Assembly: GCF_007845675.1 (NCBI RefSeq)
Contig: NZ_VOBR01000006.1
Location: 124,001 to 188,000 of the forward strand
Direction: 5' to 3'
DNA: 64,000 bases
DNA from: Lentzea tibetensis
Lineage (GTDB): Bacteria; Actinomycetota; Actinomycetes; Mycobacteriales; Pseudonocardiaceae
Every line of letters begins with the position of its first letter. The first letter of the stretch is position 1. The notes beneath the pieces were generated by a model, which saw only the letters and a list, made by a program, of their open reading frames with translations, had not been told where the DNA came from and searched no databases. Both the position numbers and the translations under genes were made by a program. Of the stretch, positions 1 to 64,000 are shown one piece after another.

Positions 1-1
1 G

Positions 2-1189
2 GTGCTGCCCGGTCTGGCGCTGGTCTACCTGTTCGCGGCGCCGACGGGGCTGATGAAGCGGTTCCTGCACCTGCTGGGTGCTGGGCTGGCGGTCGTCGTG
101 TCGGCGGGCTGGTTCATCGCGCTGGTCGACCTGTGGCCGTCGGACAGCCGCCCGTACATCGGCGGGTCGACCGACAACAGCCTGTGGGAGCTGGCGATCG
201 GCTACAACGGCCTCGGCCGGATCTTCGGCGGCGGCCGGGGTGGCGGCGGTGGTGGAGGCGGGAACGTCGGTTTCGGCGGCGAAACCGGCATCACGCGGTT
301 GTTCGGCGCGAGCATGGGCGGGGAGATCTCGTGGCTGCTGCCCGCCGCGTTGATCGGCCTGGCACTGGGCCTGTGGTTCACCCGCAGGGCTCCGCGGACC
401 GACCGCACGCGTGCGGCGCTGGTGCTGTGGGGCGGCTGGCTGCTGGTGAGCGGCGTCGTGTTCAGCTACATGGGCGGCATCATGCACCCGTACTACACGG
501 TGGCTCTGGCACCCGCGATCGCGGCGCTCGTCGCGATCAGCGGCCGCGAGCTGTGGCGCGGCCGCGCGCACTTCCCCGCTCGCGTGGGACTGGCGCTGAT
601 GGTCGCGGTGACCGGCGTGTGGGGGTACATCCTGCTCGACCGCGTGCCGACCTGGTTGCCCGCGGTGCGCTGGATCCTGCTGGGATTGACGGCGCTCGCG
701 GTGTTCGCGCTGCTGTTCGGCGTGAAGCGCGGCGCGCTGCTGGGTGTGGTGATGGCGGCGGTGCTCACCGGCACCGGCGGCTACGCGTTCGCCACGGCCG
801 CGCAGGCGCACAGCGGTTCCATCCCGATGTCCGGACCGGTTCAGTCCGGCCAGCGCGGCGGACCCGGAGGTTTCGGCGGTCAGACGTCGTCCGAGCTGGC
901 CGCGTTGCTCGCGCAGACCGACACCGAGTGGGCGGCCGCGACGACCGGTGCGCAGAGCGCGGCGAGCCTGCAGCTGTCGTCCGGACGGCCGGTGATCGCG
1001 ATCGGCGGCTGGAACGGCAGCGACCCGGCGCCGACATTGGAACAGTTTCAGCGTTACGTTTCAGATGGGAAAGTGAGGTACTTCGTATCGGGTCGCGACA
1101 ACGGCGACATAGCCGAATGGGTGGCTGCTAACTTCGAGGCGCAAACCATTGGCGGACAGACCGTCTACGACCTTGACTCGGGTTCCTGA
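2..1189 (+). CDS. C-terminal part of a GT39-type membrane glycosyltransferase (mannosyltransferase, YkcB-like)
   Basis: The gene is open at the left edge of the window, so only its last 395 or so codons are visible. Several hydrophobic segments alternate with short loops. A Gly-rich loop lies near residues 76-90 and a second Gly/Gln-rich stretch near 280-295. The last 100 residues form a soluble domain with the pattern RPVIAIGGWNGSDPAPT, typical of the extracytoplasmic tail of actinobacterial dolichol-phosphate-mannose-type transferases. These enzymes move a sugar from a polyprenyl-phosphate carrier onto an acceptor outside the membrane. The catalytic N-terminal loops are outside the window, so the exact sugar and acceptor cannot be judged. 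Confidence 0.75.
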   Translation: MLPGLALVYLFAAPTGLMKRFLHLLGAGLAVVVSAGWFIALVDLWPSDSRPYIGGSTDNSLWELAIGYNGLGRIFGGGRGGGGGGGGNVGFGGETGITRLFGASMGGEISWLLPAALIGLALGLWFTRRAPRTDRTRAALVLWGGWLLVSGVVFSYMGGIMHPYYTVALAPAIAALVAISGRELWRGRAHFPARVGLALMVAVTGVWGYILLDRVPTWLPAVRWILLGLTALAVFALLFGVKRGALLGVVMAAVLTGTGGYAFATAAQAHSGSIPMSGPVQSGQRGGPGGFGGQTSSELAALLAQTDTEWAAATTGAQSAASLQLSSGRPVIAIGGWNGSDPAPTLEQFQRYVSDGKVRYFVSGRDNGDIAEWVAANFEAQTIGGQTVYDLDSGS

Positions 1190-1210
1190 CCACCTGTTCG
1201 CTCGTGCCCC

Positions 1211-2197
1211 ATGCGTCAGATGACAGCACTGCTCGCCGCGGTCGCGGTGGCGTTGAGCGCAACTCCCGCCACCGCGTCCGCGGCTTCCCCCGAACGCGAG
1301 ATCGCGACGGGACTGACCCACCCGTGGGCCATCGGCTTCCTGCCCGACGGCTCCGCGCTGTTCACCGAACGGGACAGCGCGCGGATCATGTCCGTGCGCG
1401 GCGGCGTGGTCCGCGAGGTCCAGAAGATCACCGAGGCGAAGCCGAACGGCGTGCAGAGCGGACTGCTCGGCATCGCGGTGTCACCGAAGTACGCGGTGGA
1501 CCGCACCGTCTTCATCTACTACTCCACCGAGACCGACAACCGCATCGCCCGCCTGAAGCTGGGCCAACCCCCGCAGCCGATCGTCACCGGAATCCCACTG
1601 GGCCAGCGCCGCGTCGGCGGCCGCCTGGCGTTCGGTCCCGACGGCCACCTGTACGCCACCACCGGCGACGCCATGCGCCCCGAACTCGCACAGGACCCGA
1701 ACTCGTTGGGCGGCAAGGTGTTGCGGATGGACCGCAACGGCAAACCGGTGCGCGGCAAGTCACTCGTCTACTCACTCGGCCACCGCGACCCGCAGGGCAT
1801 CACGTGGGACTCGGGCAAGCGCCTGTACGTGTCGGAGTCCGGCGAGAGCACGTGGGACGAGCTGAACCTCGTCGAGCAGGGCCGCAACCACGGGTGGCCG
1901 ATCTGCGAGGGCAAGTGCGGCAAGCCGGGGTTCGTCGACCCGATCGTCCAGTGGCACACCGAGGAGGCCACTCCCAGCGACCTCGGGTACGCGCGTGGCC
2001 ACCTCTACATGGCTGCCAACCTGGGCAAGCGGCTGTGGAAGATCCCTGTGCGGGACGGCAAGCCCGGGACTCCGGAGGCTCTGTTCGTCGGCACCTACGG
2101 CAAGTTGCGCGCGGTCGAGCCTGCGCGTGACGGGAGCATCTGGATCTCGTCTACCAACGGTGCGGGTACGGACAAGATCGTCAGCTTCACGCCGTAG
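1211..2197 (+). CDS. Secreted PQQ-dependent sugar dehydrogenase (glucose/sorbosone dehydrogenase family)
   Basis: This 328-residue protein has an N-terminal signal peptide ending around ATASA, then the repeated beta-propeller pattern of soluble glucose/sorbosone dehydrogenases. Recognisable stretches are GLTHPWAIGFLPDG (first blade), LLGIAVSPKY, GGRLAFGPDGHLYATTGD and SLGHRDPQGITWD. They match the family blocks that carry the calcium and PQQ ligands. The length fits the bacterial members, which oxidise aldose sugars outside the cell and pass electrons to the respiratory chain. It starts 21 bp after the glycosyltransferase in the same direction, so the two may be co-transcribed. No PQQ biosynthesis genes are in the window. 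Confidence 0.85.
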   Translation: MRQMTALLAAVAVALSATPATASAASPEREIATGLTHPWAIGFLPDGSALFTERDSARIMSVRGGVVREVQKITEAKPNGVQSGLLGIAVSPKYAVDRTVFIYYSTETDNRIARLKLGQPPQPIVTGIPLGQRRVGGRLAFGPDGHLYATTGDAMRPELAQDPNSLGGKVLRMDRNGKPVRGKSLVYSLGHRDPQGITWDSGKRLYVSESGESTWDELNLVEQGRNHGWPICEGKCGKPGFVDPIVQWHTEEATPSDLGYARGHLYMAANLGKRLWKIPVRDGKPGTPEALFVGTYGKLRAVEPARDGSIWISSTNGAGTDKIVSFTP

Positions 2198-2205
2198 TGG
2201 TTGTG

Positions 2206-2244
2206 GTCGTTGTTTGCGGGTCGTTGTTTGTGGGTTGTTTGTGG
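2206..2244 (+). repeat. 14-bp tandem repeat, two full and one partial copy
   Basis: The unit GTCGTTGTTTGYGG occurs at 2206-2219 and 2220-2233, followed by a truncated copy (GTTGTTTGTGG) at 2234-2244. It starts eight bases after the sugar dehydrogenase stop codon. It is T/G-rich on the plus strand and unlike the surrounding GC-balanced DNA. Confidence 0.85.
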
Positions 2245-2504
2245 CGTGACCTGGGCACTAACCAGAAGTTATCGCGTGAACGGCCCGTTGACTCGCCCGG
2301 TTGCTCGCCAGCCGGAACGATGACGTGGTGTGATTCGTTGCGCCAGGAGGAAGCGCGCGGGAGGCAGCAGCGAGAACGCGGGTAGTCGGACGAGTCGGGC
2401 CATGAGTCCTCGGCTGATGTCCGGCCCCGCCTCATCGCAGACCCGCCTCGCCGCTGCCTCACCACCGCTACCGCATGTGCCGTCAACGCCTCACCGCCGC
2501 TGCA

Positions 2505-2593
2505 CCGCCATCGCGGCCGCTGTGCGCCGCTGCACGGCCACCGCTGCGCCGCCACCGTTGTGCGCCGCTGCGCCGCCATCGCGGCCGCTGTGC
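2505..2593. repeat. 21-bp perfect direct repeat, offset 68 bp
   Basis: A 21-bp stretch beginning CCGCCATCGCGGCCGCTGTG occurs at 2505-2525 and again at 2573-2593. The DNA between is built of similar GCCGCTGCNCCG pieces, suggesting local duplication and drift. Confidence 0.8.
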
Positions 2594-2749
2594 CACTTCG
2601 CCGCTGCCACTGCGGCCGGAGTGGCACTTGGCCACCGGCACTGCAGCAGCTGTGCCGCTGCGTCCGCTGCCACCACCGCGGCAGACCCGCTACCGGCCCG
2701 TGCGGAACAGCTCCCACGGGACCCGTGCGGCAGGGCAGCTCCCACGGAC

Positions 2750-2905
2750 CCAAGCGGGGCGGCTCACGGACCCAAGCGGGGCGGCTCCTGCGGGCCCCAA
2801 GCAGAGCGGCTCCCGCAGGCCTCAAGCCGAGCAGCGCACGGCCCCAAGCAGAGCGGCACACGCGCCCAAGCAGAGCGGCTCCCGCAGGCTTCAAGCGGAG
2901 CGGCG
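2750..2905. repeat. Degenerate periodic repeat, seven copies about every 22-25 bp
   Basis: The core YCAAGCRGRGCGGC or a close variant recurs at about 2750, 2772, 2797, 2821, 2844, 2866 and 2891. Flanks such as CTCCYGCRGGC are also shared between copies. The spacing is regular but the copies differ by several bases, and there is no conserved-repeat/unique-spacer structure as in CRISPR. Confidence 0.8.
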
Positions 2906-2927
2906 CGCGGCCACCGCAGAACGACCC

Positions 2928-3386
2928 TCACGGACCGCCGATGAGCCCCGCCGGCCGCCGATCCCGCAAATAGGCAGCCGGCGCAGGCTCGATCATCAAC
3001 ATGTTCCGCACCCAGGAAGACCGTTCGAACTCCACGATCGGCAACTCCCACACGCACCCGATGAACGGCTCGGCCAGCGGCGTGAACGCTTCCGGCGAGG
3101 AAGTGGGCGCGGATGCCGTGGCGCACTGGAGGATCGTCTCGTGGCACCACATGTAGGCGTTGAGCCACACGGCATCCTCACCGAAGTGCAGGATCGAGAA
3201 CGCGGCCGCCGAACTGCCGGACGTCGGCGTGAACGAGGCGAGCGTCTTCTCCAGAGCCGTGTCCGCGGCGGCGCGGATCACGGGTGAGAGCTCCTCACCG
3301 TCCAGTGTCAGCTCGTAGCGCTTCACCTGCCACTGCGCCGCCACCGCCACCGGTAACGGGCGAACGTGCCTCTCCCGGAATGTCAT
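2928..3386 (-). CDS. Conserved hypothetical protein
   Basis: I do not recognise this family. From the ATG at 3386 the protein has 152 residues with a normal globular composition. It includes a run rich in Trp, Cys and aromatic residues (AVWLNAYMWCHET) near residues 74-86 and an EFERSSWVRNML stretch near the end. The start lies inside the last 92 bp of the SGNH hydrolase gene in the same direction, a long overlap. The true start could be further downstream, but codon use and the start of the Arg/His-rich N-terminus favour 3386. An open frame reaching 3419 exists but has no better start. Confidence 0.55.
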   Translation of the reverse strand: MTFRERHVRPLPVAVAAQWQVKRYELTLDGEELSPVIRAAADTALEKTLASFTPTSGSSAAAFSILHFGEDAVWLNAYMWCHETILQCATASAPTSSPEAFTPLAEPFIGCVWELPIVEFERSSWVRNMLMIEPAPAAYLRDRRPAGLIGGP

Positions 3387-4101
3387 GGCTCCACAGTAGA
3401 GGCGCCAGGTCGCTTCCACGACGCCACAGCCACGGGATTCCCTTGACCAGCAACCACGCCACGTGGTGCGCGATCGTCAACTCCCTGCCACCACTGCACT
3501 CCAGGCTCACTTGACCGACGTCGTGGCCTGATTCCACCAGTTTCGCGGCGAAAGCGCGTGCGAGCATGCGGTGGCCGAGTTCGGACGGGTGCAGCCGGTC
3601 GACCGCCCAGGTCGGCAACTCGTAGGCGCCCGGAAGCAGGTGCAGGTCGACGCACTTGGCGCCGTGCCGCGCGACCACGACGTCGATGATCTCGTTGAGC
3701 GCGGTGATGCGTTCGCCGAGCACGCGCCGCAACCGGCCGGGCAGCTTGAACACCCTGCCCTGGTCGTGGAATCGCACGGTCACCACGGACGTGCCCGCCG
3801 CGGACAGCGACCCGACGATCTGGTCCAGGTCGGAGTGCAGCTGCCGGGTGTCGAAGTCCGACCGCAGGGTGTCGTTCACACCCGCGATCACGACCGCGGC
3901 GGACGGCTGCAGGCGCAACGCCGACGGCAGCTGCGTGCGCCGCACGTCCGCGATTCTGGCTCCGGACAGCGCGAAATTGCGGTAATCGCCGCCGAACGCG
4001 GACGAGAGCAGGGGGCCGAACCCGCGCCAGCCGCCGGATACCGGATCACCGATGCCGACCGCCGTCGAATCTCCCAGCAACACCAACACGCGCCCCAGCA
4101 T
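3295..4101 (-). CDS. SGNH/GDSL-family hydrolase
   Basis: The 268-residue protein begins with the GDSL-type block I: LVLLGDSTAVGIGD, with the nucleophile Ser at about residue 11. Block III is visible as VIAGVNDT (the oxyanion-hole Asn) and block V as DRLHPSELGH (catalytic Asp and His). This order defines SGNH esterases/lipases that hydrolyse acyl or acetyl esters. The tail HHVAWLLVKGIPWLWRR resembles that of actinobacterial members. No signal peptide is visible, so it is probably cytosolic or membrane associated. The ATG at 4101 directly precedes block I; the upstream continuation is Arg/Pro-rich and non-family-like. Confidence 0.85.
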   Translation of the reverse strand: MLGRVLVLLGDSTAVGIGDPVSGGWRGFGPLLSSAFGGDYRNFALSGARIADVRRTQLPSALRLQPSAAVVIAGVNDTLRSDFDTRQLHSDLDQIVGSLSAAGTSVVTVRFHDQGRVFKLPGRLRRVLGERITALNEIIDVVVARHGAKCVDLHLLPGAYELPTWAVDRLHPSELGHRMLARAFAAKLVESGHDVGQVSLECSGGRELTIAHHVAWLLVKGIPWLWRRGSDLAPLLWSHDIPGEARSPVTGGGGGAVAGEALRADTGR

Positions 4102-4142
4102 GGGGTTTCCCGGTGATCCCGGAATGGCCGGACGGGAACGGT

Positions 4143-5330
4143 TCAGCGAAATGCTGGGTAAAGCGGGAGTTCGAGCACCTCGGCTCCGTACCGGTCCACC
4201 AGTGCGCCGACGACGGTGTCCGCGTGCTCGGCTACCTGCTTCTCGCCCAGTGTGATCGCGTCCTGGCGCATCCGCACCCAGCGACCCGCCAGCACGACCC
4301 GGCGCGGTGGCGCGTCGCTCACGCGGTGGTCGTCGATCTTCGGCAGGCCGCGGAACGTCGCGAGCCACACCCACAGCAGCTGGGCTTCCAGCAGGCGCGG
4401 TAACAGCACCGCGTCGTCGTCGATCTCCGGCCACACCGAGCCGACCTCGGCCCGCCACGCCGCGACCATGGCCTCGGACATGCCGGGCGGCAGGCCGTAA
4501 CCGCACCAGCAGGACGGGAACGGCACGCGCAGGCACGCGGCGTCGAACACGATGTCGCGGACGCAGCCGCCCTCGAAGTCGACGAACCGCACGCCGCGGC
4601 TGGTGACCAGCTGGTTGTCCGGGCACGCCGACGACGTGCTGAACGCGCGGCGCCGCGACAGCGTGAACGCCCGCGCCGCCTCGGCCGCGAACTCCAGTGC
4701 CTGCGGTGACGTCCCGACGCCGAGCTCGGACGCCAGCAGGTCCGGCAGGCCCGCGATGGCGGCGTGCACGTCGACCGCGACCGGGTCCTGGCAGCACTGG
4801 CTGCCCGCACGCCGCATCAGCGCGTCGAAATCAGCGTCGCGGCCCGCGGTGGTGGCGTGCAGACGGCCCATGGCGTGCGCCCACGACAGGAGGCCGCGTT
4901 CGGCGGCGCGGGCGTCGCCGCCGTGCAGCTTCTCGGACAACCGCGGCGCGCGGCCGAGGTCCTCCAGCACGACCAGGCGCGACTTGGCGTCCTGCGCGAA
5001 GAGTTCGGGGGTGGCGCGTTCCTCGGACGGCAGCGCGGTCAGCAGCTGGTGGCTGACGGCCTCGTGGGCCCACGGGTCGCGGTCGTGCGACGCGGGCGGG
5101 TAGCGCTTCACCACCAGCGTTCTGGGCAGCGAGAACGGGGACGACGCGACCTTCACCCGGATGACCACGGAACGCCCGGCTCCGCCGAGCTCCTCGGGAT
5201 CGGCGAGTCGAACCTGGGCTCCGAGCCGCCTGCTCAACACCTGTTCTGCCGCGACAACCGCTTCGATGACCTGAGGAGATGCGGTGCCGTCGACGTCAGG
5301 GGAGCCAGCGGTGATCTCCACGACGCTCAT
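4143..5330 (-). CDS. Aminoglycoside-phosphotransferase-like (APH/choline kinase fold) protein
   Basis: The 395-residue protein has a kinase-like layout. An N-lobe contains TLVVKRYPP (probable ATP-binding Lys) and LVVLEDLG (hinge). A catalytic loop appears as ACPDNQLV (Asp and Asn spaced as in APH enzymes), followed by RFVDFEGG, the metal-binding Asp of the DFG-like motif. Substrate is unknown; members phosphorylate small molecules and only some confer resistance. It lies upstream of the SGNH hydrolase with a 41-bp gap, so co-transcription is likely. The loop sequence differs from the usual HGDxxxxN by having CPDN, which may alter activity. Confidence 0.7.
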   Translation of the reverse strand: MSVVEITAGSPDVDGTASPQVIEAVVAAEQVLSRRLGAQVRLADPEELGGAGRSVVIRVKVASSPFSLPRTLVVKRYPPASHDRDPWAHEAVSHQLLTALPSEERATPELFAQDAKSRLVVLEDLGRAPRLSEKLHGGDARAAERGLLSWAHAMGRLHATTAGRDADFDALMRRAGSQCCQDPVAVDVHAAIAGLPDLLASELGVGTSPQALEFAAEAARAFTLSRRRAFSTSSACPDNQLVTSRGVRFVDFEGGCVRDIVFDAACLRVPFPSCWCGYGLPPGMSEAMVAAWRAEVGSVWPEIDDDAVLLPRLLEAQLLWVWLATFRGLPKIDDHRVSDAPPRRVVLAGRWVRMRQDAITLGEKQVAEHADTVVGALVDRYGAEVLELPLYPAFR

Positions 5331-5458
5331 CCCCTCCGACCCTACTCCCCTGCGCCCGGTCCCTTTTGCGTTCGAGCCCCGCCGACGCTAACGGGCCCAG
5401 GCGACGATCACGACCACTTGTTGATAACGGCTCGTTCCGTTTCCGAATTCGCACACGT

Positions 5459-6403
5459 TCACCCACTGGACAGTGGACGTGTTGTCACACCATCCGTTGC
5501 CCCACGCCTGCGGATCAACAGGACCAACGCGGCGGCGGCGACAATACCGATCAAGTTGATGAGCAACTGGAGCAGTGACTTGCCCGCTCTGTCCCATTCC
5601 CCGAGAACCGACGCCAAAGCCGCATATCCGGCCGCGGGCACGGTCGTCACCGAGATGAAGACGCCGACCAGCGCCGCGGACTTCGCGGACGTCAGCGACA
5701 GCACCCCCGCCGCACCCGCCAGCATCGCCACGATCAGCGAGTACGCGCTGAGGTCGTAGATGAAGTCCACCTGGTGCTGGTCGCCGAACACCGCGGCGCG
5801 GTCGAACAGTCCGGTGAACGCGCCGGCCAGCGCGAACACGGCGGTGACCGCCATCGCGACCGGGAACCCGATCCCGAGCGCCACGGCCGCGCGTTTCACC
5901 AGGTCCCAGCGCCGCGCGACGAGCCCGACGGCGATCGCGGCGAGCGGGCCGAACTCCGGTCCGACGACCATGGCGCCGACGATCGTGACCGGTGAGTCGG
6001 TCGCGATGCCGACCGCCGCGAGCAGGCAGGCGATCGTCAGGAACGCCTGGAAGGTCCAGCTCGGCTTCGACTCCTCGCCGGTGCGGGAGATCAGTTCCTC
6101 CCACACGATCGCGTCCGACCCGTCGCCGGGCGCGGCCTCTTCGGCGCGGTCGGCGTGGTCGGACAGCGACGTGTCGATCACTTCGAGGGTGACGCCGCCG
6201 TCGCGGTCGATGCCCAGCTCGCACAGCGCGGCCAGGATCTCGTCGGTGGCCTCCCTGGCGACGTCCGCTTCGACGAGATCGCCAGGGGGCTCGACGGCCG
6301 CGCCGCGCAGGAGCACCAGGTGGGTGGCTCCCGCGTGACGGCGCAGCACGTCGAGCGCCGCTTCGGTGCGCTCAGCCGGGCACACGGCCCGGAGGTGCAG
6401 CAT
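5459..6403 (-). CDS. DUF389 integral membrane protein
   Basis: This 314-residue protein has a soluble N-terminal domain (about residues 1-120) and then about six hydrophobic segments. It includes the DUF389 core TIVGAMVVGPEFGPLAAIAVGL. Function in bacteria is not established. Its ATG overlaps the stop codon of aspS by one base (TAATG), so translation is probably coupled to aspartyl-tRNA synthetase. The pairing is positional and does not by itself show a role in translation. Confidence 0.8.
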   Translation of the reverse strand: MLHLRAVCPAERTEAALDVLRRHAGATHLVLLRGAAVEPPGDLVEADVAREATDEILAALCELGIDRDGGVTLEVIDTSLSDHADRAEEAAPGDGSDAIVWEELISRTGEESKPSWTFQAFLTIACLLAAVGIATDSPVTIVGAMVVGPEFGPLAAIAVGLVARRWDLVKRAAVALGIGFPVAMAVTAVFALAGAFTGLFDRAAVFGDQHQVDFIYDLSAYSLIVAMLAGAAGVLSLTSAKSAALVGVFISVTTVPAAGYAALASVLGEWDRAGKSLLQLLINLIGIVAAAALVLLIRRRGATDGVTTRPLSSG

Positions 6404-8172
6404 TACTTCTGGTCGGGCTTCGCGTCGACGCCAGCTTCCTTGCGCTGCTGCGGGGTGATCGGCGCGGGTGCCGCGGTCAGCGGGTCGTAGCCGCCGCCGC
6501 TCTTCGGGAACGCGATGACCTCGCGGATCGAGTCCGCGCCCGCGAGCAGCATCGTGATGCGGTCCCAGCCGAACGCGATGCCGCCGTGCGGCGGAGCGCC
6601 GAACTTGAAGGCGTCGAGCAGGAAGCCGAACTTCTCCTGCGCCTCTTCTTCGGACAGGCCCATGATGGTGAAGACCCGCTGCTGCACGTCGGCGCGGTGG
6701 ATACGGATCGAGCCGCCGCCGATCTCGTTGCCGTTGCAGACGATGTCGTAGGCGTAGGCCAGCGCGTTGCCGGGGTCCTCCTCGAAGCGGTCGATCCACT
6801 CCGGGGTGGGCGAGGTGAACGCGTGGTGCAGCGCGGTCCACTTGCCGCTGCCGACCGCGACGTCGTCACCGATCTTGTCGACGGCCTCGAACAGCGGCGC
6901 GTCGACGACCCACACGAACGACCAGGAGTTCTCGTCGATCAGGCCGACGCGCTGCGCGATCTCGTTGCGTGCGGCGCCGAGCAGCGCGCGGGCGCCGTCG
7001 CGCTCACCGGCGGCGAAGAAGATGCAGTCACCGGGGTTCGCGCCGACGGCCTTGGCGAGACCCTCGCGCTCGGCGTCGGTGAGGTTCTTGGCGACCGGGC
7101 CGCCCAGCGTGCCGTCCTCGGCGACCAGCACGTACGCGAGGCCCTTGGCGCCGCGCTGCTTGGCCCACTCCTGCCACGCGTCGAGCGTGCGCCGCGGCTG
7201 GTCCGCACCGCCCGGCATGACGACGGCGCCGACGTACTGCGCCTGGAACACGCGGAACGTCGTGTCCTTGAAGTACTCGGTCAGCTCGGTGAGCTCGAGG
7301 TCGAAGCGCAGGTCCGGCTTGTCCGAGCCGTACTTGGCCATCGACTCGGCGTAGCTGATCCGGCGGATCGGGCCCTCGATGTCGTACCCGATCGTGCCCT
7401 TCCACAGGGCCTTCAGGATCTTCTCGGACAGCGCGATGACGTCGTCCTGCTCGACGAAGCTCATCTCGATGTCGAGCTGGGTGAACTCGGGCTGCCGGTC
7501 GGCGCGGAAGTCCTCGTCCCGGTAGCAGCGCGCGATCTGGTAGTACCGCTCCATGCCGCCGACCATGAGCAGCTGCTTGAACAGCTGCGGCGACTGCGGC
7601 AGCGCGTACCAGGAACCCGGACGCAGCCGCGCGGGCACCAGGAAGTCGCGGGCGCCCTCGGGGGTGCTGCGGGTGAGCGTCGGCGTCTCGATCTCGACGA
7701 ACTTGTCGGCGTGCAGCACCTCGCGGGCGAGGCGGTTGACCTCGCTGCGCATCCGGATGGCCTTGGCCGGGCCGCTGCGGCGCAGGTCGAGGTACCGGTG
7801 CTTGAGGCGGGCCTCCTCGCCGACCTCCAGGTGGTCGTCCACCTGGAACGGCAGCGGGGCCGCCTCGTTCAGCACCTCGAGCTCGGTCGCGTACACCTCG
7901 ATCGCGCCGGTGGCGAGGTCGGTGTTCTCGCTGCCCTCGGGCCGCTTGGTGACGTCGCCGACGACCTTGACCACGAACTCCGAGCGCAGCCGGTGCGCCC
8001 GCTCGGCCATCTCGCCCTCGCGGAAGACCACCTGGGCGACACCGCTGGCGTCGCGCAGGTCGATGAAGATGACACCGCCGTGATCACGCCTGCGAGCGAC
8101 CCACCCGGTCAGGGTGACGGACTGCCCGGCGTGCTCGGCCCGGAGTGACCCGGCCTCGTGCGTGCGCAACAC
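6403..8172 (-). CDS. aspS: Aspartyl-tRNA synthetase
   Basis: The 589-residue enzyme charges tRNA-Asp, or both tRNA-Asp and tRNA-Asn in non-discriminating forms. The order is typical of bacterial AspRS. An N-terminal OB-fold anticodon-binding domain contains [18 protein letters not shown]. Class II motifs follow: [16 protein letters not shown], and the motif 2 region [23 protein letters not shown] insertion occupies the middle, and a C-terminal motif 3 reads GGIAFGWDR. The GTG start at 8172 is preceded by GAGGAG at a proper distance. Whether it also mischarges tRNA-Asn cannot be told with certainty here. Confidence 0.97.
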
Positions 8173-8349
8173 GGTGGTGGCTCCTCTTAGTTCAAAGCGT
8201 GTGGTCGGTCAAGGCTAGCCAACGCCCCCCTTGGCATATTCACCAGGTTTCTCGACCACGACCCCGCGGTCGTTCAGACCTGACGCCGGTGATCCACATC
8301 ACGGCAATGCACTGGCAGGGCGACTCGTCGCACTTCTACGGTCTTCACC

Positions 8350-9471
8350 GTGGCCAACATCGTGATCGTCCACGCGGGTGAGTCACCCCCGGAGACCTGG
8401 GACGCGAGCCTGTTCCTGGCAGGCCCGACCCCGCGCTCGGCCGACGTGCCGTCGTGGCGTCCCGCGGCGCTGCGGGAGCTCGTCTGGGAGGGACCCGGCA
8501 CGCTGGCGGTGTTCGTCCCCGAGCCGCGCGACGGTTCCGTGTGGCCGGACTACACGTCGCAGATCACCTGGGAGCTGCACTGGGGCGACCGCTGCGACGT
8601 GGTGCTCTTCTGGATCCCGCGCGGACCCGGCATGCCCGCGCTGACGACCAACGACGAGTTCGGCAGGTGGAAGGACAGCGGCCGGGTCGTGCTCGGCACG
8701 CCACCCGCCGCCGAACACGTGCGCTACCAGCGCGAGTACGCGACGACGCACCGCATCTCGCTGTCGGACACCCTGCCGGACACCGTGGCCTCCGCACTGA
8801 GCCTGCTGACGCCCGGCGCGACCCGCGCCGGCGGCGAGCGGCACGTGCCGCTGCTGGTGTGGCGGACGCCGTCGTTCCAGTCCTGGCTCAGCCGGGTGCG
8901 CGAGGCCGGCGACGAGCTGCGGTCCGGCAGGCTGGAGTGGACGTGGCGGTCCGGCAGGTCCCTGTTCCTCTGGGCGTTCCACGCGCAGCTGTACGTGGCG
9001 TCCGAGGACCGCGTGAAGTCCAACGAGGTCGTGCTGTCGCGGCCGGACATCGCGTGCGTGGTCGCCTATCGCCGGGCGTCGGTCCCGCTGGACACCGAGG
9101 TGGTGCTGGTGCGCGAGTTCCGCTCGCCCGGCGGGTTCGTCCACGAACTGCCCGGCGGGTCGAATCCGGCCCCGATGCCGATGCTCGAGCTCGCCGCCGT
9201 GGAGCTCGCGGAGGAGACCGGCGTGCGGGTGCCGCTCGACCGGCTCCGCGCGCACCACCACCGGCCGCTCGCCGCCAGCTTCTCCGCACACCGGCAGCAC
9301 GTGTTCTCCGTCGAGCTGACCGCCGACGAGATGGCGCGGCTGCGGCCCGCGGGCAACCACGACGAGTCCGAGCGCACCTACCCCGAGGTGCACCGGCTCG
9401 GTGACCTGCTGAAGAACGGCGCGACGGACTGGACCACCCTGGGTGCGCTCGCGGAGGTGGTGTTCTCGTGA
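8350..9471 (+). CDS. Nucleoside 2-deoxyribosyltransferase-like domain fused to a Nudix hydrolase
   Basis: The 373-residue protein begins with a domain of about 145 residues containing FLAGPTPR and a DVVLFWIPRG block, as in deoxyribosyltransferase-like proteins. After a linker of about 60 residues, the C-terminal part holds a Nudix fold with ELPGG followed by ELAAVELAEETGV. The Nudix box normally has Arg before the first Glu of the REUXEE core; here that position is Val, while the metal-binding EE pair is kept. The fusion suggests handling of damaged or modified nucleotides, but this is inferred. It overlaps the next gene by one base (TGATG). Confidence 0.75.
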   Translation: MANIVIVHAGESPPETWDASLFLAGPTPRSADVPSWRPAALRELVWEGPGTLAVFVPEPRDGSVWPDYTSQITWELHWGDRCDVVLFWIPRGPGMPALTTNDEFGRWKDSGRVVLGTPPAAEHVRYQREYATTHRISLSDTLPDTVASALSLLTPGATRAGGERHVPLLVWRTPSFQSWLSRVREAGDELRSGRLEWTWRSGRSLFLWAFHAQLYVASEDRVKSNEVVLSRPDIACVVAYRRASVPLDTEVVLVREFRSPGGFVHELPGGSNPAPMPMLELAAVELAEETGVRVPLDRLRAHHHRPLAASFSAHRQHVFSVELTADEMARLRPAGNHDESERTYPEVHRLGDLLKNGATDWTTLGALAEVVFS

Positions 9472-9971
9472 TGGAGCGGTTCACCCCGGACCAGGCCGAG
9501 GAGCTGGCCGACTTCCTGACCTCGTCGGACTGGCCGTTCCACAGCCGTGTCCCCGACCGGTCCACGGTCCTGCGGCAGGTCGCGGACGGCCACTGGGACG
9601 GTCCGTCCGCGCAGACGTTCTGGATCGAGCGTCGTGGCGTCGTGCGGCTGTTCGACCTCGACGACGGCTCGCCGTTGTTCGACCTGCGCATCGCCGCCGC
9701 CGAACGCGGTCGCGGGCTCGGTTCGCGGGCCGTCGGGTGGCTGACCGGGTACCTGTTCGAGACGCTGCCGGCCAACCGGGTCGAGGCGACCACCAGGGCG
9801 GACAACCACGCCATGCGCGCGGTGCTGGCGAAGCACCGCTACGTGCTCGAGGCCAGGTACCGGCAGACGTGGCCGGACCGCGCGGGAGTGCTGCACGACG
9901 GCGTCGGCTACGCGGTGCTGCGCCAGGACTGGGATTCGGGCTCCGTCACGCCGGTGAACTGGGAGTTTTGA
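9471..9971 (+). CDS. GNAT-family N-acetyltransferase
   Basis: The 166-residue protein shows the GNAT acetyl-CoA pyrophosphate loop as ERGRGLGSRAVGWL near residues 80-93, then the RADNHAMRAVLAKHRYVLEA pattern of the C-terminal half (motif B). Substrate is unknown; many relatives modify protein N-termini or small amines. It is translationally coupled to the Nudix fusion gene. A GTG one codon earlier (9468) is an equally possible start. Confidence 0.8.
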   Translation: MERFTPDQAEELADFLTSSDWPFHSRVPDRSTVLRQVADGHWDGPSAQTFWIERRGVVRLFDLDDGSPLFDLRIAAAERGRGLGSRAVGWLTGYLFETLPANRVEATTRADNHAMRAVLAKHRYVLEARYRQTWPDRAGVLHDGVGYAVLRQDWDSGSVTPVNWEF

Positions 9972-10140
9972 CGAGGTGGCGGAACGGTCCCCCTGACCGC
10001 GTGCCCGCCACCTCGTCCCCCCGGTCCGTGGATCCCCTTGTCCACGCCGCAGAGCTTGGCACCGCCAACCTGAAGTGACGCTGAACGATCCTGAACCGGA
10101 TTTCAGGACTGGATCATGGCTGATGCGGCACCCTGCTCCC

Positions 10141-10812
10141 ATGCGTGTGCTCGTGGTGGAGGACGACCGGCGCCTCGCCGACCTGCTCGTCCGCGGCCTG
10201 ACCGCGGAGGGTTTCGCGGTCGACGTGGAGCGGAACGGCACGGACGGGCTCTGGCGGGCGCGTGAGCACCCGTACGACGTGATCGTCCTGGACATCATGC
10301 TGCCGGGCCTGAACGGCTACCGCGTGTGCAACGAGCTGCGCGAAGCTGGCGTGTGGACGCCGATCCTGATGCTCACCGCGAAGGACGGCGAGTTCGACGA
10401 GGCCGAGGGGCTCGACACCGGCGCGGACGACTACCTCACCAAGCCGTTCTCCTACGTCGTGCTGGTGGCACGGCTGCGCGCGCTGGCGAGGCGGTCGAGA
10501 ACGGCGCAGCCCGTGTTGCTGCGGGCCGGTGACCTCGTGCTGGACCCGGTGAGCCGCGAGTGCCGCCGGGGCACCACGCCGATCGACCTGAAGGCGAAGG
10601 AGTTCGCCGTGCTCAACTACCTGCTGCGACACGCGAACGAGGTCGTGACGAAGTCCGAGATCATCGACGGCGTGTGGGACGCGGCGCAGGATCCGGACCC
10701 CAACCTCGTCGAGGTGTACATCAGCGCGTTGCGGCGCAAGATCGACGCGCCGTTCGACCGGCGGTCGATCACGACGGTGCGCGGCGTCGGCTACCGGCTG
10801 GTGGACCGATGA
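10141..10812 (+). CDS. OmpR-family response regulator
   Basis: The 223-residue regulator has a receiver domain with acidic pair ED (residues 8-9), phospho-accepting Asp51 in VIVLDIMLPG and Lys101 in LTKPF. A winged-helix DNA-binding domain ends in TVRGVGYRLVDR. ATG 10141 is chosen because it begins the canonical MRVLVVEDD; an upstream in-frame start would add 22 non-family residues. Its stop overlaps the histidine kinase start (ATGA), a standard two-component operon. The signal is unknown. Confidence 0.93.
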   Translation: MRVLVVEDDRRLADLLVRGLTAEGFAVDVERNGTDGLWRAREHPYDVIVLDIMLPGLNGYRVCNELREAGVWTPILMLTAKDGEFDEAEGLDTGADDYLTKPFSYVVLVARLRALARRSRTAQPVLLRAGDLVLDPVSRECRRGTTPIDLKAKEFAVLNYLLRHANEVVTKSEIIDGVWDAAQDPDPNLVEVYISALRRKIDAPFDRRSITTVRGVGYRLVDR

Positions 10813-12239
10813 GGTCGTTGCAGGTCAAGGTGACCGTGCTGGCGACCGTCATCACGGCGTTGCTGCTCGGTGCGGCGACCGTGCTCGTCGCCTACTCGTT
10901 GCGCGACCAGATCGAGCGGCGCAGCACGGACGACTCGCGGATCTCGTACCTCTGCACGCCAGACGGGTGCACGGAGATCCGGTCCCTCGAGATGATGCTC
11001 ATGCCGAAGCGTCAGGAGTTCGTCCGCTACTCGACGACGTTGGTGGCGCCCGAGCTGTCGTTGTGGCCGTTGAGCGACCCGGCGGCGACGCCCTACTTCG
11101 TACTGGGAACCGAGGAACCGAGCCGGCCTGACCCGCGCGGCGGCGTCGCGCGGGCGCAGGAGGAGCTGAACTTCTCGGTGCTGATGGTCGCCGGCATCGC
11201 GCTGTCGATCACCTCGCTGGTCGGCCTGATGGTGTTCGCGACGACCGGGCGGGTGCTGCGGCCGGTCGAGGCGATGCGCCAGGAGCTGGCCGAGATCAAC
11301 GAGAACAACCTGACCCGCCGCGTGCCCGTGCCGGACATGGACAACGAGATCATGCGGCTGGCCGTGACGATCAACGAGACCATGGACCGGGTGCACCGCG
11401 CGATGGAGGACACCCGCCGGTTCGTCGCGGACGCGTCGCACGAGCTGCGCAGCCCGCTCGCCGCGCTGCGGGCCGAGCTGGAGATCGCGCTGTCGCACCC
11501 GAAGCTCGCGGACTGGCCCGCGGTCGTCAGCAACGCGCTGGACGACGCCGAACGCCTCCAGGAGCTGACGACCGACCTGCTGCTGCTCGCGCGCCTCGAC
11601 GCGGAGGCCGCGCTGCGCGAGGAACCGGTGGACCTCACCGCCGTCGTGCAGCGGGAGGTGGTGCGGCGCAGGCTGACCGAGGTCGAGCTGGTGACGGACG
11701 TCGAGGCGCGCCCGGTGCTCGTCGCCGGCCGTCGCGCGCAGCTGTCCCGGCTGCTCGGCAACCTGCTCGACAACGCAGAGCGCCACGCGTCGTCCACGGT
11801 GACCGTCCGGCTGCGCGGCGGCCCCGAAGCGGTGCTGGAGGTGACCGACGACGGACCGGGAATCCCGTTGCCGGACAGGGAACGCGTCTTCGACCGGTTC
11901 ACCCGGCTCGACGACGCGCGCACGCGTGACGCGGGCGGCGCGGGGCTCGGACTGGCGATCGCCCGCCGCATCGCGTCACGCCACCACGGCACCCTGGAGG
12001 CCACCGACGCCGCGGACTTCCACGGAATCCGTTTCGTGGCAACACTTCCCGCGGGCGAGCCGACGCAGGTGCCGACGGCGTCCACCGCCCCGCAGCGGAC
12101 CGGGGACGACGTGTGGCAGTTCGTCAACGGCTCGTTCGTCGCCGTGCACGCGCACCTCCCCGAACCCCGTGAGCCGGTAGCCGAGAAAGGACTGGAGCTG
12201 GCGCTGATCTTCGGTGAGCACGAGCCGGTGCCCGTGTGA
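10809..12239 (+). CDS. Two-component sensor histidine kinase
   Basis: The 476-residue membrane kinase has an N-terminal transmembrane segment, a short extracytoplasmic region of about 90 residues with two Cys (YLCTPDGCTEI), a second membrane segment and a HAMP domain. The HisKA block FVADASHELRSPLAALRAE carries phospho-accepting His211. The HATPase domain contains DNAERHAS and DDGPGIP. The CxxxxxC pair in the sensor loop could form a disulfide outside the cell, which is inference. A roughly 60-residue tail after the ATPase domain is unusual. It partners with the response regulator just upstream. Confidence 0.92.
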   Translation: MRSLQVKVTVLATVITALLLGAATVLVAYSLRDQIERRSTDDSRISYLCTPDGCTEIRSLEMMLMPKRQEFVRYSTTLVAPELSLWPLSDPAATPYFVLGTEEPSRPDPRGGVARAQEELNFSVLMVAGIALSITSLVGLMVFATTGRVLRPVEAMRQELAEINENNLTRRVPVPDMDNEIMRLAVTINETMDRVHRAMEDTRRFVADASHELRSPLAALRAELEIALSHPKLADWPAVVSNALDDAERLQELTTDLLLLARLDAEAALREEPVDLTAVVQREVVRRRLTEVELVTDVEARPVLVAGRRAQLSRLLGNLLDNAERHASSTVTVRLRGGPEAVLEVTDDGPGIPLPDRERVFDRFTRLDDARTRDAGGAGLGLAIARRIASRHHGTLEATDAADFHGIRFVATLPAGEPTQVPTASTAPQRTGDDVWQFVNGSFVAVHAHLPEPREPVAEKGLELALIFGEHEPVPV

Positions 12240-12285
12240 CCGCGTTTCCCCTGTCGGCCGGAGCCACCGGCACTAGCCTGCGCAC

Positions 12286-12588
12286 ATGCGGATCTTCCTG
12301 ACCGTCTTCGGCATCGTCGTGCTGGCGTTCAGCGCCTGCTTCGCGTCCGTGCTCGGCATCCTGGCGTTCACGCCGACGATGTCCTGCACGGGCCGCGACA
12401 CCGGCGCGTGCGCGTACGGGCAGCTGCCGATGTGGCTGATGCTGATCGGCCCGTGGGTGATCGGGGTCGGAGCGAGCCTGGCGACCTGGGTCCGCACGCC
12501 GAACGGTCCGCGCCCCTACTGGCCGTGGATCGGCGTCGTCCTGATCATCGGTCTCTTCCTCACCGCGACGGGGATCGCCTCGTCGTAG
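12286..12588 (+). CDS. Small integral membrane protein
   Basis: The 100-residue protein has three predicted membrane segments (about residues 1-25, 48-68 and 78-98). A polar loop between the first two holds two Cys (SCTGRDTGACAYG). I recognise no function. Its last 29 bp overlap the 3' end of the convergent methyltransferase gene. Confidence 0.6.
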   Translation: MRIFLTVFGIVVLAFSACFASVLGILAFTPTMSCTGRDTGACAYGQLPMWLMLIGPWVIGVGASLATWVRTPNGPRPYWPWIGVVLIIGLFLTATGIASS

Positions 12589-13351
12589 CGAGCCGCACGC
12601 GGTAGGTCCACCACCACGGCTTGGCCGTGGCGAGCCTGCGTTCGGCGACCTCGCGCAGCGCGGCCAGGCCGATCTCCTCGTCGCTGTGCCCCGCGCGTTG
12701 CAACGCGACGACACCTCCCTGACTGCCCGCGATCTCCATCAACCGGGTCACGTCACCGGACTCCTCGTGGTGCAGGCAGATCTCGGCGACGTGGGCGAAG
12801 CTCGCGCGCAACCGGTCGACGTGCCCGACCTTCTCCGCGTACGCGGGACGCAGCCCCGCCGAGCCGTCCAGCGCGCGGTGCACCCGTTCGAACTCGCGGT
12901 ACGCGGCGTCCACTTCGGCGTCGACTCCCGGCGGCCAGTCGCAGTCGTACGCCGCGAACACGCCGCCCGGCCGCAGCAACCGCTTGATCTCGGGGAAGAC
13001 CGTCTCCGGGTCGAACCAGTGCAGTGCCTGGCTCGCCGTCACGACGTCCGCGCACGCGTCCGGCAGCCCGGTCGCCTCCGCCGTCCCGCCGACCAGCCGG
13101 ACGTCCGTTCCCGCGAACCGCCGTTCCGCCACCGCGCGCATGTCGGCCGACGGCTCGACCGCGGTGATCGACGACGCGACTCCTTGCCACAGCGCGGAAG
13201 ACGTCCCGGTACCGGCACCGAGGTCGACGACGTCCGGCGCGTCCACGCCGATCCACTGCCGGACCACGGCGACGATCTCGCGCGGTGGCCTCGGCCTGGC
13301 GCGGTCGTACAGCTCGGCGAAACCCGTGAACCTGGAAACGGCGTCAGTCAT
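12560..13351 (-). CDS. Class I SAM-dependent methyltransferase
   Basis: The 263-residue protein carries the methyltransferase signature VVDLGAGTGTSSALW (SAM-binding motif I), ITAVEPSADMRAVA (motif II) and VVTASQALHWFDPE, typical of the UbiE/Tam-like group. The acceptor is unknown. The ATG at 13351 is preferred. A GTG at 13360 lies inside the inverted repeat at 13354-13393, and AGGGTGG within that hairpin is the likely ribosome-binding site for 13351. Confidence 0.85.
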   Translation of the reverse strand: MTDAVSRFTGFAELYDRARPRPPREIVAVVRQWIGVDAPDVVDLGAGTGTSSALWQGVASSITAVEPSADMRAVAERRFAGTDVRLVGGTAEATGLPDACADVVTASQALHWFDPETVFPEIKRLLRPGGVFAAYDCDWPPGVDAEVDAAYREFERVHRALDGSAGLRPAYAEKVGHVDRLRASFAHVAEICLHHEESGDVTRLMEIAGSQGGVVALQRAGHSDEEIGLAALREVAERRLATAKPWWWTYRVRLATTRRSPSR

Positions 13352-13353
13352 GA

Positions 13354-13393
13354 AAACCACCCTGACAGCACGGGTGCGCTGTCAGGGTGGTTT
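13354..13393 (-). terminator. 16-bp perfect hairpin after the first subtilase gene
   Basis: The arms 13354-13369 and 13378-13393 are perfect complements around an 8-nt loop. Read on the minus strand the hairpin follows the subtilase stop codon (13412) and its far arm ends in TTT, as in an intrinsic terminator. It also covers the ribosome-binding site of the next gene. Confidence 0.8.
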
Positions 13394-13411
13394 CAGCGAT
13401 CTATCGCACTA

Positions 13412-14581
13412 TCAGGCCGTCGGGGCCAGGTACAGCAGTCGGTTCGGGGAACCGGTGCCGGGGTTGGTGACCTTCGACGGGGTGGACTGCGCCACCAGGT
13501 AGGAAGCCACCTGCGCCGGGGTCGCCGTGCGGTTGGCCTGCAGGTAACGCGCGGCCGCGCCGGCCACGTGCGGGGTCGCCATCGACGTGCCGGAGATGGT
13601 GTTCGTGGCGCTGTCGCTGGTGTTCCACGCCGACGTGATGCCCGAGCCCGGCGCGAAGATGTCCAGCACCGCACCGAAGTTCGAGTAGGACGCGCGGGCG
13701 TCGGTGCGCTCGGTCGCGCCGACGGTGATCGCCTCGGTCACACGAGCGGGCGAGAAGGTGCTCGCGTTGGCGTTGCTGTTGCCCGCCGCGATCGCGAACG
13801 TGACGCCCTTGGCGATCGCGTTGCGGACCGCGGTGTCGATGGACGTGTTCACGCCACCGCCGAGCGACAGGTTGGCGACCGCGGGCTTGACGTGGTTGTT
13901 GGCCACCCAGTCGATGCCCGCGACGACACCCGCGAGAGTGCCGCTGCCCGCGTTGTTCAGCACGCGCACGCCGTAGACGGTCGCACCCTTGGCGACGCCG
14001 TACTGCGAGCCCGCGATGGTCCCCGCGACGTGCGTGCCGTGGCCGTTGCCGTCCTGCGCCACCGCGTCGTTGTCGACGAAGTCGTGACCGTTGCGCGCGC
14101 GGCCACCGAAGGTCGAGTGGCTGATGCGCACACCGGTGTCGACGACGTAGACGTTCACGCCGCTACCCGTCGAGGTGTAGCTGTACGAACTGTTGAGCGG
14201 CAGGTTCTTCTGGTCGATCCGGTCGAGGCCCCACGAGGGCGGGTTGGTCTGGGTCGCCTGGGTGTGCACGACCACGTCCTGCTCGACGTACTCGACCGAG
14301 GGGTCCGCGGCGAGCTTGCGGGCCTGCGACTCGGACACCTTGACGTTGAAACCGTTGATGCTGCTGAAGTTCCGCTCGATCCGAGCGCCGTGCTTCGCGG
14401 CGACCGCGCCTGCCGATGTACCGTCCTTCAGCTTCACGATGAAGCTGCCGGCCACCTTCTCCGCGTCCGACGAGCGGATCTCGCCCTCGGCGGCGGAAGC
14501 TCCGGGCGCGATGAGGACGGACACGGCGACGGTCGCCACGCCGACTCCGGCCAGGAACCGGGTCATTCGTGTGTCACGCAT
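13412..14581 (-). CDS. Secreted S8 subtilisin-like serine protease (proteinase K/aqualysin type)
   Basis: The 389-residue preproprotein has a signal peptide (about residues 1-31), an I9-type inhibitor propeptide (about 45-106) and a peptidase domain. The catalytic triad is complete: Asp148 in VVDTGVR, His181 in GHGTHVAG and Ser333 in [11 protein letters not shown]. The oxyanion-hole Asn268 in IAAGNSN is present. The ATG at 14581 opens a normal signal peptide; the open frame continues upstream without a good start. It is the last of three tandem paralogues on this strand. Confidence 0.93.
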   Translation of the reverse strand: MRDTRMTRFLAGVGVATVAVSVLIAPGASAAEGEIRSSDAEKVAGSFIVKLKDGTSAGAVAAKHGARIERNFSSINGFNVKVSESQARKLAADPSVEYVEQDVVVHTQATQTNPPSWGLDRIDQKNLPLNSSYSYTSTGSGVNVYVVDTGVRISHSTFGGRARNGHDFVDNDAVAQDGNGHGTHVAGTIAGSQYGVAKGATVYGVRVLNNAGSGTLAGVVAGIDWVANNHVKPAVANLSLGGGVNTSIDTAVRNAIAKGVTFAIAAGNSNANASTFSPARVTEAITVGATERTDARASYSNFGAVLDIFAPGSGITSAWNTSDSATNTISGTSMATPHVAGAAARYLQANRTATPAQVASYLVAQSTPSKVTNPGTGSPNRLLYLAPTA

Positions 14582-14629
14582 TGAGTTGATTCCGTTCGTT
14601 GCAGGGTTTGCAGGGGACGAACAGATCGG

Positions 14630-14659
14630 AGCGTAAGCAGAAGACCCGGTTCCCATCAA
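14630..14659 (-). promoter_or_regulatory. Possible sigma-70-type promoter for the first subtilase gene
   Basis: On the minus strand TTGATG (14659-14654) and TACGCT (14635-14630) are separated by 18 bp and lie about 50 bp before the ATG at 14581. The elements fit actinobacterial vegetative promoters, but no experimental start is known. Confidence 0.35.
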
Positions 14660-14687
14660 GGAATCCTATGGAATGGACGGTCTTGAC

Positions 14688-15767
14688 TCAGCCGATTTCA
14701 ATGGGAGGCCAGTAAAGAATACGGTTGACGGGTGGCGTGCCTGGAGTGGCCATGGTAGTGAGAGCGCTCTCTACCTGGGCCGGTGTGGCCTTGGGGTTGA
14801 ACTGCAGGAACCTGACCGCGACTCCGGCCGCGTGCGGCGCGGCCATTGAGCCGCCACTCAGCACCCGGCTGTCCGTGTCATTCGTGATCCAGGCGGACGG
14901 AATGTTCACACCGGGCGCGTACAAGTCAACAGCCGGCCCGTAGTTCGAGAACGGAGCCTTCGTGTCGGTCTGCGTCAGCGCGCCGACGCAAATCACTTCC
15001 TTCACGCTGCACGGCGAGAAGTTGCCCGCGTCGGCGTTGCTGCCACCCGCGGCGCCGACGTAGGTGATGCCGGACTTGATGGAGTTCAGCACCGCGGCGT
15101 CCATCGCCGCGGACCTGGGTCCACCGAGCGACATGTTCGCCACGGCGGGCTTCACCGCGTTCTTGGTGACCCAGTCGATGCCCGCGATGACACCGGCGAT
15201 CGTGCCACTGCCGGTCGCGCCCAGCACCCGCACGCCGTGCACCGCGGCGGTCTTGGCCACGCCGTACTTGGTGCCGACCGCGATGGCGGCGACGTGCGTG
15301 CCGTGCCCGTTGGGGTCCTCGGCGACCGGGTCGTTGTCGACGAAGTCCCAGCCGTCGCGCGCCCGTCCGCCGAAGTCCACGTGCGTCTTGCGGATGCCGG
15401 TGTCGATCACGTACACGTTCGTGCCGCGCCCGGTGCTGGTGTAGGCGTAGCGCTGGTCGAGCGGCAGCTTGCGCTGGTCGATGCGGTCCAGGCCCCACGG
15501 CGGGTTGTACTGGACGGCGGTCGCGTGCACGACGTGGTCGCGTTCCACAGTGGACACGTTCGGGTCAGCCGCGAGCTGACGCGCCCTCGTTGAAGTCATG
15601 CGCGCGCTGAACCCGTTGAGAACGTTCGTGTACACGTGGTCCTTGGCTCCGCTGAAGGACGACACGGCGCCCTCCTTCAGAACCACGACGTACCGGTCGG
15701 TGGCGGCGCCCGCGGGTGTGACCACGACCGCCGCGGCCAGTACGGCGACTGTCAGCAGGGATCTCAT
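14688..15767 (-). CDS. Divergent secreted S8 subtilase lacking the oxyanion-hole Asn
   Basis: This 359-residue paralogue of its neighbours has a signal peptide (about residues 1-21), a short I9-like propeptide and a peptidase domain. Triad residues are present: Asp122 (VIDTGIR), His155 (GHGTHVAA) and Ser307 ([11 protein letters not shown]). At the oxyanion position the neighbours have AAGNSN, but this protein has AAGGSN, so the Asn is Gly at residue 242. Other conserved positions also drifted: GTS to GGS around the Ser, and GTIAG to AIAVG after the His. Two Cys (253 and 260) are unique to this copy. It may be weakly active or specialised. Start 15767 has AGGAAA upstream. Confidence 0.85.
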
Positions 15768-15792
15768 GATTTTCCTTTCACACAGGGGAAAA

Positions 15793-15818
15793 GCCCCGGC
15801 TCGTGCCCGAGCCGGGGC
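15793..15818 (-). terminator. Intrinsic terminator between two subtilase genes
   Basis: A perfect 10-bp stem (15793-15802 with 15809-15818) around a 6-nt loop lies 17 bp past the stop of the upstream gene (15835). On the minus strand it is followed by TTTTCCCC. Confidence 0.85.
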
Positions 15819-15834
15819 CGTCTTGCAGCGGAAA

Positions 15835-17007
15835 TCAGGAGGTGGGTGCGAAGTGGAGCAGGCGGGTCGTCGTGCCCGCTCCGGGGTTGGTGACCTTGTT
15901 GGGCGTGGCCGCGGCGACGATCGCCGCCTCCACCTGTGCGGGCGTCTGGTTGAACCCGCCCTGCAGGTGGCGAGCGACGACACCGACGACGTGCGGCGTC
16001 GCCATCGAGGTGCCGGAGATGGTGTTCGTGGCCGTGTCACTGGTGTTCCACGCCGACGTGATGCCGGTGCCGGGCGCGAAGACGTCGACGATCGGGCCGA
16101 AGTTCGAGAACGACGAACGACGGTCGGTGATCTCGGTCGAGCCGACGGTGATGGCTTCCTTCACGCGGGCGGGTGAGGTGTTCGCCGCGTTGGTGTTGGC
16201 GTTGCCCGCCGCGACCGCGAACGTGACGCCCTTCAGGATGGCGCCGCGCACGGCCTGGTCGAGCGCGGTGTTCGCGCCGCCGCCGAGAGACATGTTGGCG
16301 ACAGCCGGCTTGACGTGGTTCGTGCCCACCCAGTCGATGCCCGCGATGACGCCGGCCAGCGTGCCGCTGCCCTGGTTGTTCAGGACGCGGACCGCGTGGA
16401 TGGTGACGTCCTTCGCCACACCGAACGTCGTGCCGCCGATGGTGCCGGCGACGTGCGTGCCGTGGCCGTGGCCGTCCTGCGCGACGTTGTCGTTGTCGAC
16501 GAAGTCACGGCCGTTCTTGGCGCGGCCACCGAAGTCGCGGTGCGTGATCCGCACACCGGTGTCGAGCACGTAGGCGTTCACGTTCTTGCCGGAGGAGTTG
16601 TAGGTGTACTTCTTGTCCAGCGGCAGGAGGCGCTGGTCGATGCGGTCGATGCCCCAGGAGGGCGGGTTGACCTGGGTCGCCTGAAGTCGCATGACCTGGT
16701 CGACCTGGACGTACTCGACGGCCGGGTCCGCGGCGAGTCTGCGCGCCTGGCGCTCGCTCATCTTGACCGAGAAACCCTTGATGGTGCTCGAGTACACGTG
16801 CCCGACCTGTCCGCCGAACTTCGCGGCGAGACCGTTCGCGTTCGCGGAGAGCACGTCGTCACGCATCTTGACGATGTAGCTGCCCGGAACCACTTCCGCG
16901 CCGTCAGCGGCGCTGATGTTGCCTTCGGCCGCCTGTGCGGGCCCGGCGACCATGGTGAGTGCCGTCGCGATGACGGCGGAGCAGAGCAGGGATGCTGTCT
17001 TGCGCAT
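15835..17007 (-). CDS. Secreted S8 subtilisin-like serine protease
   Basis: The 390-residue preproprotein is the first of three tandem subtilases in reading direction. It has a signal peptide ending near AQA (residue 27), an I9 propeptide starting GSYIVKMRD, and a complete active site. The Asp lies in VLDTGVR, the His in GHGTHVAG, the oxyanion Asn in VAAGNAN and the Ser in [11 protein letters not shown]. The inhibitor domain folds the enzyme and is then cleaved off. A strong hairpin terminator follows, so each protease gene probably has its own transcript. Confidence 0.93.
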
Positions 17008-17188
17008 TCGCCTAGTCCTTGCCTCGCAGGGTCGTGCAGGGATCCAATCGAGACTATTGGCGGCGTAATAGTTCTCCAGGCAACAAGATTTCCCAATTTT
17101 GATTCACGGGAAAACCGCCGATCGGCTGTACCGCGACGTCTTTTCAGCCGGTACGTTCACAACTCGGCGTGGGCGAAACGGAGGGGTG

Positions 17189-18049
17189 ATGCTCACCATT
17201 TACCCGCCTCGCGAGGAGTTGGCCGATCTTCTCGTCAAGGGTCCGTTCGCCGAGGCCCTGCGCGCCGCGATCCAGGTCAGGGGCCTGAGCCTGGAACGCC
17301 TGCGGCACAAGCTCCGCACCCGCGGCGCGCCGATCAGCATCACCGCTCTCAGTTACTGGCAGTCCGGCCGCCGCAGGCCGGAACGCCCTGAATCGTTACG
17401 CGCACTCGCACAACTCGAGGAAGTTCTCGATCTCCCCGAGAACGCGCTCAGCAGACTGCTGGGCCCACCCCGCCCGCGCGGCCGAGTGCGCCCCCGCCAA
17501 CCGGAACCGCGTGCCGCTTGGGACGACTCCGGCCTGACCTTGACCGGCCAGCACGACCGCGTCGAAACCGACCCGGACGGCAACGTCCGCGGCGTCCGCT
17601 CCCGTCAGCTGCTGCAGGCCTCGACGTCCGGCGTCGACCGCTGGGTCCTGTGCCACGACACGGGTTCCGCACTGGCGTCGGTGGCCGCCCTGCGCGGGTG
17701 CCGCGTGGGCAGGGTCGCCCGCGAACGAACCAACGGCGTTCTGGTCGCCGAGTTGTTGTTCGACCAATCACTCACCTCGGGCTCGTCGATCTCCATCGAG
17801 TACGAGCTGACCTATCCGGCCGGGACTCGTGAGCAGACCCACTTCCGCCGGTTCCCGCACCGCGTGCACGACTACGTGCTGGAGATCAAGTTCTCGCGTT
17901 CCCCTTCCCACTGCGAACAGTTCGCTTCCGGGGTTGGTGACGGGATGCTCGGCGGGGCTCGTCCCGTGATGGTCGACTCGTGGGGTTACGCGCACGCCGC
18001 GGCACTCGACTTCGGGCCCGGCGTGTTCGGCGTGCGCTGGGACTTCTAA
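17189..18049 (+). CDS. HTH-domain protein of unknown function
   Basis: The 286-residue protein starts with a helix-turn-helix-like region (about residues 15-80, including ALRAAIQVRGLSLERLRHKL and SYWQSGRRRPERPESLRALA) followed by a Pro/Arg linker. The C-terminal half of about 170 residues has a beta-rich look and no motif I know. Similar two-part proteins occur in actinomycetes as putative XRE-like regulators. GGAGG lies four bases before the ATG at 17189. Confidence 0.7.
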   Translation: MLTIYPPREELADLLVKGPFAEALRAAIQVRGLSLERLRHKLRTRGAPISITALSYWQSGRRRPERPESLRALAQLEEVLDLPENALSRLLGPPRPRGRVRPRQPEPRAAWDDSGLTLTGQHDRVETDPDGNVRGVRSRQLLQASTSGVDRWVLCHDTGSALASVAALRGCRVGRVARERTNGVLVAELLFDQSLTSGSSISIEYELTYPAGTREQTHFRRFPHRVHDYVLEIKFSRSPSHCEQFASGVGDGMLGGARPVMVDSWGYAHAAALDFGPGVFGVRWDF

Positions 18050-18090
18050 CGCTTTTCTTGTGACAAACAACGAAATCTGTTGTGGACTGA

Positions 18091-18417
18091 CTAGCTCACC
18101 AGACGCAGCGCGGCGTCCAACTCCTCCAGCAGCCGCCCCTTGGGCCGCGCCCCCACGATCGCCTGCACCGGCTCCCCGTTCCGGAACAACATCAAGGTGG
18201 GCAGCGACATCACCTGGTAGGTCCGCATCACACCGGGGTTCTCGTCGGTGTTGACCTTGCGGATCACCAGCGAGTCGGCCCGCTCGACCTCGATCTCCTC
18301 CAGCACGGGCACGATCATGTGACAGGGCGGGCACCACTGGGCCCAGAAGTCGACCAGCACCGGCTTGTCCTGCTCCAGCACATCCGCAGCGAACGTCTCA
18401 TCCGTGACTGCCAGCAT
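18091..18417 (-). CDS. Thioredoxin with a WCPPC active site
   Basis: The 108-residue protein has the full thioredoxin fold with active-site Cys29 and Cys32 in WAQWCPPC and the cis-Pro in SLPTLMLF. The usual thioredoxin motif is WCGPC; Pro in the second position makes the redox potential less certain. It overlaps the upstream MerR-type regulator gene by one base (TGATG), so the two are translated together. The pair probably forms a redox- or metal-responsive unit. Confidence 0.9.
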   Translation of the reverse strand: MLAVTDETFAADVLEQDKPVLVDFWAQWCPPCHMIVPVLEEIEVERADSLVIRKVNTDENPGVMRTYQVMSLPTLMLFRNGEPVQAIVGARPKGRLLEELDAALRLVS

Positions 18418-18794
18418 CACTCAACCCCACAGGTTCCCGGGTGACGGGCGATAGCGCCCGCCAGCTTGGTCAACAACTCGCCCCGCACGACGGCGAGACG
18501 ATCCAGCAGTGCGTCCACCTCGGCGAGTTTCCGCTGGTAGACCTCGATCGACGGCGCGCAGGAGTCGCCGGCGGGGTGTCCCGCCCGCAGGCACTCGACG
18601 AACGGGCGCGTGTCCTCCAGGGACAGCCCGATCGCCTGGAGCGACAGGATCTCCGACACCAGCCGCAGGTCGTCCTCCGAGTACTCCCGGTAGCCGTTCG
18701 ACGACCGCCGGGCCCCGAGCAACCCCTGTGACTCGTAGAAGCGCAGTGCGCGTGTCGTCGTCCCGGCACGCTGGGCGAGCTCACCGATCCGCAT
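18417..18794 (-). CDS. MerR-family transcriptional regulator
   Basis: The 125-residue regulator begins with the MerR winged helix (MRIGELAQRAGTTTRALRFY) and continues with the long dimerisation helix. Three Cys (68, 79 and 122) sit in the sensor half. Their spacing is suited to metal or thiol sensing, but the inducer cannot be deduced. The gene precedes the thioredoxin gene. A palindrome of MerR type lies just upstream, suggesting autoregulation. Confidence 0.9.
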   Translation of the reverse strand: MRIGELAQRAGTTTRALRFYESQGLLGARRSSNGYREYSEDDLRLVSEILSLQAIGLSLEDTRPFVECLRAGHPAGDSCAPSIEVYQRKLAEVDALLDRLAVVRGELLTKLAGAIARHPGTCGVE

Positions 18795-18809
18795 GTCACC
18801 GACGTTAAA

Positions 18810-18829
18810 CCTTGACCTCGACGTCAAGG
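18810..18829 (-). promoter_or_regulatory. MerR-type operator/promoter dyad
   Basis: The 20-bp sequence CCTTGACCTCGACGTCAAGG consists of 7-bp inverted arms around a 6-bp spacer. On the minus strand it contains a TTGACG -35 element, as in MerR-regulated promoters where the operator lies between -35 and -10. It is 15 bp upstream of the regulator ATG. Confidence 0.7.
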
Positions 18830-18886
18830 CAACGGAAAAGCACGGGCATACTGGAACCGAACCCCCGACGAAAGGTGTTACTGCGC

Positions 18887-20812
18887 GTGTGCGGCCTGCT
18901 TGGACTGATCTGCGCCACCGAATCCGAGGCCGTCGCCGCGCGTGACGCCGTCGCGAACGCGCTGCGTTGCCAGCGGCACCGCGGGCCCGACGAGTCCGAC
19001 ACCTGGGCGGACGCCGAGGTCGTCTACGGGTTCAACCGGCTCGCGTTCATCGACGTCGAGCACTCGCACCAGCCGCTGGTCTGGGGGCCGCCCGAGGCGC
19101 CTGCCAGGTACACGCTGAACTTCAACGGCGAGATCTACAACTACCGCGAGATCCGCGAGCAGCTGACCCGGCAGTTCGGCACCCGGTTCAACACCGAGGG
19201 TGACGGCGAGGCGATCGTCGCCGCGTACCACCACCTCGGCGCGGCCGCGGTGCCGAAGCTGCGCGGCATGTTCGCGTTCCTGATCTGGGACTCGCAGGAG
19301 AAGGTCGTCTTCGGCGCGCGCGACCCGTTCGGGATCAAGCCGCTGTACTACGCGGCCGGTCTGGGCGGCGTGGCGTTCTCGAGTGAGAAGAAGAGCCTGC
19401 TCGAGCTGTCGCGGACGCTCGGTGTGCGCGAGGAACTGGACCGCAAGGCGCTGCAGCACTACCTGATCCTGCAGTACGTGCCGGAGCCCGAGTCGCTGCA
19501 CGCGGGCATCCGCCGGGTCGAGTCGGGCACGTCGTTCCGGGTCGTGCCCGGTGGCGAGGTCGAGTTCACGCGGTACTTCCACCCGCAGTTCACCACGAAG
19601 CCCGCCGAGAACCCCGAAGAACTGTACGAGCGGATCGCGGACGTGCTGCGCGACTCCGTCTCCAAGCACATGATCTCCGACCCGGACGTGACGGTCGGCG
19701 CGTTCCTGTCCGGCGGCATCGACTCCACCGCGACCGCGACGCTGGCGAAGCAGCACAACCCGAACCTGATCGCGTTCACGAGCGGTTTCCAGCGCGACGG
19801 CTACTCGGAGGTCGACGTGGCCGCCGAGACGGCCGCGGCGATCGGTGTGCGGCACGTCGTCCGCAACGTGACGGCGGACGAGATGATGGAGGCGCTGCCC
19901 CTCATCACCTGGTACCTCGACGACCCGGTCGCGGACCCGGCGCTGGTGCCGCTGTGGTTCATCGCCCGCGAGGCGCGCAAGCACGTCAAGGCGGTGCTGT
20001 CCGGTGAGGGCGCGGACGAGCTGTTCGGCGGCTACACGATCTACGGCGAGGGCCTGTCGCTGGAGCCGTTCGAGAAGGTGCCCGGCGGCGTGCGCAAGCT
20101 GATGGGCAAGGTCTCCACCAAGATCCCGGAAGGCGTGCGGGGCAAGGACCTGCTGCGCCGCGGCGCGCTCACCATCGAGCAGCGCTACTACGGCAACGCC
20201 CGCAACTTCCGCGACGAGCAGCTCCGCGCGCTCATCAAGGACTACGACGAGTCCGTCGGCTTCATGGACGTCACCGCACCCTGGTACGAGGTCTCGCGCG
20301 ACTGGGACCCGGTCGCGCGCATGCAGCACATCGACCTGTTCACGTGGCTGCGCGGCGACATCCTCACCAAGGCGGACAAGGTGACGATGGCGAACTCGCT
20401 GGAGCTGCGCGTCCCGTTCCTCGACCCCGAGGTCTTCAAGGTCGCCGCGTCCATCCCGGTCGAGCAGAAGCTCGCGCACGGCACCACGAAGTACGCACTG
20501 CGCCAGGCACTCGCGAAGATCATCCCCGGCCACGTGCTGAACCGCCCGAAGCTGGGCTTCCCGGTGCCGATCCGGGTGTGGCTGAAGGCCGAGATGTACG
20601 ACTGGGCGCGCGGCATCATCGCCGACTCGCAGACCGACTCGCTGCTGGACAAGCGCGTCGTGCTCGACCTGCTCGAGGAGCACAGGGCGGACCGCTTCGA
20701 CCGCAGCCGTCAGCTGTGGGCGGTGCTCGTGTTCATGCTGTGGCACGGCATCTTCGTGGAGAACCGGATCAAGGTCGACGTCCCGGAGCCGGTCTACCCC
20801 GTCAAGCTGTGA
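18887..20812 (+). CDS. asnB: Glutamine-hydrolysing asparagine synthetase
   Basis: The 641-residue enzyme makes asparagine from aspartate, ATP and glutamine. The GTG at 18887 is chosen because the next codon is the essential N-terminal Cys (CGLLGLI), which must be exposed after Met removal. The glutaminase domain shows RHRGPDES and NFNGEIYNYRE. The synthetase domain shows the SGGIDS PP-loop (AFLSGGIDSTATA) and the SGEGADELFGGY block. If the genome lacks AsnRS, a free Asn supply would mainly serve metabolism; this is not testable here. Confidence 0.96.
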   Translation: MCGLLGLICATESEAVAARDAVANALRCQRHRGPDESDTWADAEVVYGFNRLAFIDVEHSHQPLVWGPPEAPARYTLNFNGEIYNYREIREQLTRQFGTRFNTEGDGEAIVAAYHHLGAAAVPKLRGMFAFLIWDSQEKVVFGARDPFGIKPLYYAAGLGGVAFSSEKKSLLELSRTLGVREELDRKALQHYLILQYVPEPESLHAGIRRVESGTSFRVVPGGEVEFTRYFHPQFTTKPAENPEELYERIADVLRDSVSKHMISDPDVTVGAFLSGGIDSTATATLAKQHNPNLIAFTSGFQRDGYSEVDVAAETAAAIGVRHVVRNVTADEMMEALPLITWYLDDPVADPALVPLWFIAREARKHVKAVLSGEGADELFGGYTIYGEGLSLEPFEKVPGGVRKLMGKVSTKIPEGVRGKDLLRRGALTIEQRYYGNARNFRDEQLRALIKDYDESVGFMDVTAPWYEVSRDWDPVARMQHIDLFTWLRGDILTKADKVTMANSLELRVPFLDPEVFKVAASIPVEQKLAHGTTKYALRQALAKIIPGHVLNRPKLGFPVPIRVWLKAEMYDWARGIIADSQTDSLLDKRVVLDLLEEHRADRFDRSRQLWAVLVFMLWHGIFVENRIKVDVPEPVYPVKL

Positions 20813-21191
20813 CCGGTACTCCCACCACCACCGGGGCCGCCACCCAGTAGAGGACGACGAGCGCGAGCAGGCACGCCACCAGCACCTGGTGGTTCAGCTC
20901 GCGCTCGTCTCGTTCCACCTGCACGGGTACGGGCGCGGTGACCTCGTGCCACCGCCGCGTCCACGTCTCGACGTCGCCTCCGCACGCCCGCACGTAGGCC
21001 CGCGTGACCTCGAGCGTGGGCAGCTTCCGGCCGCCCGCAGCGTCCGACAGCGTGGTCGACGAGTAGTGCGCTCGCCGCGCCAGCTCGCGGTAGGTGGGGC
21101 TGCCCGCCTGCTGACGGAGAAGCCGCAGCTCGGCGGCGAACTCAGCGGCACCCGACCCGTCGAACTCCAGCGGTCGCTCTGATCTCGCCAT
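20802..21191 (-). CDS. HTH regulator with a C-terminal membrane anchor
   Basis: The 129-residue protein has an XRE-like helix-turn-helix (about residues 30-75; TYRELARRAHYSSTTLSDAA then LPTLEVTRAYVRACGG) and one hydrophobic segment near the C-terminus (about 104-125). Such membrane-tethered HTH proteins are common in actinomycetes. The start lies next to a perfect operator-like dyad, and a small secreted-peptide gene diverges on the other side. The 3' end overlaps asnB by 11 bp. Confidence 0.75.
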   Translation of the reverse strand: MARSERPLEFDGSGAAEFAAELRLLRQQAGSPTYRELARRAHYSSTTLSDAAGGRKLPTLEVTRAYVRACGGDVETWTRRWHEVTAPVPVQVERDERELNHQVLVACLLALVVLYWVAAPVVVGVPVTA

Positions 21192-21209
21192 GTCCGTGAT
21201 TGTCCGGAG

Positions 21210-21239
21210 AACGTTGTCCGGCGTCCACCGGACAACGTT
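21210..21239. promoter_or_regulatory. Perfect 12-bp inverted repeat in a divergent promoter region
   Basis: Arms 21210-21221 (AACGTTGTCCGG) and 21228-21239 are exact reverse complements around 6 bp. Two further TGTCCG half-sites occur at 21191 and 21201. The location between the HTH regulator and the small peptide gene suggests binding by that regulator. Confidence 0.7.
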
Positions 21240-21258
21240 TCCGCACTACAAAGACCTC

Positions 21259-21387
21259 ATGAAGAAGTTCATGACGAGAGCGGCAGCGCTGCTCGGCCTG
21301 ATGGCCATGTCCACCGGGATGCCGGCACCGACCGCCGACGTGACAGCGGCACCGGCTCCGGTGATCAGTACGAACGCGGCAGCTTGA
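21259..21387 (+). CDS. Putative small secreted peptide (42 residues)
   Basis: The frame codes for a Lys-Lys start, a hydrophobic Met/Leu-rich core (AAALLGLMAMSTGM) and an Ala/Pro/Thr-rich tail. It therefore looks like a signal peptide followed by about 15-20 residues. No strong ribosome-binding site precedes the ATG. The argument for it being real is its position facing an HTH regulator across a perfect dyad. Its last 23 bp overlap the end of the convergent acyl-CoA dehydrogenase gene. It could still be a chance frame. Confidence 0.4.
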   Translation: MKKFMTRAAALLGLMAMSTGMPAPTADVTAAPAPVISTNAAA

Positions 21388-22507
21388 GCGTGTGCTGAGC
21401 GACGAAGTTCAGGATCATCTCGCGCGACACCGGCGCGATCCGCGAGATGCGTGAGGACGCCAGCAGCGAGGCGAGCCCGAACTCCGCCGACAGGCCGTTG
21501 CCGCCGTGCACCTGGATCGCCTGGTCCACCGCACCGGCAACGGCCTCACCGGCGGCGTACTTGGCCATGTTGGCGGCCTCGCCGGCTTCCTTGTCCAGTC
21601 CCGAGTCGTACAGGGCGGCGGCCTTCTGCGTCATCAGCCGCGCCAGCTCGGTCTCGATCGCCCGCTGCGCCAGCGGGTGCGCGAGGCCCTGGTGCGCGCC
21701 GATCGGCGCACCCCACACCGAACGCTCGCGCGCGTAGGCCGAGGCCTTGTCCAGCGCGCGCCGTGCGACACCGGTGGCCATGGACGCGGCCATGATCCGC
21801 TCGGGGTTGAGGCCGGCGAAGATCTGCTGCAGGCCGTGGTCCGGCGAGCCCACCACGGCGTCCGAGGGAAGCCGCACGTCGTCGAAGAACAGGGTGAACT
21901 GCTTCTCCGGTGACATCAGGTCCATCGGGATCTCCTGATAGGAGAACCCCGGAGAGTCGACCGGCACGATCACCAGCACCGGACCCGTCGACTGCACGGC
22001 CACCACCATCACGGCGTCGGCCTCGTCGACACCGGAGATGTAGTACTTGCCGCCGTTCAGGACCCACTCGTCGCCGTCGCGCCGGACGTTGGTCTTCAGC
22101 TTGTGCGCGTTGGAACCCGCATCGGGCTCGGTGATCGCGAACGCCATCTTCACCGAGCCGTCGGCGAAACCGGGTAGCCACTGGGACTTCTGCGACTCCG
22201 TGCCGAAACGCGAGAGAACGGTCGCGCAGATCGCGGGTGACACGACCATCATCAGCAACGGGCAGCCCGCCGCGGACAGCTCCTCGCACACCGCGGCGAG
22301 GTCACCGATTCCGCCGCCACCGCCACCGAACTCCTCAGGCACGGCGACGCCGAGGTAGCCGAGCTTCCCGGCCTCTTCCCACAGCTCGGTGGTCTTCTCG
22401 CCGGAGCGCGCCTTGGCCACGAAGTAGTCGTGGCCGTACCGCGAAGCGAGATCGGCGACGGCCTTGCGCAACGCGATGCGCTCGTCCGTCTCGACGAAGT
22501 TGGTCAT
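21365..22507 (-). CDS. Acyl-CoA dehydrogenase
   Basis: The 380-residue flavoenzyme shows the usual N-terminal helical domain, the FAD-binding mid-domain (FAITEPDAGSNAHKLKT and YISGVDEAD) and the C-terminal catalytic domain with QIHGGNG-type ending VHGGNGLSAEFG. It introduces a 2,3-double bond into an acyl-CoA. It is the last gene of the carboxylase operon; its start overlaps the stop of the carboxylase alpha subunit (ATGA). The exact chain type is not predictable; context suggests a branched substrate. Confidence 0.92.
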   Translation of the reverse strand: MTNFVETDERIALRKAVADLASRYGHDYFVAKARSGEKTTELWEEAGKLGYLGVAVPEEFGGGGGGIGDLAAVCEELSAAGCPLLMMVVSPAICATVLSRFGTESQKSQWLPGFADGSVKMAFAITEPDAGSNAHKLKTNVRRDGDEWVLNGGKYYISGVDEADAVMVVAVQSTGPVLVIVPVDSPGFSYQEIPMDLMSPEKQFTLFFDDVRLPSDAVVGSPDHGLQQIFAGLNPERIMAASMATGVARRALDKASAYARERSVWGAPIGAHQGLAHPLAQRAIETELARLMTQKAAALYDSGLDKEAGEAANMAKYAAGEAVAGAVDQAIQVHGGNGLSAEFGLASLLASSRISRIAPVSREMILNFVAQHTLKLPRSY

Positions 22508-24333
22508 GACTCCTCCACCACTACGAGCACGTCCCCTGCATTGACCTGTTGTCCCTGCGACACGAGAAGTTCGGCAACAACTCCGGCCGCCGGAGCGAGC
22601 ACGCGGTGCTCCATCTTCATGGCTTCCAGCACCAGCAGCTCATCACCGACGGCCACGGTCTGGCCCGCCGCGACGGCCACCCGCACCACGTTGCCGGGCA
22701 TCGGCGCCACCAGCGCACCGGGTGCGAGCACCGACTCCGGCGCCGGGAACCGAGGCACCTCGCGCAACGTCACGGAGCCGAGCGACGAGTCGACCTCGAC
22801 GACATCTCCATAAACGGCAACGGAAAAGCGCGTCCGCACGCCGTCCAGATCCAAGGACACGACGTCCCGCGAAGCCTGAGCCGGGTCGTACTCCACCTCG
22901 ACGACCTCGTCGCCGAACAGGTACCGCGCGGTGGGCTGCTGCGACCGCAGGTTGCGCCACCCCAACGGCAAGGCACCCACCCTGCGCTCGGCGGACTGCG
23001 CAAGAGCAGCCGCCAAGGCGAACGGGCGTGGATCGATCGGCGTACCCAGCGACCACTCGGAGAGAACTCCCGTGTGCGTCTCACCAGACAGAAAGCTGGG
23101 ATGCCGCAGCACGTCGACCAGCAGTGAACGGTTGGTCACGAGGCCGTGGATGCGGGCGTCCGCCAGCGCACCGGCCAGCTTGCGGGCCGCCGCCGAGCGG
23201 GTGGGCGCCCACGAGATCACCTTCGCCAGCATGGGGTCGTAGTGCACGCTGACGAGCGAGCCGTCCTCGACGCCGCTGTCCACGCGCACGTCGTAGGGCA
23301 CCTCGAACCGGTGCACCGTGCCGGACGACGGCCGCCAGTCGTGCGCCGGATCCTCGGCGTACAGCCGCGCCTCGATCGCGTGCCCGCGCGGCACGGGCTG
23401 TGCGGGCAGCGCTTCGGCCTCGGCGATGCGGAGCTGCCACTCGACGAGGTCGACGCCGTAGACGAGCTCGGTCACCGGGTGCTCGACCTGCAGCCGCGTG
23501 TTGACCTCCAGGAAGTGGAAGTCCCTGCCCTTCAACATGAACTCGACCGTGCCCGCGCCGACGTACCCGATCGACTCGGCGGCCGCGACCGCCGCTTCGA
23601 ACAGCCGCGCGCGGATCTCGTCGTCGACGGCCGGTGACGGCGTCTCCTCGATGATCTTCTGGTGGCGGCGCTGGATCGAGCACTCGCGCTCCCCCAGCGT
23701 CCACACCGTGCCGTGCATGTCGGCGAGGATCTGCACCTCGACGTGCCGCGCCTGTTCCAGCAGCGGCTCGCAGAACACCGTGGAGTCACCGAAAGCGGAC
23801 TCGGCCTCGCGCCGGGCACTCGCGATCTCGGACGCGAGTTCCGAACGCGAGCGCACGACGCGCATGCCGCGACCGCCACCGCCCGCCGACGCCTTGATCA
23901 GCACCGGGAACTCGGTGACCGTCTCGGGGTCGAGCTCGGGCAGCACCGGCACACCGGCGGCGGCCATGCGCTTCTTGGCGGCGACCTTCGAACCCATGGC
24001 CTCGATGGCGTCCGGCGCCGGGCCCACCCACAACAGCCCCGCAGCGCCAACGGAACGCGCGAAGTCCGCGTTCTCGGACAGGAAGCCGTAACCGGGATGC
24101 ACGGCGTCGGCACCGGCCTGCCGAGCCGCGGCGATCAGCAGGTCGCCGCGCAGGTAGGTCTCGGTCGGCGAGGCGCCGGGCAACCGGACGGCCGCGTCCG
24201 CGAGCTTCGCGTGCGGGGCGTCGGCGTCCGGGTCGGAGAACACGGCCACCGTGCGGATGCCGAGGTCGCGGCACGTCCGGATGATCCGGCAGGCGATCTC
24301 GCCGCGGTTGGCGATCAGCAGCGTCTGAATCAC
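22504..24333 (-). CDS. Acyl-CoA carboxylase alpha subunit (biotin carboxylase and biotin carrier)
   Basis: The 609-residue protein starts with biotin carboxylase motifs (LLIANRGEIACRIIRT, then the glycine-rich ATP lid GGGGRGMRV and EVNTRLQVEHPVTE). It ends with a biotinyl domain in which Lys573 of EAMKMEH is the biotin site. It uses ATP and bicarbonate to carboxylate biotin for the beta subunit. GTG 24333 is used because it precedes the family start; the gene begins four bases after the beta subunit stop. Together with its neighbours it likely acts on a branched enoyl- or acyl-CoA such as methylcrotonyl- or geranyl-type CoA. Confidence 0.93.
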   Translation of the reverse strand: MIQTLLIANRGEIACRIIRTCRDLGIRTVAVFSDPDADAPHAKLADAAVRLPGASPTETYLRGDLLIAAARQAGADAVHPGYGFLSENADFARSVGAAGLLWVGPAPDAIEAMGSKVAAKKRMAAAGVPVLPELDPETVTEFPVLIKASAGGGGRGMRVVRSRSELASEIASARREAESAFGDSTVFCEPLLEQARHVEVQILADMHGTVWTLGERECSIQRRHQKIIEETPSPAVDDEIRARLFEAAVAAAESIGYVGAGTVEFMLKGRDFHFLEVNTRLQVEHPVTELVYGVDLVEWQLRIAEAEALPAQPVPRGHAIEARLYAEDPAHDWRPSSGTVHRFEVPYDVRVDSGVEDGSLVSVHYDPMLAKVISWAPTRSAAARKLAGALADARIHGLVTNRSLLVDVLRHPSFLSGETHTGVLSEWSLGTPIDPRPFALAAALAQSAERRVGALPLGWRNLRSQQPTARYLFGDEVVEVEYDPAQASRDVVSLDLDGVRTRFSVAVYGDVVEVDSSLGSVTLREVPRFPAPESVLAPGALVAPMPGNVVRVAVAAGQTVAVGDELLVLEAMKMEHRVLAPAAGVVAELLVSQGQQVNAGDVLVVVEES

Positions 24334-24337
24334 GTCA

Positions 24338-25888
24338 TCACATCCGGAAGATGCCGAAGCCGTCGGCACCCTTGACTGGTCCACTGTGGACGGCGGATAG
24401 GCAGATTCCCAGCACGGTCCGGGTGTCACGCGGGTCGATCACTCCGTCGTCGTAGAGCTTCCCGGACAGGAACTGCGCGAGCGACTGCTCTTCGATCTGC
24501 GCCTCGACCATCTTGCGCATGGCCGCGTCGTGCTCCTCGTTGTACTCCTGGCCCTTCGCGGCGGCGGCCTGCCGCCCGACGATCGAGAGCACACCCGCGA
24601 GCTGCGCAGGGCCCATCACCGCGGACTTCGCGTTGGGCCAGGTGAACAGGAAGCGCGGGTCGTACGCCCGGCCGCACATGCCGTAGTTGCCCGCGCCGTA
24701 GGACGCGCCCATCGTGACGGTCAGGTGCGGCACCCGGCTGTTCGACACCGCGTTGATCATCATCGAGCCGTGCTTGACGATGCCGCCCTGCTCGTACTGC
24801 GCGCCGACCATGTAGCCGGTGGTGTTCTGCAGGAACAGCAACGGGGTGTCGGAGGCGTTCGCGAGCTGGATGAACTGCGTGGCCTTCTGCGACTCCTCGC
24901 TGAACAGCACGCCGCGCGCGTTCGCGAGGATGCCGACCGGGTAGCCGTGCAGGTTCGCCCAGCCGGTCACCAGCGACGTCCCGTACGCGGGCTTGAACTC
25001 GTCGAAACGCGAGCCGTCCACGAGCCGCGCGATCACGTCACGCGGGTCGAACGGCACGCGCAGGTCGGTCGGCACCAGGTCCAACAGGTCGTCCGAGGAG
25101 AACAGCGGCTCCTCGACCGGACCCGGCAACGGTCCCTGCTTGCGCCAGTTCAGCCGCGCGACGACGCGGCGCGCGAGACGGATCGCGTCGACCTCGTCCT
25201 CCGCCACGAAGTCCGCGAGACCGCTCACCGCGCCGTGCATCGACGCGCCACCAAGAGATTCGTCGTCGGCTTCCTCGCCGGTCGCCATCTTCACCAGCGG
25301 CGGCCCGGCCAGGAACACCTTCGAGCGTTCCTTGATCATGATCACGTAGTCCGACATGCCCGGCACGTACGCGCCACCGGCGGTCGCGTTGCCGAACACC
25401 GTCGTCACCGTCGGGATGCCCGCCGCGGACAACCGCGTGAGGTCGCGGAACACCCGGCCGCCGGGGATGAAGATCTCGCTCTGCGACGGCAGGTCGGCGC
25501 CACCGGACTCGACCAGGCTCACCACCGGCAACCGGTTCTGCAACGCGATGTCGTTGGCGCGCAACGTCTTGCGCAGGCTGTACGGGTTCGAGGAACCGCC
25601 GCGCACGGTCGGGTCGTTCGCGACGATCACGCACTCGACGCCCTCGACGTAGCCGATGCCGGTGACGACGCTGCCGCCCACCGGGTAGTCGGTGCCCCAC
25701 GCGGCGAGCGGCGACAGCTCGAGGAACGGGCTGTCCTGGTCGACCAGCAGCTCGATGCGCTCGCGGGCGAGCAGCTTGCCGCGCTTGTGGTGCCGTTCCA
25801 CGTACTTCGGCCCGCCGCCGGCCAGCGCCTTGGCGTGATCGGCGTCCAGAGCCGCGATCTTCTCGAGCATCGCCTCACGGTTGCTCAT
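24338..25888 (-). CDS. Acyl-CoA carboxylase beta subunit (carboxyltransferase)
   Basis: The 516-residue protein has the two crotonase-like carboxyltransferase halves. The first contains GKLLARERIELLVD and SGGADLPSQSEIF; the second contains FLQNTTGYMVG and GASYGAGNYGMCGRAYDPRF. The latter block is characteristic of methylcrotonyl/geranyl-type beta subunits rather than acetyl-CoA carboxylases. It transfers the carboxyl from biotin to the acyl-CoA. It overlaps the upstream dehydrogenase stop (ATGA), so expression is coupled. Confidence 0.92.
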   Translation of the reverse strand: MSNREAMLEKIAALDADHAKALAGGGPKYVERHHKRGKLLARERIELLVDQDSPFLELSPLAAWGTDYPVGGSVVTGIGYVEGVECVIVANDPTVRGGSSNPYSLRKTLRANDIALQNRLPVVSLVESGGADLPSQSEIFIPGGRVFRDLTRLSAAGIPTVTTVFGNATAGGAYVPGMSDYVIMIKERSKVFLAGPPLVKMATGEEADDESLGGASMHGAVSGLADFVAEDEVDAIRLARRVVARLNWRKQGPLPGPVEEPLFSSDDLLDLVPTDLRVPFDPRDVIARLVDGSRFDEFKPAYGTSLVTGWANLHGYPVGILANARGVLFSEESQKATQFIQLANASDTPLLFLQNTTGYMVGAQYEQGGIVKHGSMMINAVSNSRVPHLTVTMGASYGAGNYGMCGRAYDPRFLFTWPNAKSAVMGPAQLAGVLSIVGRQAAAAKGQEYNEEHDAAMRKMVEAQIEEQSLAQFLSGKLYDDGVIDPRDTRTVLGICLSAVHSGPVKGADGFGIFRM

Positions 25889-27030
25889 CGCATGTATCCC
25901 AATCGTCGTGCCGCGTGCTCGGTCATCACTTCACTCGCCCCGCCGCCGATGCCGAGAATCCGCGCGTCCCGGTAGTGGCGTTCCACCTCGGAGTCGCGCA
26001 TGTACCCGGCGCCGCCGTGCAGCTGCACCGCCGCGTCGACCACGAACGAACACGCGTCCACGGCGGCGTTCTTGGCGAAGCAGACCTCGGTGACGCAGTC
26101 GTCGCCGCGCAGCACGCGTGCCGCGACCTCGCGGGTGTAGGTGCGGGCGAGGTCGATGCGCTGCGCCATCTCGGTGAGCCTGTGGCTGACCACCTGCCGC
26201 GTGATCAGCGGTTCGCCGAACGTCTTGCGCATCCGCGTCCACTCGACGGTCAGGTCGAGGCAGCGCTGCGCGGTCGCGTACGCCTCGACGGCCATGGTGA
26301 CCCGCTCGACCTGGAACTGCCGCAGGATCTGCACGAAACCGTCGTTCTTCGCACCGACCAGGTTCGCCACCGGCACCCGAGCGTCCACGAAGGACAGTTC
26401 TGCGGTGTCCGAGCAGTGCCAGCCCATCTTGTCCAGCTTGCGCCGCACGGTGAAGCCGGGCGTGCCCTTCTCCACCACCAGCAGGCTGAGACCCCGGTGC
26501 CCCTGGGACGCGGTGCGCACGGCCGTCGTCACGAAGTCCGCGCGGCAGCCGGAGGTGATGTAGGTCTTGGTGCCGTTGACGACGTAGTGATCGCCGTCCC
26601 TGACCGCGGACGTGCGGATCGACGCGACGTCCGACCCGCTGTCGGGTTCGGTGACCGCGAGGCTGCCGATCAGGTCACCGGCGATGGCGGGCTTCGCGAA
26701 CCGCTCGATCAGGTCGACGTTGCCGGACTCGACGATGTGCGGGATCGCGATGCCGTGCGTGAACAGCGCGGCGATCACGCCGGACGAGCCGCCCGCCTGG
26801 ATGATCTCCTCGGTGAGCACGACGCTGTCGATCAGGTCGCCCGCTCCGCCCGCGGACTCGGGGAACCCGATGCCGAGCAGGCCGATCGACGCCGCCTTCT
26901 TGTGCAGCTCACGGGGAATCTCGCCGTCGCGTTCCCACTGGCCCAGGTGCGGGACGATCTCGCGCTCGGTGAAGTCGCGGACGAGCGCCCGCAGTTCCTT
27001 GCGCTCGTCGTAGAGGTCACGGGTGATCAC
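25885..27030 (-). CDS. Acyl-CoA dehydrogenase (second copy in the operon)
   Basis: The 381-residue enzyme has the family pattern: an N-terminal helical part (LYDERKELRALVRDFTERE), the FAD/acyl region (LAVTEPDSGSDVASIRTSA, GTKTYITSG) and a C-terminal helical bundle with LHGGAGYMRDSEVERHYRDA. The last block matches short/branched-chain dehydrogenases. Its GTG start overlaps the stop of the preceding small gene (GTGA). Together with the other dehydrogenase it would serve two steps of one pathway, or a starting and a later oxidation. Confidence 0.92.
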   Translation of the reverse strand: MITRDLYDERKELRALVRDFTEREIVPHLGQWERDGEIPRELHKKAASIGLLGIGFPESAGGAGDLIDSVVLTEEIIQAGGSSGVIAALFTHGIAIPHIVESGNVDLIERFAKPAIAGDLIGSLAVTEPDSGSDVASIRTSAVRDGDHYVVNGTKTYITSGCRADFVTTAVRTASQGHRGLSLLVVEKGTPGFTVRRKLDKMGWHCSDTAELSFVDARVPVANLVGAKNDGFVQILRQFQVERVTMAVEAYATAQRCLDLTVEWTRMRKTFGEPLITRQVVSHRLTEMAQRIDLARTYTREVAARVLRGDDCVTEVCFAKNAAVDACSFVVDAAVQLHGGAGYMRDSEVERHYRDARILGIGGGASEVMTEHAARRLGYMR

Positions 27031-27347
27031 AGCAGCGCCTCCGGGATGTCGACGACCCTGGACCGCAACCACTCGCCGAGCGCCTTGGCCTGCGGGTCGA
27101 ACCTGGTCGACGACGCGACGCCCTCACCGAGCAGGCCGTGCAGCACGAAGTTGAGCGCCCTCAGGTTCGGCAGCTCGTACCGGTCGACCTCACCGGCCTC
27201 GGGCAGCAGCTCCTTGAGCCGCTCGACGGTCAGGTACTCCCGCAGCCACGCGAAGGCCTCGTCGCTGCGCACCCACACGCCGAGGTTCGCGTCGCCGCCC
27301 TTGTCACCGGACCGGGCGCCGGCGATCGCACCGAGAGGGGCGTTCAC
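27027..27347 (-). CDS. AtuA-like C-terminal domain protein (106 residues)
   Basis: This short protein begins APLGAIAGARSGDKGGDANLGVWV, matching the C-terminal ferredoxin-like part of acyclic-terpene-utilisation protein A (AtuA). In Pseudomonas AtuA both parts are one polypeptide; here the C-terminal domain is a separate gene starting at GTG 27347 with a GTGA overlap. A continuous open frame runs upstream but belongs to another reading frame. Its biochemical role is not known. Confidence 0.8.
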   Translation of the reverse strand: MNAPLGAIAGARSGDKGGDANLGVWVRSDEAFAWLREYLTVERLKELLPEAGEVDRYELPNLRALNFVLHGLLGEGVASSTRFDPQAKALGEWLRSRVVDIPEALL

Positions 27348-28564
27348 AGCTGCACCGCCTTCCACTGCACGCTCTCGCGCGGCACGTACTCGGCCCGGTA
27401 GACGCCGAACGGCGTGCCGTCCGCGGGCGGCGCCGTCACGTGGAAACCGGGGTAGGACGCGAGCGCCAGCTCGATCGCCGCACGGGAGAACGCCTTGGCG
27501 CGCTTCGGGTCGGCGGTCTTGATCGTGACGTGCAGCAAAGCGCTTGCGGTCTCCTCGGTGGCCGCATTCGACTGGTCGGTGCGGGCGAGCGTCCAGGTCA
27601 GGCCGTCGGTGCCGATCGCGTCCTCGAGCTGGGTTCGCACCAGCGCCGCCTTGGCATCGACGTCGAGTCCACAGAGGACGAAGGTGGTGCCGTTGCGGAA
27701 CCCGCCCAGCGTGTTGAGGCACACCTTGAGCGTGTCCGGCGGCGGGCTGCCCTTCGTACCGCTGATCCGGACGCCGCGCTCGTGCTCGTCGAGCCGGATG
27801 GTGTCGAAGTGGGTGACGACGTCCGGTCCGAGGTAGGCGGGCGCGCCGATCTCGTACAGCAGCTGGGCGGTGACCGTGTCGACGGTGACCGCGCCACCGG
27901 TGCCGTCGTGCTTGGTGATCACCGACGAGCCGTCCTCGTGCAGTTCGGCGATCGGGAAGCCGGGCCTGCGCGCGTCGATCTCGGTGAAGAACGAGTAGTT
28001 GCCGCCGGTGGCCTGGGTGCCGCATTCGAGCACGTGCCCGGCGACCGTCGCGCCGGCGAGCCGGTCCCAGTCGTCGAACCGCCAGCCGAAGTGCGCCGCG
28101 GCGGGTCCGACGACGAGCGAGGCGTCGGTGACGCGGCCGGTGACGACGACGTCCGCTCCCCCGCCCAGGCACTCCGCGATGCCCTGCGCGCCGAGGTAAG
28201 CGTTTGCGGTCAACGCTTCCGGGAACCGGTCGCTGACGTCGTCACCGCTGACGTACGCGATCTTGGCGTCGTGCCCGAGCTTCTGGACGGCCTCGGCGAG
28301 CCCGGCCGGGTTGAGCCCGCCCGCGTTGGCGACGATCTTCACGCCCTTCTCGAGCGCGAGACCGAGGCAGTCCTCCAGCTGACGCAGGAACGTCCGCGCG
28401 TAGCCGAGGTTGCTGTCTTTGAGCCGGTCGCGGCCGAGGATCAGCATGGTCAGCTCGGCGAGGTAGTCGCCGGTGAGCACGTCGAGCTCGCCGCCCTCCA
28501 GCATCTCGCGGACGGCCGACAGCCGGTCGCCGTAGAAGCCGGACGCGTTGCCGATCCGGATCAT
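27344..28564 (-). CDS. AtuA-like (DUF1446) protein, N-terminal part
   Basis: The 406-residue protein shows the DUF1446/AtuA core: [21 protein letters not shown], then [14 protein letters not shown] and [21 protein letters not shown]. AtuA is needed for acyclic-terpene utilisation in Pseudomonas, but its reaction is not established. In actinobacteria this gene usually sits beside acyl-CoA carboxylase genes, as here. The ATG at 28564 overlaps the TIGR03084 gene stop (ATGA). Confidence 0.88.
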
Positions 28565-29295
28565 CGACCGGCTCCCGGAGGTCCCGCGAACGCTTGCGCG
28601 ATCGGCAGCCACTCCTGCGCGACCGGGCCTTCCGCCACCAGCGCGAGGTCCTTGCGGTTGCGCCGCTGCGTCACGAGGAAGCAGAAGTCGAGTGCGGGCC
28701 CGCTGACCCGGTTCGCCGCTCCCTCCGGTCCCCACGTCCACTCCTCACCGTTCGGGCCGGTCAGCTCGACACGGACCTCCTCCGTCGGCGCGGCGAGACC
28801 GTTGAGCAGGAAGGCGAACCCCATCGTGCGCACACCGAGGTGCGCGACGTTCTTGATGCGGTCGGTGGGCTTGCGCTCGACACCGAGTGCGTCGGCGACG
28901 TCCTGCCCGTGCGCCCAGGTCTCCATGATCCGCGCGGTGGCCATCGACGCCGGGCTCATCGGCGGGCCGAACCACACGATCTTCCCCTGCGCCTGCGCGA
29001 GCGCTTCCTTCAGCTCGGTGCGCGCCTGGCGCCAGCTCTCGAGCAGCTTCGGGTCCCGCGTGCCCTCTTCGGCGGTGCGGTCGACCATGTCCGGCACGAG
29101 CGGTTGCGCCTGGAACGCCTCGGGGTCGGTGATCGCGAGCAGCGCGGCGCGGTCCGTCCACATGAGATGCGAGATCTGGTGCGCGATGGTCCAGCCGGGC
29201 GCCGGTGTCTCGATCGTCCAGTCCTGCTGCGGCGCGACGAGGTCGTCGAGCTCCTGGCTCTCGGCTTCGAGGTCGGCCAGCACTTGGGTGATCAC
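28561..29295 (-). CDS. TIGR03084-family putative metal-binding protein
   Basis: The 244-residue protein matches the actinobacterial TIGR03084 group, which has a DinB-like four-helix bundle. Recognisable stretches are [20 protein letters not shown] (the His-containing metal site) and [15 protein letters not shown]. Family members sit in AtuA/carboxylase operons but have no known reaction. A GTGA overlap joins it to the TetR gene upstream. Confidence 0.85.
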
Positions 29296-29870
29296 AGTTG
29301 CTCCTCCAGCATCTTCGCCCAGTGGCGCACGACGTGCGCACGGCGTTTGCTGTCGTCGGTGAGCTGGTTGGCGAGCGCGAGCCCGCGCACGAGGTCGAGC
29401 GTGGCCTGGACCGCTTCGCGCACACCGGGTTTCGACTCGTCCGCGTCGAGCAGTTCGAGCGCCAGCACGTGCGTCTCGCGGCCCAGCTTGTGCTGCAGGT
29501 CGATGACCAGGTCCTTGAGCTCGGGGTCGGTGCGCGCGGCGACCCACAGTTCGAGCGCGGCGGTGAACAGGTCGCTGGCGTAGAAGTCCGCGATCATCTC
29601 GACGACCGCTCGGGTGCCGCTGACGTTGCCGGTGCGCTCCCTGAGCTGCTGCACGCTCTCCGCACCGACGTGCTCGACGGCGGCCGCGACCAGCTCGCCC
29701 CTGGTGCGGAAGTGGTGCAGCTGCGCGCCGCGCGACACACCGGCCCGCTCGGCGACGAGCGTGGTCGTCGTGCCCGACCAGCCGCGCTCGACCAGGCACT
29801 CGACGGTCGCCTCCATGAGCTTCCGCTTGGTCTCGCGGGTGCGATCGGCCTGCCGCTGACGGGTCTCCAC
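29292..29870 (-). CDS. TetR-family repressor of the carboxylase operon
   Basis: The 192-residue regulator has an N-terminal TetR helix-turn-helix (about residues 10-55; [20 protein letters not shown] and [10 protein letters not shown]) and a variable ligand-binding half. It is the first gene of the coupled operon down to 21365, so it probably controls it in response to an acyl-CoA or related ligand. The GTG start at 29870 is preferred because it begins a compact TetR N-terminus. Confidence 0.85.
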
Positions 29871-29900
29871 GCCGACGAGTCTTCCGGCCAACAAACAAAC

Positions 29901-29915
29901 AGTCAAGCCTGCTTG
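29901..29915 (-). promoter_or_regulatory. Candidate TetR operator overlapping a -35 element
   Basis: CAAGCCTGCTTG (29904-29915) is a 5-2-5 inverted repeat flanked by outer ACAA/TTGT matches. On the minus strand TTGACT (29906-29901) could be a -35 box 17 bp before AAGACT. It lies about 30 bp before the regulator start. Confidence 0.4.
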
Positions 29916-29951
29916 TAAGTGTCTTGTCGGTGGGTGACCTACCTTGATCTC

Positions 29952-30635
29952 ATGGGATCTCTCCTCAGCACGCATCCAGTGGACAACCGGCGAAGACGCC
30001 TGGTCGGCAGGATCGCACTGGCCGTGTCGGTGCTGTGCTCGCTGCTGCTGGTCGCGATGGCCGTCGTCGACCTCCACGGGGCCGAGTACGCGCTGCTCCT
30101 CGCGGTGTTCCCGCTGATGTTCGCGGCGCCGAGCGCGGCCGTCCTGCTGCGGCAGGCCGCCCGAGGTGACGAGGTGTTCGAGCTCTACGAGGGCGGGCTG
30201 GCCCACACCGTCGGCGGCGTGCGGCGCAGCTGGACGTGGGACCAGGTGCGGGCGATCGACGTGTCCGAGCGCGGGCCGGGTTCGCTCACCGGCTCGGACG
30301 TCGACTGCGCCATCCGCTTCGACGACGGCGAGCTGGTGCGCTTCACCGGCCTCACCCAGGACTGCCGGGAGATCATCGGCGCGCTGGGTGTGCACCGCGC
30401 CGACGCGGCGAGCGAGCCCGCCCGTCAACCGAACCAGCGGCGGGCGGTCACCGTGCTGTCACTCATCACCCTGGCGTGCGCCGGCACCGCGACCTGGGCG
30501 ATCACCAGCACCGCCGGCTCCACCGACGGCGAAGCCAACTTCGGGTTCGCGATGCTCGCCGTCGTGTGCGCGGTGACCGGGTTCTTCTCCGGACTGTTCC
30601 TGCTCATGACGGTGCGGCACGGCGGGAGACTCTGA
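29952..30635 (+). CDS. Membrane protein with a PH-like cytosolic domain, unknown function
   Basis: The 227-residue protein has two N-terminal membrane segments (about 20-72). A soluble middle (about 75-155) contains FELYEGGLAHTVGGVRRSWTW, which resembles the PH-like domain of small actinobacterial membrane proteins. Two more membrane segments lie near the C-terminus. The ATG at 29952 is followed by a short Ser/Thr-rich start. It overlaps the next gene by one base. Confidence 0.6.
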   Translation: MGSLLSTHPVDNRRRRLVGRIALAVSVLCSLLLVAMAVVDLHGAEYALLLAVFPLMFAAPSAAVLLRQAARGDEVFELYEGGLAHTVGGVRRSWTWDQVRAIDVSERGPGSLTGSDVDCAIRFDDGELVRFTGLTQDCREIIGALGVHRADAASEPARQPNQRRAVTVLSLITLACAGTATWAITSTAGSTDGEANFGFAMLAVVCAVTGFFSGLFLLMTVRHGGRL

Positions 30636-31114
30636 TGGACTCGTTCGACGTGCTGTTGGACGACGAGCGCACACAGCTCGACGCGTTCGTCGAGGAGTAC
30701 CGGAGCGCCCTCGAGGTGACCCTCAACGGCCTCACCGAGGAGCAAGCCCGCCGTCGGCTCGTCTCGTCGGCGACGACGTTGCTCGGACTGCTCAAGCACG
30801 TCACGTGGATGCAGCGGGTGTGGTTCGAGGAGTGCGTCGGCGGCACGTCCCGTCGGGAGCTGGGCTTGGTGCAGAGCCCGGACGAGTCCTTCCGGCTCGC
30901 CGACGACGACACCGTCGCCTCGGTCACGGCGGCACACCGGGAGGCCTGCGCAACGGCCAGGGCGGCCGTCGCCGAGCTGCCGCTGGACGCCGTCGTGACC
31001 GGCCACCGGACCGGGCCGCGCACGCTGCGCTGGGTGTACCTGCAGGTCCTGCGCGAGCTGGCCCACCACTGCGGGCACGCCGACATCCTGCGCGAGCAGG
31101 TGCTTGCCGACTGA
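30635..31114 (+). CDS. DinB-family protein (DUF664 type)
   Basis: The 159-residue protein matches the actinobacterial DinB/DUF664 group: FVEEYRSALEVTLNGLTEEQARRRL, then LLGLLKHVTWMQRVWFEE with a His in the metal-site position, and HHCGHADILREQ with two more candidate ligands. Some relatives are thiol-dependent S-transferases (mycothiol in actinomycetes), but the reaction here is unknown. It is coupled to the upstream membrane protein gene (TGATG). Confidence 0.8.
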   Translation: MDSFDVLLDDERTQLDAFVEEYRSALEVTLNGLTEEQARRRLVSSATTLLGLLKHVTWMQRVWFEECVGGTSRRELGLVQSPDESFRLADDDTVASVTAAHREACATARAAVAELPLDAVVTGHRTGPRTLRWVYLQVLRELAHHCGHADILREQVLAD

Positions 31115-31142
31115 GTCGTGGGATCAGGTCTTGGTGGCCGCG

Positions 31143-31874
31143 CTAGCGGGCCCAGACCACCTCCGGCACCAGGTCGAGGATGTCGCAGCGCAGGTCGAGC
31201 GCCGGGATCAGCTCACGCGGGTCGCGGTGCTCACCGCAGGAGTCGCCCGCCACGTCGATGATGTCGCCGACCATCCACCACTCCTGGAACGCGCGCTGCT
31301 CGGCGACCAGGATCCGCTGCATGTGGGTGTGCAGGACGTCGTGCGCGAACCGCTGGTCGTCCGCGGTCACCTCGAAGCGGTGGTCGAACTCGGGGTCCCC
31401 GTAGCGCTGGTGGTCCCAGCCGAGCGCGCGGTTCACGGCGTTCTGCGGGCCGAGCACCTTCTTCACCACCAGACCGGGACGCGGCGCGGGCATGCGCACC
31501 CACACGTGCGTGCGCCAGTTCGCGTCGATCGCCGGCGCGGTGAAGTAGACGTGGAAGTCCGCGGCGAGGAACTGCCTGCCGCGGTGCGTGCCGGTGACGA
31601 CGTTGCGGGCACCGGCGGCCTTCGGCTGCTGGAACACCGGAGACCGCACGCCGGCGAACGGGATCATCGGCAGCGCGTTGAACCACTCCGCGTAGGAGTC
31701 GTTGCGCTCCTCGTAGGTCCAGCCGCGCCTGGCCGACTCCTCCTGCAACAGGGCCATGAACTCCTGCTCGGAGGCCTCGTAGTCACGGCGCAGCCAGACA
31801 ACCATCCACACCAGGGCCGCGCCGAGCAGCAGGCAGCCGCCGATCGCGATCGTCAGGCCGAGCGCAAGGCTCAC
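31143..31874 (-). CDS. Membrane-anchored protein of unknown function, last gene of the ESX-like set
   Basis: The 243-residue protein has one N-terminal membrane helix (about residues 4-27) followed by a soluble domain of about 210 residues. That domain contains AADFHVYFTAPA and DHRFEVTADDQRFAHDVL, a pattern seen in conserved actinobacterial proteins without known function. The GTG start overlaps the YbaB-like gene stop (GTGA). Its placement suggests it assists or belongs to the type VII-like gene set. Confidence 0.65.
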   Translation of the reverse strand: MSLALGLTIAIGGCLLLGAALVWMVVWLRRDYEASEQEFMALLQEESARRGWTYEERNDSYAEWFNALPMIPFAGVRSPVFQQPKAAGARNVVTGTHRGRQFLAADFHVYFTAPAIDANWRTHVWVRMPAPRPGLVVKKVLGPQNAVNRALGWDHQRYGDPEFDHRFEVTADDQRFAHDVLHTHMQRILVAEQRAFQEWWMVGDIIDVAGDSCGEHRDPRELIPALDLRCDILDLVPEVVWAR

Positions 31875-32365
31875 CAGGCCGACCTGTTGTTCTTGAACAC
31901 GCTGAACTCGCCCTCGTCGTCGTGCGCGGCGTGCCGCGGGCTGGGTGCCTGCGCCGACCTGGACGCCGGGGCCGGTCCGGGATCGCGCGGCCGCTCGTCG
32001 CCGAACATCGTGGTGTTCGAGTCCAGCACGCGGTCCAGCAGCTCGGTGTCCCCCAGCGCTCCGCGCACGATCTCCGCCTGCATCCGCGCGGCGTTGGCCC
32101 GCGCCTTGGCGATGGTGTGCAAAGCGGTGGCGGACAACGCCATCGGCGCGACGTCGCGAACCTCGTCGCTGAACGTGATCGACCTGACCGCGCCGTCCGC
32201 GGTGGCGACGACCGTGACGACGCCGTCCTCGGACGTCGCGCGGCCGTCGGCCTCGCGGATCTGGTCGGCCATGCGCTGGAACGACTCCGCGCGGTGGCGG
32301 TTGTCCGCGGCGACCGTGTCGATGGCCTCGATGCGACGCACCAGCGCGTCGGCGGCATCACTCAT
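31871..32365 (-). CDS. YbaB/EbfC-like protein of the ESX-like gene set
   Basis: The 164-residue protein has an N-terminal helix and a central segment (DGVVTVVATADGAVRSITFSDE) matching YbaB/EbfC-like proteins. After a second helix the last 45 residues are low-complexity (Pro/Ala/Arg). In actinomycetes such proteins often sit next to WXG100 genes, and DNA binding is known only for the classical short YbaB. Start taken at 32365, coupled by TGATG; a GTG one codon upstream is equally possible. Confidence 0.75.
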   Translation of the reverse strand: MSDAADALVRRIEAIDTVAADNRHRAESFQRMADQIREADGRATSEDGVVTVVATADGAVRSITFSDEVRDVAPMALSATALHTIAKARANAARMQAEIVRGALGDTELLDRVLDSNTTMFGDERPRDPGPAPASRSAQAPSPRHAAHDDEGEFSVFKNNRSAW

Positions 32366-32859
32366 CACGCCTCCCCCTGTTCCGGCTTGATGGTCTTGAG
32401 GAACTTCTGGAAGTCGCCGATCACCTGCTCGAACTGCTCCGGCGTCGCGGTCAGCGCGATGTGCAGCACGGCGCGCCGGTGGGAGTCCAGCTGGTCGGCC
32501 ATGCCGAGGAACACCTGGAGCTGCACGACGTCGACCTGCTTGCCGTGCAGGGTGATCCGGGTGCGCACGGCCTGGGTGAAACCGGGGTTCTCCGGTGTGC
32601 CGACCTCGTTGCGCCTGCCTACCTGCACCTGACCGGCGGCGCGCTCGAGCTTCTCGACGGCCTCGTCGGCGATCTGCGGCAGCGACGCGTCATCCGTGCG
32701 CACCTCGCCGGCGATCGTGATGTTCGCGGTGAATCCGTTGCCTGTCGAGGGGTGCAGCGCCACGAACGCCGCCTCGGGTGCACCGACCTCGTCCGGTGGC
32801 GCCGAGAGCCAGCCCTCGGGGAGCGAGAACTCGATCGGCACCGGAATCGTGGTTGCCAT
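32365..32859 (-). CDS. LpqN/DcrB-like protein of the ESX-like gene set
   Basis: The 164-residue protein opens PIEFSLPEGWLSAPPDE, as in the LpqN/DcrB-like fold where a strand-helix repeat follows a GW motif. There is no signal peptide. Similar proteins occur in actinobacterial ESX-associated loci. It has a good ribosome-binding site (AGGAGAG) and starts 8 bp after the large repeat-bearing gene. Assignment of family is by resemblance only. Confidence 0.55.
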   Translation of the reverse strand: MATTIPVPIEFSLPEGWLSAPPDEVGAPEAAFVALHPSTGNGFTANITIAGEVRTDDASLPQIADEAVEKLERAAGQVQVGRRNEVGTPENPGFTQAVRTRITLHGKQVDVVQLQVFLGMADQLDSHRRAVLHIALTATPEQFEQVIGDFQKFLKTIKPEQGEA

Positions 32860-32867
32860 GTCTCTCC

Positions 32868-34250
32868 TCAGAACAGGAAGTCCGCGACGCCCTTGGCCGC
32901 GTTGCCGATGCCCTTGCCGACGCTGTCGGCAGCGTTGGCGACACCGCGCCCGACGTCCGCGGCGACCTCGCCCACGTCGTCCGCCACGCTCTCGATGGTG
33001 TCCACCACGGCACCGGGATCGACGCTGAACTCGAACCCGACCTTGCCACCGACACCGAGTGCGGCGCCAACGGAAGCGCCGACGTGGAACTTGCCGTCGT
33101 CGCCCATGCCGAACTGACCGCTCGCCTCGGCGCCGACACCGGCCCAGGCCTCGCCCTTCACACCGGCACCGAGTCCGGCGACCTCGGCGCTGACCTCACC
33201 CTCCGCCTTGGCACCGGCGAACGCCTCAGCGCTGCCCTGCGCGCCGAGCCAGCCGACCGTGGCCTCCGCCTCGGCCTTCGCGCCGACCATCGCGTCCGCG
33301 CTGCCGGCCACCCCGGCGTGCTCGCCGAACTTCAGCTCGCCCTCGGCGTGCCCCTTCGCGAGGTACGCCTCGGCGCTGGCGGCCGCGGTGATGCCGAGCG
33401 GCCCGATGCTGGCGCTGGCCTCGGCCTCGGCGCCGAGCACCGCGCCCTCGAGCTTGCCGCTGCCGGACACCCAGCCCGCGTCGAACTCGCCGCCCAGCTC
33501 ACCCTTGAGCCACTCGACACCGGCCTTGCCCTCCCACGACTTCTCGGGGAGCTCGATGCCGAAGCTCTTCAGCGTGTCGCCGATCAGGTCGGTCAGCAGG
33601 CCGTCCGACTGGCTGCCCTTGCTCTTCTCGTAGCTGCGGCCGCCCTTGCCCTTCTGCCAGCCCGGCTTGTTCGGGTCGCGGTTCGTGCCCGCGCCCCACT
33701 CGCGTTCCTTGCCGGACTTCTTGAAGCCGCCCTCGCCGTCCGGCTCGAACCCGAGCTGCATCGCGACCGCGCCGCCGGCCGCCTCGACGATCTTGCGGGC
33801 GTTGTCGAGCACGGCCTGCGCGTTGCCCGCCGCGGCCGTGCCCGGATCCTGGAACGGCATCGTCGGCGTGACGCCCGAGGCGACCATCGAGTCGTAGTTC
33901 GCCTGCGCGGTGCGGCTCGCGGCCTCGGCCTGCAGGTACATCTCGATCGCCTTCTGGGCTTCCTTCTGGCCCCAGGTCAGCGCATCCGCGTAGTCCGCGA
34001 GCGCCTGCCCGCCGACGCCCGCCGTCTCGACGGCCGCCTCCCACTTGGGCGGCTCCTTCGAGAAGACGTCGCGGAACGCGTCGCTCGCGCCACCCAGCCA
34101 GCCCGTCGGGTCGACCTTGCCGAGGTCCATGCCGATCGGCCCGAGCTTCTTCATCGTCTCGACGAGCCCGCGCAGGTCGGCCGAGATGACGTCCGGCTCG
34201 CCGGGGATCAGGTCCTTGGGGTTCGTCGTCTGCCCCAGTTCCGCGCCCAT
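32868..34250 (-). CDS. Large ESX-associated Ala/Gly/Glu-rich protein, putative type VII substrate
   Basis: The 460-residue protein has a helical first part (about 1-130) with TGWLGGASDAF, a WxG turn like that of ESX substrates, and the long helix ADYADALTWGQKEAQKAIEMYLQAE. A basic linker follows. A section of about 150 residues (about 250-400) is built of short Ala/Gly/Glu repeats such as GAEAEASAS, GAKAEAEAT and GAKAEGEVS. The end is Val/Asp-rich with a phased VADDVGEVAADVGRGVANAA pattern. No toxin domain can be named. It overlaps the WXG100-like gene by one base (TGATG). Confidence 0.7.
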   Translation of the reverse strand: MGAELGQTTNPKDLIPGEPDVISADLRGLVETMKKLGPIGMDLGKVDPTGWLGGASDAFRDVFSKEPPKWEAAVETAGVGGQALADYADALTWGQKEAQKAIEMYLQAEAASRTAQANYDSMVASGVTPTMPFQDPGTAAAGNAQAVLDNARKIVEAAGGAVAMQLGFEPDGEGGFKKSGKEREWGAGTNRDPNKPGWQKGKGGRSYEKSKGSQSDGLLTDLIGDTLKSFGIELPEKSWEGKAGVEWLKGELGGEFDAGWVSGSGKLEGAVLGAEAEASASIGPLGITAAASAEAYLAKGHAEGELKFGEHAGVAGSADAMVGAKAEAEATVGWLGAQGSAEAFAGAKAEGEVSAEVAGLGAGVKGEAWAGVGAEASGQFGMGDDGKFHVGASVGAALGVGGKVGFEFSVDPGAVVDTIESVADDVGEVAADVGRGVANAADSVGKGIGNAAKGVADFLF

Positions 34251-34648
34251 CAGTACACCGGTCCGTTCGGCCCGCTCGGGAAGTCGCGCGGCGGCGACCA
34301 GTCCGGGTTGAGTCTCCTGGCGACGTCGGGGTTCATGATCCCGAGCGGTGGGCCCTGGTCGAGGCCCTGGCCCGCCTTGCCGAAATCGGCTGTGCTCGCG
34401 GTGTCCGTCTCGACGTACACCCTGGCGGCGTCGACGAGCCCGGTGCCGAACTCCTCGGCCTTGCCCTTCAGGAAGTCGACGTGTTTGCGCAGGTCGCGGA
34501 TGAACTCGTCCCAGCTCGACGCCACGCCAGGGTGGCCGTAGTCCCCGCTCGGCCCGTTCCAGCCGCAGTCGGTCGCCTGGCCGACCGTGTCGCCGATCTT
34601 CTTCGCCGCAGCGCGCAGCTCCTCCGGAACCGCCCCGAATCCGGTCAT
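34250..34648 (-). CDS. WXG100-like ESX small protein
   Basis: The 132-residue protein has two helical parts around a turn in the WXG position region: VGQATDCGWNGPSGDYGH then SSWDEFIRDLRKHVDFLKGKAEEF. The layout resembles ESX/type VII WXG100 partners but is longer, with a Pro-rich tail. It would pair with the large protein that follows. The ATG at 34648 begins a compact family-like start; an in-frame start at 34669 adds seven residues without support. Confidence 0.7.
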   Translation of the reverse strand: MTGFGAVPEELRAAAKKIGDTVGQATDCGWNGPSGDYGHPGVASSWDEFIRDLRKHVDFLKGKAEEFGTGLVDAARVYVETDTASTADFGKAGQGLDQGPPLGIMNPDVARRLNPDWSPPRDFPSGPNGPVY

Positions 34649-34705
34649 GCGGCACACCCTCTCGAACATTCGGGCTAACCGCCACTCGACCGTTCAGGCT
34701 AGTTC

Positions 34706-34730
34706 CGTACGTTGTACCGTATGGTGTACG
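34706..34730. promoter_or_regulatory. 25-bp symmetric operator candidate
   Basis: The layout CGTAC-4-TAC-C-GTA-4-GTACG is symmetric about position 34718. It lies 10 bp before the plus-strand ATG at 34740 and about 60 bp upstream of the minus-strand WXG100-like gene, so it could regulate either. Confidence 0.45.
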
Positions 34731-34739
34731 CTAGTGGGC

Positions 34740-35081
34740 ATGGACGGTGTGGCTGAGTGGTTCGAACGCTGGGACGCTCTCGCGAAGACGGGCGACGTCG
34801 AGCAGATGGCCGACATGGCGATGTTCCCGATCAACGCGGTGACCGACGGCGCGGCGACGACGTGGGACCGGGAGCAGTTCCTCCGCGACATGGGCGCGCA
34901 GGTGGGCGGGGACCTGCAGATGGAGTCGGTGCGCACGCCGCACTTCGTCAACGAGAACCTGGTGTTCGTGATCACCGAGGGCACGATCAACGGAATGCCC
35001 GTGCGCTACGGCGACCTGCTGGTGCGGGTCAAGGGTGAGTGGAAATTCCAGACAATGGTTCAAGGCGGCTGGGGAGAATAG
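34740..35081 (+). CDS. SnoaL/NTF2-like small protein
   Basis: The 113-residue protein looks like the NTF2/SnoaL cone fold: WFERWDALAKTGDVEQMADM at the start, SVRTPHFVNENLVFVITEGTI in the middle and VKGEWKFQTMVQG at the end. Members are isomerases, cyclases or non-catalytic binding proteins. No catalytic residues can be assigned. It starts just after a symmetric DNA element and has almost no 5' leader. Confidence 0.65.
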   Translation: MDGVAEWFERWDALAKTGDVEQMADMAMFPINAVTDGAATTWDREQFLRDMGAQVGGDLQMESVRTPHFVNENLVFVITEGTINGMPVRYGDLLVRVKGEWKFQTMVQGGWGE

Positions 35082-35089
35082 TCGCACGA

Positions 35090-35123
35090 CGAAGTGCCGG
35101 TCGGTTTTCCGACCGGCACTTCG
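35090..35123. terminator. Bidirectional hairpin terminator
   Basis: A perfect 15-bp stem (35090-35104 with 35109-35123) closed by TTTT lies between convergent genes ending at 35081 and 35136. The plus strand continues GCACATTT. It can stop transcription from both sides. Confidence 0.85.
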
Positions 35124-35135
35124 CACATTTACAGA

Positions 35136-36110
35136 TCAAGGATTCTGGTTGGCGGCCTGGTTGAACACGTCACGCACGTGGTTGTCGTAATACGGCCCTG
35201 CGTTGTAACCGCTGCCGTCCGATGCGATGCCGTGCATGTCGCTGATGACGTAACCGAGCCCATTGGGCTGGTAGTCGCGCAGCCACGGCCCACCACTGGA
35301 CCCGCCGCCGAAGTTGCAGCCCAGGCGTTGCAGCGCGGCACCCGGCCACTTGTCCGTGGTGCCCCAGCAGTACCACTGCACCTCGCCGCCGTCCCGGTTG
35401 CCGGGGTAGCCCGCGATGTGCACGAAGTTCGAGTAACCGGGGTTGACGATCAGCCCGTGGCCGCCCGCGGCGTCGACCACGCGCTGCCCGGAGGCGTTGT
35501 TGTAGGTGACGACGAACGCGAAGTCGCGCTCGCGGTCGGCGCGCTGCGTCCAGCCGGTGGACGACCAGAACCAGTAGGCGTAGAACCGGCCGCGCGGAAC
35601 GCTGCCGCGCTGGTAGCCGGGCACGAAGTTCCAGTTCTGCATCCACGCGGTGCCGGAGCCGGGGTGCACGCAGTGGCCTGCGGTGACGACGACGCGCTTG
35701 GACCCGGAGTTGACCGCGGCACCGGAGCACTGCCAGTTGCCGCCGCGCGGGTCGGTGTAGAACACCTTGCCGGTGGTGTAGGAGAACCACGCGTCGTTGG
35801 TGCTCACGTCACCCTTGGCCGGGGACGCGGGTTGGGACGCGACCAGCTCTTTGCCGGCCTTGTCGATGGCTTCCTTTGTGATCTGGTCGGCGAAGGACGC
35901 GGTGGCGGGCTTGGCCTCGGCCATCCGCTCGGTCGTCCAGTACTCGTCGACCGCCTTCTGGACCTGCGCCTCGGACTTGCCGGGATTCGCGGCGGTGCCT
36001 GAGATCTGACTCTTGGGCGCCGCGGGTGCGGCGGTGGCCGGCGCGATGACGCTGGCGGTGAGGGCCAGACCGGAGACGACGGCCAACAAGGTTCTTCGGA
36101 ACACGAACAT
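35136..36110 (-). CDS. Secreted trypsin-like (S1) serine protease, glutamyl-endopeptidase type
   Basis: The 324-residue preproprotein has a signal peptide (about residues 1-27) and a propeptide of about 75 residues. The protease domain has a full triad: His in VVTAGHCVHP, Asp in RERDFAFVV and Ser in GGGSSGGPWL. The active-site Ser motif GSSGGP resembles glutamyl endopeptidase-like actinomycete enzymes. GGGAGAG precedes the ATG at 36110. It probably degrades extracellular protein and has its own transcript, bounded by the hairpin at 35090. Confidence 0.88.
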   Translation of the reverse strand: MFVFRRTLLAVVSGLALTASVIAPATAAPAAPKSQISGTAANPGKSEAQVQKAVDEYWTTERMAEAKPATASFADQITKEAIDKAGKELVASQPASPAKGDVSTNDAWFSYTTGKVFYTDPRGGNWQCSGAAVNSGSKRVVVTAGHCVHPGSGTAWMQNWNFVPGYQRGSVPRGRFYAYWFWSSTGWTQRADRERDFAFVVTYNNASGQRVVDAAGGHGLIVNPGYSNFVHIAGYPGNRDGGEVQWYCWGTTDKWPGAALQRLGCNFGGGSSGGPWLRDYQPNGLGYVISDMHGIASDGSGYNAGPYYDNHVRDVFNQAANQNP

Positions 36111-36312
36111 GCACTCTCCCGTTGAAAATGAGCAGCACGAATCGATTCCACAAACGTGGCGGGAATGTTCTTGAAAACCCCTTTGCTTCAAACTCCCCGT
36201 TGAGCAGCCCACCGGGCGGGGTCGCCATTGTCAAGAGTGAAGACCGGAATGCGTCCGTCCGGCCGAGGTATACCTAGTGCGGTGACGACTAACCCTCACT
36301 GGTTTTGACGAA

Positions 36313-36906
36313 TCAACCGAACAGATCGGCGAGTGCCTTGATCGTAATTGCCGGATCGGTCGCGTGCACCGTCGTCATGCCGAGCTGAGCCGCGGGCTCG
36401 AGGAACTTGGCCGAGTCGTCGGCGTAGACGCAGTCCTTCGGCGCGATGCCGAGGCGGCCCGCGGTCAGCCGGTAGATCTCGGGGTCCGGCTTGCGCAGCT
36501 TCTCCCGGTCGGACGCGACCAGCACGTCGACCTTCCGGTCGAGGTCGAAGCGCTCGTAGAGGTCGAACGGATCCGAGCCGACCGAGTTCGACAGCACCGC
36601 GACCTTCACGCCGCGCCGCCGCACCCGCGCCACGGCGTCCATCACCTCGCGCCGCAGCTCCAGGCCTCGGCACATGCGTTCGACCAGGTCGTCCGGGAAG
36701 ATCCGCAGCGCGTCGCCGATCGTCTCGGCGAACTGCGCCTGGGTGATCGCGCCGCGTTCGAGGTCCGCGACCAGCGCCGCGTTGGCGACCATGGCGGAGC
36801 GCAACGCGGTCGGCTCCAGGCCTTCTTCGAGGCTGAACCGGCGGGCGGAATCGTCGAACGGGGTGCTGAGGACGCCGCCGAAGTCGATGATCAGAGCCTG
36901 AAGCAT
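36313..36906 (-). CDS. HAD-superfamily hydrolase
   Basis: The 197-residue enzyme has the HAD motifs: motif I IIDFGGVLS (its first Asp is the nucleophile; the usual second Asp is Gly), motif II VAVLSNS, motif III Lys in REKLRKPDPEIY and motif IV VYADDS. The replacement of the second acid in motif I is common in haloacid dehalogenase-like or phosphatase relatives and can affect activity. The ATG at 36906 lies just before motif I and is preferred. It diverges from the DUF4865 gene. Confidence 0.85.
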   Translation of the reverse strand: MLQALIIDFGGVLSTPFDDSARRFSLEEGLEPTALRSAMVANAALVADLERGAITQAQFAETIGDALRIFPDDLVERMCRGLELRREVMDAVARVRRRGVKVAVLSNSVGSDPFDLYERFDLDRKVDVLVASDREKLRKPDPEIYRLTAGRLGIAPKDCVYADDSAKFLEPAAQLGMTTVHATDPAITIKALADLFG

Positions 36907-36941
36907 GTGATCACCTTCGCACGACACCAGGGGGAAGAGCC

Positions 36942-37463
36942 ATGATCGCGATGCAGTACGAGATCACGTTGCCGTCCGACTACGACATGTCGATCATCCG
37001 GCACCGGGTCGCCACCAGGGGCCACCTGCTGGACGACTTCGCCGGGCTGCGGCTCAAGGCGTACCTGGTGCGGGAGAACGCGCCGGTCAACCAGTACGCG
37101 CCGTTCTACGTCTGGGACACGAGCGACGGCATGGCCGAGTTCCTGTACCGCGGCGGCGGCTTCCAGGGCATCCTCGCGAGCTTCGGGCGGCCGGTCGTGC
37201 AGCACTGGCCGGGCGTCGCGTTCCGCCGCGGCACCGCGTCCGAGGCGCGGTTCGCCACGCGGCGGCTCGTCCGGCTCGGCCCGGACGACGACCCGATCAC
37301 GGCCGTCGCCGAGGCCACCGAAGAGTTCGAGCAGCGCGCCGACGGCGTGCACTCGACCGTGCTCGCCGTCGACCCGCGGAACTGGGAGATCGTGCACTTC
37401 ACGCTGTGGGCGGAGAACACCGGCGAACCCGGCTGGGAGGTGCTGCACCTCTCCCAGCCTTAG
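36942..37463 (+). CDS. DUF4865-family protein
   Basis: The 173-residue protein begins with the DUF4865 opening (MQYEITLPSDYDMSIIRHRV) and keeps the family pattern YAPFYVWDTSDGMAEFLY. Family function is unknown; the fold resembles ABM-type monooxygenases. The gene starts 35 bp from the divergent HAD gene, with GGGGGAAGAG upstream, and its stop overlaps the radical SAM gene stop by 4 bp. Confidence 0.8.
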   Translation: MIAMQYEITLPSDYDMSIIRHRVATRGHLLDDFAGLRLKAYLVRENAPVNQYAPFYVWDTSDGMAEFLYRGGGFQGILASFGRPVVQHWPGVAFRRGTASEARFATRRLVRLGPDDDPITAVAEATEEFEQRADGVHSTVLAVDPRNWEIVHFTLWAENTGEPGWEVLHLSQP

Positions 37464-39427
37464 AGCAAGGTCAGCTGCTCCTGGTTCACCCGCGGCGACG
37501 GCACCCCGGACGGCAGCGCGCCGTCGGGCCACACGCCGTCCGGATCACCGGGCACCGCCCGCGTCCGCGCCTTGGGCAGCAGATCGTGCTTGCGCAGCAA
37601 CGGTTCCACGCGCAGCGAGAACCACTTGCGGTACCGGCTGTCCGCGTAGCTCCCCCGCCCGTACAGATCTCGGTACCCGGCGACCAGGTCCGGGTGCTCC
37701 TGCGCCAGCCACCGCGTGAACCACTCCCGCGCACCGGGCCGCAGGTGCAACGGCAACGCCGTCACCCCGGTGGCCCCGGCGGCGGCGATCTCACCGAACA
37801 GGTAGTCGAGCTGGTCGATGGAATCGGTCAGCCCCGGCAGCACGGGAGCCACGAACACCCCGCACGGCAACCCGGCGTCACGCACCTTGCGCACGAGCTC
37901 CAACCGGGCCTGCGGCGTGGGCGTGCCGGGTTCGAGCGTCTTGTGCAGGTCGCGGTCGAGCAGCGCCAGCGACACCCCGATCCCGACCGAAACGGACCGG
38001 GCCGCCTCCACCAGGAGCGGAATGTCCCGTGACAGCAACGTTCCCTTGGTGAGGATGGAGAACGGCGTGCCCGAGTCCGCCAGCGCCCTGATGATCGGAG
38101 GCATCAGGGCGTAGCGGCCCTCGGCCCGCTGGTACGGGTCCGTGTTCGTGCCCATCGCGACGTGCTCGTGCGTCCACTTCGGCGAACGCAGCTGCTTCCG
38201 CAGCACCTCGGCGGCGTTGATCTTCACCACGACCTGGCTGTCGAAGTCGTGGCCCGCGTCCATGTCCAGGTACGTGTGGGTGTTGCGGGCGAAGCAGTTG
38301 TGCGACACGACGCCGTTCGCGATGAAGTCACCGGTCCCGGTCGTGATGTCGTACAACGTCATCTCCTCGCCCAGGTCCTCCACGGACCGGACGCCGAGCG
38401 GCGCGGCGGACTTGATGGCCACGCCGTCGATGTCGCGCTTGCGCGTGATCGCCGGGTTCGTCGCGTGGAAGAAGCGCAGGTTCTCGCGCAGGCCGCCGCG
38501 CAGCCGGATGACGCGCATTCCCCTGCGGCGCTTGAGTTCCTCGACGGCGAAGTCGAAGTCGAAGTGCTTCAGGGCGAGGCACACCGCCTCGATGATGGTG
38601 GCGCTGCGGTTGGACATCCGCAGGATGCTGCGCGAGCACGTCCCGTTGAAGTCGAAGGCTCCCGCGAGGAAACCCTTGAGCCAGTCGTCGCTCGGGGCTA
38701 TCTGCCACCGTGCGAGCTCGCGCACGTGGTTCAGAAATCCCACCCCCTCTTGCACCCCGAGGTCGTCGAGGTACTCCTGGACGCGGTCCATCGCTTCGAC
38801 GTCCGCGAGGGGGATTCGGAACTCGTGCGCGTCGCCGACCATGCCGCGCAGGTAGCCGCGGCGGTACTCGTCGGTGACGCCGGGCTGCTCGGCGAACGCG
38901 CCGGTGCCCATCAGCTTGTTGCCCGTCGTCAGGTGCGGGCGGCGGCCGGAGCCGCAGGTGCCGCCGACGACGTGCTTCCAGCCCCGGTCGGTGAGGAACC
39001 GGTGGTCGCCGCTGCTGACCAGCCGCGTCCCGTCCTCGAGCGTCACGCGGTACGCCTGCTTGCGCGTCTCCCAGTGCGCTTCGACGCGCGTTCGAACGTA
39101 GCGGCGGTAGTTGCCGGTCAGCTCGGTGCCGTAGATCTCGTCGCCCACCCGGAGCTCGGAGATCGGCTTCGTGCGCCCGTCGGCCATCAGCACCGGCGTG
39201 TCGCCCGCCAGGCAGTAGGTGCAGGCGTGTGAGCAGCCGCGATACGGGTTCACCGTCCAGTCGAACGGCAGGCCTCCGTTCGGAACCTTGTTGAGCACGG
39301 ACTTGGCGCGGACCTCGTGGAAGACCACGCCCGCGAACTCAGGAGTTCGTACGCTGCGCACCAGTCCCGGTAAACCCGGTAGGGCCAGCTGCGGCTCTGC
39401 CTCGACCTTCTGCCCATCCCATCGCAC
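37460..39427 (-). CDS. Rv2578c-type radical SAM protein interrupted by an intein
   Basis: The precursor has 655 residues if started at GTG 39427 (VRWDGQK matches the family start); a TTG at 39463 would add 12. The radical SAM motif reads CSHACTYC, but its third Cys is the first residue of an intein (about 306 residues). After the intein the extein resumes with CFARNTHTYLD, so splicing would restore CSHACTYCFARN, that is CX3CX2C. The spliced protein would be 349 residues, the usual size. Later blocks (SILTKGTLLSRDIPLL, GTPTPQARLELVRKVRDAG, FVAPVLPGLTDS) match the SPL-like radical SAM family. A perfect LexA box lies just upstream. Confidence 0.9.
   Translation of the reverse strand: MRWDGQKVEAEPQLALPGLPGLVRSVRTPEFAGVVFHEVRAKSVLNKVPNGGLPFDWTVNPYRGCSHACTYCLAGDTPVLMADGRTKPISELRVGDEIYGTELTGNYRRYVRTRVEAHWETRKQAYRVTLEDGTRLVSSGDHRFLTDRGWKHVVGGTCGSGRRPHLTTGNKLMGTGAFAEQPGVTDEYRRGYLRGMVGDAHEFRIPLADVEAMDRVQEYLDDLGVQEGVGFLNHVRELARWQIAPSDDWLKGFLAGAFDFNGTCSRSILRMSNRSATIIEAVCLALKHFDFDFAVEELKRRRGMRVIRLRGGLRENLRFFHATNPAITRKRDIDGVAIKSAAPLGVRSVEDLGEEMTLYDITTGTGDFIANGVVSHNCFARNTHTYLDMDAGHDFDSQVVVKINAAEVLRKQLRSPKWTHEHVAMGTNTDPYQRAEGRYALMPPIIRALADSGTPFSILTKGTLLSRDIPLLVEAARSVSVGIGVSLALLDRDLHKTLEPGTPTPQARLELVRKVRDAGLPCGVFVAPVLPGLTDSIDQLDYLFGEIAAAGATGVTALPLHLRPGAREWFTRWLAQEHPDLVAGYRDLYGRGSYADSRYRKWFSLRVEPLLRKHDLLPKARTRAVPGDPDGVWPDGALPSGVPSPRVNQEQLTLL
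38297..39214 (-). other. Intein inside the radical SAM gene
   Basis: The intein starts with Cys at the third position of the CX3CX2C motif (block A: CLAGDTPVLMADG) and ends with VVSHN before the +1 Cys. Block B reads LVSSGDHRF (Ser replaces Thr of TxxH). Block F reads LYDITTGTGDFIANGVV. Two dodecapeptide-like stretches, GYLRGMVGDAHEF and WLKGFLAGAFDFNG, keep an acidic residue each. They suggest a LAGLIDADG homing endonuclease, possibly decayed since the usual Gly-Asp-Gly context is altered. Confidence 0.9.
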
Positions 39428-39436
39428 ATGTTCGAT

Positions 39437-39452
39437 TCGAACACATGTTCGA
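39437..39452. promoter_or_regulatory. LexA (SOS) box
   Basis: TCGAACACATGTTCGA matches the actinobacterial SOS consensus TCGAACNNNNGTTCGA exactly, with symmetry extending one base on each side. It lies 10 bp before the radical SAM start and 21 bp before the pnuC start, so LexA could repress both directions. Confidence 0.85.
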
Positions 39453-39472
39453 ACGAGGGTCAAGGAGACCGC

Positions 39473-40114
39473 GTGTCACTCGTTGACGTGATTCTGGTGC
39501 CGTTCCACTCGACGGCCTTCACGGCGTTCGGCGCAGCGACCAGCTGGGGCGAGGTCGCCGGCTTCGTGACCGGCGCGCTGTGCGTGTGGCTCGTGGCCGT
39601 GCAGAACGCCTGGAACTGGCCCATCGGCATCCTCAACAACGTGGCGTTCCTGCTGTTGTTCTGGTCGAGCGGGCTGTTCGCGGACTCCGGGCTGCAGGTC
39701 GTCTACATCGCGCTCGCGCTGTACGGCTGGTGGGCGTGGCTGCGCGGCGGCGACGAGCACACGGCGCTGCCGGTCAGCCGGACGACGCCGCGCCAGTGGC
39801 AGGGCCTGCTCGTCGCGGGAGTGCTGGGAACGGCTTTGCTGTACTGGGTCCTGGTGTCCTACACCGAGTCGACCGTGCCGTTCTGGGACTCGATCACCAC
39901 GGTGCTGTCGCTGCTCGCCACCTGGGGCCAGACCCGCAAGAAGGTCGAGTGCTGGTGGTTGTGGATCGCCGCGGACGTGATCTACGTGCCGCTGTACGGC
40001 TACAAGTCGCTGTGGCTGACCGCGATCCTCTACGTCGGCTTCATGGCGTTGTGCGTCATGGGGTTGCGCTCGTGGACGAAGTCGCTGCGCTCGGCCGAGG
40101 CGGTCCCCGCGTGA
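39473..40114 (+). CDS. pnuC: Nicotinamide riboside/mononucleotide transporter PnuC
   Basis: The 213-residue membrane protein has about seven hydrophobic segments and the PnuC-type signature NAWNWPIGILNNVAFLLLF. PnuC lets nicotinamide riboside enter by facilitated diffusion, then cytosolic kinase traps it. That partner is coded immediately downstream with a GTGA overlap. The GTG at 39473 has AAGGAG five bases upstream. The SOS box lies just before the ribosome-binding site. Confidence 0.92.
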   Translation: MSLVDVILVPFHSTAFTAFGAATSWGEVAGFVTGALCVWLVAVQNAWNWPIGILNNVAFLLLFWSSGLFADSGLQVVYIALALYGWWAWLRGGDEHTALPVSRTTPRQWQGLLVAGVLGTALLYWVLVSYTESTVPFWDSITTVLSLLATWGQTRKKVECWWLWIAADVIYVPLYGYKSLWLTAILYVGFMALCVMGLRSWTKSLRSAEAVPA

Positions 40115-41181
40115 AAGAGTTCGACCACGCACTGGTGCTCGGCAAGTTCTACCCGCCGCACGCCGGGCACCACCACCTGATCTCCGCCGCGGCCGCGCGA
40201 TCCGAACGCACGACCGTCACGGTGCTCGGGTCGAGCTGCGAGTCGCTCTCGATCTCCGACCGGGTGGCGTGGCTCCGGTCGGCGCACGCGGACACACCGG
40301 GCGTGGTCGTGCTGGGAGACCTCGACGACCACCCGATGGACTTCCACAGCGACACCGTGTGGGAGCTGCACGTCGGCGTCACCCGCGCGGTGCTGGGACG
40401 GCGCGCGATGCTCGACGGTGACGCGTCGAAGGCCGCGGTCGACGTGGTGTTCTCCAGCGAGGCGTACGGCGACGAGCTGGCCAAACGCCTCGACGCGCGG
40501 CACGTGCTCCTCGACATCGACCGCACGGCGTTCCCGGTCTCGGGGACGGCCGTGCGCGCTGACACGCGTGCCCACTGGCACCACCTCGCCCCCGCCACCC
40601 AGGCCGGGCTGGCGTGCCGCGTCGTGGTCGTCGGCGCGGAGAGCAGCGGCACGACGACGCTCTCACGCGCGCTGGCGGAGCACTTCGGCGCACCGTGGGT
40701 GCCGGAGTACGGGCGTGCGCACACCGAGGCCAAGCTCGTTGCGGCGCAAGCGTTCTCACCTGGCGCCACAGTGGACGATCTGGTGTGGACGGTGGGCGAC
40801 TTCGAGGACGTCGCGGTCCGGCAGCAGGCCTGGATCGACGCGGCCGCCACGGCGCCGCTGGTCGTGTCGGACAACGACGCGTGGGCCGCCTCGATCTGGT
40901 GTCAGCGCTACCTCGGGACCGCCCACCCGCTGCCGCCGGGGACGCCGCCGCACCTGTACCTGCTGACCGACCACGACGGCGTGCCGTTCGTGCAGGACGG
41001 CTGGCGCGACGGCGAGCACCTGCGGCCGTGGATGACCGGTCTGTTCGCGTCCTCGCTCGACGAGCTGGGCGTGCCGTGGGTGCGGATGACCGGGTCTTTC
41101 GACGAACGGCTCGCGCGGGCGGTGGCCGTGTGCGAGGAGTTGCTGGACCGGCACTTCCGGTACGCGCCACCGAAGGGCTGA
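40111..41181 (+). CDS. nadR: NadR-like NMN adenylyltransferase/ribosylnicotinamide kinase
   Basis: The 356-residue protein has an N-terminal nucleotidyltransferase part with the GKFYPPHAGHHHL (HxGH) motif and the SGTAVRAD block. The C-terminal kinase half contains GAESSGTTTL. In P-loops the sequence GxxxxGKST/T normally has Lys where this protein has Thr. Actinobacterial NadR relatives with GTTT occur, so it may be a family variant, but activity should be tested. It would phosphorylate nicotinamide riboside imported by PnuC and adenylate NMN to NAD. The NadR HTH domain of enterobacteria is absent. Confidence 0.85.
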   Translation: MKEFDHALVLGKFYPPHAGHHHLISAAAARSERTTVTVLGSSCESLSISDRVAWLRSAHADTPGVVVLGDLDDHPMDFHSDTVWELHVGVTRAVLGRRAMLDGDASKAAVDVVFSSEAYGDELAKRLDARHVLLDIDRTAFPVSGTAVRADTRAHWHHLAPATQAGLACRVVVVGAESSGTTTLSRALAEHFGAPWVPEYGRAHTEAKLVAAQAFSPGATVDDLVWTVGDFEDVAVRQQAWIDAAATAPLVVSDNDAWAASIWCQRYLGTAHPLPPGTPPHLYLLTDHDGVPFVQDGWRDGEHLRPWMTGLFASSLDELGVPWVRMTGSFDERLARAVAVCEELLDRHFRYAPPKG

Positions 41182-41196
41182 CCCGGATGGGGGAAG

Positions 41197-42558
41197 ATGG
41201 CGTCCGTGGGACACGGACACGGACATTCCGCGGCTGACCCCGCTTCGGCGCGGGTGCGCCGGTTGTTGCTGATCCTGCTGGTGCCGGTGGTGCTGGCGAC
41301 GGTGGTCGGCGCGCTGCTGCTGTACCCGTTCGGCAAGGAGCAGAAGACCGGCGCCGACGTCGGGCTGACCCAGATCCCGGTGCGCGCGGTCGTCACGGCC
41401 ATCGTCGACGGCGGGTGCGGTGAGAACTGCATCGCGGTGACGGTGAAGATGACCGACGGCGACGCGGCCGGGCAGAGCGTGCCGGTGGCGTTCCAGAAGC
41501 AGCTGGCCGCGCCGACGTTCACGGTCGGTGACGAGGTCGTCCTCTCGTACAGCGGGCAGCAGCCGCAGCTCGCCGAGTCCTACCGGCTCGTCGACTTCCA
41601 GCGCGGATGGCCGCTGGCGCTGCTCGCGGTGCTGTTCGCGCTGGCCGTGCTGCTGCTCGGCAGATGGCACGGCCTGGCCGCGCTGGGCGCGCTGGTGCTG
41701 AGCTTCGTGGTGCTGGTGCTGTTCGTGCTGCCCGCGATCATCGCCGGGGAGAGCCCGCTCACCGTGGCGGTCGTCGGCGCCGGGCTGATCATGTTCATCG
41801 TCCTGTACCTGACGCACGGGATATCCGCCCGCACGTCGACGGCCGTGCTCGGCACGCTCGTGTCGCTGGCCCTGATCGGCGTGCTCGGCGCGTTGTTCTC
41901 CTACTTCGCCCGGCTGACCGGCCTGGACGACGAGACCACCAGCCTGATCGCCCTGCTCGGCACCCCGATCGACACCCGAGGACTGCTGCTGGCCGGCGCG
42001 ATCATCGGCGCGCTGGGTGTGCTCGACGACGTCACCGTCACGCAGACCTCCGCCGTGTGGGAGCTGCGGCGCGCCAACGCGTCGTTGTCGTGGCGCGAGC
42101 TGTTCACCGCCGGGTCGCGGATCGGGCGCGACCACATGTCGTCCGTGGTCAACACGCTCGTCATGGCCTACGCCGGTGCCGCGCTGCCGTTGCTGCTGGC
42201 GTTCTCGCTCTCCGGCCGGTCACTGGCCGAGATCCTCACCGCCGAGCAGGTCGCGCAGGAGATCGTGCGCACGCTCGTCGGCAGCATCGGGCTCGTCGCG
42301 GCGGTGCCGATCACCACCGCGCTCGCCGCGTTCGTCGCTTCACGCCAGGACGTTCCGGACGCGGAGCCTGTTGCTGTTGCTGTCGCCGAGCCCGTTGTCG
42401 AGCCGGAACCAGCTCCCAGTGCGTCAGGCCGGATCGAAGGCCACCTGTTCGACCCGGCGAAGGGTCCGTGGGAACGCCCTAAGAGGCCAGCAGCACCAGC
42501 AGGAGGGCGGCGGCGCCGGGCAGAACCTGGACGAACAGGATCTTCCGGCTCGCGGTGA
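41197..42558 (+). CDS. YibE/F-family membrane protein
   Basis: The 453-residue protein has one N-terminal membrane segment, a soluble beta-rich portion (about 45-125) with a Cys pair in DGGCGENCIAV, and then seven or so membrane segments. It contains DVTVTQTSAVWELRRAN and the GDHMSSVVNTLVMAYAG-like block that defines YibE/F. Function is unknown. The Pro/Ala-rich C-terminal tail (about 385-453) is poorly conserved and its last 80 bp overlap the convergent DUF1304 gene. Confidence 0.82.
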   Translation: MASVGHGHGHSAADPASARVRRLLLILLVPVVLATVVGALLLYPFGKEQKTGADVGLTQIPVRAVVTAIVDGGCGENCIAVTVKMTDGDAAGQSVPVAFQKQLAAPTFTVGDEVVLSYSGQQPQLAESYRLVDFQRGWPLALLAVLFALAVLLLGRWHGLAALGALVLSFVVLVLFVLPAIIAGESPLTVAVVGAGLIMFIVLYLTHGISARTSTAVLGTLVSLALIGVLGALFSYFARLTGLDDETTSLIALLGTPIDTRGLLLAGAIIGALGVLDDVTVTQTSAVWELRRANASLSWRELFTAGSRIGRDHMSSVVNTLVMAYAGAALPLLLAFSLSGRSLAEILTAEQVAQEIVRTLVGSIGLVAAVPITTALAAFVASRQDVPDAEPVAVAVAEPVVEPEPAPSASGRIEGHLFDPAKGPWERPKRPAAPAGGRRRRAEPGRTGSSGSR

Positions 42559-42832
42559 GCGCGCCGTAGATGCCGGCGACGATCACGAAGACCAGGAACA
42601 GGATCGTGGCCGGGGTGTCGTCCCTGACCAGCCCGTAGACCAGGCCGGCCGCCAGGAAGCCGTTGTAGAGGCCCTGGTTGGCGGCGAGCGCCTTGGACTC
42701 CTTCGCGAACTGCGGCGTCAGGTCGAACGCCTTGTGACCGCGCGGGGTGTCCCAGAGGAACATCTCCAGCACCAGGATGTAGACGTGGATGAGCGCCACC
42801 AGGGCGACGAGGACGTTTGCCGCGATCTGCAC
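42479..42832 (-). CDS. DUF1304-family small membrane protein
   Basis: The 117-residue protein has four membrane segments and the DUF1304 pattern: LVALIHVYILVLEMFLWDT then NQGLYNGFLAAGLVYGL. Function is unknown. It overlaps the end of the YibE/F gene by 80 bp on the opposite strand, and its GTG start is only 17 bp from the divergent methyltransferase-like gene start, leaving little room for separate promoters. Confidence 0.85.
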   Translation of the reverse strand: MQIAANVLVALVALIHVYILVLEMFLWDTPRGHKAFDLTPQFAKESKALAANQGLYNGFLAAGLVYGLVRDDTPATILFLVFVIVAGIYGALTASRKILFVQVLPGAAALLLVLLAS

Positions 42833-42849
42833 GGTGCGACAATAGACCC

Positions 42850-43686
42850 GTGGGACGACAACGGCGCGAAGCCGAGACGATCAGCGAGCCGATCGACTCG
42901 GGTATCGCCGAGCTCGTGCCCGATCTGGGCGGCCGGCAGTCGTGGACGTTGCGCGTCAACGGAACCCCGCAGTCGCATGTGGACCTGGACGATCCGACGT
43001 ACCTCGAGTTCGAGTACGTCCGGCGCCTCGGCCACGTCGTCGACCTGACCGCGCCACGCCGTGTTCTTCATCTCGGTGGTGGCGCTCTCACACTTGCCAG
43101 GTACGTCGCGGCCACGCTCCCACGGTCGACGCAGCAGGTCGCGGAGATCGACGCGGGCCTGATCGCCTTCCTGCGCCGCTCCCTGCCCGTGCCCCCAGGC
43201 GTGCGCATCAGCACCGGCGACGCGCGCGCCGTGCTGGCCCGCGCCCGGCCGGGCAGCTTCGACCTGGTGATCTCCGACGTGTTCGCCGGCGCCCGCACGC
43301 CCGCGCACCTGACGTCGATCGAGTACGTGACGCAGGCCAGCGCCGCCCTCGGCGACGACGGGATCTTCGCGGCCAACGTCGGCGACGGCGGGCCGTTGAC
43401 CTTCGCGCGCGCCCAGGCCGCGACCGTCGCGGCTGTCTTCCCGCACGTGTGCGTGATGGCCGAGCCCGGTGTGTTCCGGGGACGGCGGTTCGGGAACTTC
43501 GTGATACTCGGGTCGCGGATCAGCCTGCCGCTGCCTCAGCTGATCCGGGCTACCGCCGGTGACCCGTTTCCCGGGCGGGTGGAGCACGGGACCGAGCTGA
43601 GCCGGTTCATCGGCGGGCTGCCGCCTACGACCGATGCGACCGCGACCAAGTCCCCTGCCCCGCCTTCAGGCCTCTGGGGCACCTGA
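42850..43686 (+). CDS. Spermidine-synthase-like methyltransferase-fold protein
   Basis: The 278-residue protein has the spermidine synthase/Rossmann pattern: YLEFEYVRRLGHVVD, then RVLHLGGGALTLARYVAATL (nucleotide-binding glycine motif), QQVAEIDAGLI and FDLVISDVFAGARTPAHLTSIEY. It lacks the N-terminal tetramerisation domain. Actinomycetes encode many such proteins annotated as fused MFS/spermidine synthase, without proven polyamine activity. GTG 42850 leaves a divergent spacing of 17 bp. Confidence 0.8.
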   Translation: MGRQRREAETISEPIDSGIAELVPDLGGRQSWTLRVNGTPQSHVDLDDPTYLEFEYVRRLGHVVDLTAPRRVLHLGGGALTLARYVAATLPRSTQQVAEIDAGLIAFLRRSLPVPPGVRISTGDARAVLARARPGSFDLVISDVFAGARTPAHLTSIEYVTQASAALGDDGIFAANVGDGGPLTFARAQAATVAAVFPHVCVMAEPGVFRGRRFGNFVILGSRISLPLPQLIRATAGDPFPGRVEHGTELSRFIGGLPPTTDATATKSPAPPSGLWGT

Positions 43687-44024
43687 GGACGACTCGCTGA
43701 GCCACGCCTCGCACCACTGGCCGAACACGACCCGGCCGCCGTCCCGCCCGGCCAGCGGCACGAGGTCGATTTCGTCGGCCCGGTAGTCCTGCCAGACGGC
43801 GGCGCGCTCCGGCCCGCTGACGACCAGCCAGTGCCGGTACGCGCAGCCCCTCGTGGGGCAAGACGGAGCGGTAGTCCTCGGGGAGCTCACGCCGAACTGC
43901 TGCTCGGCCTCGGCCAGCTCGGCGGCCGTCACGGCTGCTCGAGCTCGAACCGGTGGCCGAGTGCGCCGAACACCTCGTGCACCCCCGGAGCCAATGCCGT
44001 CACGCGGTCGCGCACGCCGTCCAC
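43666..44024 (-). pseudogene. Broken SMI1/KNR4 (SUKH)-family gene
   Basis: Family pieces are spread over different frames. From GTG 44024 one frame gives HEVFGALGHRFELEQP and stops at 43929. A second frame from 43932 gives TAAELAEAEQQFGV. A third contains ELPEDYRSVLPHEG, the classical SUKH segment. The second frame then resumes with GCAYRHWLVVSGPERAAVW and FGQWCEAWL, the C-terminal blocks. Thus there are at least two frame changes, and the usual middle of about 40-50 residues is missing. SUKH proteins often act as immunity proteins to toxins. Overlapping GTGA at 43932-43929 could alternatively be read as two short genes, which is less likely. Confidence 0.65.
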
Positions 44025-44026
44025 CG

Positions 44027-44659
44027 TCAGTCCAGCGAGGTCACGAACTTCGACACGGCGTCCGGGTGGAGCTTCTGCGCCATCCGGCCCGTCGGAGCCA
44101 GCGACCCCAGCCGGTACAACGGCCGGTCCGCGGCCGCCATCCCCCGCGCCTCGGCCCGCAGCTGGGCCACGAGCAGCTCGGAGAACACCAGCCCAGGCGT
44201 GTCACCGCGGCTGGCGAGGACGTCCGCGAGCTTCCGCAGCTGGAAGATGCCCTGCTCACGGCCGCCGGTGCCGGCGTAGATGGCGAGCGCGATGTTGATC
44301 GCCTTGCCGCCGCCGCGCACGAACAGGCCGACGGTGCGGCTTCCGCGCATGTCGGTGACCAGCAGGTCGAGCTGGGTGGCGGTCTTCAGGTCCACCGACC
44401 GGGTGCCGAACGCGCGGACGTGCACCGTGGTGCCCTCCAGCCACACGTGGCGGCGGGCCTCGGACAGGGCGAGCAGCAGCAGCGGCAGCGCGATCACGCC
44501 CGCCGTGATGAGGCCCGCGACGCTGCCGCCGATCAGGCCGACCACGCCACCGAACGCGGCGGCGACCATCACTGCACCGATGGCCACCATGCGGGCGCGC
44601 TTGCGCACTGTGGAGGGGTCGAGCAGGTCGAGCGGCAGGCGTTCGGCGGGATCGCTCAC
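44027..44659 (-). CDS. Membrane protein with PH-like domain, downstream of hisS
   Basis: The 210-residue protein has two membrane segments (about 25-70) and a soluble C-terminal part (about 70-210) with [22 protein letters not shown], similar to PH-like domains in actinobacterial membrane proteins. Function is unknown. It is coupled to hisS by GTGA and precedes the broken SUKH gene by only two bases, suggesting the SUKH gene was once in the same transcript. Confidence 0.6.
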
Positions 44660-45906
44660 AGCGCGTCCTGGACGGCCGTCACGACGTCTGCCAGCGGCAC
44701 CGACGTCTGCGTGCCGGTCGCCAGCTCCTTCAGCCCGATCGTGCCCTCTGCCAGGTCGCGCTCGCCGAGCACCAGCGCGAACCGGGCGCCGGACTTGTCG
44801 GCCGCCTTCATGGCGCCCTTCATGCCCCGTCCGCCGTACGCGATGTCCACGCGCACACCGGCCGCGCGCAGCGCACCGGCGATGCCGACCATCCGCGCCT
44901 TCGCGGCGTCACCGAGAGGCACGCCGAAGACCTCGCAGCGCGCCAGGTCGCCGGGCACGATGCCCTCGGCCTGACAGGCGAGCAGCGTGCGGTCGACGCC
45001 GAGGCCGAAGCCGACACCGGACAGCTCCTGGCCGCCGAGCTCGGCCATCAGGCCGTCGTAGCGGCCACCGCCGCCGATGCCGGACTGCGAACCGAGGCCG
45101 TCGTGCACGAACTCGAACGTCGTCTTCGTGTAGTAGTCGAGGCCGCGGACCATGCGCGGGTTCTCGGTGAACTTCACACCGAGCTCGTTCAGGTACGCCT
45201 TCGCGGCCTCGTAGTGGTCGCGGCACTCCGCGCACAGGTGGTCCACCATCAGCGGTGCGTCGGCGACCAGTTCGCGCACCTCGGGACGCTTGTCGTCGAG
45301 CACGCGCAGCGGGTTGAGCTCCGCGCGCTGGCGGGTCGCCTCGTCGAGCGGCAGCGCGAAGAGGAACTTCTGCAGCCGGTCGCGGTAGGCGGGACGGCAG
45401 TTCGAGTCGCCCAGCGACGTCAGCTCGAGCCGGTAGCCGGTGAGCCCCAGCGCGCGGAAGCCCTCGTCCGCGACGGCGATGACCTCGGCGTCCAGTGCCG
45501 GGTCGTCGACGCCGATGGCCTCGATGCCGAGCTGCTGGAGCTGCCGGTAGCGGCCGGCCTGCGGGCGCTCGTAGCGGAAGAACGGGCCCGCGTAGAACAG
45601 CTTCACGGGCAGCTGGCCGCGGTCGAGGCCGTGCTCGATGACCGACCGCATGACGCCCGCGGTGCCCTCGGGGCGCAGCGTCACGGACCGGTCGCCGCGG
45701 TCGGCGAAGGTGTACATCTCCTTCGAGACGACGTCGGTCGACTCACCGACGCCGCGCTTGAACAGCGCGGTGTCCTCGAAGATCGGCAGCTCGATGTAGC
45801 CGTACCCGGCGCGCCGCGCGGAGGCCGCGAGGGTGTCGCGGACCGCGAGGAAGGACGCGGAGGTCGGCGGGAAGTACTCGGGAACGCCCTTGGGAGCGGA
45901 GAACAC
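44656..45906 (-). CDS. hisS: Histidyl-tRNA synthetase
   Basis: The 416-residue class II enzyme shows motif 1 and HisRS-specific blocks: [19 protein letters not shown], then [18 protein letters not shown], motif 2 [24 protein letters not shown], HisA motif [12 protein letters not shown], and a motif 3 region [12 protein letters not shown], followed by the anticodon-binding domain. It charges tRNA-His. It lies five bases downstream of a metallo-hydrolase gene and is coupled to the membrane protein gene that follows. Confidence 0.97.
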
Positions 45907-45911
45907 GGTTT

Positions 45912-46604
45912 CTACAGTCCTCGGTGAGGTGCGGCCGGGGCGCTGCCGAGCTGAACCAGGAAGGGGTTCGTCGCGCGCTCGCGGCCAATGGTCGTCGTCG
46001 GTCCGTGGCCGGGGAGCACCACCGTGTCGTCGGGCAGCGTCAGCACCTTGTCGCGCAGTGACGCCAGCATCCGGCGGTGGTCTCCGCCCGGCAGGTCGGT
46101 GCGTCCGATGGATCCGGCGAAGAGGGTGTCACCCGTGATGCACAGGCGGCCGCCCTCCTCAACCCCGGAGCGGAACATCACCGACCCGCCGGTATGGCCC
46201 GGCGAGTGGTCGACGCTCAGCTTCAGCCCGGCGAGGTCGAGGTCGACGCCGTCCTCCAGGAGCTCCACGGAACGCGGCTCGCGCATCTCGACGCCGCCGA
46301 AGAACGCGCGCGACTCCTGGCTCAGCCCGAGCAGGGGGTCGTTCAGCATCGCCTTGTCGTCCGGGTGGATCCAGGCGGGGATGTCGTTGCCGTCGCAGAC
46401 CGGCGTCACGGAGAAGGTGTGATCGAAATGACCGTGCGTCAGCAGCACCGCCACCGGGGAGAGCCGGTGCTCGCGCATGGCCTCCCTGATCGGCTCCTCG
46501 GCGTCCTGACCGGGGTCGACGATGACGCACGGCTCGCCCGCACCAGCAGCCAGGACGTAGCAGTTGGCCTGCAGGGCGCCGGTCGGGAACCCGATCACGA
46601 GCAC
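45912..46604 (-). CDS. MBL-fold metallo-hydrolase (glyoxalase II-like)
   Basis: The 230-residue protein carries the metal-binding signature [11 protein letters not shown] (THxHxDH), further ligands in [10 protein letters not shown] and [11 protein letters not shown], and a final His in [10 protein letters not shown]. This is the glyoxalase II-like branch that cleaves thioesters such as S-lactoyl-thiols; the true substrate is unknown. GTG 46604 has AGGGAGG at good distance. The gene is followed closely by hisS, an arrangement frequent in actinobacteria. Confidence 0.9.
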
Positions 46605-46723
46605 TGGAACTACCTCCCTGTTTCCCGTCAGCCTAGCCACCACACAAAGCTCATATGCGCAGGCCCTAGACTTCGCAGCCGACCACCCATGTGTACGACG
46701 CATCATCCCTGGGGAGGGAGCAC

Positions 46724-47584
46724 GTGCCGAACAACGAGCAGCGCCGCGCGGCCGCCAAGCGCAAGCTGGAGCGCCAACTCGTCCGCCGAGTGGAACGGGC
46801 GAAGAAGCGGCGCACGGTCGCGATCATCGCCACGGGTCTTGCCGTGGTGCTCGTCGCTGGCGGCGTGTACTTCCTCGCCACCTACGACTTCAGCAGCGGT
46901 GACGCGGCGGCATCCGAGACGACGCCACCGGCGCCGATCACCATCCCGACCGAGATCAAGCCGCTGCCCAAGCGGCCCACCGCTCTCGCCGAGAAGGTGA
47001 CCTGCGAGTACCGCAAGGAAGAGAACCCGGCGAAGCAGGTCAACCTGCCCGGCACGGCCGACGTGCCCGCGACCGGCACCGTCAACGCCACGCTGAAGCT
47101 GGGCCAGGGCGAGGTGCCGATCACGCTGGACCGCGCGCTGGCGCCGTGTGCCGCGAACAGCTTCGAGTCGCTCATCAAGCAGGGCTACTTCGACGGCTCG
47201 CCGTGCCACCGCATGTCGACCAAGGGCCTGCAGATGCTCCAGTGCGGTGACCCGACGGGCACCGGCACCGGCGGCCCCGGCTACAAGTTCGACAACGAGG
47301 TGTGGCCGGAGCTGACCTACGGCCGCAGCTACCTGGCGATGGCCAACTCGGGTCCGGACAAGACCGACCCGAACAAGGGCACGAACGGCAGCCAGTTCTT
47401 CATCGTCTTCGGCGAGGCGGGGCTCTCCCCCGACTACACCGTGTTCGGTCAGGTCGGCGAGGCCGGCCTGAAGATCATCGACGACATCGCACGCGCCGGC
47501 GACGACGGCTCGTTCGACCCGTCGCCCGGTGGCGGCAAGCCGAACAAGGAAGTCAAGATCGAGAAGGCTTCCGTCGTCCAGTAA
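46724..47584 (+). CDS. Membrane-anchored cyclophilin-type peptidyl-prolyl isomerase
   Basis: The 286-residue protein has a basic N-terminus (about 30 residues), one membrane helix (about 32-53), a Pro/Thr linker, and a cyclophilin domain (about 115-285) with TNGSQFFIVFG and SFESLIKQGYFDGSPCHRM. The motif FFIVF contains the catalytic-core Phe. Cyclophilins of this type aid folding of exported proteins. GTG 46724 has GGGAGGGAG upstream. A strong terminator follows at 47600. Confidence 0.9.
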   Translation: MPNNEQRRAAAKRKLERQLVRRVERAKKRRTVAIIATGLAVVLVAGGVYFLATYDFSSGDAAASETTPPAPITIPTEIKPLPKRPTALAEKVTCEYRKEENPAKQVNLPGTADVPATGTVNATLKLGQGEVPITLDRALAPCAANSFESLIKQGYFDGSPCHRMSTKGLQMLQCGDPTGTGTGGPGYKFDNEVWPELTYGRSYLAMANSGPDKTDPNKGTNGSQFFIVFGEAGLSPDYTVFGQVGEAGLKIIDDIARAGDDGSFDPSPGGGKPNKEVKIEKASVVQ

Positions 47585-47599
47585 GGACGCTCGACAACC

Positions 47600-47636
47600 A
47601 GAAGGGCCCGGTGCGGTGTGCGCACCGGGCCCTTCT
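47600..47636 (+). terminator. Intrinsic terminator after the cyclophilin gene
   Basis: A perfect 15-bp stem (47600-47614 with 47622-47636) around a 7-nt loop, followed by GTCTTCC. It separates the cyclophilin gene from the peptide cassette. Confidence 0.85.
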
Positions 47637-47775
47637 GTCTTCCCCGTGGCACCAAGGTTGCCAGTCGCCGCTGACGTTTCGCTGTCGCCGACTGACATCT
47701 TGATCAGAACCCGTTCCCCCGCGCCCGCGGCTGCGCTAACTTGGCGCTACCTGGGGGAAACAGGGAGTACGTGCC

Positions 47776-47807
47776 AACGCTGTTTCGCTGTGAAGCGAAG
47801 CGGCGTT
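47776..47807 (+). promoter_or_regulatory. Stable hairpin upstream of the Cys-rich precursor gene
   Basis: Arms 47776-47789 and 47794-47807 pair over 14 positions in RNA with two G-U wobbles and a GUGA (GNRA) tetraloop. It lies 54 bp before the GTG start. If transcribed it could stabilise or regulate the leader; no promoter position is known. Confidence 0.55.
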
Positions 47808-47861
47808 GTTCGACGTGCGCCCTGTCACGCCTCCAGTCCGAACACGACATGGGGAGGCGAA

Positions 47862-48098
47862 GTGACCAAGACGATTTCCAAGATCGGCGACAAGGTGCTC
47901 GGCCTGTTGCTGAACAAGTCCGACGCGGGTGCCTGCCGGGTGTGCCCCGGCCCGTGCGGCGAGGTGCCCGCGGAGCGCGTCTGCTACCAGGGCCGGGAGT
48001 ACCAGCTCTACTGCCGCGGCATCTACACCTGCGACTGCGGCTGCGTGCCGGACCGCAGCCAGCCCTGTCGCGGCGTGCCGACCGGCCGCTCCTGCTGA
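47862..48098 (+). CDS. Cys-rich precursor peptide of a candidate secreted disulfide-rich peptide system
   Basis: The 78-residue product has a 24-residue, Lys-containing amphipathic leader (KIGDKVLGLLLNKSDAGA) and a 54-residue core with ten Cys at 25, 28, 32, 41, 51, 57, 59, 61, 69 and 78. The leader ends in Ala-Gly-Ala before Cys25, a signal-peptidase-type AxA site, and an S26 peptidase gene closes the cassette. The core has no Trp, so a TTQ-type cofactor is excluded, but it has four Tyr and a net positive charge. GTG 47862 has GGGGAGG four to five bases upstream. I do not recognise the family; roles as an antimicrobial, signal or metal-binding peptide are all open. Confidence 0.8.
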   Translation: MTKTISKIGDKVLGLLLNKSDAGACRVCPGPCGEVPAERVCYQGREYQLYCRGIYTCDCGCVPDRSQPCRGVPTGRSC

Positions 48099-48106
48099 TC
48101 GGTGTG

Positions 48107-48133
48107 ACGGCCGGGGCCTCGCGCCCCGGCCGT
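48107..48133 (+). terminator. Hairpin between precursor and mauE-like gene, possible attenuator
   Basis: A perfect 11-bp stem (48107-48117 with 48123-48133) with a 5-nt loop follows the precursor stop by 8 bp. The downstream bases are TCCCAAG, not a U-tract, so termination would be partial. Such partial hairpins can raise precursor over enzyme levels. Confidence 0.6.
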
Positions 48134-48150
48134 TCCCAAGGGGGAAGATC

Positions 48151-48678
48151 ATGGACTACCTGCAGCTGTGCTGCCGTGCGCTGGTGGGCGTCGTGTTCAC
48201 CCTGGCCGTCGCGGGAAAGCTGCGCGGACGGGCCGAGCTCGCCGCCTTCGTCGACTCGCTGGGCGGGTTCGGCTGGTTCGCACCCCGTGTCCGGCCGTGG
48301 GTGGCCGCCGCGGTGATCGCGGTCGAAGCGGTGACCGTCGTGCTGCTCGCGCTGCCCGGCACCGTGCGCGCCGGGTTCGTGCTGGCCGCCGCGATGCTGG
48401 CCGCGTTCTCCGGCGGCGTCGCGCTCGCGAAAGCCCGCGGCCGCGAGGTCCGGTGCCGCTGCTTCGGCTCGGACGGCGGGCTGATGGGGCGCCGGCACCA
48501 GATCCGCAACGGGCTGCTGTTCGCGGTGTCCCTGCTCGGGCTGCCCGGCACCGCCGCGACGCCCCGGCTCGACCTGCTCGCGCTCGCGGTCGGCGCCGGT
48601 GTGCTCGGCGCGATCCTGCTGGCGCACTGGGACGACATCGTGTTCGTGCTCCGACGCCCGGCCCATCACCACCACTGA
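48151..48678 (+). CDS. MauE-like membrane redox protein
   Basis: The 175-residue protein has about four or five membrane segments and the MauE/DoxX-like signature CRCFGS, with Cys102 and Cys104; a further CC pair lies at residues 7-8. MauE helps form the six disulfides of the methylamine dehydrogenase small subunit in Paracoccus and relatives. Here it follows a Cys-rich precursor rather than a dehydrogenase gene. AGGGGGAAG precedes the ATG. The C-terminal end carries four His in a row, possibly a metal site. Confidence 0.85.
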   Translation: MDYLQLCCRALVGVVFTLAVAGKLRGRAELAAFVDSLGGFGWFAPRVRPWVAAAVIAVEAVTVVLLALPGTVRAGFVLAAAMLAAFSGGVALAKARGREVRCRCFGSDGGLMGRRHQIRNGLLFAVSLLGLPGTAATPRLDLLALAVGAGVLGAILLAHWDDIVFVLRRPAHHHH

Positions 48679-48694
48679 CCCACGGGGGATCGAA

Positions 48695-49225
48695 GTGCTC
48701 GCTGTTCTCACCGCCGCCGTCTCGGCGTGCGTCGTGCTGACCCTGGTCAACCTCGTAGTGCTGTTCGCGGTGGTCCGCCGCCTGCGCGAGCAGCCGCAGA
48801 CCGAGGGACCGCAGATCATGGCCGTGCCGCGCAACACCGCGGTGCTCCCGTTCGAGACCACGACCGCGGACGGCGCGACGATCACCGAGAAGGACGTCTT
48901 CTCGGGTGTCGTCGCGTTCGTGACGCCCTCCTGCGGAGCCTGCAAGGATCTCGTGAACGCGTTGCGCGATCACGATCCCGAGCTCTTCTCACCGCTGCTG
49001 CTGGTCGTCATGGGGGAGCTGACCGACGAGATCCGCGACGTCGTCGCGGCGCTCGACGGTGCCGTCCAGGTCGTCGCAGGCCCGGCGACCACGGCGGTGA
49101 GCACGGCGTTCGGCGGGATCGAGAGCTTCCCCAGCGTCGTCCGCGTCGACGGCGGCGTGGTGGGCGCGAGCGGCGTGCGACTGGACGCCGTGCTGGCCAT
49201 TCAGGTCCCGGTCGGGATGCTCTGA
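48695..49225 (+). CDS. Membrane-anchored thioredoxin-like protein (MauD/TlpA-like)
   Basis: The 176-residue protein has an N-terminal membrane helix (about residues 3-27), a linker and a thioredoxin fold. The active site is Cys80-Gly-Ala-Cys83 in VTPSCGACKDL, and the cis-Pro lies at 146 (SFPSVVRV). MauD with MauE forms the redox pair that makes disulfides in methylamine dehydrogenase. The domain would face the outside. GTG 48695 has GGGGGAT upstream. It is coupled to the ABC transporter gene by TGATG. Confidence 0.85.
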   Translation: MLAVLTAAVSACVVLTLVNLVVLFAVVRRLREQPQTEGPQIMAVPRNTAVLPFETTTADGATITEKDVFSGVVAFVTPSCGACKDLVNALRDHDPELFSPLLLVVMGELTDEIRDVVAALDGAVQVVAGPATTAVSTAFGGIESFPSVVRVDGGVVGASGVRLDAVLAIQVPVGML

Positions 49226-51024
49226 TGCACGGGTCGGCTCTCGCCGCGATCCGGCTCACCTGGCGCGCAGCTCGCGCGGGCACGCTGGTGACCGTCGCGA
49301 TCGCGGCGCTGAGCGGCGCGGCCGTGCCCGTGGCCGGCTGGCTCGCGAAGCTGCTGATCGACGAGGTGGCGCGCGGTGGAGACGTCGACAAGGCGGTCGC
49401 ACTCGCCGTCGTCGCGACGCTGGCGGGCACCGTCGCGGGTGTCCTGACCTACGTCGGCTCGTACGTCACGGCACGCGTCCAGCGGTCGGTGAGCCTGCAC
49501 GTCCAGGACGAGCTGTGCGCGACGACGAACAGCCTGATCGGCCTGCGCTACTTCGAGAACCCGGCGTTCCACGACCGGGTCAGGCTCGCCGCGCAGGCGG
49601 CGCACGGCGCTCCCGGCACCGTCACGGACTTCGGGCTCGAGGTCGTGCGCAAGGTGTTCACGATCGCCGGGTTCCTCGGCGCGATGCTGGCCATCTGGCC
49701 GTTCATGGCCCTGCTGCTGCTGATCGCCGCGATTCCGGCGTTCGTCGCGCAGCTGATGATCGCCCGGCGCAACGTGGAGATGATCGAGGCGATGACCTCG
49801 ACGATGCGCAGGCAGAGCTACTACCAGATGCTGATCACCGAGGGCGACGCGGCGAAGGAGGTTCGCCTGTTCGGGCTCGGTGACCTGTTCCGCTCCCGGA
49901 TGCGCAGCACGCTCGCCGAGACCACCGGCGCGGAGCTGGCCGTGCGGCGCAGGAGCACGATCACCGAAGCCGGTTTCGCGGTCCTCAACGCGGCCGTCGC
50001 GGCAGTCGGCACGGCTGTCGTGGTGGTAGGCGCGATTCGCGGCACCGTGACGCTCGGTGACGTGTCGCTGTTCATCGCGGCCGTGGCGAGCCTGCAGGGC
50101 GCGTTCACGTCGTTGATCATGCAGTTCGCGCGCGTGACCGAGGCGCTGCGACTCTTCCGGCACTACGTCGACCTCGTCGGGTCCACATCGGACATGGCCG
50201 ACGGCACTCGGCCGGTTTCCGCGCTGCGCAAGGGGATTGAGCTGCGCGACGTGTGGTTCCGGTACGACGAGGACGGTCCGTGGGTGCTGCGCGGCGTGAC
50301 GTGCACGATTCCGTTCGGCGCGACGGTCGGACTGGTCGGCGCGAACGGCGCGGGCAAGAGCACGCTCGTGAAGTTGTTGTGCCGCCTGTACGACCCGGAC
50401 CGCGGCACGATCCACTGGGACGGCGTGGACATCCGCGAGCTGACCGTCGCGCAGCTGCGTGAGCGGATCGCCGCGGTGTTCCAGGACTACATGAGCTACG
50501 ACCTGAGCGCGGCCGAGAACATCGGCATCGGCTCGCTGCCCGACCTGGACGACCGCGCCAAGATCCGTTCCTCGGCACAGCTCGTGGACATCGACGAGAA
50601 GATCTCCGGCCTCGCCAACGGGTACGACACGTTGATCAGCCGGATGTTCATCGACCCGTTCGGCGGCGGGGGCGGCGGCGTCAACTTCTCCGGCGGGCAG
50701 TGGCAGCGGCTCGCGATCGCGCGGTCGCTCATGCGGACCGACGCCGACCTGCTGATCATGGACGAGCCCAGCGCCGGTCTCGACGCGACCGCCGAGCACC
50801 GGCTCGGCACGACGCTGCGGGAACGCCGGGCCGGTCGCACCAGCCTGCTGATCTCGCACCGCCTCAACACGATGCGCGACGCCGACGTGATCGTCGTGCT
50901 GTCCGGCGGGCGGATCGCCGAGCAGGGCAGCCACGACGAGCTGATGGCGGCCGACGGCGAGTACTCCGGGCTGTTCCGGCTCCAGGCCGAGCACTACCAG
51001 GACGACCGGGTCGTCCTGCCGTGA
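49225..51024 (+). CDS. ABC exporter (fused permease and ATPase) of the peptide cassette
   Basis: The 599-residue protein has a six-helix membrane domain (about 1-320) and an ATPase domain: Walker A GANGAGKST (about 373), signature NFSGGQ (about 488) and Walker B LLIMDEPSAGLD (about 510). No N-terminal C39 peptidase domain is present, so it exports but does not cut leaders by double-Gly cleavage. It likely moves the precursor out or into the membrane. The TGATG at the start and GTGA at its end couple it to its neighbours. Confidence 0.9.
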   Translation: MHGSALAAIRLTWRAARAGTLVTVAIAALSGAAVPVAGWLAKLLIDEVARGGDVDKAVALAVVATLAGTVAGVLTYVGSYVTARVQRSVSLHVQDELCATTNSLIGLRYFENPAFHDRVRLAAQAAHGAPGTVTDFGLEVVRKVFTIAGFLGAMLAIWPFMALLLLIAAIPAFVAQLMIARRNVEMIEAMTSTMRRQSYYQMLITEGDAAKEVRLFGLGDLFRSRMRSTLAETTGAELAVRRRSTITEAGFAVLNAAVAAVGTAVVVVGAIRGTVTLGDVSLFIAAVASLQGAFTSLIMQFARVTEALRLFRHYVDLVGSTSDMADGTRPVSALRKGIELRDVWFRYDEDGPWVLRGVTCTIPFGATVGLVGANGAGKSTLVKLLCRLYDPDRGTIHWDGVDIRELTVAQLRERIAAVFQDYMSYDLSAAENIGIGSLPDLDDRAKIRSSAQLVDIDEKISGLANGYDTLISRMFIDPFGGGGGGVNFSGGQWQRLAIARSLMRTDADLLIMDEPSAGLDATAEHRLGTTLRERRAGRTSLLISHRLNTMRDADVIVVLSGGRIAEQGSHDELMAADGEYSGLFRLQAEHYQDDRVVLP

Positions 51025-51371
51025 TCGGGTTCCTGCGCAGGCGGTTCATGCTCGTCACCGTGCGCGGCGACAGCATGATGCCGACGCTGCGGCCGGACCA
51101 GCGCGTGCTGGTGCGGCTCGGCAGGCCGTTCAGCGCCGACGACGTGGTCGTGTTCCGGACGGCCGCCGAGCACGTCTCGCTGATGATCAAACGCGTGGCC
51201 GCGGCACCGGGTGAGGCCGTCCCCGACGACATGAGGGACGTCGTCGGGGACGTCGTCGTCCCCGACGGGTTCGTGCTCGTGCGCGGCGACAACCCGCTGT
51301 CCGTCGACTCGCGGACCTTCGGCTACCTGCCCGCCGACGCGGTCGTCGGTCTGGTCAGGACGCCGAAGTGA
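51021..51371 (+). CDS. Minimal S26-type signal peptidase of the peptide cassette
   Basis: The 116-residue enzyme has the SPase I boxes: [10 protein letters not shown] with Ser18 as nucleophile, LMIKRVAA with Lys57 as general base, and [16 protein letters not shown] as the last box. It lacks a membrane anchor, unlike host signal peptidases. It could cut the precursor after Ala-Gly-Ala. It shares GTGA with the exporter, and its 3' end overlaps the convergent rel gene by 17 bp. Confidence 0.9.
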
Positions 51372-53655
51372 CCCGGTAGACGTCGTACACGCCCTCGACG
51401 CTGCGCACCGCCTTGAGCACGTGCCCGAGGTGCTTCGGGTCGCCCATCTCGAACGAGAACCGCGACACCGCGACCCGGTCGCGCGACGTGGTGACCGAGG
51501 CCGAGAGGATGTTGACCCGCTCGTCCGCCAGCACCTTCGTGACGTCGCTGAGCAGCCGGTGCCGGTCGAGCGCCTCGACCTGGATCGCGACCAGGAAGAC
51601 GGACGACGCAGACGGCGCCCACTCGACGTCCAGCAGCCGCTCGGGCGAGCCCATCAGGTCGTCGGCGTTCGTGCAGTCCGTGCGGTGGACGCTGACGCCG
51701 CCGCCGCGGGTGACGAAGCCGAGGATGTCGTCGCCCGGCACCGGGGTGCAGCAGCGGGCGAGCTTGACCCACACGTCGCCCGCGTCCTTGACGATGACGC
51801 CCGCGTCGCCGGTCGCGCGCCGACGGGTGACCGTGGACGGGGTGGCGCGGTCCGCCAGCTCCTCCTCGGCGTGCTCGACGCCGCCGAGCTGGGCGACGAG
51901 GCGCTGCACGACGTGCCGCGCGGACGTGTGGCCCTCGCCGACCGCCGCGTACAGCGCGCTCATGTCCGGGTAGTGCAGTTCCTTGGACAGCGCGGCCATG
52001 GAGTCCGCGCTGACGAGGCGCTGGAGCGGCAGGCCGACGCGACGCACCTCCTTGGTGATCGCCTCCTTGCCCTGCTCGATCGCCTCTTCCTTGCGCTCCT
52101 TGGCGAACCACTGCTTGATCTTCGCCTTGGCGCGCGGTGACGCGACGAAGGACAGCCAGTCGCGGGACGGGCCCGCGCCCTCGGCCTTCGACGTGAAGAT
52201 CTCGACGACCTCGCCGTTCTCGAGCTTGCGCTCCAGCGCGACCAGGCGGCCGTTGACGCGGGCACCGATGCAGCGGTGGCCGACCTCGGTGTGCACGGCG
52301 TAGGCGAAGTCGACCGGCGTGGAGCCCGTGGGCAGCGTCTGCACGTCGCCCTTGGGCGTGAACACGAAGATCTCGCGCGCGGCGAGGTCCCAGCGCAACG
52401 ACTCCAGGAACTCACCGGGGTCCGCTGCCTCGCGCTGCCAGTCGAGGAGCTGCCGCATCCAGGCCATCTCGTCGATCTCGACGGACTTGCCGTTGTGCGT
52501 GCCCTTGGTCTCCTTGTACCGCCAGTGCGCGGCGATGCCGTACTCCGCGCGCTGGTGCATCTCGTGCGTGCGGATCTGCACCTCGAGCGGCTTGCCGTCC
52601 GGCCCGATCACGGTGGTGTGCAACGACTGGTACACGCCGAACCGCGGCTGCGCGATGTAGTCCTTGAACCGGCCGGGCATCGGCTGCCACAGCGCGTGCA
52701 CGACACCCATCGCGGCGTAGCAGTCGCGCACCTCGTCGACCTGGATGCGCACGCCGACGAGGTCGTGGATGTCGTCGAAGTCGCGGCCCCTGACGATCAT
52801 CTTCTGGTTGATCGAGTAGTAGTGCTTCGGCCGTCCCTCGACCTTGCCGACGATCCGCGCGGCCTCCAGCTGCGTGGACAGCTCGGTGATGACGGTGCCG
52901 AGGTACGTGTCGCGCGACGGGGCGCGGTTCGCGACGAGGCGGACGATCTCGTCGTACTTCTTCGGCTGCAGGATCGCGAACGCGAGGTCCTCCAGCTCCC
53001 ACTTGACGGTCGCCATGCCGAGGCGGTGCGCCAGCGGCGCCAGCACCTCGAGGGTCTCGCGGGCCTTGCGCGCCTGCTTCTCCGGCGGCAGGAACCGCAT
53101 GGTGCGCATGTTGTGCAGCCGGTCGGCGAGCTTGATGACCAGCACGCGCGGGTCCTTGGCCATCGCGATGACCATCTTGCGGATGGTCTCCGCCTCGGCT
53201 GCGGCGCCGAGCTTGACCTTGTCCAGCTTCGTGACGCCGTCCACGAGCCGCGCGACCTCGTCGCCGAAGTCCTCGCGCAGCTGGTTCAGCGAGTAGTCGG
53301 TGTCCTCCACGGTGTCGTGGAGCAGCGCCGCCACGAGCGTCGTGGTGTCCATGCCCAGCTCGGCCAGGATGGTCGCCACCGCGAGCGGGTGCGTGATGTA
53401 GGGGTCGCCGGACTTGCGGCGCTGGGGCCGGTGCTTCTCCTCGGCGACGTCGTACGCGCCCTGGAGCAGAGCGAGGTCCGCCTTCGGGTGCAGGTCGCGG
53501 TGCACGGCGGCGAGTGGTTCGAGAACCTGCTTCACGGGTGCCGCGCGCTGAGCTGTGATCCGGCGGGCGAGCCTCGCGCGGACACGCCGGGTAGCGGACG
53601 GTTGAGCTGCCCTGGCGGGGTCAACCGTCGTAGCGGGTTCGATGTCTTGACTCAA
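51355..53655 (-). CDS. rel: Bifunctional (p)ppGpp synthetase/hydrolase
   Basis: The 766-residue enzyme makes and degrades the stringent alarmone. The HD hydrolase domain has [10 protein letters not shown], and the synthetase domain has [12 protein letters not shown] and [13 protein letters not shown] (RxKD type, seen in bifunctional enzymes). TGS, helical and ACT domains follow ([27 protein letters not shown]). The TTG at 53655 is preferred to the GTG at 53661. It gives the usual MSQD start, and GAGGAG is then at a proper distance, while the GTG is only one base from it. Confidence 0.95.
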
Positions 53656-53886
53656 CCCCACGCTCCTCGGGTCTACGGGTACCGAGGATAACCCGCTTGT
53701 CGTCGTGAAAGTTCGTCCGGGGCGATGAGCGGCGTGGCTCACACGTCGAACGCATGGCCGTGTTCCGCTGAGCCGATCAGGGCAACCGCTCACGAATGCA
53801 CCACTCACGCAGTGTCAGTGGCCCGTCAGGCGGGCGTCGGCAGGGGTGAATACCCTTCGGGTTCACGATCTTTCCGGGGGATTTCC

Positions 53887-54192
53887 ATGGCTTCGCCGAC
53901 GCCCAGACTGTCCTACGTGCTCTGCCTCGCCTGGGCCGTGCCATCGATCTTCGTCACGCTCGGTGCGTTGTGGGTGACGGCCGGCGTGCCCGTCACGCTC
54001 AGGCTGGTGATGGGGCAGCTGTGGCTCGGGGTGATCCCGTGGCTGGTGTCGGCGTTCGTCACCTGGGACCACTTCAAGAACAAGCGGCCGCGTCACTGGC
54101 AGCTGGCGCTCGTCCCGCTGCCGTTCTTCCTCACGACGTTCTTCGTGGTGTCGCTGGCCGCCGGACTCATCGCGGCGGCGCTCACCAGGTAG
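53887..54192 (+). CDS. Small membrane protein
   Basis: The 101-residue protein has three membrane segments (about 10-35, 42-60 and 75-98) with a basic loop KNKRPRHW between the second and third. It resembles the next gene in the last membrane block (LPLPFFLTTFFVVSLAAG). Function is unknown. It is one of two genes of opposite orientation set between apt and rel. Confidence 0.65.
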   Translation: MASPTPRLSYVLCLAWAVPSIFVTLGALWVTAGVPVTLRLVMGQLWLGVIPWLVSAFVTWDHFKNKRPRHWQLALVPLPFFLTTFFVVSLAAGLIAAALTR

Positions 54193-54245
54193 GACCGGCC
54201 ACGAGCTCTTAGGATTCGTACTCTCGATCACCACTGGGGGAACCG

Positions 54246-54852
54246 ATGACCACCGATCCCGCTTCGCCCGCGCCGCAGCCCGAGCAGCAGACGCCCGAAC
54301 ATCAGACGCAGTACCCGGCCGCACAACCGGTCGGGTACACGCAGCCGGCGCCCGAGGCCGCCCAGTACCCGGAAGCTCAGTACCCGGAAGTGGCTCAGCA
54401 CCCGCAGGCTCAGCCGTACCCGCAGTACCCGGCTCAGGCGTACGCGCAGCCCTATCCGGGTCAGCCGCAGCCGTACCCCGGCCAAGCCGTACCCAGGCCA
54501 GCCGTACGCGCCTCCAGGAGGACCGGGCTACCCGCCACCGGGCTACGCCTACGGCCAGCCGTACCCGCAGCCTCAGACGGGCAGGACGTCGTTCGGCATC
54601 GTGCTGGCCGCCGCACTCCCCTGGCCGGTCGGCATCCTGGTGCTGATGTTCGCCGCGCTGGGCGCACCGGACGACCCCGGAGCCGCGGGCAGGCTGGTGG
54701 GCTTCATGATGTTCCCGTGGCTGGGCGCTGCGTTCTTCACGTGGCTGATCTTCCGCCGCAAGCGGGTGAACTTCTTCGTCCTGCTCGCCGTGACGCTGCC
54801 GTTCTTCTTCCTGCTGTTCGGCTTCGCCGCGGCGGGAAGGCTAAACGGCTAG
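54246..54852 (+). pseudogene. Frameshifted gene for a Pro/Gln/Tyr-rich membrane protein
   Basis: From ATG 54246 the frame codes for about 80 residues rich in PQ and PY repeats (QPYPGQP). The natural continuation (PYPGQPYAPPGG, then GYPPPGYAYGQPYPQPQ, followed by two or three membrane segments) is found one frame away and ends at 54852. One extra A in GGCCAAGCC near 54485 explains the shift: without it the repeat unit CAGCCGTACCC would run on. The reconstructed protein has about 200 residues. It may be a phase-variable tract, a sequencing error or a true inactivating mutation. Confidence 0.75.
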
Positions 54853-55359
54853 CAACGCGTTGACCTCGCGGCCGGCCAGCCTGGCGCGGCCGTCGAGCGC
54901 GGTGATCTCCAGAACCACGGACACGCCGGTCACGATGCCGCCCGCCCGCTCCACGAGCTGGCAGGCGGCCTCAGCCGTGCCACCGGTGGCGAGCACGTCG
55001 TCGACCACGACGACGTGCTGGCCGGGGTGGATCGCGTCGGCCGGGAGCTCCAGCGTGGCCTCGCCGTACTCCAACGCGTAGGAGACGCGGTCCGCGACCA
55101 CGGGCAGCTTGCCCGGCTTGCGCAGCGGCACGACGCCGTAGCGCCAGCCGTATCCGAGTGCGGCACCGAGCAGGAAGCCGCGTGACTCGATCGCGGCGAT
55201 CAGCTGGGTGGACTCGGCGAGCTTGTCCTGCAACGCGTCGACCACGGTGCGCAATGCGTCCGGATCCGCGAGAACCGGCGTGAGGTCCCGGAAGACGACC
55301 CCCGGCTGGGGGAAGTCCGGGACCTCACGCATCAGTCCCAGTGCTTTGTCCAGCTTCAA
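54841..55359 (-). CDS. apt: Adenine phosphoribosyltransferase
   Basis: The 172-residue enzyme salvages adenine with PRPP to AMP. It shows the family start VPDFPQPGVVFRDLTPVLAD, the IESRGFLLGAALGY block and the PRPP loop VVVVDDVLATGGTAEAA. The TTG at 55359 overlaps the stop of secF (TTGA) and gives the usual N-terminal helix; an internal ATG at 55332 would cut it short. Order secD-secF-apt matches other actinobacteria. Confidence 0.95.
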   Translation of the reverse strand: MKLDKALGLMREVPDFPQPGVVFRDLTPVLADPDALRTVVDALQDKLAESTQLIAAIESRGFLLGAALGYGWRYGVVPLRKPGKLPVVADRVSYALEYGEATLELPADAIHPGQHVVVVDDVLATGGTAEAACQLVERAGGIVTGVSVVLEITALDGRARLAGREVNALLAV

Positions 55360-56516
55360 CGCTGCTTCTTCCCCGAGGGGCGTCCGCGGCGGACATCGGC
55401 GGACTTCGCGGTGCGCGAGGGCACGCTGGCCGCAGCGGCCATCGCCTTCTCGCGGCGCAGGTCGGCGTCCAGCACCTCGTCGTCGGACGACTCGATCTCC
55501 GACTCCGACGCGGCGGCAGCCGACACGCCCTTGGCGCGGCGGGTCTCGACGCGCTTGGCCTGCGCCTTGTACTTCGGGTCGCGGTTCTTCAGGTCCACCA
55601 GCACCGGCGTCGCGATGAAGATCGACGACAGGGCGCCGACGAACATACCCGTGAGCTGCACCAGCGCGAGGTCCTGCAGCGTGCCGACGCCGAGCACGAC
55701 CACGCCGACGATCAGCAGGCCGATGACCGGCAGCAGCGCGATCAGCGAGGTGTTGATCGACCGCATCAGGGTCTGGTTCAGCGCGAGGTTCGCGGCCTCC
55801 GCGTACGTGCGGCGGGTCAGGCCCAGCAGGCCTCGGGTGTTCTCCTTGACCTTGTCGAACACGACGACCGTGTCGTACAGGGAGAAGCCGAGGATGGTGA
55901 GCAGACCGATCACCGTCGCGGGCGTGACCTCGAAGCCGATGAGCGAGTACACGCCCGCCGTGATCACGACGTCGTGGAACACCGCGACGAGCGCGGCGAT
56001 CGCCATGTGCAGCTCGAAGTACAGGGCCAGGAACAGCACGACCGCGATGAAGAAGACGATGAGCGCGATCACCGCCTGCTGGGTGATCTCACCGCCCCAC
56101 GACGCGCTGACGGCGCTGTCGCTGATCGAGCCCTGACCGCCCTTGGGGTTGAGCTTGGTGGCCAGCTCCGTCTTCAGCTTCAGCACCTGCGCGGTGTCGA
56201 GCGCCGAGGAACGGATCTGGATGCTGGCCGAGTCGCCGGAGCCGACCTTCTGGACCGCGGCGGGCTCCTGGCCGAGCGCGGACTTGAAGGCGGCCTCGAC
56301 CGAGCCGACCTCGATGGGCGCGCTGGTGGCCGACACCGCGGCCATCTGCACCTTGGTGCCGCCCTTGAAGTCGATGCCCAGGTTGAAGCCCTGGAAGACC
56401 ATCGAGCCGATGCAGATCAGCAAGATGATCGCCGAGGTGGTGTACCAGCGCTTGCGCTTGCCGACGATGTCGAACGCGCCGTTGCCGACGTACAGGCGTG
56501 AGAGCAAGGATCCCAT
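55356..56516 (-). CDS. secF: Protein translocase subunit SecF
   Basis: The 386-residue protein has six membrane segments and SecF marks: GIDFKGGTKVQ near the start, the large extracytoplasmic loop, and YDTVVVFDKVKENTRG. With SecD it uses the proton gradient to drive late steps of protein export. A basic C-terminal tail of about 100 residues is longer than usual. Confidence 0.96.
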   Translation of the reverse strand: MGSLLSRLYVGNGAFDIVGKRKRWYTTSAIILLICIGSMVFQGFNLGIDFKGGTKVQMAAVSATSAPIEVGSVEAAFKSALGQEPAAVQKVGSGDSASIQIRSSALDTAQVLKLKTELATKLNPKGGQGSISDSAVSASWGGEITQQAVIALIVFFIAVVLFLALYFELHMAIAALVAVFHDVVITAGVYSLIGFEVTPATVIGLLTILGFSLYDTVVVFDKVKENTRGLLGLTRRTYAEAANLALNQTLMRSINTSLIALLPVIGLLIVGVVVLGVGTLQDLALVQLTGMFVGALSSIFIATPVLVDLKNRDPKYKAQAKRVETRRAKGVSAAAASESEIESSDDEVLDADLRREKAMAAAASVPSRTAKSADVRRGRPSGKKQR

Positions 56517-56521
56517 GATCG

Positions 56522-58294
56522 TCAGGCCTCCTTCACGGCGGTCTTGGCCGTAGTCGAGGCGCGGTGCGATGCGCCTTCACGCGCTGCGCCACCCAGGCCG
56601 GAGAACTTGGGGTTGGACAGGAACTTGGAGTGCGACGCCATCGCGACCAGCGGATGCGTCACGAGGAACACGACCACGAGGTCGAGGACCGTCGACATGC
56701 CCAGGGTGAACGCGAAGCCCTTCACCTGGCCGACCGCGATCACGTACAGCACGGCGGCGGCGATGAAGCTGACCGCGTCCGCGGACAGGATCGTGCGGCG
56801 GGAGCGGACCCACGCGCGCGGCACGGCCGAGCGGAACGTCCGGCCTTCACGCACCTCGTCTTTCAGTCGTTCGAAGAAGACGATGAACGAGTCGGCCGTG
56901 ATACCGATCGCGACGATGAACCCGGCGATGCCCGCGAGGTCGAGCGTGAACCCGATCCAGCGTCCGAGCAGCACCAGCACCGCGTAGATGATCAGCGCCG
57001 AGAGACCCAGCGACAGGATCGTCAGGATGCCGAGCAGGCGGTAGTAGAACATGCAGTAGACGAACACCAGCGCCAGGCCGATGCCGCCCGCGATCAGGCC
57101 CGCCTTCAGGTACGTGAGACCCAGGGTCGGCGAGATCGTCTGCGCCTCGGAGGTGCCGAACGACAGCGGCAGCGAGCCGTACTTCAGCACGTTCGCCAGG
57201 TTGTCGGCTTCCTTGCGGGTGAACTTGCCGGAGATCTCGGTGTTGCCGCCGAGGATCGCGGACTGGATGTTCGGCGCGGAGACCACCTTGCCGTCGAGCA
57301 CGACGGCGACCGGCTGGTTGACGTTGGCGGAGGTGAACTTGCCCCACTTCTCGCCGCCCTCGGACTTGAAGGACAGGTTCACGACGAAGCCGGCGCCCTG
57401 CTGGTTGTTCGTCGCGACCGCGTTGTCCACGTCCTGGCCGGTGAGCCGGGAGAACGTCGAGAAGTCGTCCTTCTTGACGGCCGGGTCGTCGGTGTCGACC
57501 GGAGCGAGGATGTACTTGAACTCGCCCTTCTGGTCACACGCGACGAGCGGGAGCTTCAGGTCGTCGTTGCCGATCAGCGGGTCCGGCTTCGTGCAGTCCA
57601 GCATGGCCGCGGCCTGCTGGAGGATGTTCTGGTCCACGCTCTGGCGCAGCGCACGCGCGGCCTGGATCTCCTCCGCGAGCTTCGGGTCGGTGCCCGGCGC
57701 GACGGACGGCGGAGTGGACGGCGCGGTCGAGGACGGCGGCGCGGTCGACGAGGACGGCGGCGGTGTGCTGCTCGACGGCTGGCCCTGGAGCGCCGGAGCG
57801 GGGCGGCCCTGCGGCGGCGCGCTCGACGACGGCGGGGCGACGCTCGACGACGGGTTGCCCGCCGACGGAGGCGTCGAGGGCTCCGGCTGCTGCGGCTGCG
57901 GCTGCACGCCCGCCGGGATCGGCTGGCTCAGCACCTTGCGGAACGCCAGGAAGGCGGTCTGGCCGAGGCTCTTCGCACCCTCGCTGTCCGCGCCGGGAAC
58001 GGTGATGACGAGGTTCGTGCCGTCACGCACCACCTCGGCGCCCGAGACACCGAGACCGTTCACGCGGGTCTCGATGAGCCCGCGCGCTCGGGTCAGCGCT
58101 TCTTCACTCGGTTGCCCGCCGTCCGCGAGGCGCGCCGTCAGGGTGACGAGCGTGCCGCCCTGGAGGTCGATTCCGAGCTTGGGCTTGGCCGAACCGTTGC
58201 CGGTGAAGAACACCAGTGCATAAAGCGCGACCACGATGAGGACAAAACTCGCCAGATACTTCGCGGGGCGAATTTGCCCGGCCGGAGGTGCCAC
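56522..58294 (-). CDS. secD: Protein translocase subunit SecD
   Basis: The 590-residue protein has the SecD opening (LGIDLQGGTLVTLTA), six membrane segments and GITADSFIVFFERLKDEVREG near the end. A Pro/Ser-rich insertion of about 80 residues (about 120-200) interrupts the extracytoplasmic part; such inserts are common in actinobacterial SecD. GTG 58294 has AGGAG upstream. It forms an operon with secF five bases downstream. Confidence 0.96.
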   Translation of the reverse strand: MAPPAGQIRPAKYLASFVLIVVALYALVFFTGNGSAKPKLGIDLQGGTLVTLTARLADGGQPSEEALTRARGLIETRVNGLGVSGAEVVRDGTNLVITVPGADSEGAKSLGQTAFLAFRKVLSQPIPAGVQPQPQQPEPSTPPSAGNPSSSVAPPSSSAPPQGRPAPALQGQPSSSTPPPSSSTAPPSSTAPSTPPSVAPGTDPKLAEEIQAARALRQSVDQNILQQAAAMLDCTKPDPLIGNDDLKLPLVACDQKGEFKYILAPVDTDDPAVKKDDFSTFSRLTGQDVDNAVATNNQQGAGFVVNLSFKSEGGEKWGKFTSANVNQPVAVVLDGKVVSAPNIQSAILGGNTEISGKFTRKEADNLANVLKYGSLPLSFGTSEAQTISPTLGLTYLKAGLIAGGIGLALVFVYCMFYYRLLGILTILSLGLSALIIYAVLVLLGRWIGFTLDLAGIAGFIVAIGITADSFIVFFERLKDEVREGRTFRSAVPRAWVRSRRTILSADAVSFIAAAVLYVIAVGQVKGFAFTLGMSTVLDLVVVFLVTHPLVAMASHSKFLSNPKFSGLGGAAREGASHRASTTAKTAVKEA

Positions 58295-58422
58295 GATCCG
58301 TCCGTCTCCTAGTGCTGATGGTTGTCGAGCGCGAAGACTATCCCGCGCCGCGTGAGCTGCGCGTCACTACCTGGAGTTGGCGGTGTTCACATTTGCCAAC
58401 TCCAGGTGGACGCGTCCCGACT

Positions 58423-58788
58423 CTACTTCTTGGCGTCGTGCTCGAGCGGCTCGGCGATCTGCGCGGTGGATTCGGGGGCGGTGGTCTCCTCGACCTCGTC
58501 TTCGGTCTCGTCGACCTCGTCGGTCTCGATCACCTTCTCGCGGATCGCGGCACGCAGCCACGTCGTGACCACTCCGTCCGCGATCTCGATGTCGATGGTG
58601 GTGTCGTCGCTGGCGTCCGCGATCGTGCCGTAGAGGCCCGACGTGGTCATGACGCGGTCACCCGCTTCGAGCGAGTTCTGCAGCTGCTGCTGCTCGGCCA
58701 TCGCGCGCTTCTGCTTGCGGGCGCTGAGGAACAGCGGCACAGCGAGCAGCACCAGCAGCAACGGGAACATCAGGGACGAAAGGTTCAT
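58423..58788 (-). CDS. yajC: Preprotein translocase accessory protein YajC
   Basis: The 121-residue protein has an N-terminal membrane helix (FPLLLVLLAVPLFLSARKQKR) and the YajC domain (SLEAGDRVMTTSGLYGTIADASD). An acidic tail follows. It binds SecDF. The second ATG (58788) is preferred because GGAG then lies at a suitable distance. Confidence 0.94.
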   Translation of the reverse strand: MNLSSLMFPLLLVLLAVPLFLSARKQKRAMAEQQQLQNSLEAGDRVMTTSGLYGTIADASDDTTIDIEIADGVVTTWLRAAIREKVIETDEVDETEDEVEETTAPESTAQIAEPLEHDAKK

Positions 58789-58861
58789 CATTCTCCGTTC
58801 AGGCGGACGCGAGGGATTTCCACGTCCGATATGTCTGGGTGCTGACGCCGATTCTGCCAGC

Positions 58862-59875
58862 TCACCAGAGCTGATCACCGGCGGGCGGCTCCAGCCCGAG
58901 GTGCAGCCACGCGGCCGGGGTCGCCACGCGCCCACGCGGCGTGCGGGCCAGCATGCCAGCACGCACCAGGTAAGGCTCACACACCTCCTCGACCGTGGTG
59001 GGTTCCTCCCCCACCGCGACCGCCAGCGTGGACACCCCGACCGGGCCTCCGCCGAACGACTTGACCAGCGCGGACAGCACCGCGCGGTCGAGCCGGTCGA
59101 GGCCGAGCTCGTCGACGTCGTAGACCTCGAGCGCCTGCCTCGCGATGTCCATCGTCACGCTGCCGTCGGCCCTGACCTCGGCGAAGTCGCGGACGCGGCG
59201 CAGCAGCCTGTTCGCGATGCGGGGCGTGCCGCGGGACCGTCCGGCGATCTCGGCGGCGCCGTCGTCGTGCAGGTCGACGCCCAGGATCTTGGCGCTCCTC
59301 TTCACGATCAGGTCGAGGTCGCGCGCCTCGTAGAACTCCATGTGGGCGGTGAAACCGAAACGATCTCGCAACGGACCCGTTAGCGAACCGGAGCGCGTGG
59401 TGGCGCCGACGAGGGTGAACGGCGCGATGTCGAGCGGGATGCTCGTCGCGCCCGGCCCCTTGCCGACGACGACGTCGACCCGGAAGTCCTCCATCGCGAG
59501 GTACAGCATCTCCTCGGCCGGGCGGGCCATCCGGTGGATCTCGTCGATGAACAGGACGTCGCCCTCGACCAGGTTCGACAGCATCGCCGCCAGGTCACCC
59601 GCGCGTTCCAGCGCGGGACCGGACGTGATCCGGATGGCGCTGCCCAGCTCGGTCGCGATGATCATCGCGAGGCTGGTCTTCCCGAGCCCGGGAGGGCCGC
59701 TGAGCAACACGTGGTCCGGTGGCGAACCCCTGCGCAGGGCACCGTGCAGCACCAGTTCCAGCTGCTCGCGGACGCGGTGCTGCCCGACGAACTCGTGCAG
59801 GTCGCGCGGGCGCAGCGTGGTCTCGACGTCGCGCTCGGCCGGCACGGCGTACGGGGAGAGCTCCTCGTCGCTCAC
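58862..59875 (-). CDS. ruvB: Holliday junction helicase motor RuvB
   Basis: The 337-residue AAA+ ATPase has Walker [12 protein letters not shown], Walker [12 protein letters not shown], sensor region [19 protein letters not shown] and the C-terminal winged helix. With RuvA it moves Holliday junctions in recombination repair. The GTG start overlaps the ruvA stop (GTGA). Confidence 0.97.
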
Positions 59876-60456
59876 TTGCGCCCCAGCGTGGCGAGCGCAC
59901 GCCTGAGCACGGCGCTGGTCGACTGCTCGGGGTTGTCCGCGAGCACGGAGTCGACCGTGGACTCGGCGGACTTGGCCGGGAAGCCCAGCCCGAGCAGCGC
60001 CTCGACGACGTGCTCGCGCACCACGCCGTTCGCGACCGGCGAGTGGGCGGCCGGGAGCGCGCCGACCTTGTCGCGCAGCTCGATGATCAGGCGTTCGGCG
60101 CCCTTCTTGCCGATGCCGGGCACCTGGGTGAGCACGGTGATGTTGCCCTCGGCCAGCGCGTGGCGCAGCTTGTCCGGTTCGAGCACGGCCAGCGTCGCCA
60201 GCGCGAGCCGCGGCCCGATGCCGCTGACGGTCTGGAGCAGCCCGAACAGCTCGCGCGCCTCGACGTCTCCGAAGCCGAACAGGGTGAGCGAGTCCTCGCG
60301 GACGACCAGTGTCGTCGCCAGGTGCGCCTCTTCTCCCCTGCGCAGCGAGGCGAGCGTGCTGGGCGTGGCCTGCACGGCGAACCCGACCCCGCCGACCTCG
60401 ACGACCGCGTGGTCGAGCCCGACCGACTGCACCTGACCGCGCAGTGACGAGATCAC
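59872..60456 (-). CDS. ruvA: Holliday junction DNA-binding protein RuvA
   Basis: The 194-residue protein has the OB-fold start [20 protein letters not shown], helix-hairpin-helix DNA-binding stretches ([14 protein letters not shown] and [15 protein letters not shown]) and a C-terminal domain that contacts RuvB. GTGA overlaps join it to ruvC and ruvB. Confidence 0.97.
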
Positions 60457-61028
60457 CGGCCACCTCCCTGCTTCGCTGCTGCCTCGGCGATTCTCGCGCG
60501 ATGCGTCCTGGCCAGTTCGTCCGCCCTGCGCTGCGCCTCTTCGAGCCGGTTGCGCATCGGCGCGCGCCAGTGGTGGCAGATCGCGAGCGCCAGCGCGTCC
60601 GCCGCGTCCGCCGGCTTCGGCGCTGTCTTGAGGCCGAGCAGCTTCGTGACCATGGCGGTGACCTGGGCCTTGTCCGCGCGGCCCGATCCGGTGACCGCGG
60701 CCTTGACCTCGCTCGGCGTGTGGAAGACGACCGGCAGGTCCCGCCTCGCCGCCGCCAGCGCGACCACGCCGCTCGCCTGCGCGGTGCCCATCGCGGTGCG
60801 CACGTTGTGCTGGCTGAACACCCGCTCGATCGCGACGACGTCCGGCCGGTGCCGCTCGAGCCAGCGTTCGACCTCGTCGGAGAGCAGGAGCAGCCGGACG
60901 GCGAGGTCCGCGTCGACCGGGGTGCGCACCACGTCCACCGCGACGCACCGCACCGTCCGGCCGGGACCTCCGTCGACGACGCCGAACCCGCACCGGGTCA
61001 GACCGGGGTCAACCCCGAACACACGCAC
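60453..61028 (-). CDS. ruvC: Holliday junction resolvase RuvC
   Basis: The 191-residue nuclease has the catalytic acids Asp7 (VFGVDPGL), Glu68 (AIERVF), Asp141 and Asp144 (DAADALALA), as in the Escherichia coli enzyme. It cuts Holliday junctions moved by RuvAB. GTG 61028 has AAGGAG eight bases upstream. An SOS box lies just before it. Confidence 0.97.
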
Positions 61029-61042
61029 CAGCCCACTCCTTC

Positions 61043-61058
61043 ACGAACACTCGTTCGA
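61043..61058 (-). promoter_or_regulatory. LexA (SOS) box of ruvCAB
   Basis: ACGAACACTCGTTCGA differs from the actinobacterial consensus TCGAACNNNNGTTCGA in only one base. It sits 14 bp upstream of the ruvC start, a known place for SOS control of ruvCAB. Confidence 0.8.
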
Positions 61059-61169
61059 ACCTTAGAGCCTCCCCTCTCCCCCACCTCCCCCGACACGCCT
61101 CGGACTGGCTCGACCGCGAGAGCGGTACCTCCGTTCGCCGTAGTGAGACGGCCTTACTAAGGTGGCGCG

Positions 61170-62678
61170 GTGACCTTGAGGCGGTTCACCGTCGTGGCCG
61201 CTGCAGTCGGCGCGGTGCTCGTGGCGACAGTCGTTCTGGTCGTGTCCGGTGTGCTGGGACGCGACGCCTCGGTCGCCGTCGACAAGATCGAGCAGCTGGT
61301 CTTCGCGGTGGCCGCGCTCGCCTGCTACGCCAGGACGGCCAAGCCGCGCTGGCGCCGGTGGATGGTCGCCGCGATGGCGAGCCTGACGGTCGGACTGTCG
61401 GCGTGGATCTGGGGTCAGCAGGTCCTGAGCGTGCAGCTGCCGTCGTCCACGCTGGCACCACTGGGTTTCCTGCTCGTCCCCGTGCTGACGCTGGCCGCCG
61501 TGATCGTGCTCGCGCACTCGGGCGGCCGGGACGACCGCCCGCACGACCGGCGCAGCAGGCTGGTCGTCGTGATCGACGGGCTGGTGATCGTCGGGTCGCT
61601 GTTCGTGCTGACGTGGGTGTCGGCGCTGGAGTCGATGGTCCGCGCGTGGGCGACGTCCGGTCCCGGCTTCGTCACCGTGGTCGCGCACCCCGCGCTGTAC
61701 CTGGTGACGATCGTGTCGCTGGTCGTCTCGTCGTGGACGCACCGCAGCATCCGGCAGCTGCCGATGCTGTTCATCACGCTGGCCGGCATCGGGCAGTCGG
61801 CGTCGGGCTGGGTGTTCGCGTACCTGATCAGCCAGGGCGCCGACGTGATCCCACCGGTCGCGGACATCGGCTTCATGGCGTGCCCGGCGATGTTCTTCCT
61901 CAGCTCGATCGCGCCGGTCCACCACGTGCGGCACACCGACGGCCGCCTGCACACCGGCGACATGCTGTACCTGCTGGTGCCGTACGTGCCGCTGATGATC
62001 ACCGGGCTGTTCATCTTCGTCGGCACGGCCACCGGTGTGCGGCTGAACCCGGTGGAGATCTACGCCGGGCTCGCGGTGGTGCTGCTGGTGATCGTCCGGC
62101 AGCTGGTGACGCTGATGGAGAACGTCCGGCTCGTCGACGAGCTGCGGATCAGCCGCGAGCAGCTGCGCCACGAGGCGCTGCACGACCCGCTCACCGGTGT
62201 CGCGAACCGCGTGCTGTTCCGCGAACGCCTCACGAACGCGCTGGGCGTGCGCGACCGCGACCGGCCGCTGGTGCTGCTGTTCATCGACGTCGACGGGTTC
62301 AAGGCGGTGAACGACTCGTACGGCCACGCGGAGGGCGACGCGGTGCTGCGCAACGTCGCCAAGCGGCTCACGCACTGCCTGCGGGCCCAGGACACGGTGG
62401 CGCGGCTCGGCGGCGACGAGTTCGGCGTGCTGGTGGACGGCGCCGATCCGGACGAGCTGGGCGGCCGGGTGCTCGAGGCGCTGCGGAGCCCGCACCAGGT
62501 GCACGGGCGCAGGCACGAGGTGCACGCCAGCATCGGCGCCGCGCAGCAGGCCACCTACGATCCCGGCTGCACGGCCGACGACATGCTCGGCAGCGCGGAC
62601 GCCGCGATGTACACGGCGAAGCGGCTGGGCAAGGGGATGGTCGTCGTCCACGGATCACCGCTTCAGGAGCTGACGTGA
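61170..62678 (+). CDS. Membrane diguanylate cyclase (GGDEF)
   Basis: The 502-residue protein has an N-terminal membrane part of about nine or ten helices (about 1-325) and a C-terminal GGDEF domain. The active-site loop ARLGGDEFGVL is complete, and the start block DPLTGVANRVLF is present. It would make cyclic di-GMP in response to a signal in the membrane domain. No EAL domain follows. The GTG at 61170 precedes a basic N-terminus and first membrane helix. It is coupled to the cupin gene by GTGA. Confidence 0.92.
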   Translation: MTLRRFTVVAAAVGAVLVATVVLVVSGVLGRDASVAVDKIEQLVFAVAALACYARTAKPRWRRWMVAAMASLTVGLSAWIWGQQVLSVQLPSSTLAPLGFLLVPVLTLAAVIVLAHSGGRDDRPHDRRSRLVVVIDGLVIVGSLFVLTWVSALESMVRAWATSGPGFVTVVAHPALYLVTIVSLVVSSWTHRSIRQLPMLFITLAGIGQSASGWVFAYLISQGADVIPPVADIGFMACPAMFFLSSIAPVHHVRHTDGRLHTGDMLYLLVPYVPLMITGLFIFVGTATGVRLNPVEIYAGLAVVLLVIVRQLVTLMENVRLVDELRISREQLRHEALHDPLTGVANRVLFRERLTNALGVRDRDRPLVLLFIDVDGFKAVNDSYGHAEGDAVLRNVAKRLTHCLRAQDTVARLGGDEFGVLVDGADPDELGGRVLEALRSPHQVHGRRHEVHASIGAAQQATYDPGCTADDMLGSADAAMYTAKRLGKGMVVVHGSPLQELT

Positions 62679-63106
62679 CGCCAGAGGAGATCATCACCTC
62701 GCTCGGACTCGAGGAGCTCCCGGTCGAGGGGGGCTATTTCGGACAGTCCTACCGAGACGCGGAAGTCTCGGCGATCTACTACTTGTTGCGGACGCCGGAC
62801 TACTCCGGGATGCACGTGCTGAAGCACCTGGAGATCTACGCGTTCCACGCGGGCTCACCACTGCGGATGCTGTTGCTGCACCCGGACGGCTCGGTGGAGA
62901 CGCCCGTGCTCGGCCCGGAGAACCCGCAGGTCGTCGTCCCCGCGGGGGTGTGGCAGGGCAGCAGGCCGAGCGGTGACTGGTCGTTCGTCGGCACCGTCGT
63001 CGTGCCGCCGTACACCGACGACATCGTCGAGTTCGGGCACGCGGACGACCTTTCCGAGCGTTATCCCACACATGCCAACGAGATCAGGACCCTCTGCCGC
63101 TTCTAG
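62675..63106 (+). CDS. DUF985 cupin protein
   Basis: The 143-residue protein has the DUF985 (cupin_5) pattern: LGLEELPVEGGYFGQSYRD, IYYLLRTPDYSGMHVLKHLE and VPAGVWQGSRPSGDWSFVGTVV. Metal-ligand His residues of cupins are not easily placed, and function is unknown. Its GTG overlaps the diguanylate cyclase stop, so it may be co-translated. Confidence 0.88.
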   Translation: MTPEEIITSLGLEELPVEGGYFGQSYRDAEVSAIYYLLRTPDYSGMHVLKHLEIYAFHAGSPLRMLLLHPDGSVETPVLGPENPQVVVPAGVWQGSRPSGDWSFVGTVVVPPYTDDIVEFGHADDLSERYPTHANEIRTLCRF

Positions 63107-63120
63107 GCTAGGTTCGGATC

Positions 63121-63930
63121 ATGCCGATCGTGGAGCTGAACGGGATCAGGCTGAGCTACCAGGTCGAGGGGGACGACGGAGAACTCGTCCTCCTGATCAT
63201 GGGCACCGGTAGCCCAGGCCGGGTGTGGCGGATGCATCAGGTTCCCGCGCTGCGCAAGGCCGGGTACCGCGTCGCGACGGTCGACAACCGCGGCATCCCG
63301 CCGACGGACGAGTGCGCGGACGGTTTCACCATCGACGACGTGGTGGCGGACGCGGCCGCGCTGATCGAGCACCTCGGCGGACCGGCGCACGTCGTCGGCA
63401 CGTCGCTCGGTTCCCGGATCACGCAGGAGCTCGCCCACACGCGCCCGGATCTGGTGCGCAGCGCGGTCATGCTGGCCGCGCACGCGCGCCGGGACCCGCT
63501 CCAGCAGGCGTGGAACCTCGGCGAGCGCGCGTTGCACGACCACGGGATCGTGCTGCCGGACAAGTACTACGCGGCCGTCACCGCGCTGCGGAACCTGTCG
63601 CCGCGCACGCTCGAAGACCCGGTCGCGACCCGCGACTGGCTCGACCTGTTCGAGATGGGCGGCTCGAAGATCGGCTCGGGCGTGCGGGCGCAGCTGAACC
63701 TCGGCGACGTCCCGTCGGACCTGGCGAACTACCGCAAGATCACCGCGCCGTGCCTCGTCGTCGGGTACGCGGACGACCAGGTGCTGCCGACGTACCTGCA
63801 GCGCGAGGTGGCGAACGCGATCCCCGGCGCGCGGTACGCGGAGATCACGGACTGCGGCCACTTCGGCTACCTGGAGCGTCCCGACGAGGTCAACCGGGTG
63901 ATCCTGGACTTCCTCGCGTCGGTCAGCTGA
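63121..63930 (+). CDS. Alpha/beta hydrolase
   Basis: The 269-residue enzyme has the fold pattern LVLLIMGTGSPGRVWRM (oxyanion region), the nucleophile elbow VVGTSLGSRI (Ser in GxSxG), an acid in VVGYADDQVLPT and a His in ITDCGHFGYLERP. Substrate is not known; similar proteins hydrolyse esters or enol-diones. It starts 14 bp after the cupin gene in the same direction. Confidence 0.9.
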   Translation: MPIVELNGIRLSYQVEGDDGELVLLIMGTGSPGRVWRMHQVPALRKAGYRVATVDNRGIPPTDECADGFTIDDVVADAAALIEHLGGPAHVVGTSLGSRITQELAHTRPDLVRSAVMLAAHARRDPLQQAWNLGERALHDHGIVLPDKYYAAVTALRNLSPRTLEDPVATRDWLDLFEMGGSKIGSGVRAQLNLGDVPSDLANYRKITAPCLVVGYADDQVLPTYLQREVANAIPGARYAEITDCGHFGYLERPDEVNRVILDFLASVS

Positions 63931-64000
63931 TCTTCCGCAGCGTCGGCTTCAGCTGCTCCAGCACCCACTCGACACCGGCGACGTTGGGCTGCCGCAACAA
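63923..64000 (-). CDS. 3' end of an opposing gene, partial
   Basis: On the minus strand the frame entering at 64000 runs for 25 residues (ending VEWVLEQLKPTLRKIS) to a TGA at 63923-63925. It overlaps the alpha/beta hydrolase stop by 8 bp. Too little is visible to name it. Confidence 0.4.
   Translation of the reverse strand: MLRQPNVAGVEWVLEQLKPTLRKIS

Follow-up and report, generated by a model that had tools for sequence, protein, structure and literature searches.

The five same-strand (+) genes at positions 47862-51371 of the window (the whole 64,000-nucleotide stretch of DNA from Lentzea tibetensis, a soil actinomycete, analysed here) probably form a self-contained unit for the maturation and export of a small disulfide-only peptide, a reading to which we give a probability of about 0.6. 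They encode, in order, a precursor, a MauE-family membrane protein, a thioredoxin-fold protein, an ABC exporter and an S26 peptidase. In the route that we propose, the precursor would be recognised via its conserved leader, and the MauE/thioredoxin pair would make the disulfides, the thioredoxin exchanging with the peptide and MauE reoxidising the thioredoxin. The S26 peptidase would then cleave following the AxA motif, and the finished peptide would be released by the ABC exporter. Oxidation and leader trimming would both take place at the cytoplasmic face, with export afterwards. Gene content, co-occurrence, the division of the precursor into leader and core, the parity of Cys, conserved catalytic residues and presence or absence as one block were observed directly; from these we infer the order and roles of the enzymes and the five disulfides of the product.

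The Cassette and Its Genomic Setting

The features of the cassette are listed in Table 1. The five same-direction genes described in the first-pass annotation, their individual features and the TGATG and GTGA overlaps are all present in the sequence. The first overlap joins the thioredoxin and ABC genes (49223-49227), and the second joins the ABC and S26 genes (51021-51024). A promoter scan found none. The hairpin between the precursor and MauE genes is possibly a partial terminator or an RNA stabiliser.

Table 1. Features of the cassette and of the insert that carries it.
Feature	Position	Strand	Basis or remark
Discrete insert with the entire cassette	47692..51354	+	Between peptidylprolyl isomerase gene and relA; missing from sister strain
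Precursor, GTG start, 78 aa, ten Cys	47862..48098	+	Sequence; leader profile
Leader, 24 residues, ends AGA	47862..47933	+	Leader profile E 3.8e-4; putative cleavage site
Core, 54 residues, ten Cys, five predicted disulfides	47934..48095	+	Proposed Cys pairing
GC-rich hairpin between precursor and MauE genes	48107..48133	+	55-nt stretch, -31.9 kcal/mol, z -2.83
MauE-family membrane protein with CxC	48151..48678	+	PF07291 E 1.5e-24; AlphaFold2 pLDDT 93.4
Membrane-anchored thioredoxin-fold protein, CGAC at 80-83	48695..49225	+	AlphaFold2 pLDDT 90.4; Foldseek DsbE/ResA/TlpA
ABC exporter, membrane domain and ATPase	49225..51024	+	PF00005 E 2.6e-27; PDB sequence relatives ABCB, MsbA
Minimal S26 peptidase, Ser18/Lys57, no membrane segment	51021..51371	+	PF10502 E 8.3e-19

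The sister strain (G193, locus L159) lacks 47692-51354, and the flanking DNA is 90% and 92% identical. The whole gene set is missing there as a single block, and the insert consists of the five genes only. A family scan of their five proteins for RiPP modifying enzymes (dehydratase, YcaO, radical SAM or similar) gave no match, in agreement with the earlier claim that no such enzyme is present.

A Conserved Leader and a Variable Core

The 78-residue precursor carries all ten Cys within its last 54 residues and has no Trp, as had been reported for it. It has no match in Pfam or NCBIfam. A known precursor family was rejected: the two weak matches that came up, to metallo-beta-lactamase at E 0.0022 and to glycocin at E 0.04, lay far under the cut-offs and were taken as chance. 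Likeness to a solved structure was also rejected (best E in the sequence search only 0.72), and the precursor search on plasmids returned a single match with E 0.5.

A leader-only profile, built without the window and without its two orthologues and including one false seed (L070_77, wrong frame), ranked the window precursor first among the 916 window ORFs (runner-up E 1.1). Together with the absence of the cassette as one block from the sister strain, this rank indicates that the gene set is more than a chance arrangement.

Across loci the leader is conserved and terminates in AxA, and the cores vary greatly. Mean identity among cluster representatives was 0.38 for leaders versus 0.25 for cores. 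The number of Cys was even in all 106 distinct cores (range 4 to 12) and in 46 of 46 cluster representatives, and the 63 distinct cores of a second, ABC-chosen set were all even when taken alone. Cys spacing varies among cores.

The window leader has no Sec-type hydrophobic core (top 11-residue hydropathy 1.11; mean 1.04 and maximum 2.23 among the 46 cluster leaders), and so does not have the hydrophobic signal core of a Sec-secreted peptide. Nor does the cassette have the GG leader and C39 domain of a class II bacteriocin: the leader ends in AGA, and no C39 peptidase was among the families matched by the ABC exporter in the Pfam scan.

We also estimated dN/dS. The single scorable pair in the window's group gave 1.33 for the core and 0.16 for the leader. 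In the three groups richest in pairs (69, 23 and 12) the core values were 0.33, 0.21 and 0.26, respectively, and smaller groups ranged from 0.19 to 1.01. These values support real coding genes and do not demonstrate diversifying selection.

Co-Occurrence in Actinomycetes

ABC and S26 genes were found together in 48 of 62 MauE-bearing loci, and 47 of those 48 also had the thioredoxin. By hand count, the 76 relative rows comprise 60 that were taken in, 12 that were left out and 4 that correspond to the window, L016 and L017; L019 stands outside the 62 because no MauE was found there at E 1e-3, though other searches report one. The second set was picked by ABC alone, and partner genes were scored within 4 kb on the same strand. 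Its best 80 of at least 560 loci contained the thioredoxin in 68, MauE in 55, S26 in 54 and all three in 43. Fourteen of the 62 MauE loci lacked the ABC and S26 pair, and among the best 80 of at least 560 ABC-chosen loci S26 was missing from 26 and MauE from 25 within 4 kb. The five-gene unit is thus not strict. Nevertheless, the search across actinomycetes found the gene set conserved together from the MauE side and from the ABC side; together with the consistently even Cys numbers of the distinct cores, this upholds the claim of a disulfide-rich peptide with a dedicated system.

The leader profile matched 53 of 63 loci in the first set, which contains the profile seeds, and 62 of 80 in the second (the best 80 of at least 560). 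The two sets overlap (e.g., L078 is L017), and 54 of the 63 distinct second-set cores are absent from the first. A regular expression gave 44 and 53 real matches; as controls, reversed ORFs gave 2 and 5, and five shuffles gave between 0 and 4 for each set. Because its matches in the ABC-chosen set include evident false ones (e.g., L096, L108 and L147), our counts are quoted from the leader profile. The MauE alignment, run against a phylum sample, matched 36 of 296 genomes at E 1e-15, and matches outside the window's family were weaker, G320 excepted. Judged by sequence, the relatives of the cassette are a broad actinomycete class with a conserved leader and very different cores.

The Redox Pair, the Exporter and the Peptidase

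The MauE protein belongs to its family with 87.2 bits against a PF07291 cut-off of 27. Its CRC motif lies at residues 102-104, C102 and C104 are invariant in a 38-sequence alignment, and all 38 aligned relatives match PF07291 at E 0.001. Its structure model retrieved nothing from the PDB at E 0.001, and its profile had no match among PDB sequences. The thioredoxin protein itself falls under the Pfam cut-offs; its fold (Foldseek E 4.5e-6 to DsbE), CxxC and conserved Pro place it in the thioredoxin superfamily (ResA/TlpA/MauD type), and C80, C83 and P146 are the sole invariant residues of a 41-sequence alignment. Twelve loci (L020-L027, L030, L031, L033 and L034) encode MauE and the thioredoxin as one fused protein.

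The S26 protein scored 68.6 bits with PF10502 (cut-off 22.9) and has the Ser/Lys pair, Ser18/Lys57, which we take to be the catalytic dyad. The Ser is conserved in 100 of 106 relatives and the Lys in 104 of 106, the remainder being gaps. Anti-phage defence was rejected as a function of the cassette, as the search gave nothing but ATPase matches of the ABC protein.

Side of the Membrane and Rival Explanations

Positive charges lie on the CxC loop side of MauE and in the segment between the thioredoxin helix and the thioredoxin domain. The window S26 has no hydrophobic segment before its Ser motif, and so lacks the anchor of an enzyme held at the outer face; 18 of 103 S26 proteins are of this kind, among them the window protein and every S26 from the twelve fusion loci. 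The charge pattern and the anchorless S26 suggest oxidation and trimming at the inner face followed by export, and the fusions would put both redox centres on one face. These predictions suggest that the redox pair and S26 act at the cytoplasmic face, and thus speak against the proposal in the first-pass annotation of oxidation outside and then leader removal.

That proposal can be put as an order in which a reduced precursor first leaves through the ABC protein, is then oxidised outside by MauE and the thioredoxin and finally loses its leader to S26 at the outer face. In its favour, signal peptidase I usually recognises an AxA motif, and the thioredoxin resembles in its fold ResA, DsbE and TlpA, which work outside the cytoplasm. 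In addition, a hydrophobic membrane segment precedes the Ser motif in 85 of 103 S26 proteins, which could act outside; this counts against the inner-face order, as does the normally reducing state of the cytoplasm. The charge rule may also mislead here: the CxC loop of Paracoccus MauE has the same pattern (4 basic, 1 acidic; the MauD anchor has 2 basic and 1 acidic after the helix), and its substrate works in the periplasm. However, the charges of MauE and the thioredoxin are reversed for such a placement, and S26 has no membrane segment in the window or in the twelve fusion loci. We regard the outside order as possible but rather doubtful.

The redox pair might instead be a reductase that keeps the precursor reduced, the disulfides arising spontaneously after export. 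ResA-like folds are often reductases, and cytoplasm-facing redox centres, if so placed, could be reductants. However, a membrane CxC partner fused to a thioredoxin would resemble a DsbB-type oxidase more than an NADPH-fed reductase. Deletion of the sviceucin thioredoxin gene is described as still yielding product, in mycelia only (PMC9266682), whereas there is speculation that MauE is a helper in disulfide formation (PMC7794033). This explanation seems unlikely to us.

The core contains several motifs of the CxxC and CxC kinds, which could also indicate a Cys-rich metal-binding peptide of the metallothionein or zinc-ribbon type. However, the peptide is regularly accompanied by oxidoreductases and an exporter, its relatives have even Cys numbers from 4 to 12 with variable spacing, and no metal-binding Pfam family was found in the window precursor or in ten other precursors scanned, so that this is very improbable. 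A remnant of methylamine dehydrogenase maturation, to which the PF07291 match of MauE and the MauD TIGR02661 matches of 18 of 41 thioredoxin relatives (E 0.01 or better) could point, was rejected, as neither PF02975 (positive on the Paracoccus mau plasmid as a control) nor PF06433 (for which no control gave signal) had a match in the genome, in line with the earlier claim of no dehydrogenase large subunit, and the precursor did not align significantly with MauA (best E 0.16).

Comparison with Known Systems

Compared by description, the closest systems in print are three mauE candidate RiPP families that decRiPPter listed in 2020, from Streptomyces only in that study, as predictions without experiment (PMC7794033). 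They combine a MauE homologue, joined by MauD in one family, with a precursor carrying eight Cys or more, and by this description the window cassette, with ten Cys and MauE, shares their defining pair. The label 'undescribed' given to the cassette is thus too broad for the pairing of MauE with a Cys-rich precursor. S26, signal peptidase and thioredoxin are not mentioned in the main text of that study (PMC7794033).

The MauE/MauD system of methylamine dehydrogenase shares with the window the MauE family match, CxC, the CxxC thioredoxin partner and a similar charge pattern. However, no dehydrogenase was found, and in the window a short leader peptide accompanied by an ABC exporter and S26 takes the place of the substrate. 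The class I lasso peptide sviceucin, as described, has a DoxX-family membrane protein and a CxxC thioredoxin (SviE/SviF) adjoining a disulfide peptide, but also a lasso macrolactam synthetase and split B enzymes, which are absent from the window insert, and two disulfides (PMC9266682). TMcin of staphylococci is reported to resemble our model in leader removal, a dedicated oxidoreductase and ABC export of an otherwise unmodified disulfide peptide, and to differ in its transmembrane precursor, DUF3267 protease, DsbA-type TmcD and single disulfide (PMC13252029). The actifensins of actinobacteria are likewise variable, Cys-rich and disulfide-bonded, with ABC genes close by, but they have a GA cleavage site, and the words MauE, thioredoxin and peptidase do not occur in the main text describing them (PMC6989792).

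Implications

An isolated five-gene reading thus becomes a definable class, in which the leader profile and the four partner genes find new members mechanically. Its cores offer a large stock of miniproteins that are probably stabilised by disulfides, and it is our guess that the product acts antagonistically on other organisms. We put forward, tentatively, a wider picture of widespread hypervariable disulfide-only miniproteins that MauE and the thioredoxin would fold at the cytoplasmic face, an anchorless S26 would trim inside and the ABC protein would export in folded form. This may perhaps also be the arrangement of MauE and MauD in the maturation of methylamine dehydrogenase, whose small subunit has a twin-arginine-like N terminus. 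The cassette is a minimal, single-insert test bed for the cooperation of MauE with the thioredoxin and for the side of the membrane on which the pair works. If the inner-face reading is true, oxidative folding in this class would be membrane-bound and would precede export.

Gene content of the cassette

All five genes described in the first-pass annotation were recovered in the sequence (Table), and the exporter was correctly reported as lacking a C39 domain, since none is found among its Pfam matches. MauE matched PF07291 with 87 bits against a Pfam cut-off of 27, and the S26 peptidase matched PF10502. The thioredoxin-like protein itself scored under the Pfam cut-offs; in an alignment of 41 sequences, its relatives matched AhpC-TSA (32/41), Redoxin (26/41) and Thioredoxin (24/41) in Pfam, and also StoA (20/41), ResA (19/41) and MauD (18/41). 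Its AlphaFold2 model (pLDDT 90.4) resembled the structures of DsbE, ResA and TlpA. In a PDB sequence search, ABCB proteins and MsbA were closest to the ABC exporter. A GC-rich inverted repeat similar to the window hairpin, judged by eye, also lies between the precursor and MauE genes of L017, the locus of a window orthologue.

Table. Positions of the cassette and associated features in the window
Feature	Position	Strand	Remark
Insert	47692-51354		Between the peptidylprolyl isomerase gene and relA
Cassette	47862-51371	+	Five genes
Precursor gene	47862-48098	+	No Pfam or NCBIfam match
Hairpin	48107-48133		Between precursor and MauE genes; no T tract
Shared 3' ends	51355-51371		17 bases common to the S26 and relA genes on opposite strands

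The catalytic residues were well conserved. C80, C83 and P146 are the sole invariant positions among the 41 thioredoxins. Six residues, including C102 and C104, are invariant in 38 MauE sequences, and 112 of the 117 MauE segments fetched contain the CxCFG motif. Of 106 S26 proteins, 100 retain the Ser and 104 the Lys, the remaining sequences being gapped there.

Insertion site

The neighbouring peptidylprolyl isomerase was found in 25/25 genomes of the genus searched and RelA inside the fetched flank in 20/25; two of the 25 (loci L167 and L173) had no RelA nearby. The cassette lies between the two genes in three genomes, namely those of the window, G267 and G273. The nearest relative, G193 (isomerase 94% identical), aligns with the window through 47691 (90%) and again from 51355 (92%), and the intervening stretch is missing. 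Thus, the unit gained or lost is the five genes with their upstream region. It holds no additional modifying enzyme, as noted earlier. The precursor is rare: among 298 family genomes, strong matches were confined to the window and two same-genus relatives, and five others were marginal (E > 0.001). In L016 (G273, a one-contig genome), the MauE gene is split by a frameshift, by decay or sequencing error.

Co-occurrence in other actinomycetes

The window MauE matched 53 of the 298 family genomes at E 1e-8. We scanned 63 loci (60 fetched places, the window, L016 and L017), and partner counts refer to the 62 in which MauE was detected by script. An ABC gene (E < 1e-100) and an S26 gene lay within 4.5 kb on the same strand in 48/62, with thioredoxin as well in 47/62; leaving out the window and its two orthologues, ABC plus S26 was found in 45/59. 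MauE is fused with a CGPC thioredoxin into one protein in twelve loci (L020-L027, L030, L031, L033, L034).

For the reverse test, loci were chosen by ABC alone in a scan of genome contigs, and the best 80 of at least 560 relatives were kept. They occur in Lentzea, Amycolatopsis, Kibdelosporangium, Nonomuraea, Streptosporangium, Actinomadura, Micromonospora, Catellatospora, Stackebrandtia, Kribbella, Nocardia, Streptomyces and others. On the strand and no more than 4 kb away, these best 80 had thioredoxin in 68, MauE in 55, S26 in 54, and all three in 43. The homologues often co-occur, a check named in the first-pass annotation, and the window cassette belongs to a wider class of such loci.

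The window genome holds two more cassettes of the class (L018 on G000:C13 and L019 on G000:C97), each with two precursor genes with 8 Cys; the S26 gene of L018 is on the opposite strand. At L083, L085, L089, L101 and L118 (Nonomuraea, Actinomadura), a leader peptide with a core of 4 or 8 Cys accompanies ABC, and S26 was not found nearby. A different peptidase may act there.

Leader and core of the precursors

A profile was built from 42 leaders, excluding those of the window and its orthologues. With it, the best of 916 window ORFs was the precursor (E 3.8e-4), and the runner-up had E 1.1. At E 0.01, 122 matches had a core of 15-100 residues; they fell in 115/143 loci, comprising 53/63 of the first set, the source of the seeds, and 62/80 of the best 80 of at least 560 ABC-chosen loci. 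The approximate consensus is M-x-x-hydrophobic-x-x-LGDRLLxxhVPKxxAxA, with the core directly after. In 46 clusters at 40% identity, mean identity was 0.38 for leaders, 0.25 for cores and 0.19 for cores without Cys; the leader, and not the core, is thus what the precursors have in common. In the twelve fusion loci, the six-Cys core is nearly identical throughout (CVPEHGQCC... or CVPENGQCC...).

Among 106 distinct cores, 14 had 4 Cys, 33 had 6, 43 had 8, 15 had 10 and one had 12. An odd count was found in 0/106 distinct cores, 0/46 cluster representatives and 0/63 distinct cores of the ABC-chosen set alone (best 80 of at least 560 loci). Core selection was independent of Cys parity, although the regex behind most seeds demanded at least 4 Cys. 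The even number is the strongest sequence evidence suggesting that the Cys are paired. Core dN/dS was 0.21 to 0.33 in the groups with most pairs, as would be expected of real genes.

Predicted side of maturation

In 38 MauE sequences, Lys+Arg averaged 4.9 (1.6 acidic) in the loop after helix 1 and 4.2 (0.6 acidic) in the CxC loop, 0 to 0.2 in the N terminus and other two loops, and 0.8 (2.6 acidic) in the C terminus. Under the positive-inside rule, positively charged loops are cytoplasmic, so the CxC loop is predicted to be cytoplasmic. The thioredoxin anchor helix has 0.1 Lys+Arg before and 4.3 after it (2.5 acidic). The fifth helix of MauE doubles as this anchor in the fusions, which would put both redox centres on the same face, be it inner or outer. 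A hydrophobic segment ahead of the Ser motif is missing in 18 of the 103 S26 proteins that carry this motif; the 18 are the window's, those of the twelve fusion loci and five more. The S26 proteins of the fusion loci begin right at the catalytic region.

The simplest reading of the charge pattern and of these S26 proteins is that the peptide would be matured at the inner membrane face and exported afterwards. The order proposed earlier, oxidation outside and then leader removal, lacks support in that form, because both predicted features point inward. Maturation outside the cytoplasm is the rival explanation. It counts against maturation at the inner face that the true Paracoccus MauE has the same charge pattern (CxC loop with 4 basic and 1 acidic residues), that its MauD shows this pattern less strongly (2 basic, 1 acidic), and that the substrate of this pair works in the periplasm. 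However, the Paracoccus small subunit (MauA, L206:4116-4682) starts with what we take to be a twin-arginine-like signal, and the twin-arginine route carries folded proteins. The same question of side therefore arises for Paracoccus, and bears on where the disulfides of its methylamine dehydrogenase small subunit form.

Published relatives and possible role

The main text of decRiPPter (PMC7794033) describes three candidate families from Streptomyces that include mauE, and in one of them mauD as well; the precursor has at least 8 Cys in each mauE family, and a role in precursor modification is suggested. In the literature searched, which covered few subscription papers, this main text alone linked MauE with such peptides. 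The label "undescribed" is thus partly wrong. S26, signal peptidase and thioredoxin are not mentioned in that main text. Sviceucin (PMC9266682), a disulfide peptide accompanied by a DoxX and a thioredoxin protein, offers a precedent for such a pair.

No immunity, regulator or target gene was seen in the insert. Signalling is another candidate role for the peptides. The patchy distribution, the occurrence as one block and the variability of the cores are reminiscent of antagonistic peptides, and we put the chance that the product is an antagonistic peptide at about one half.
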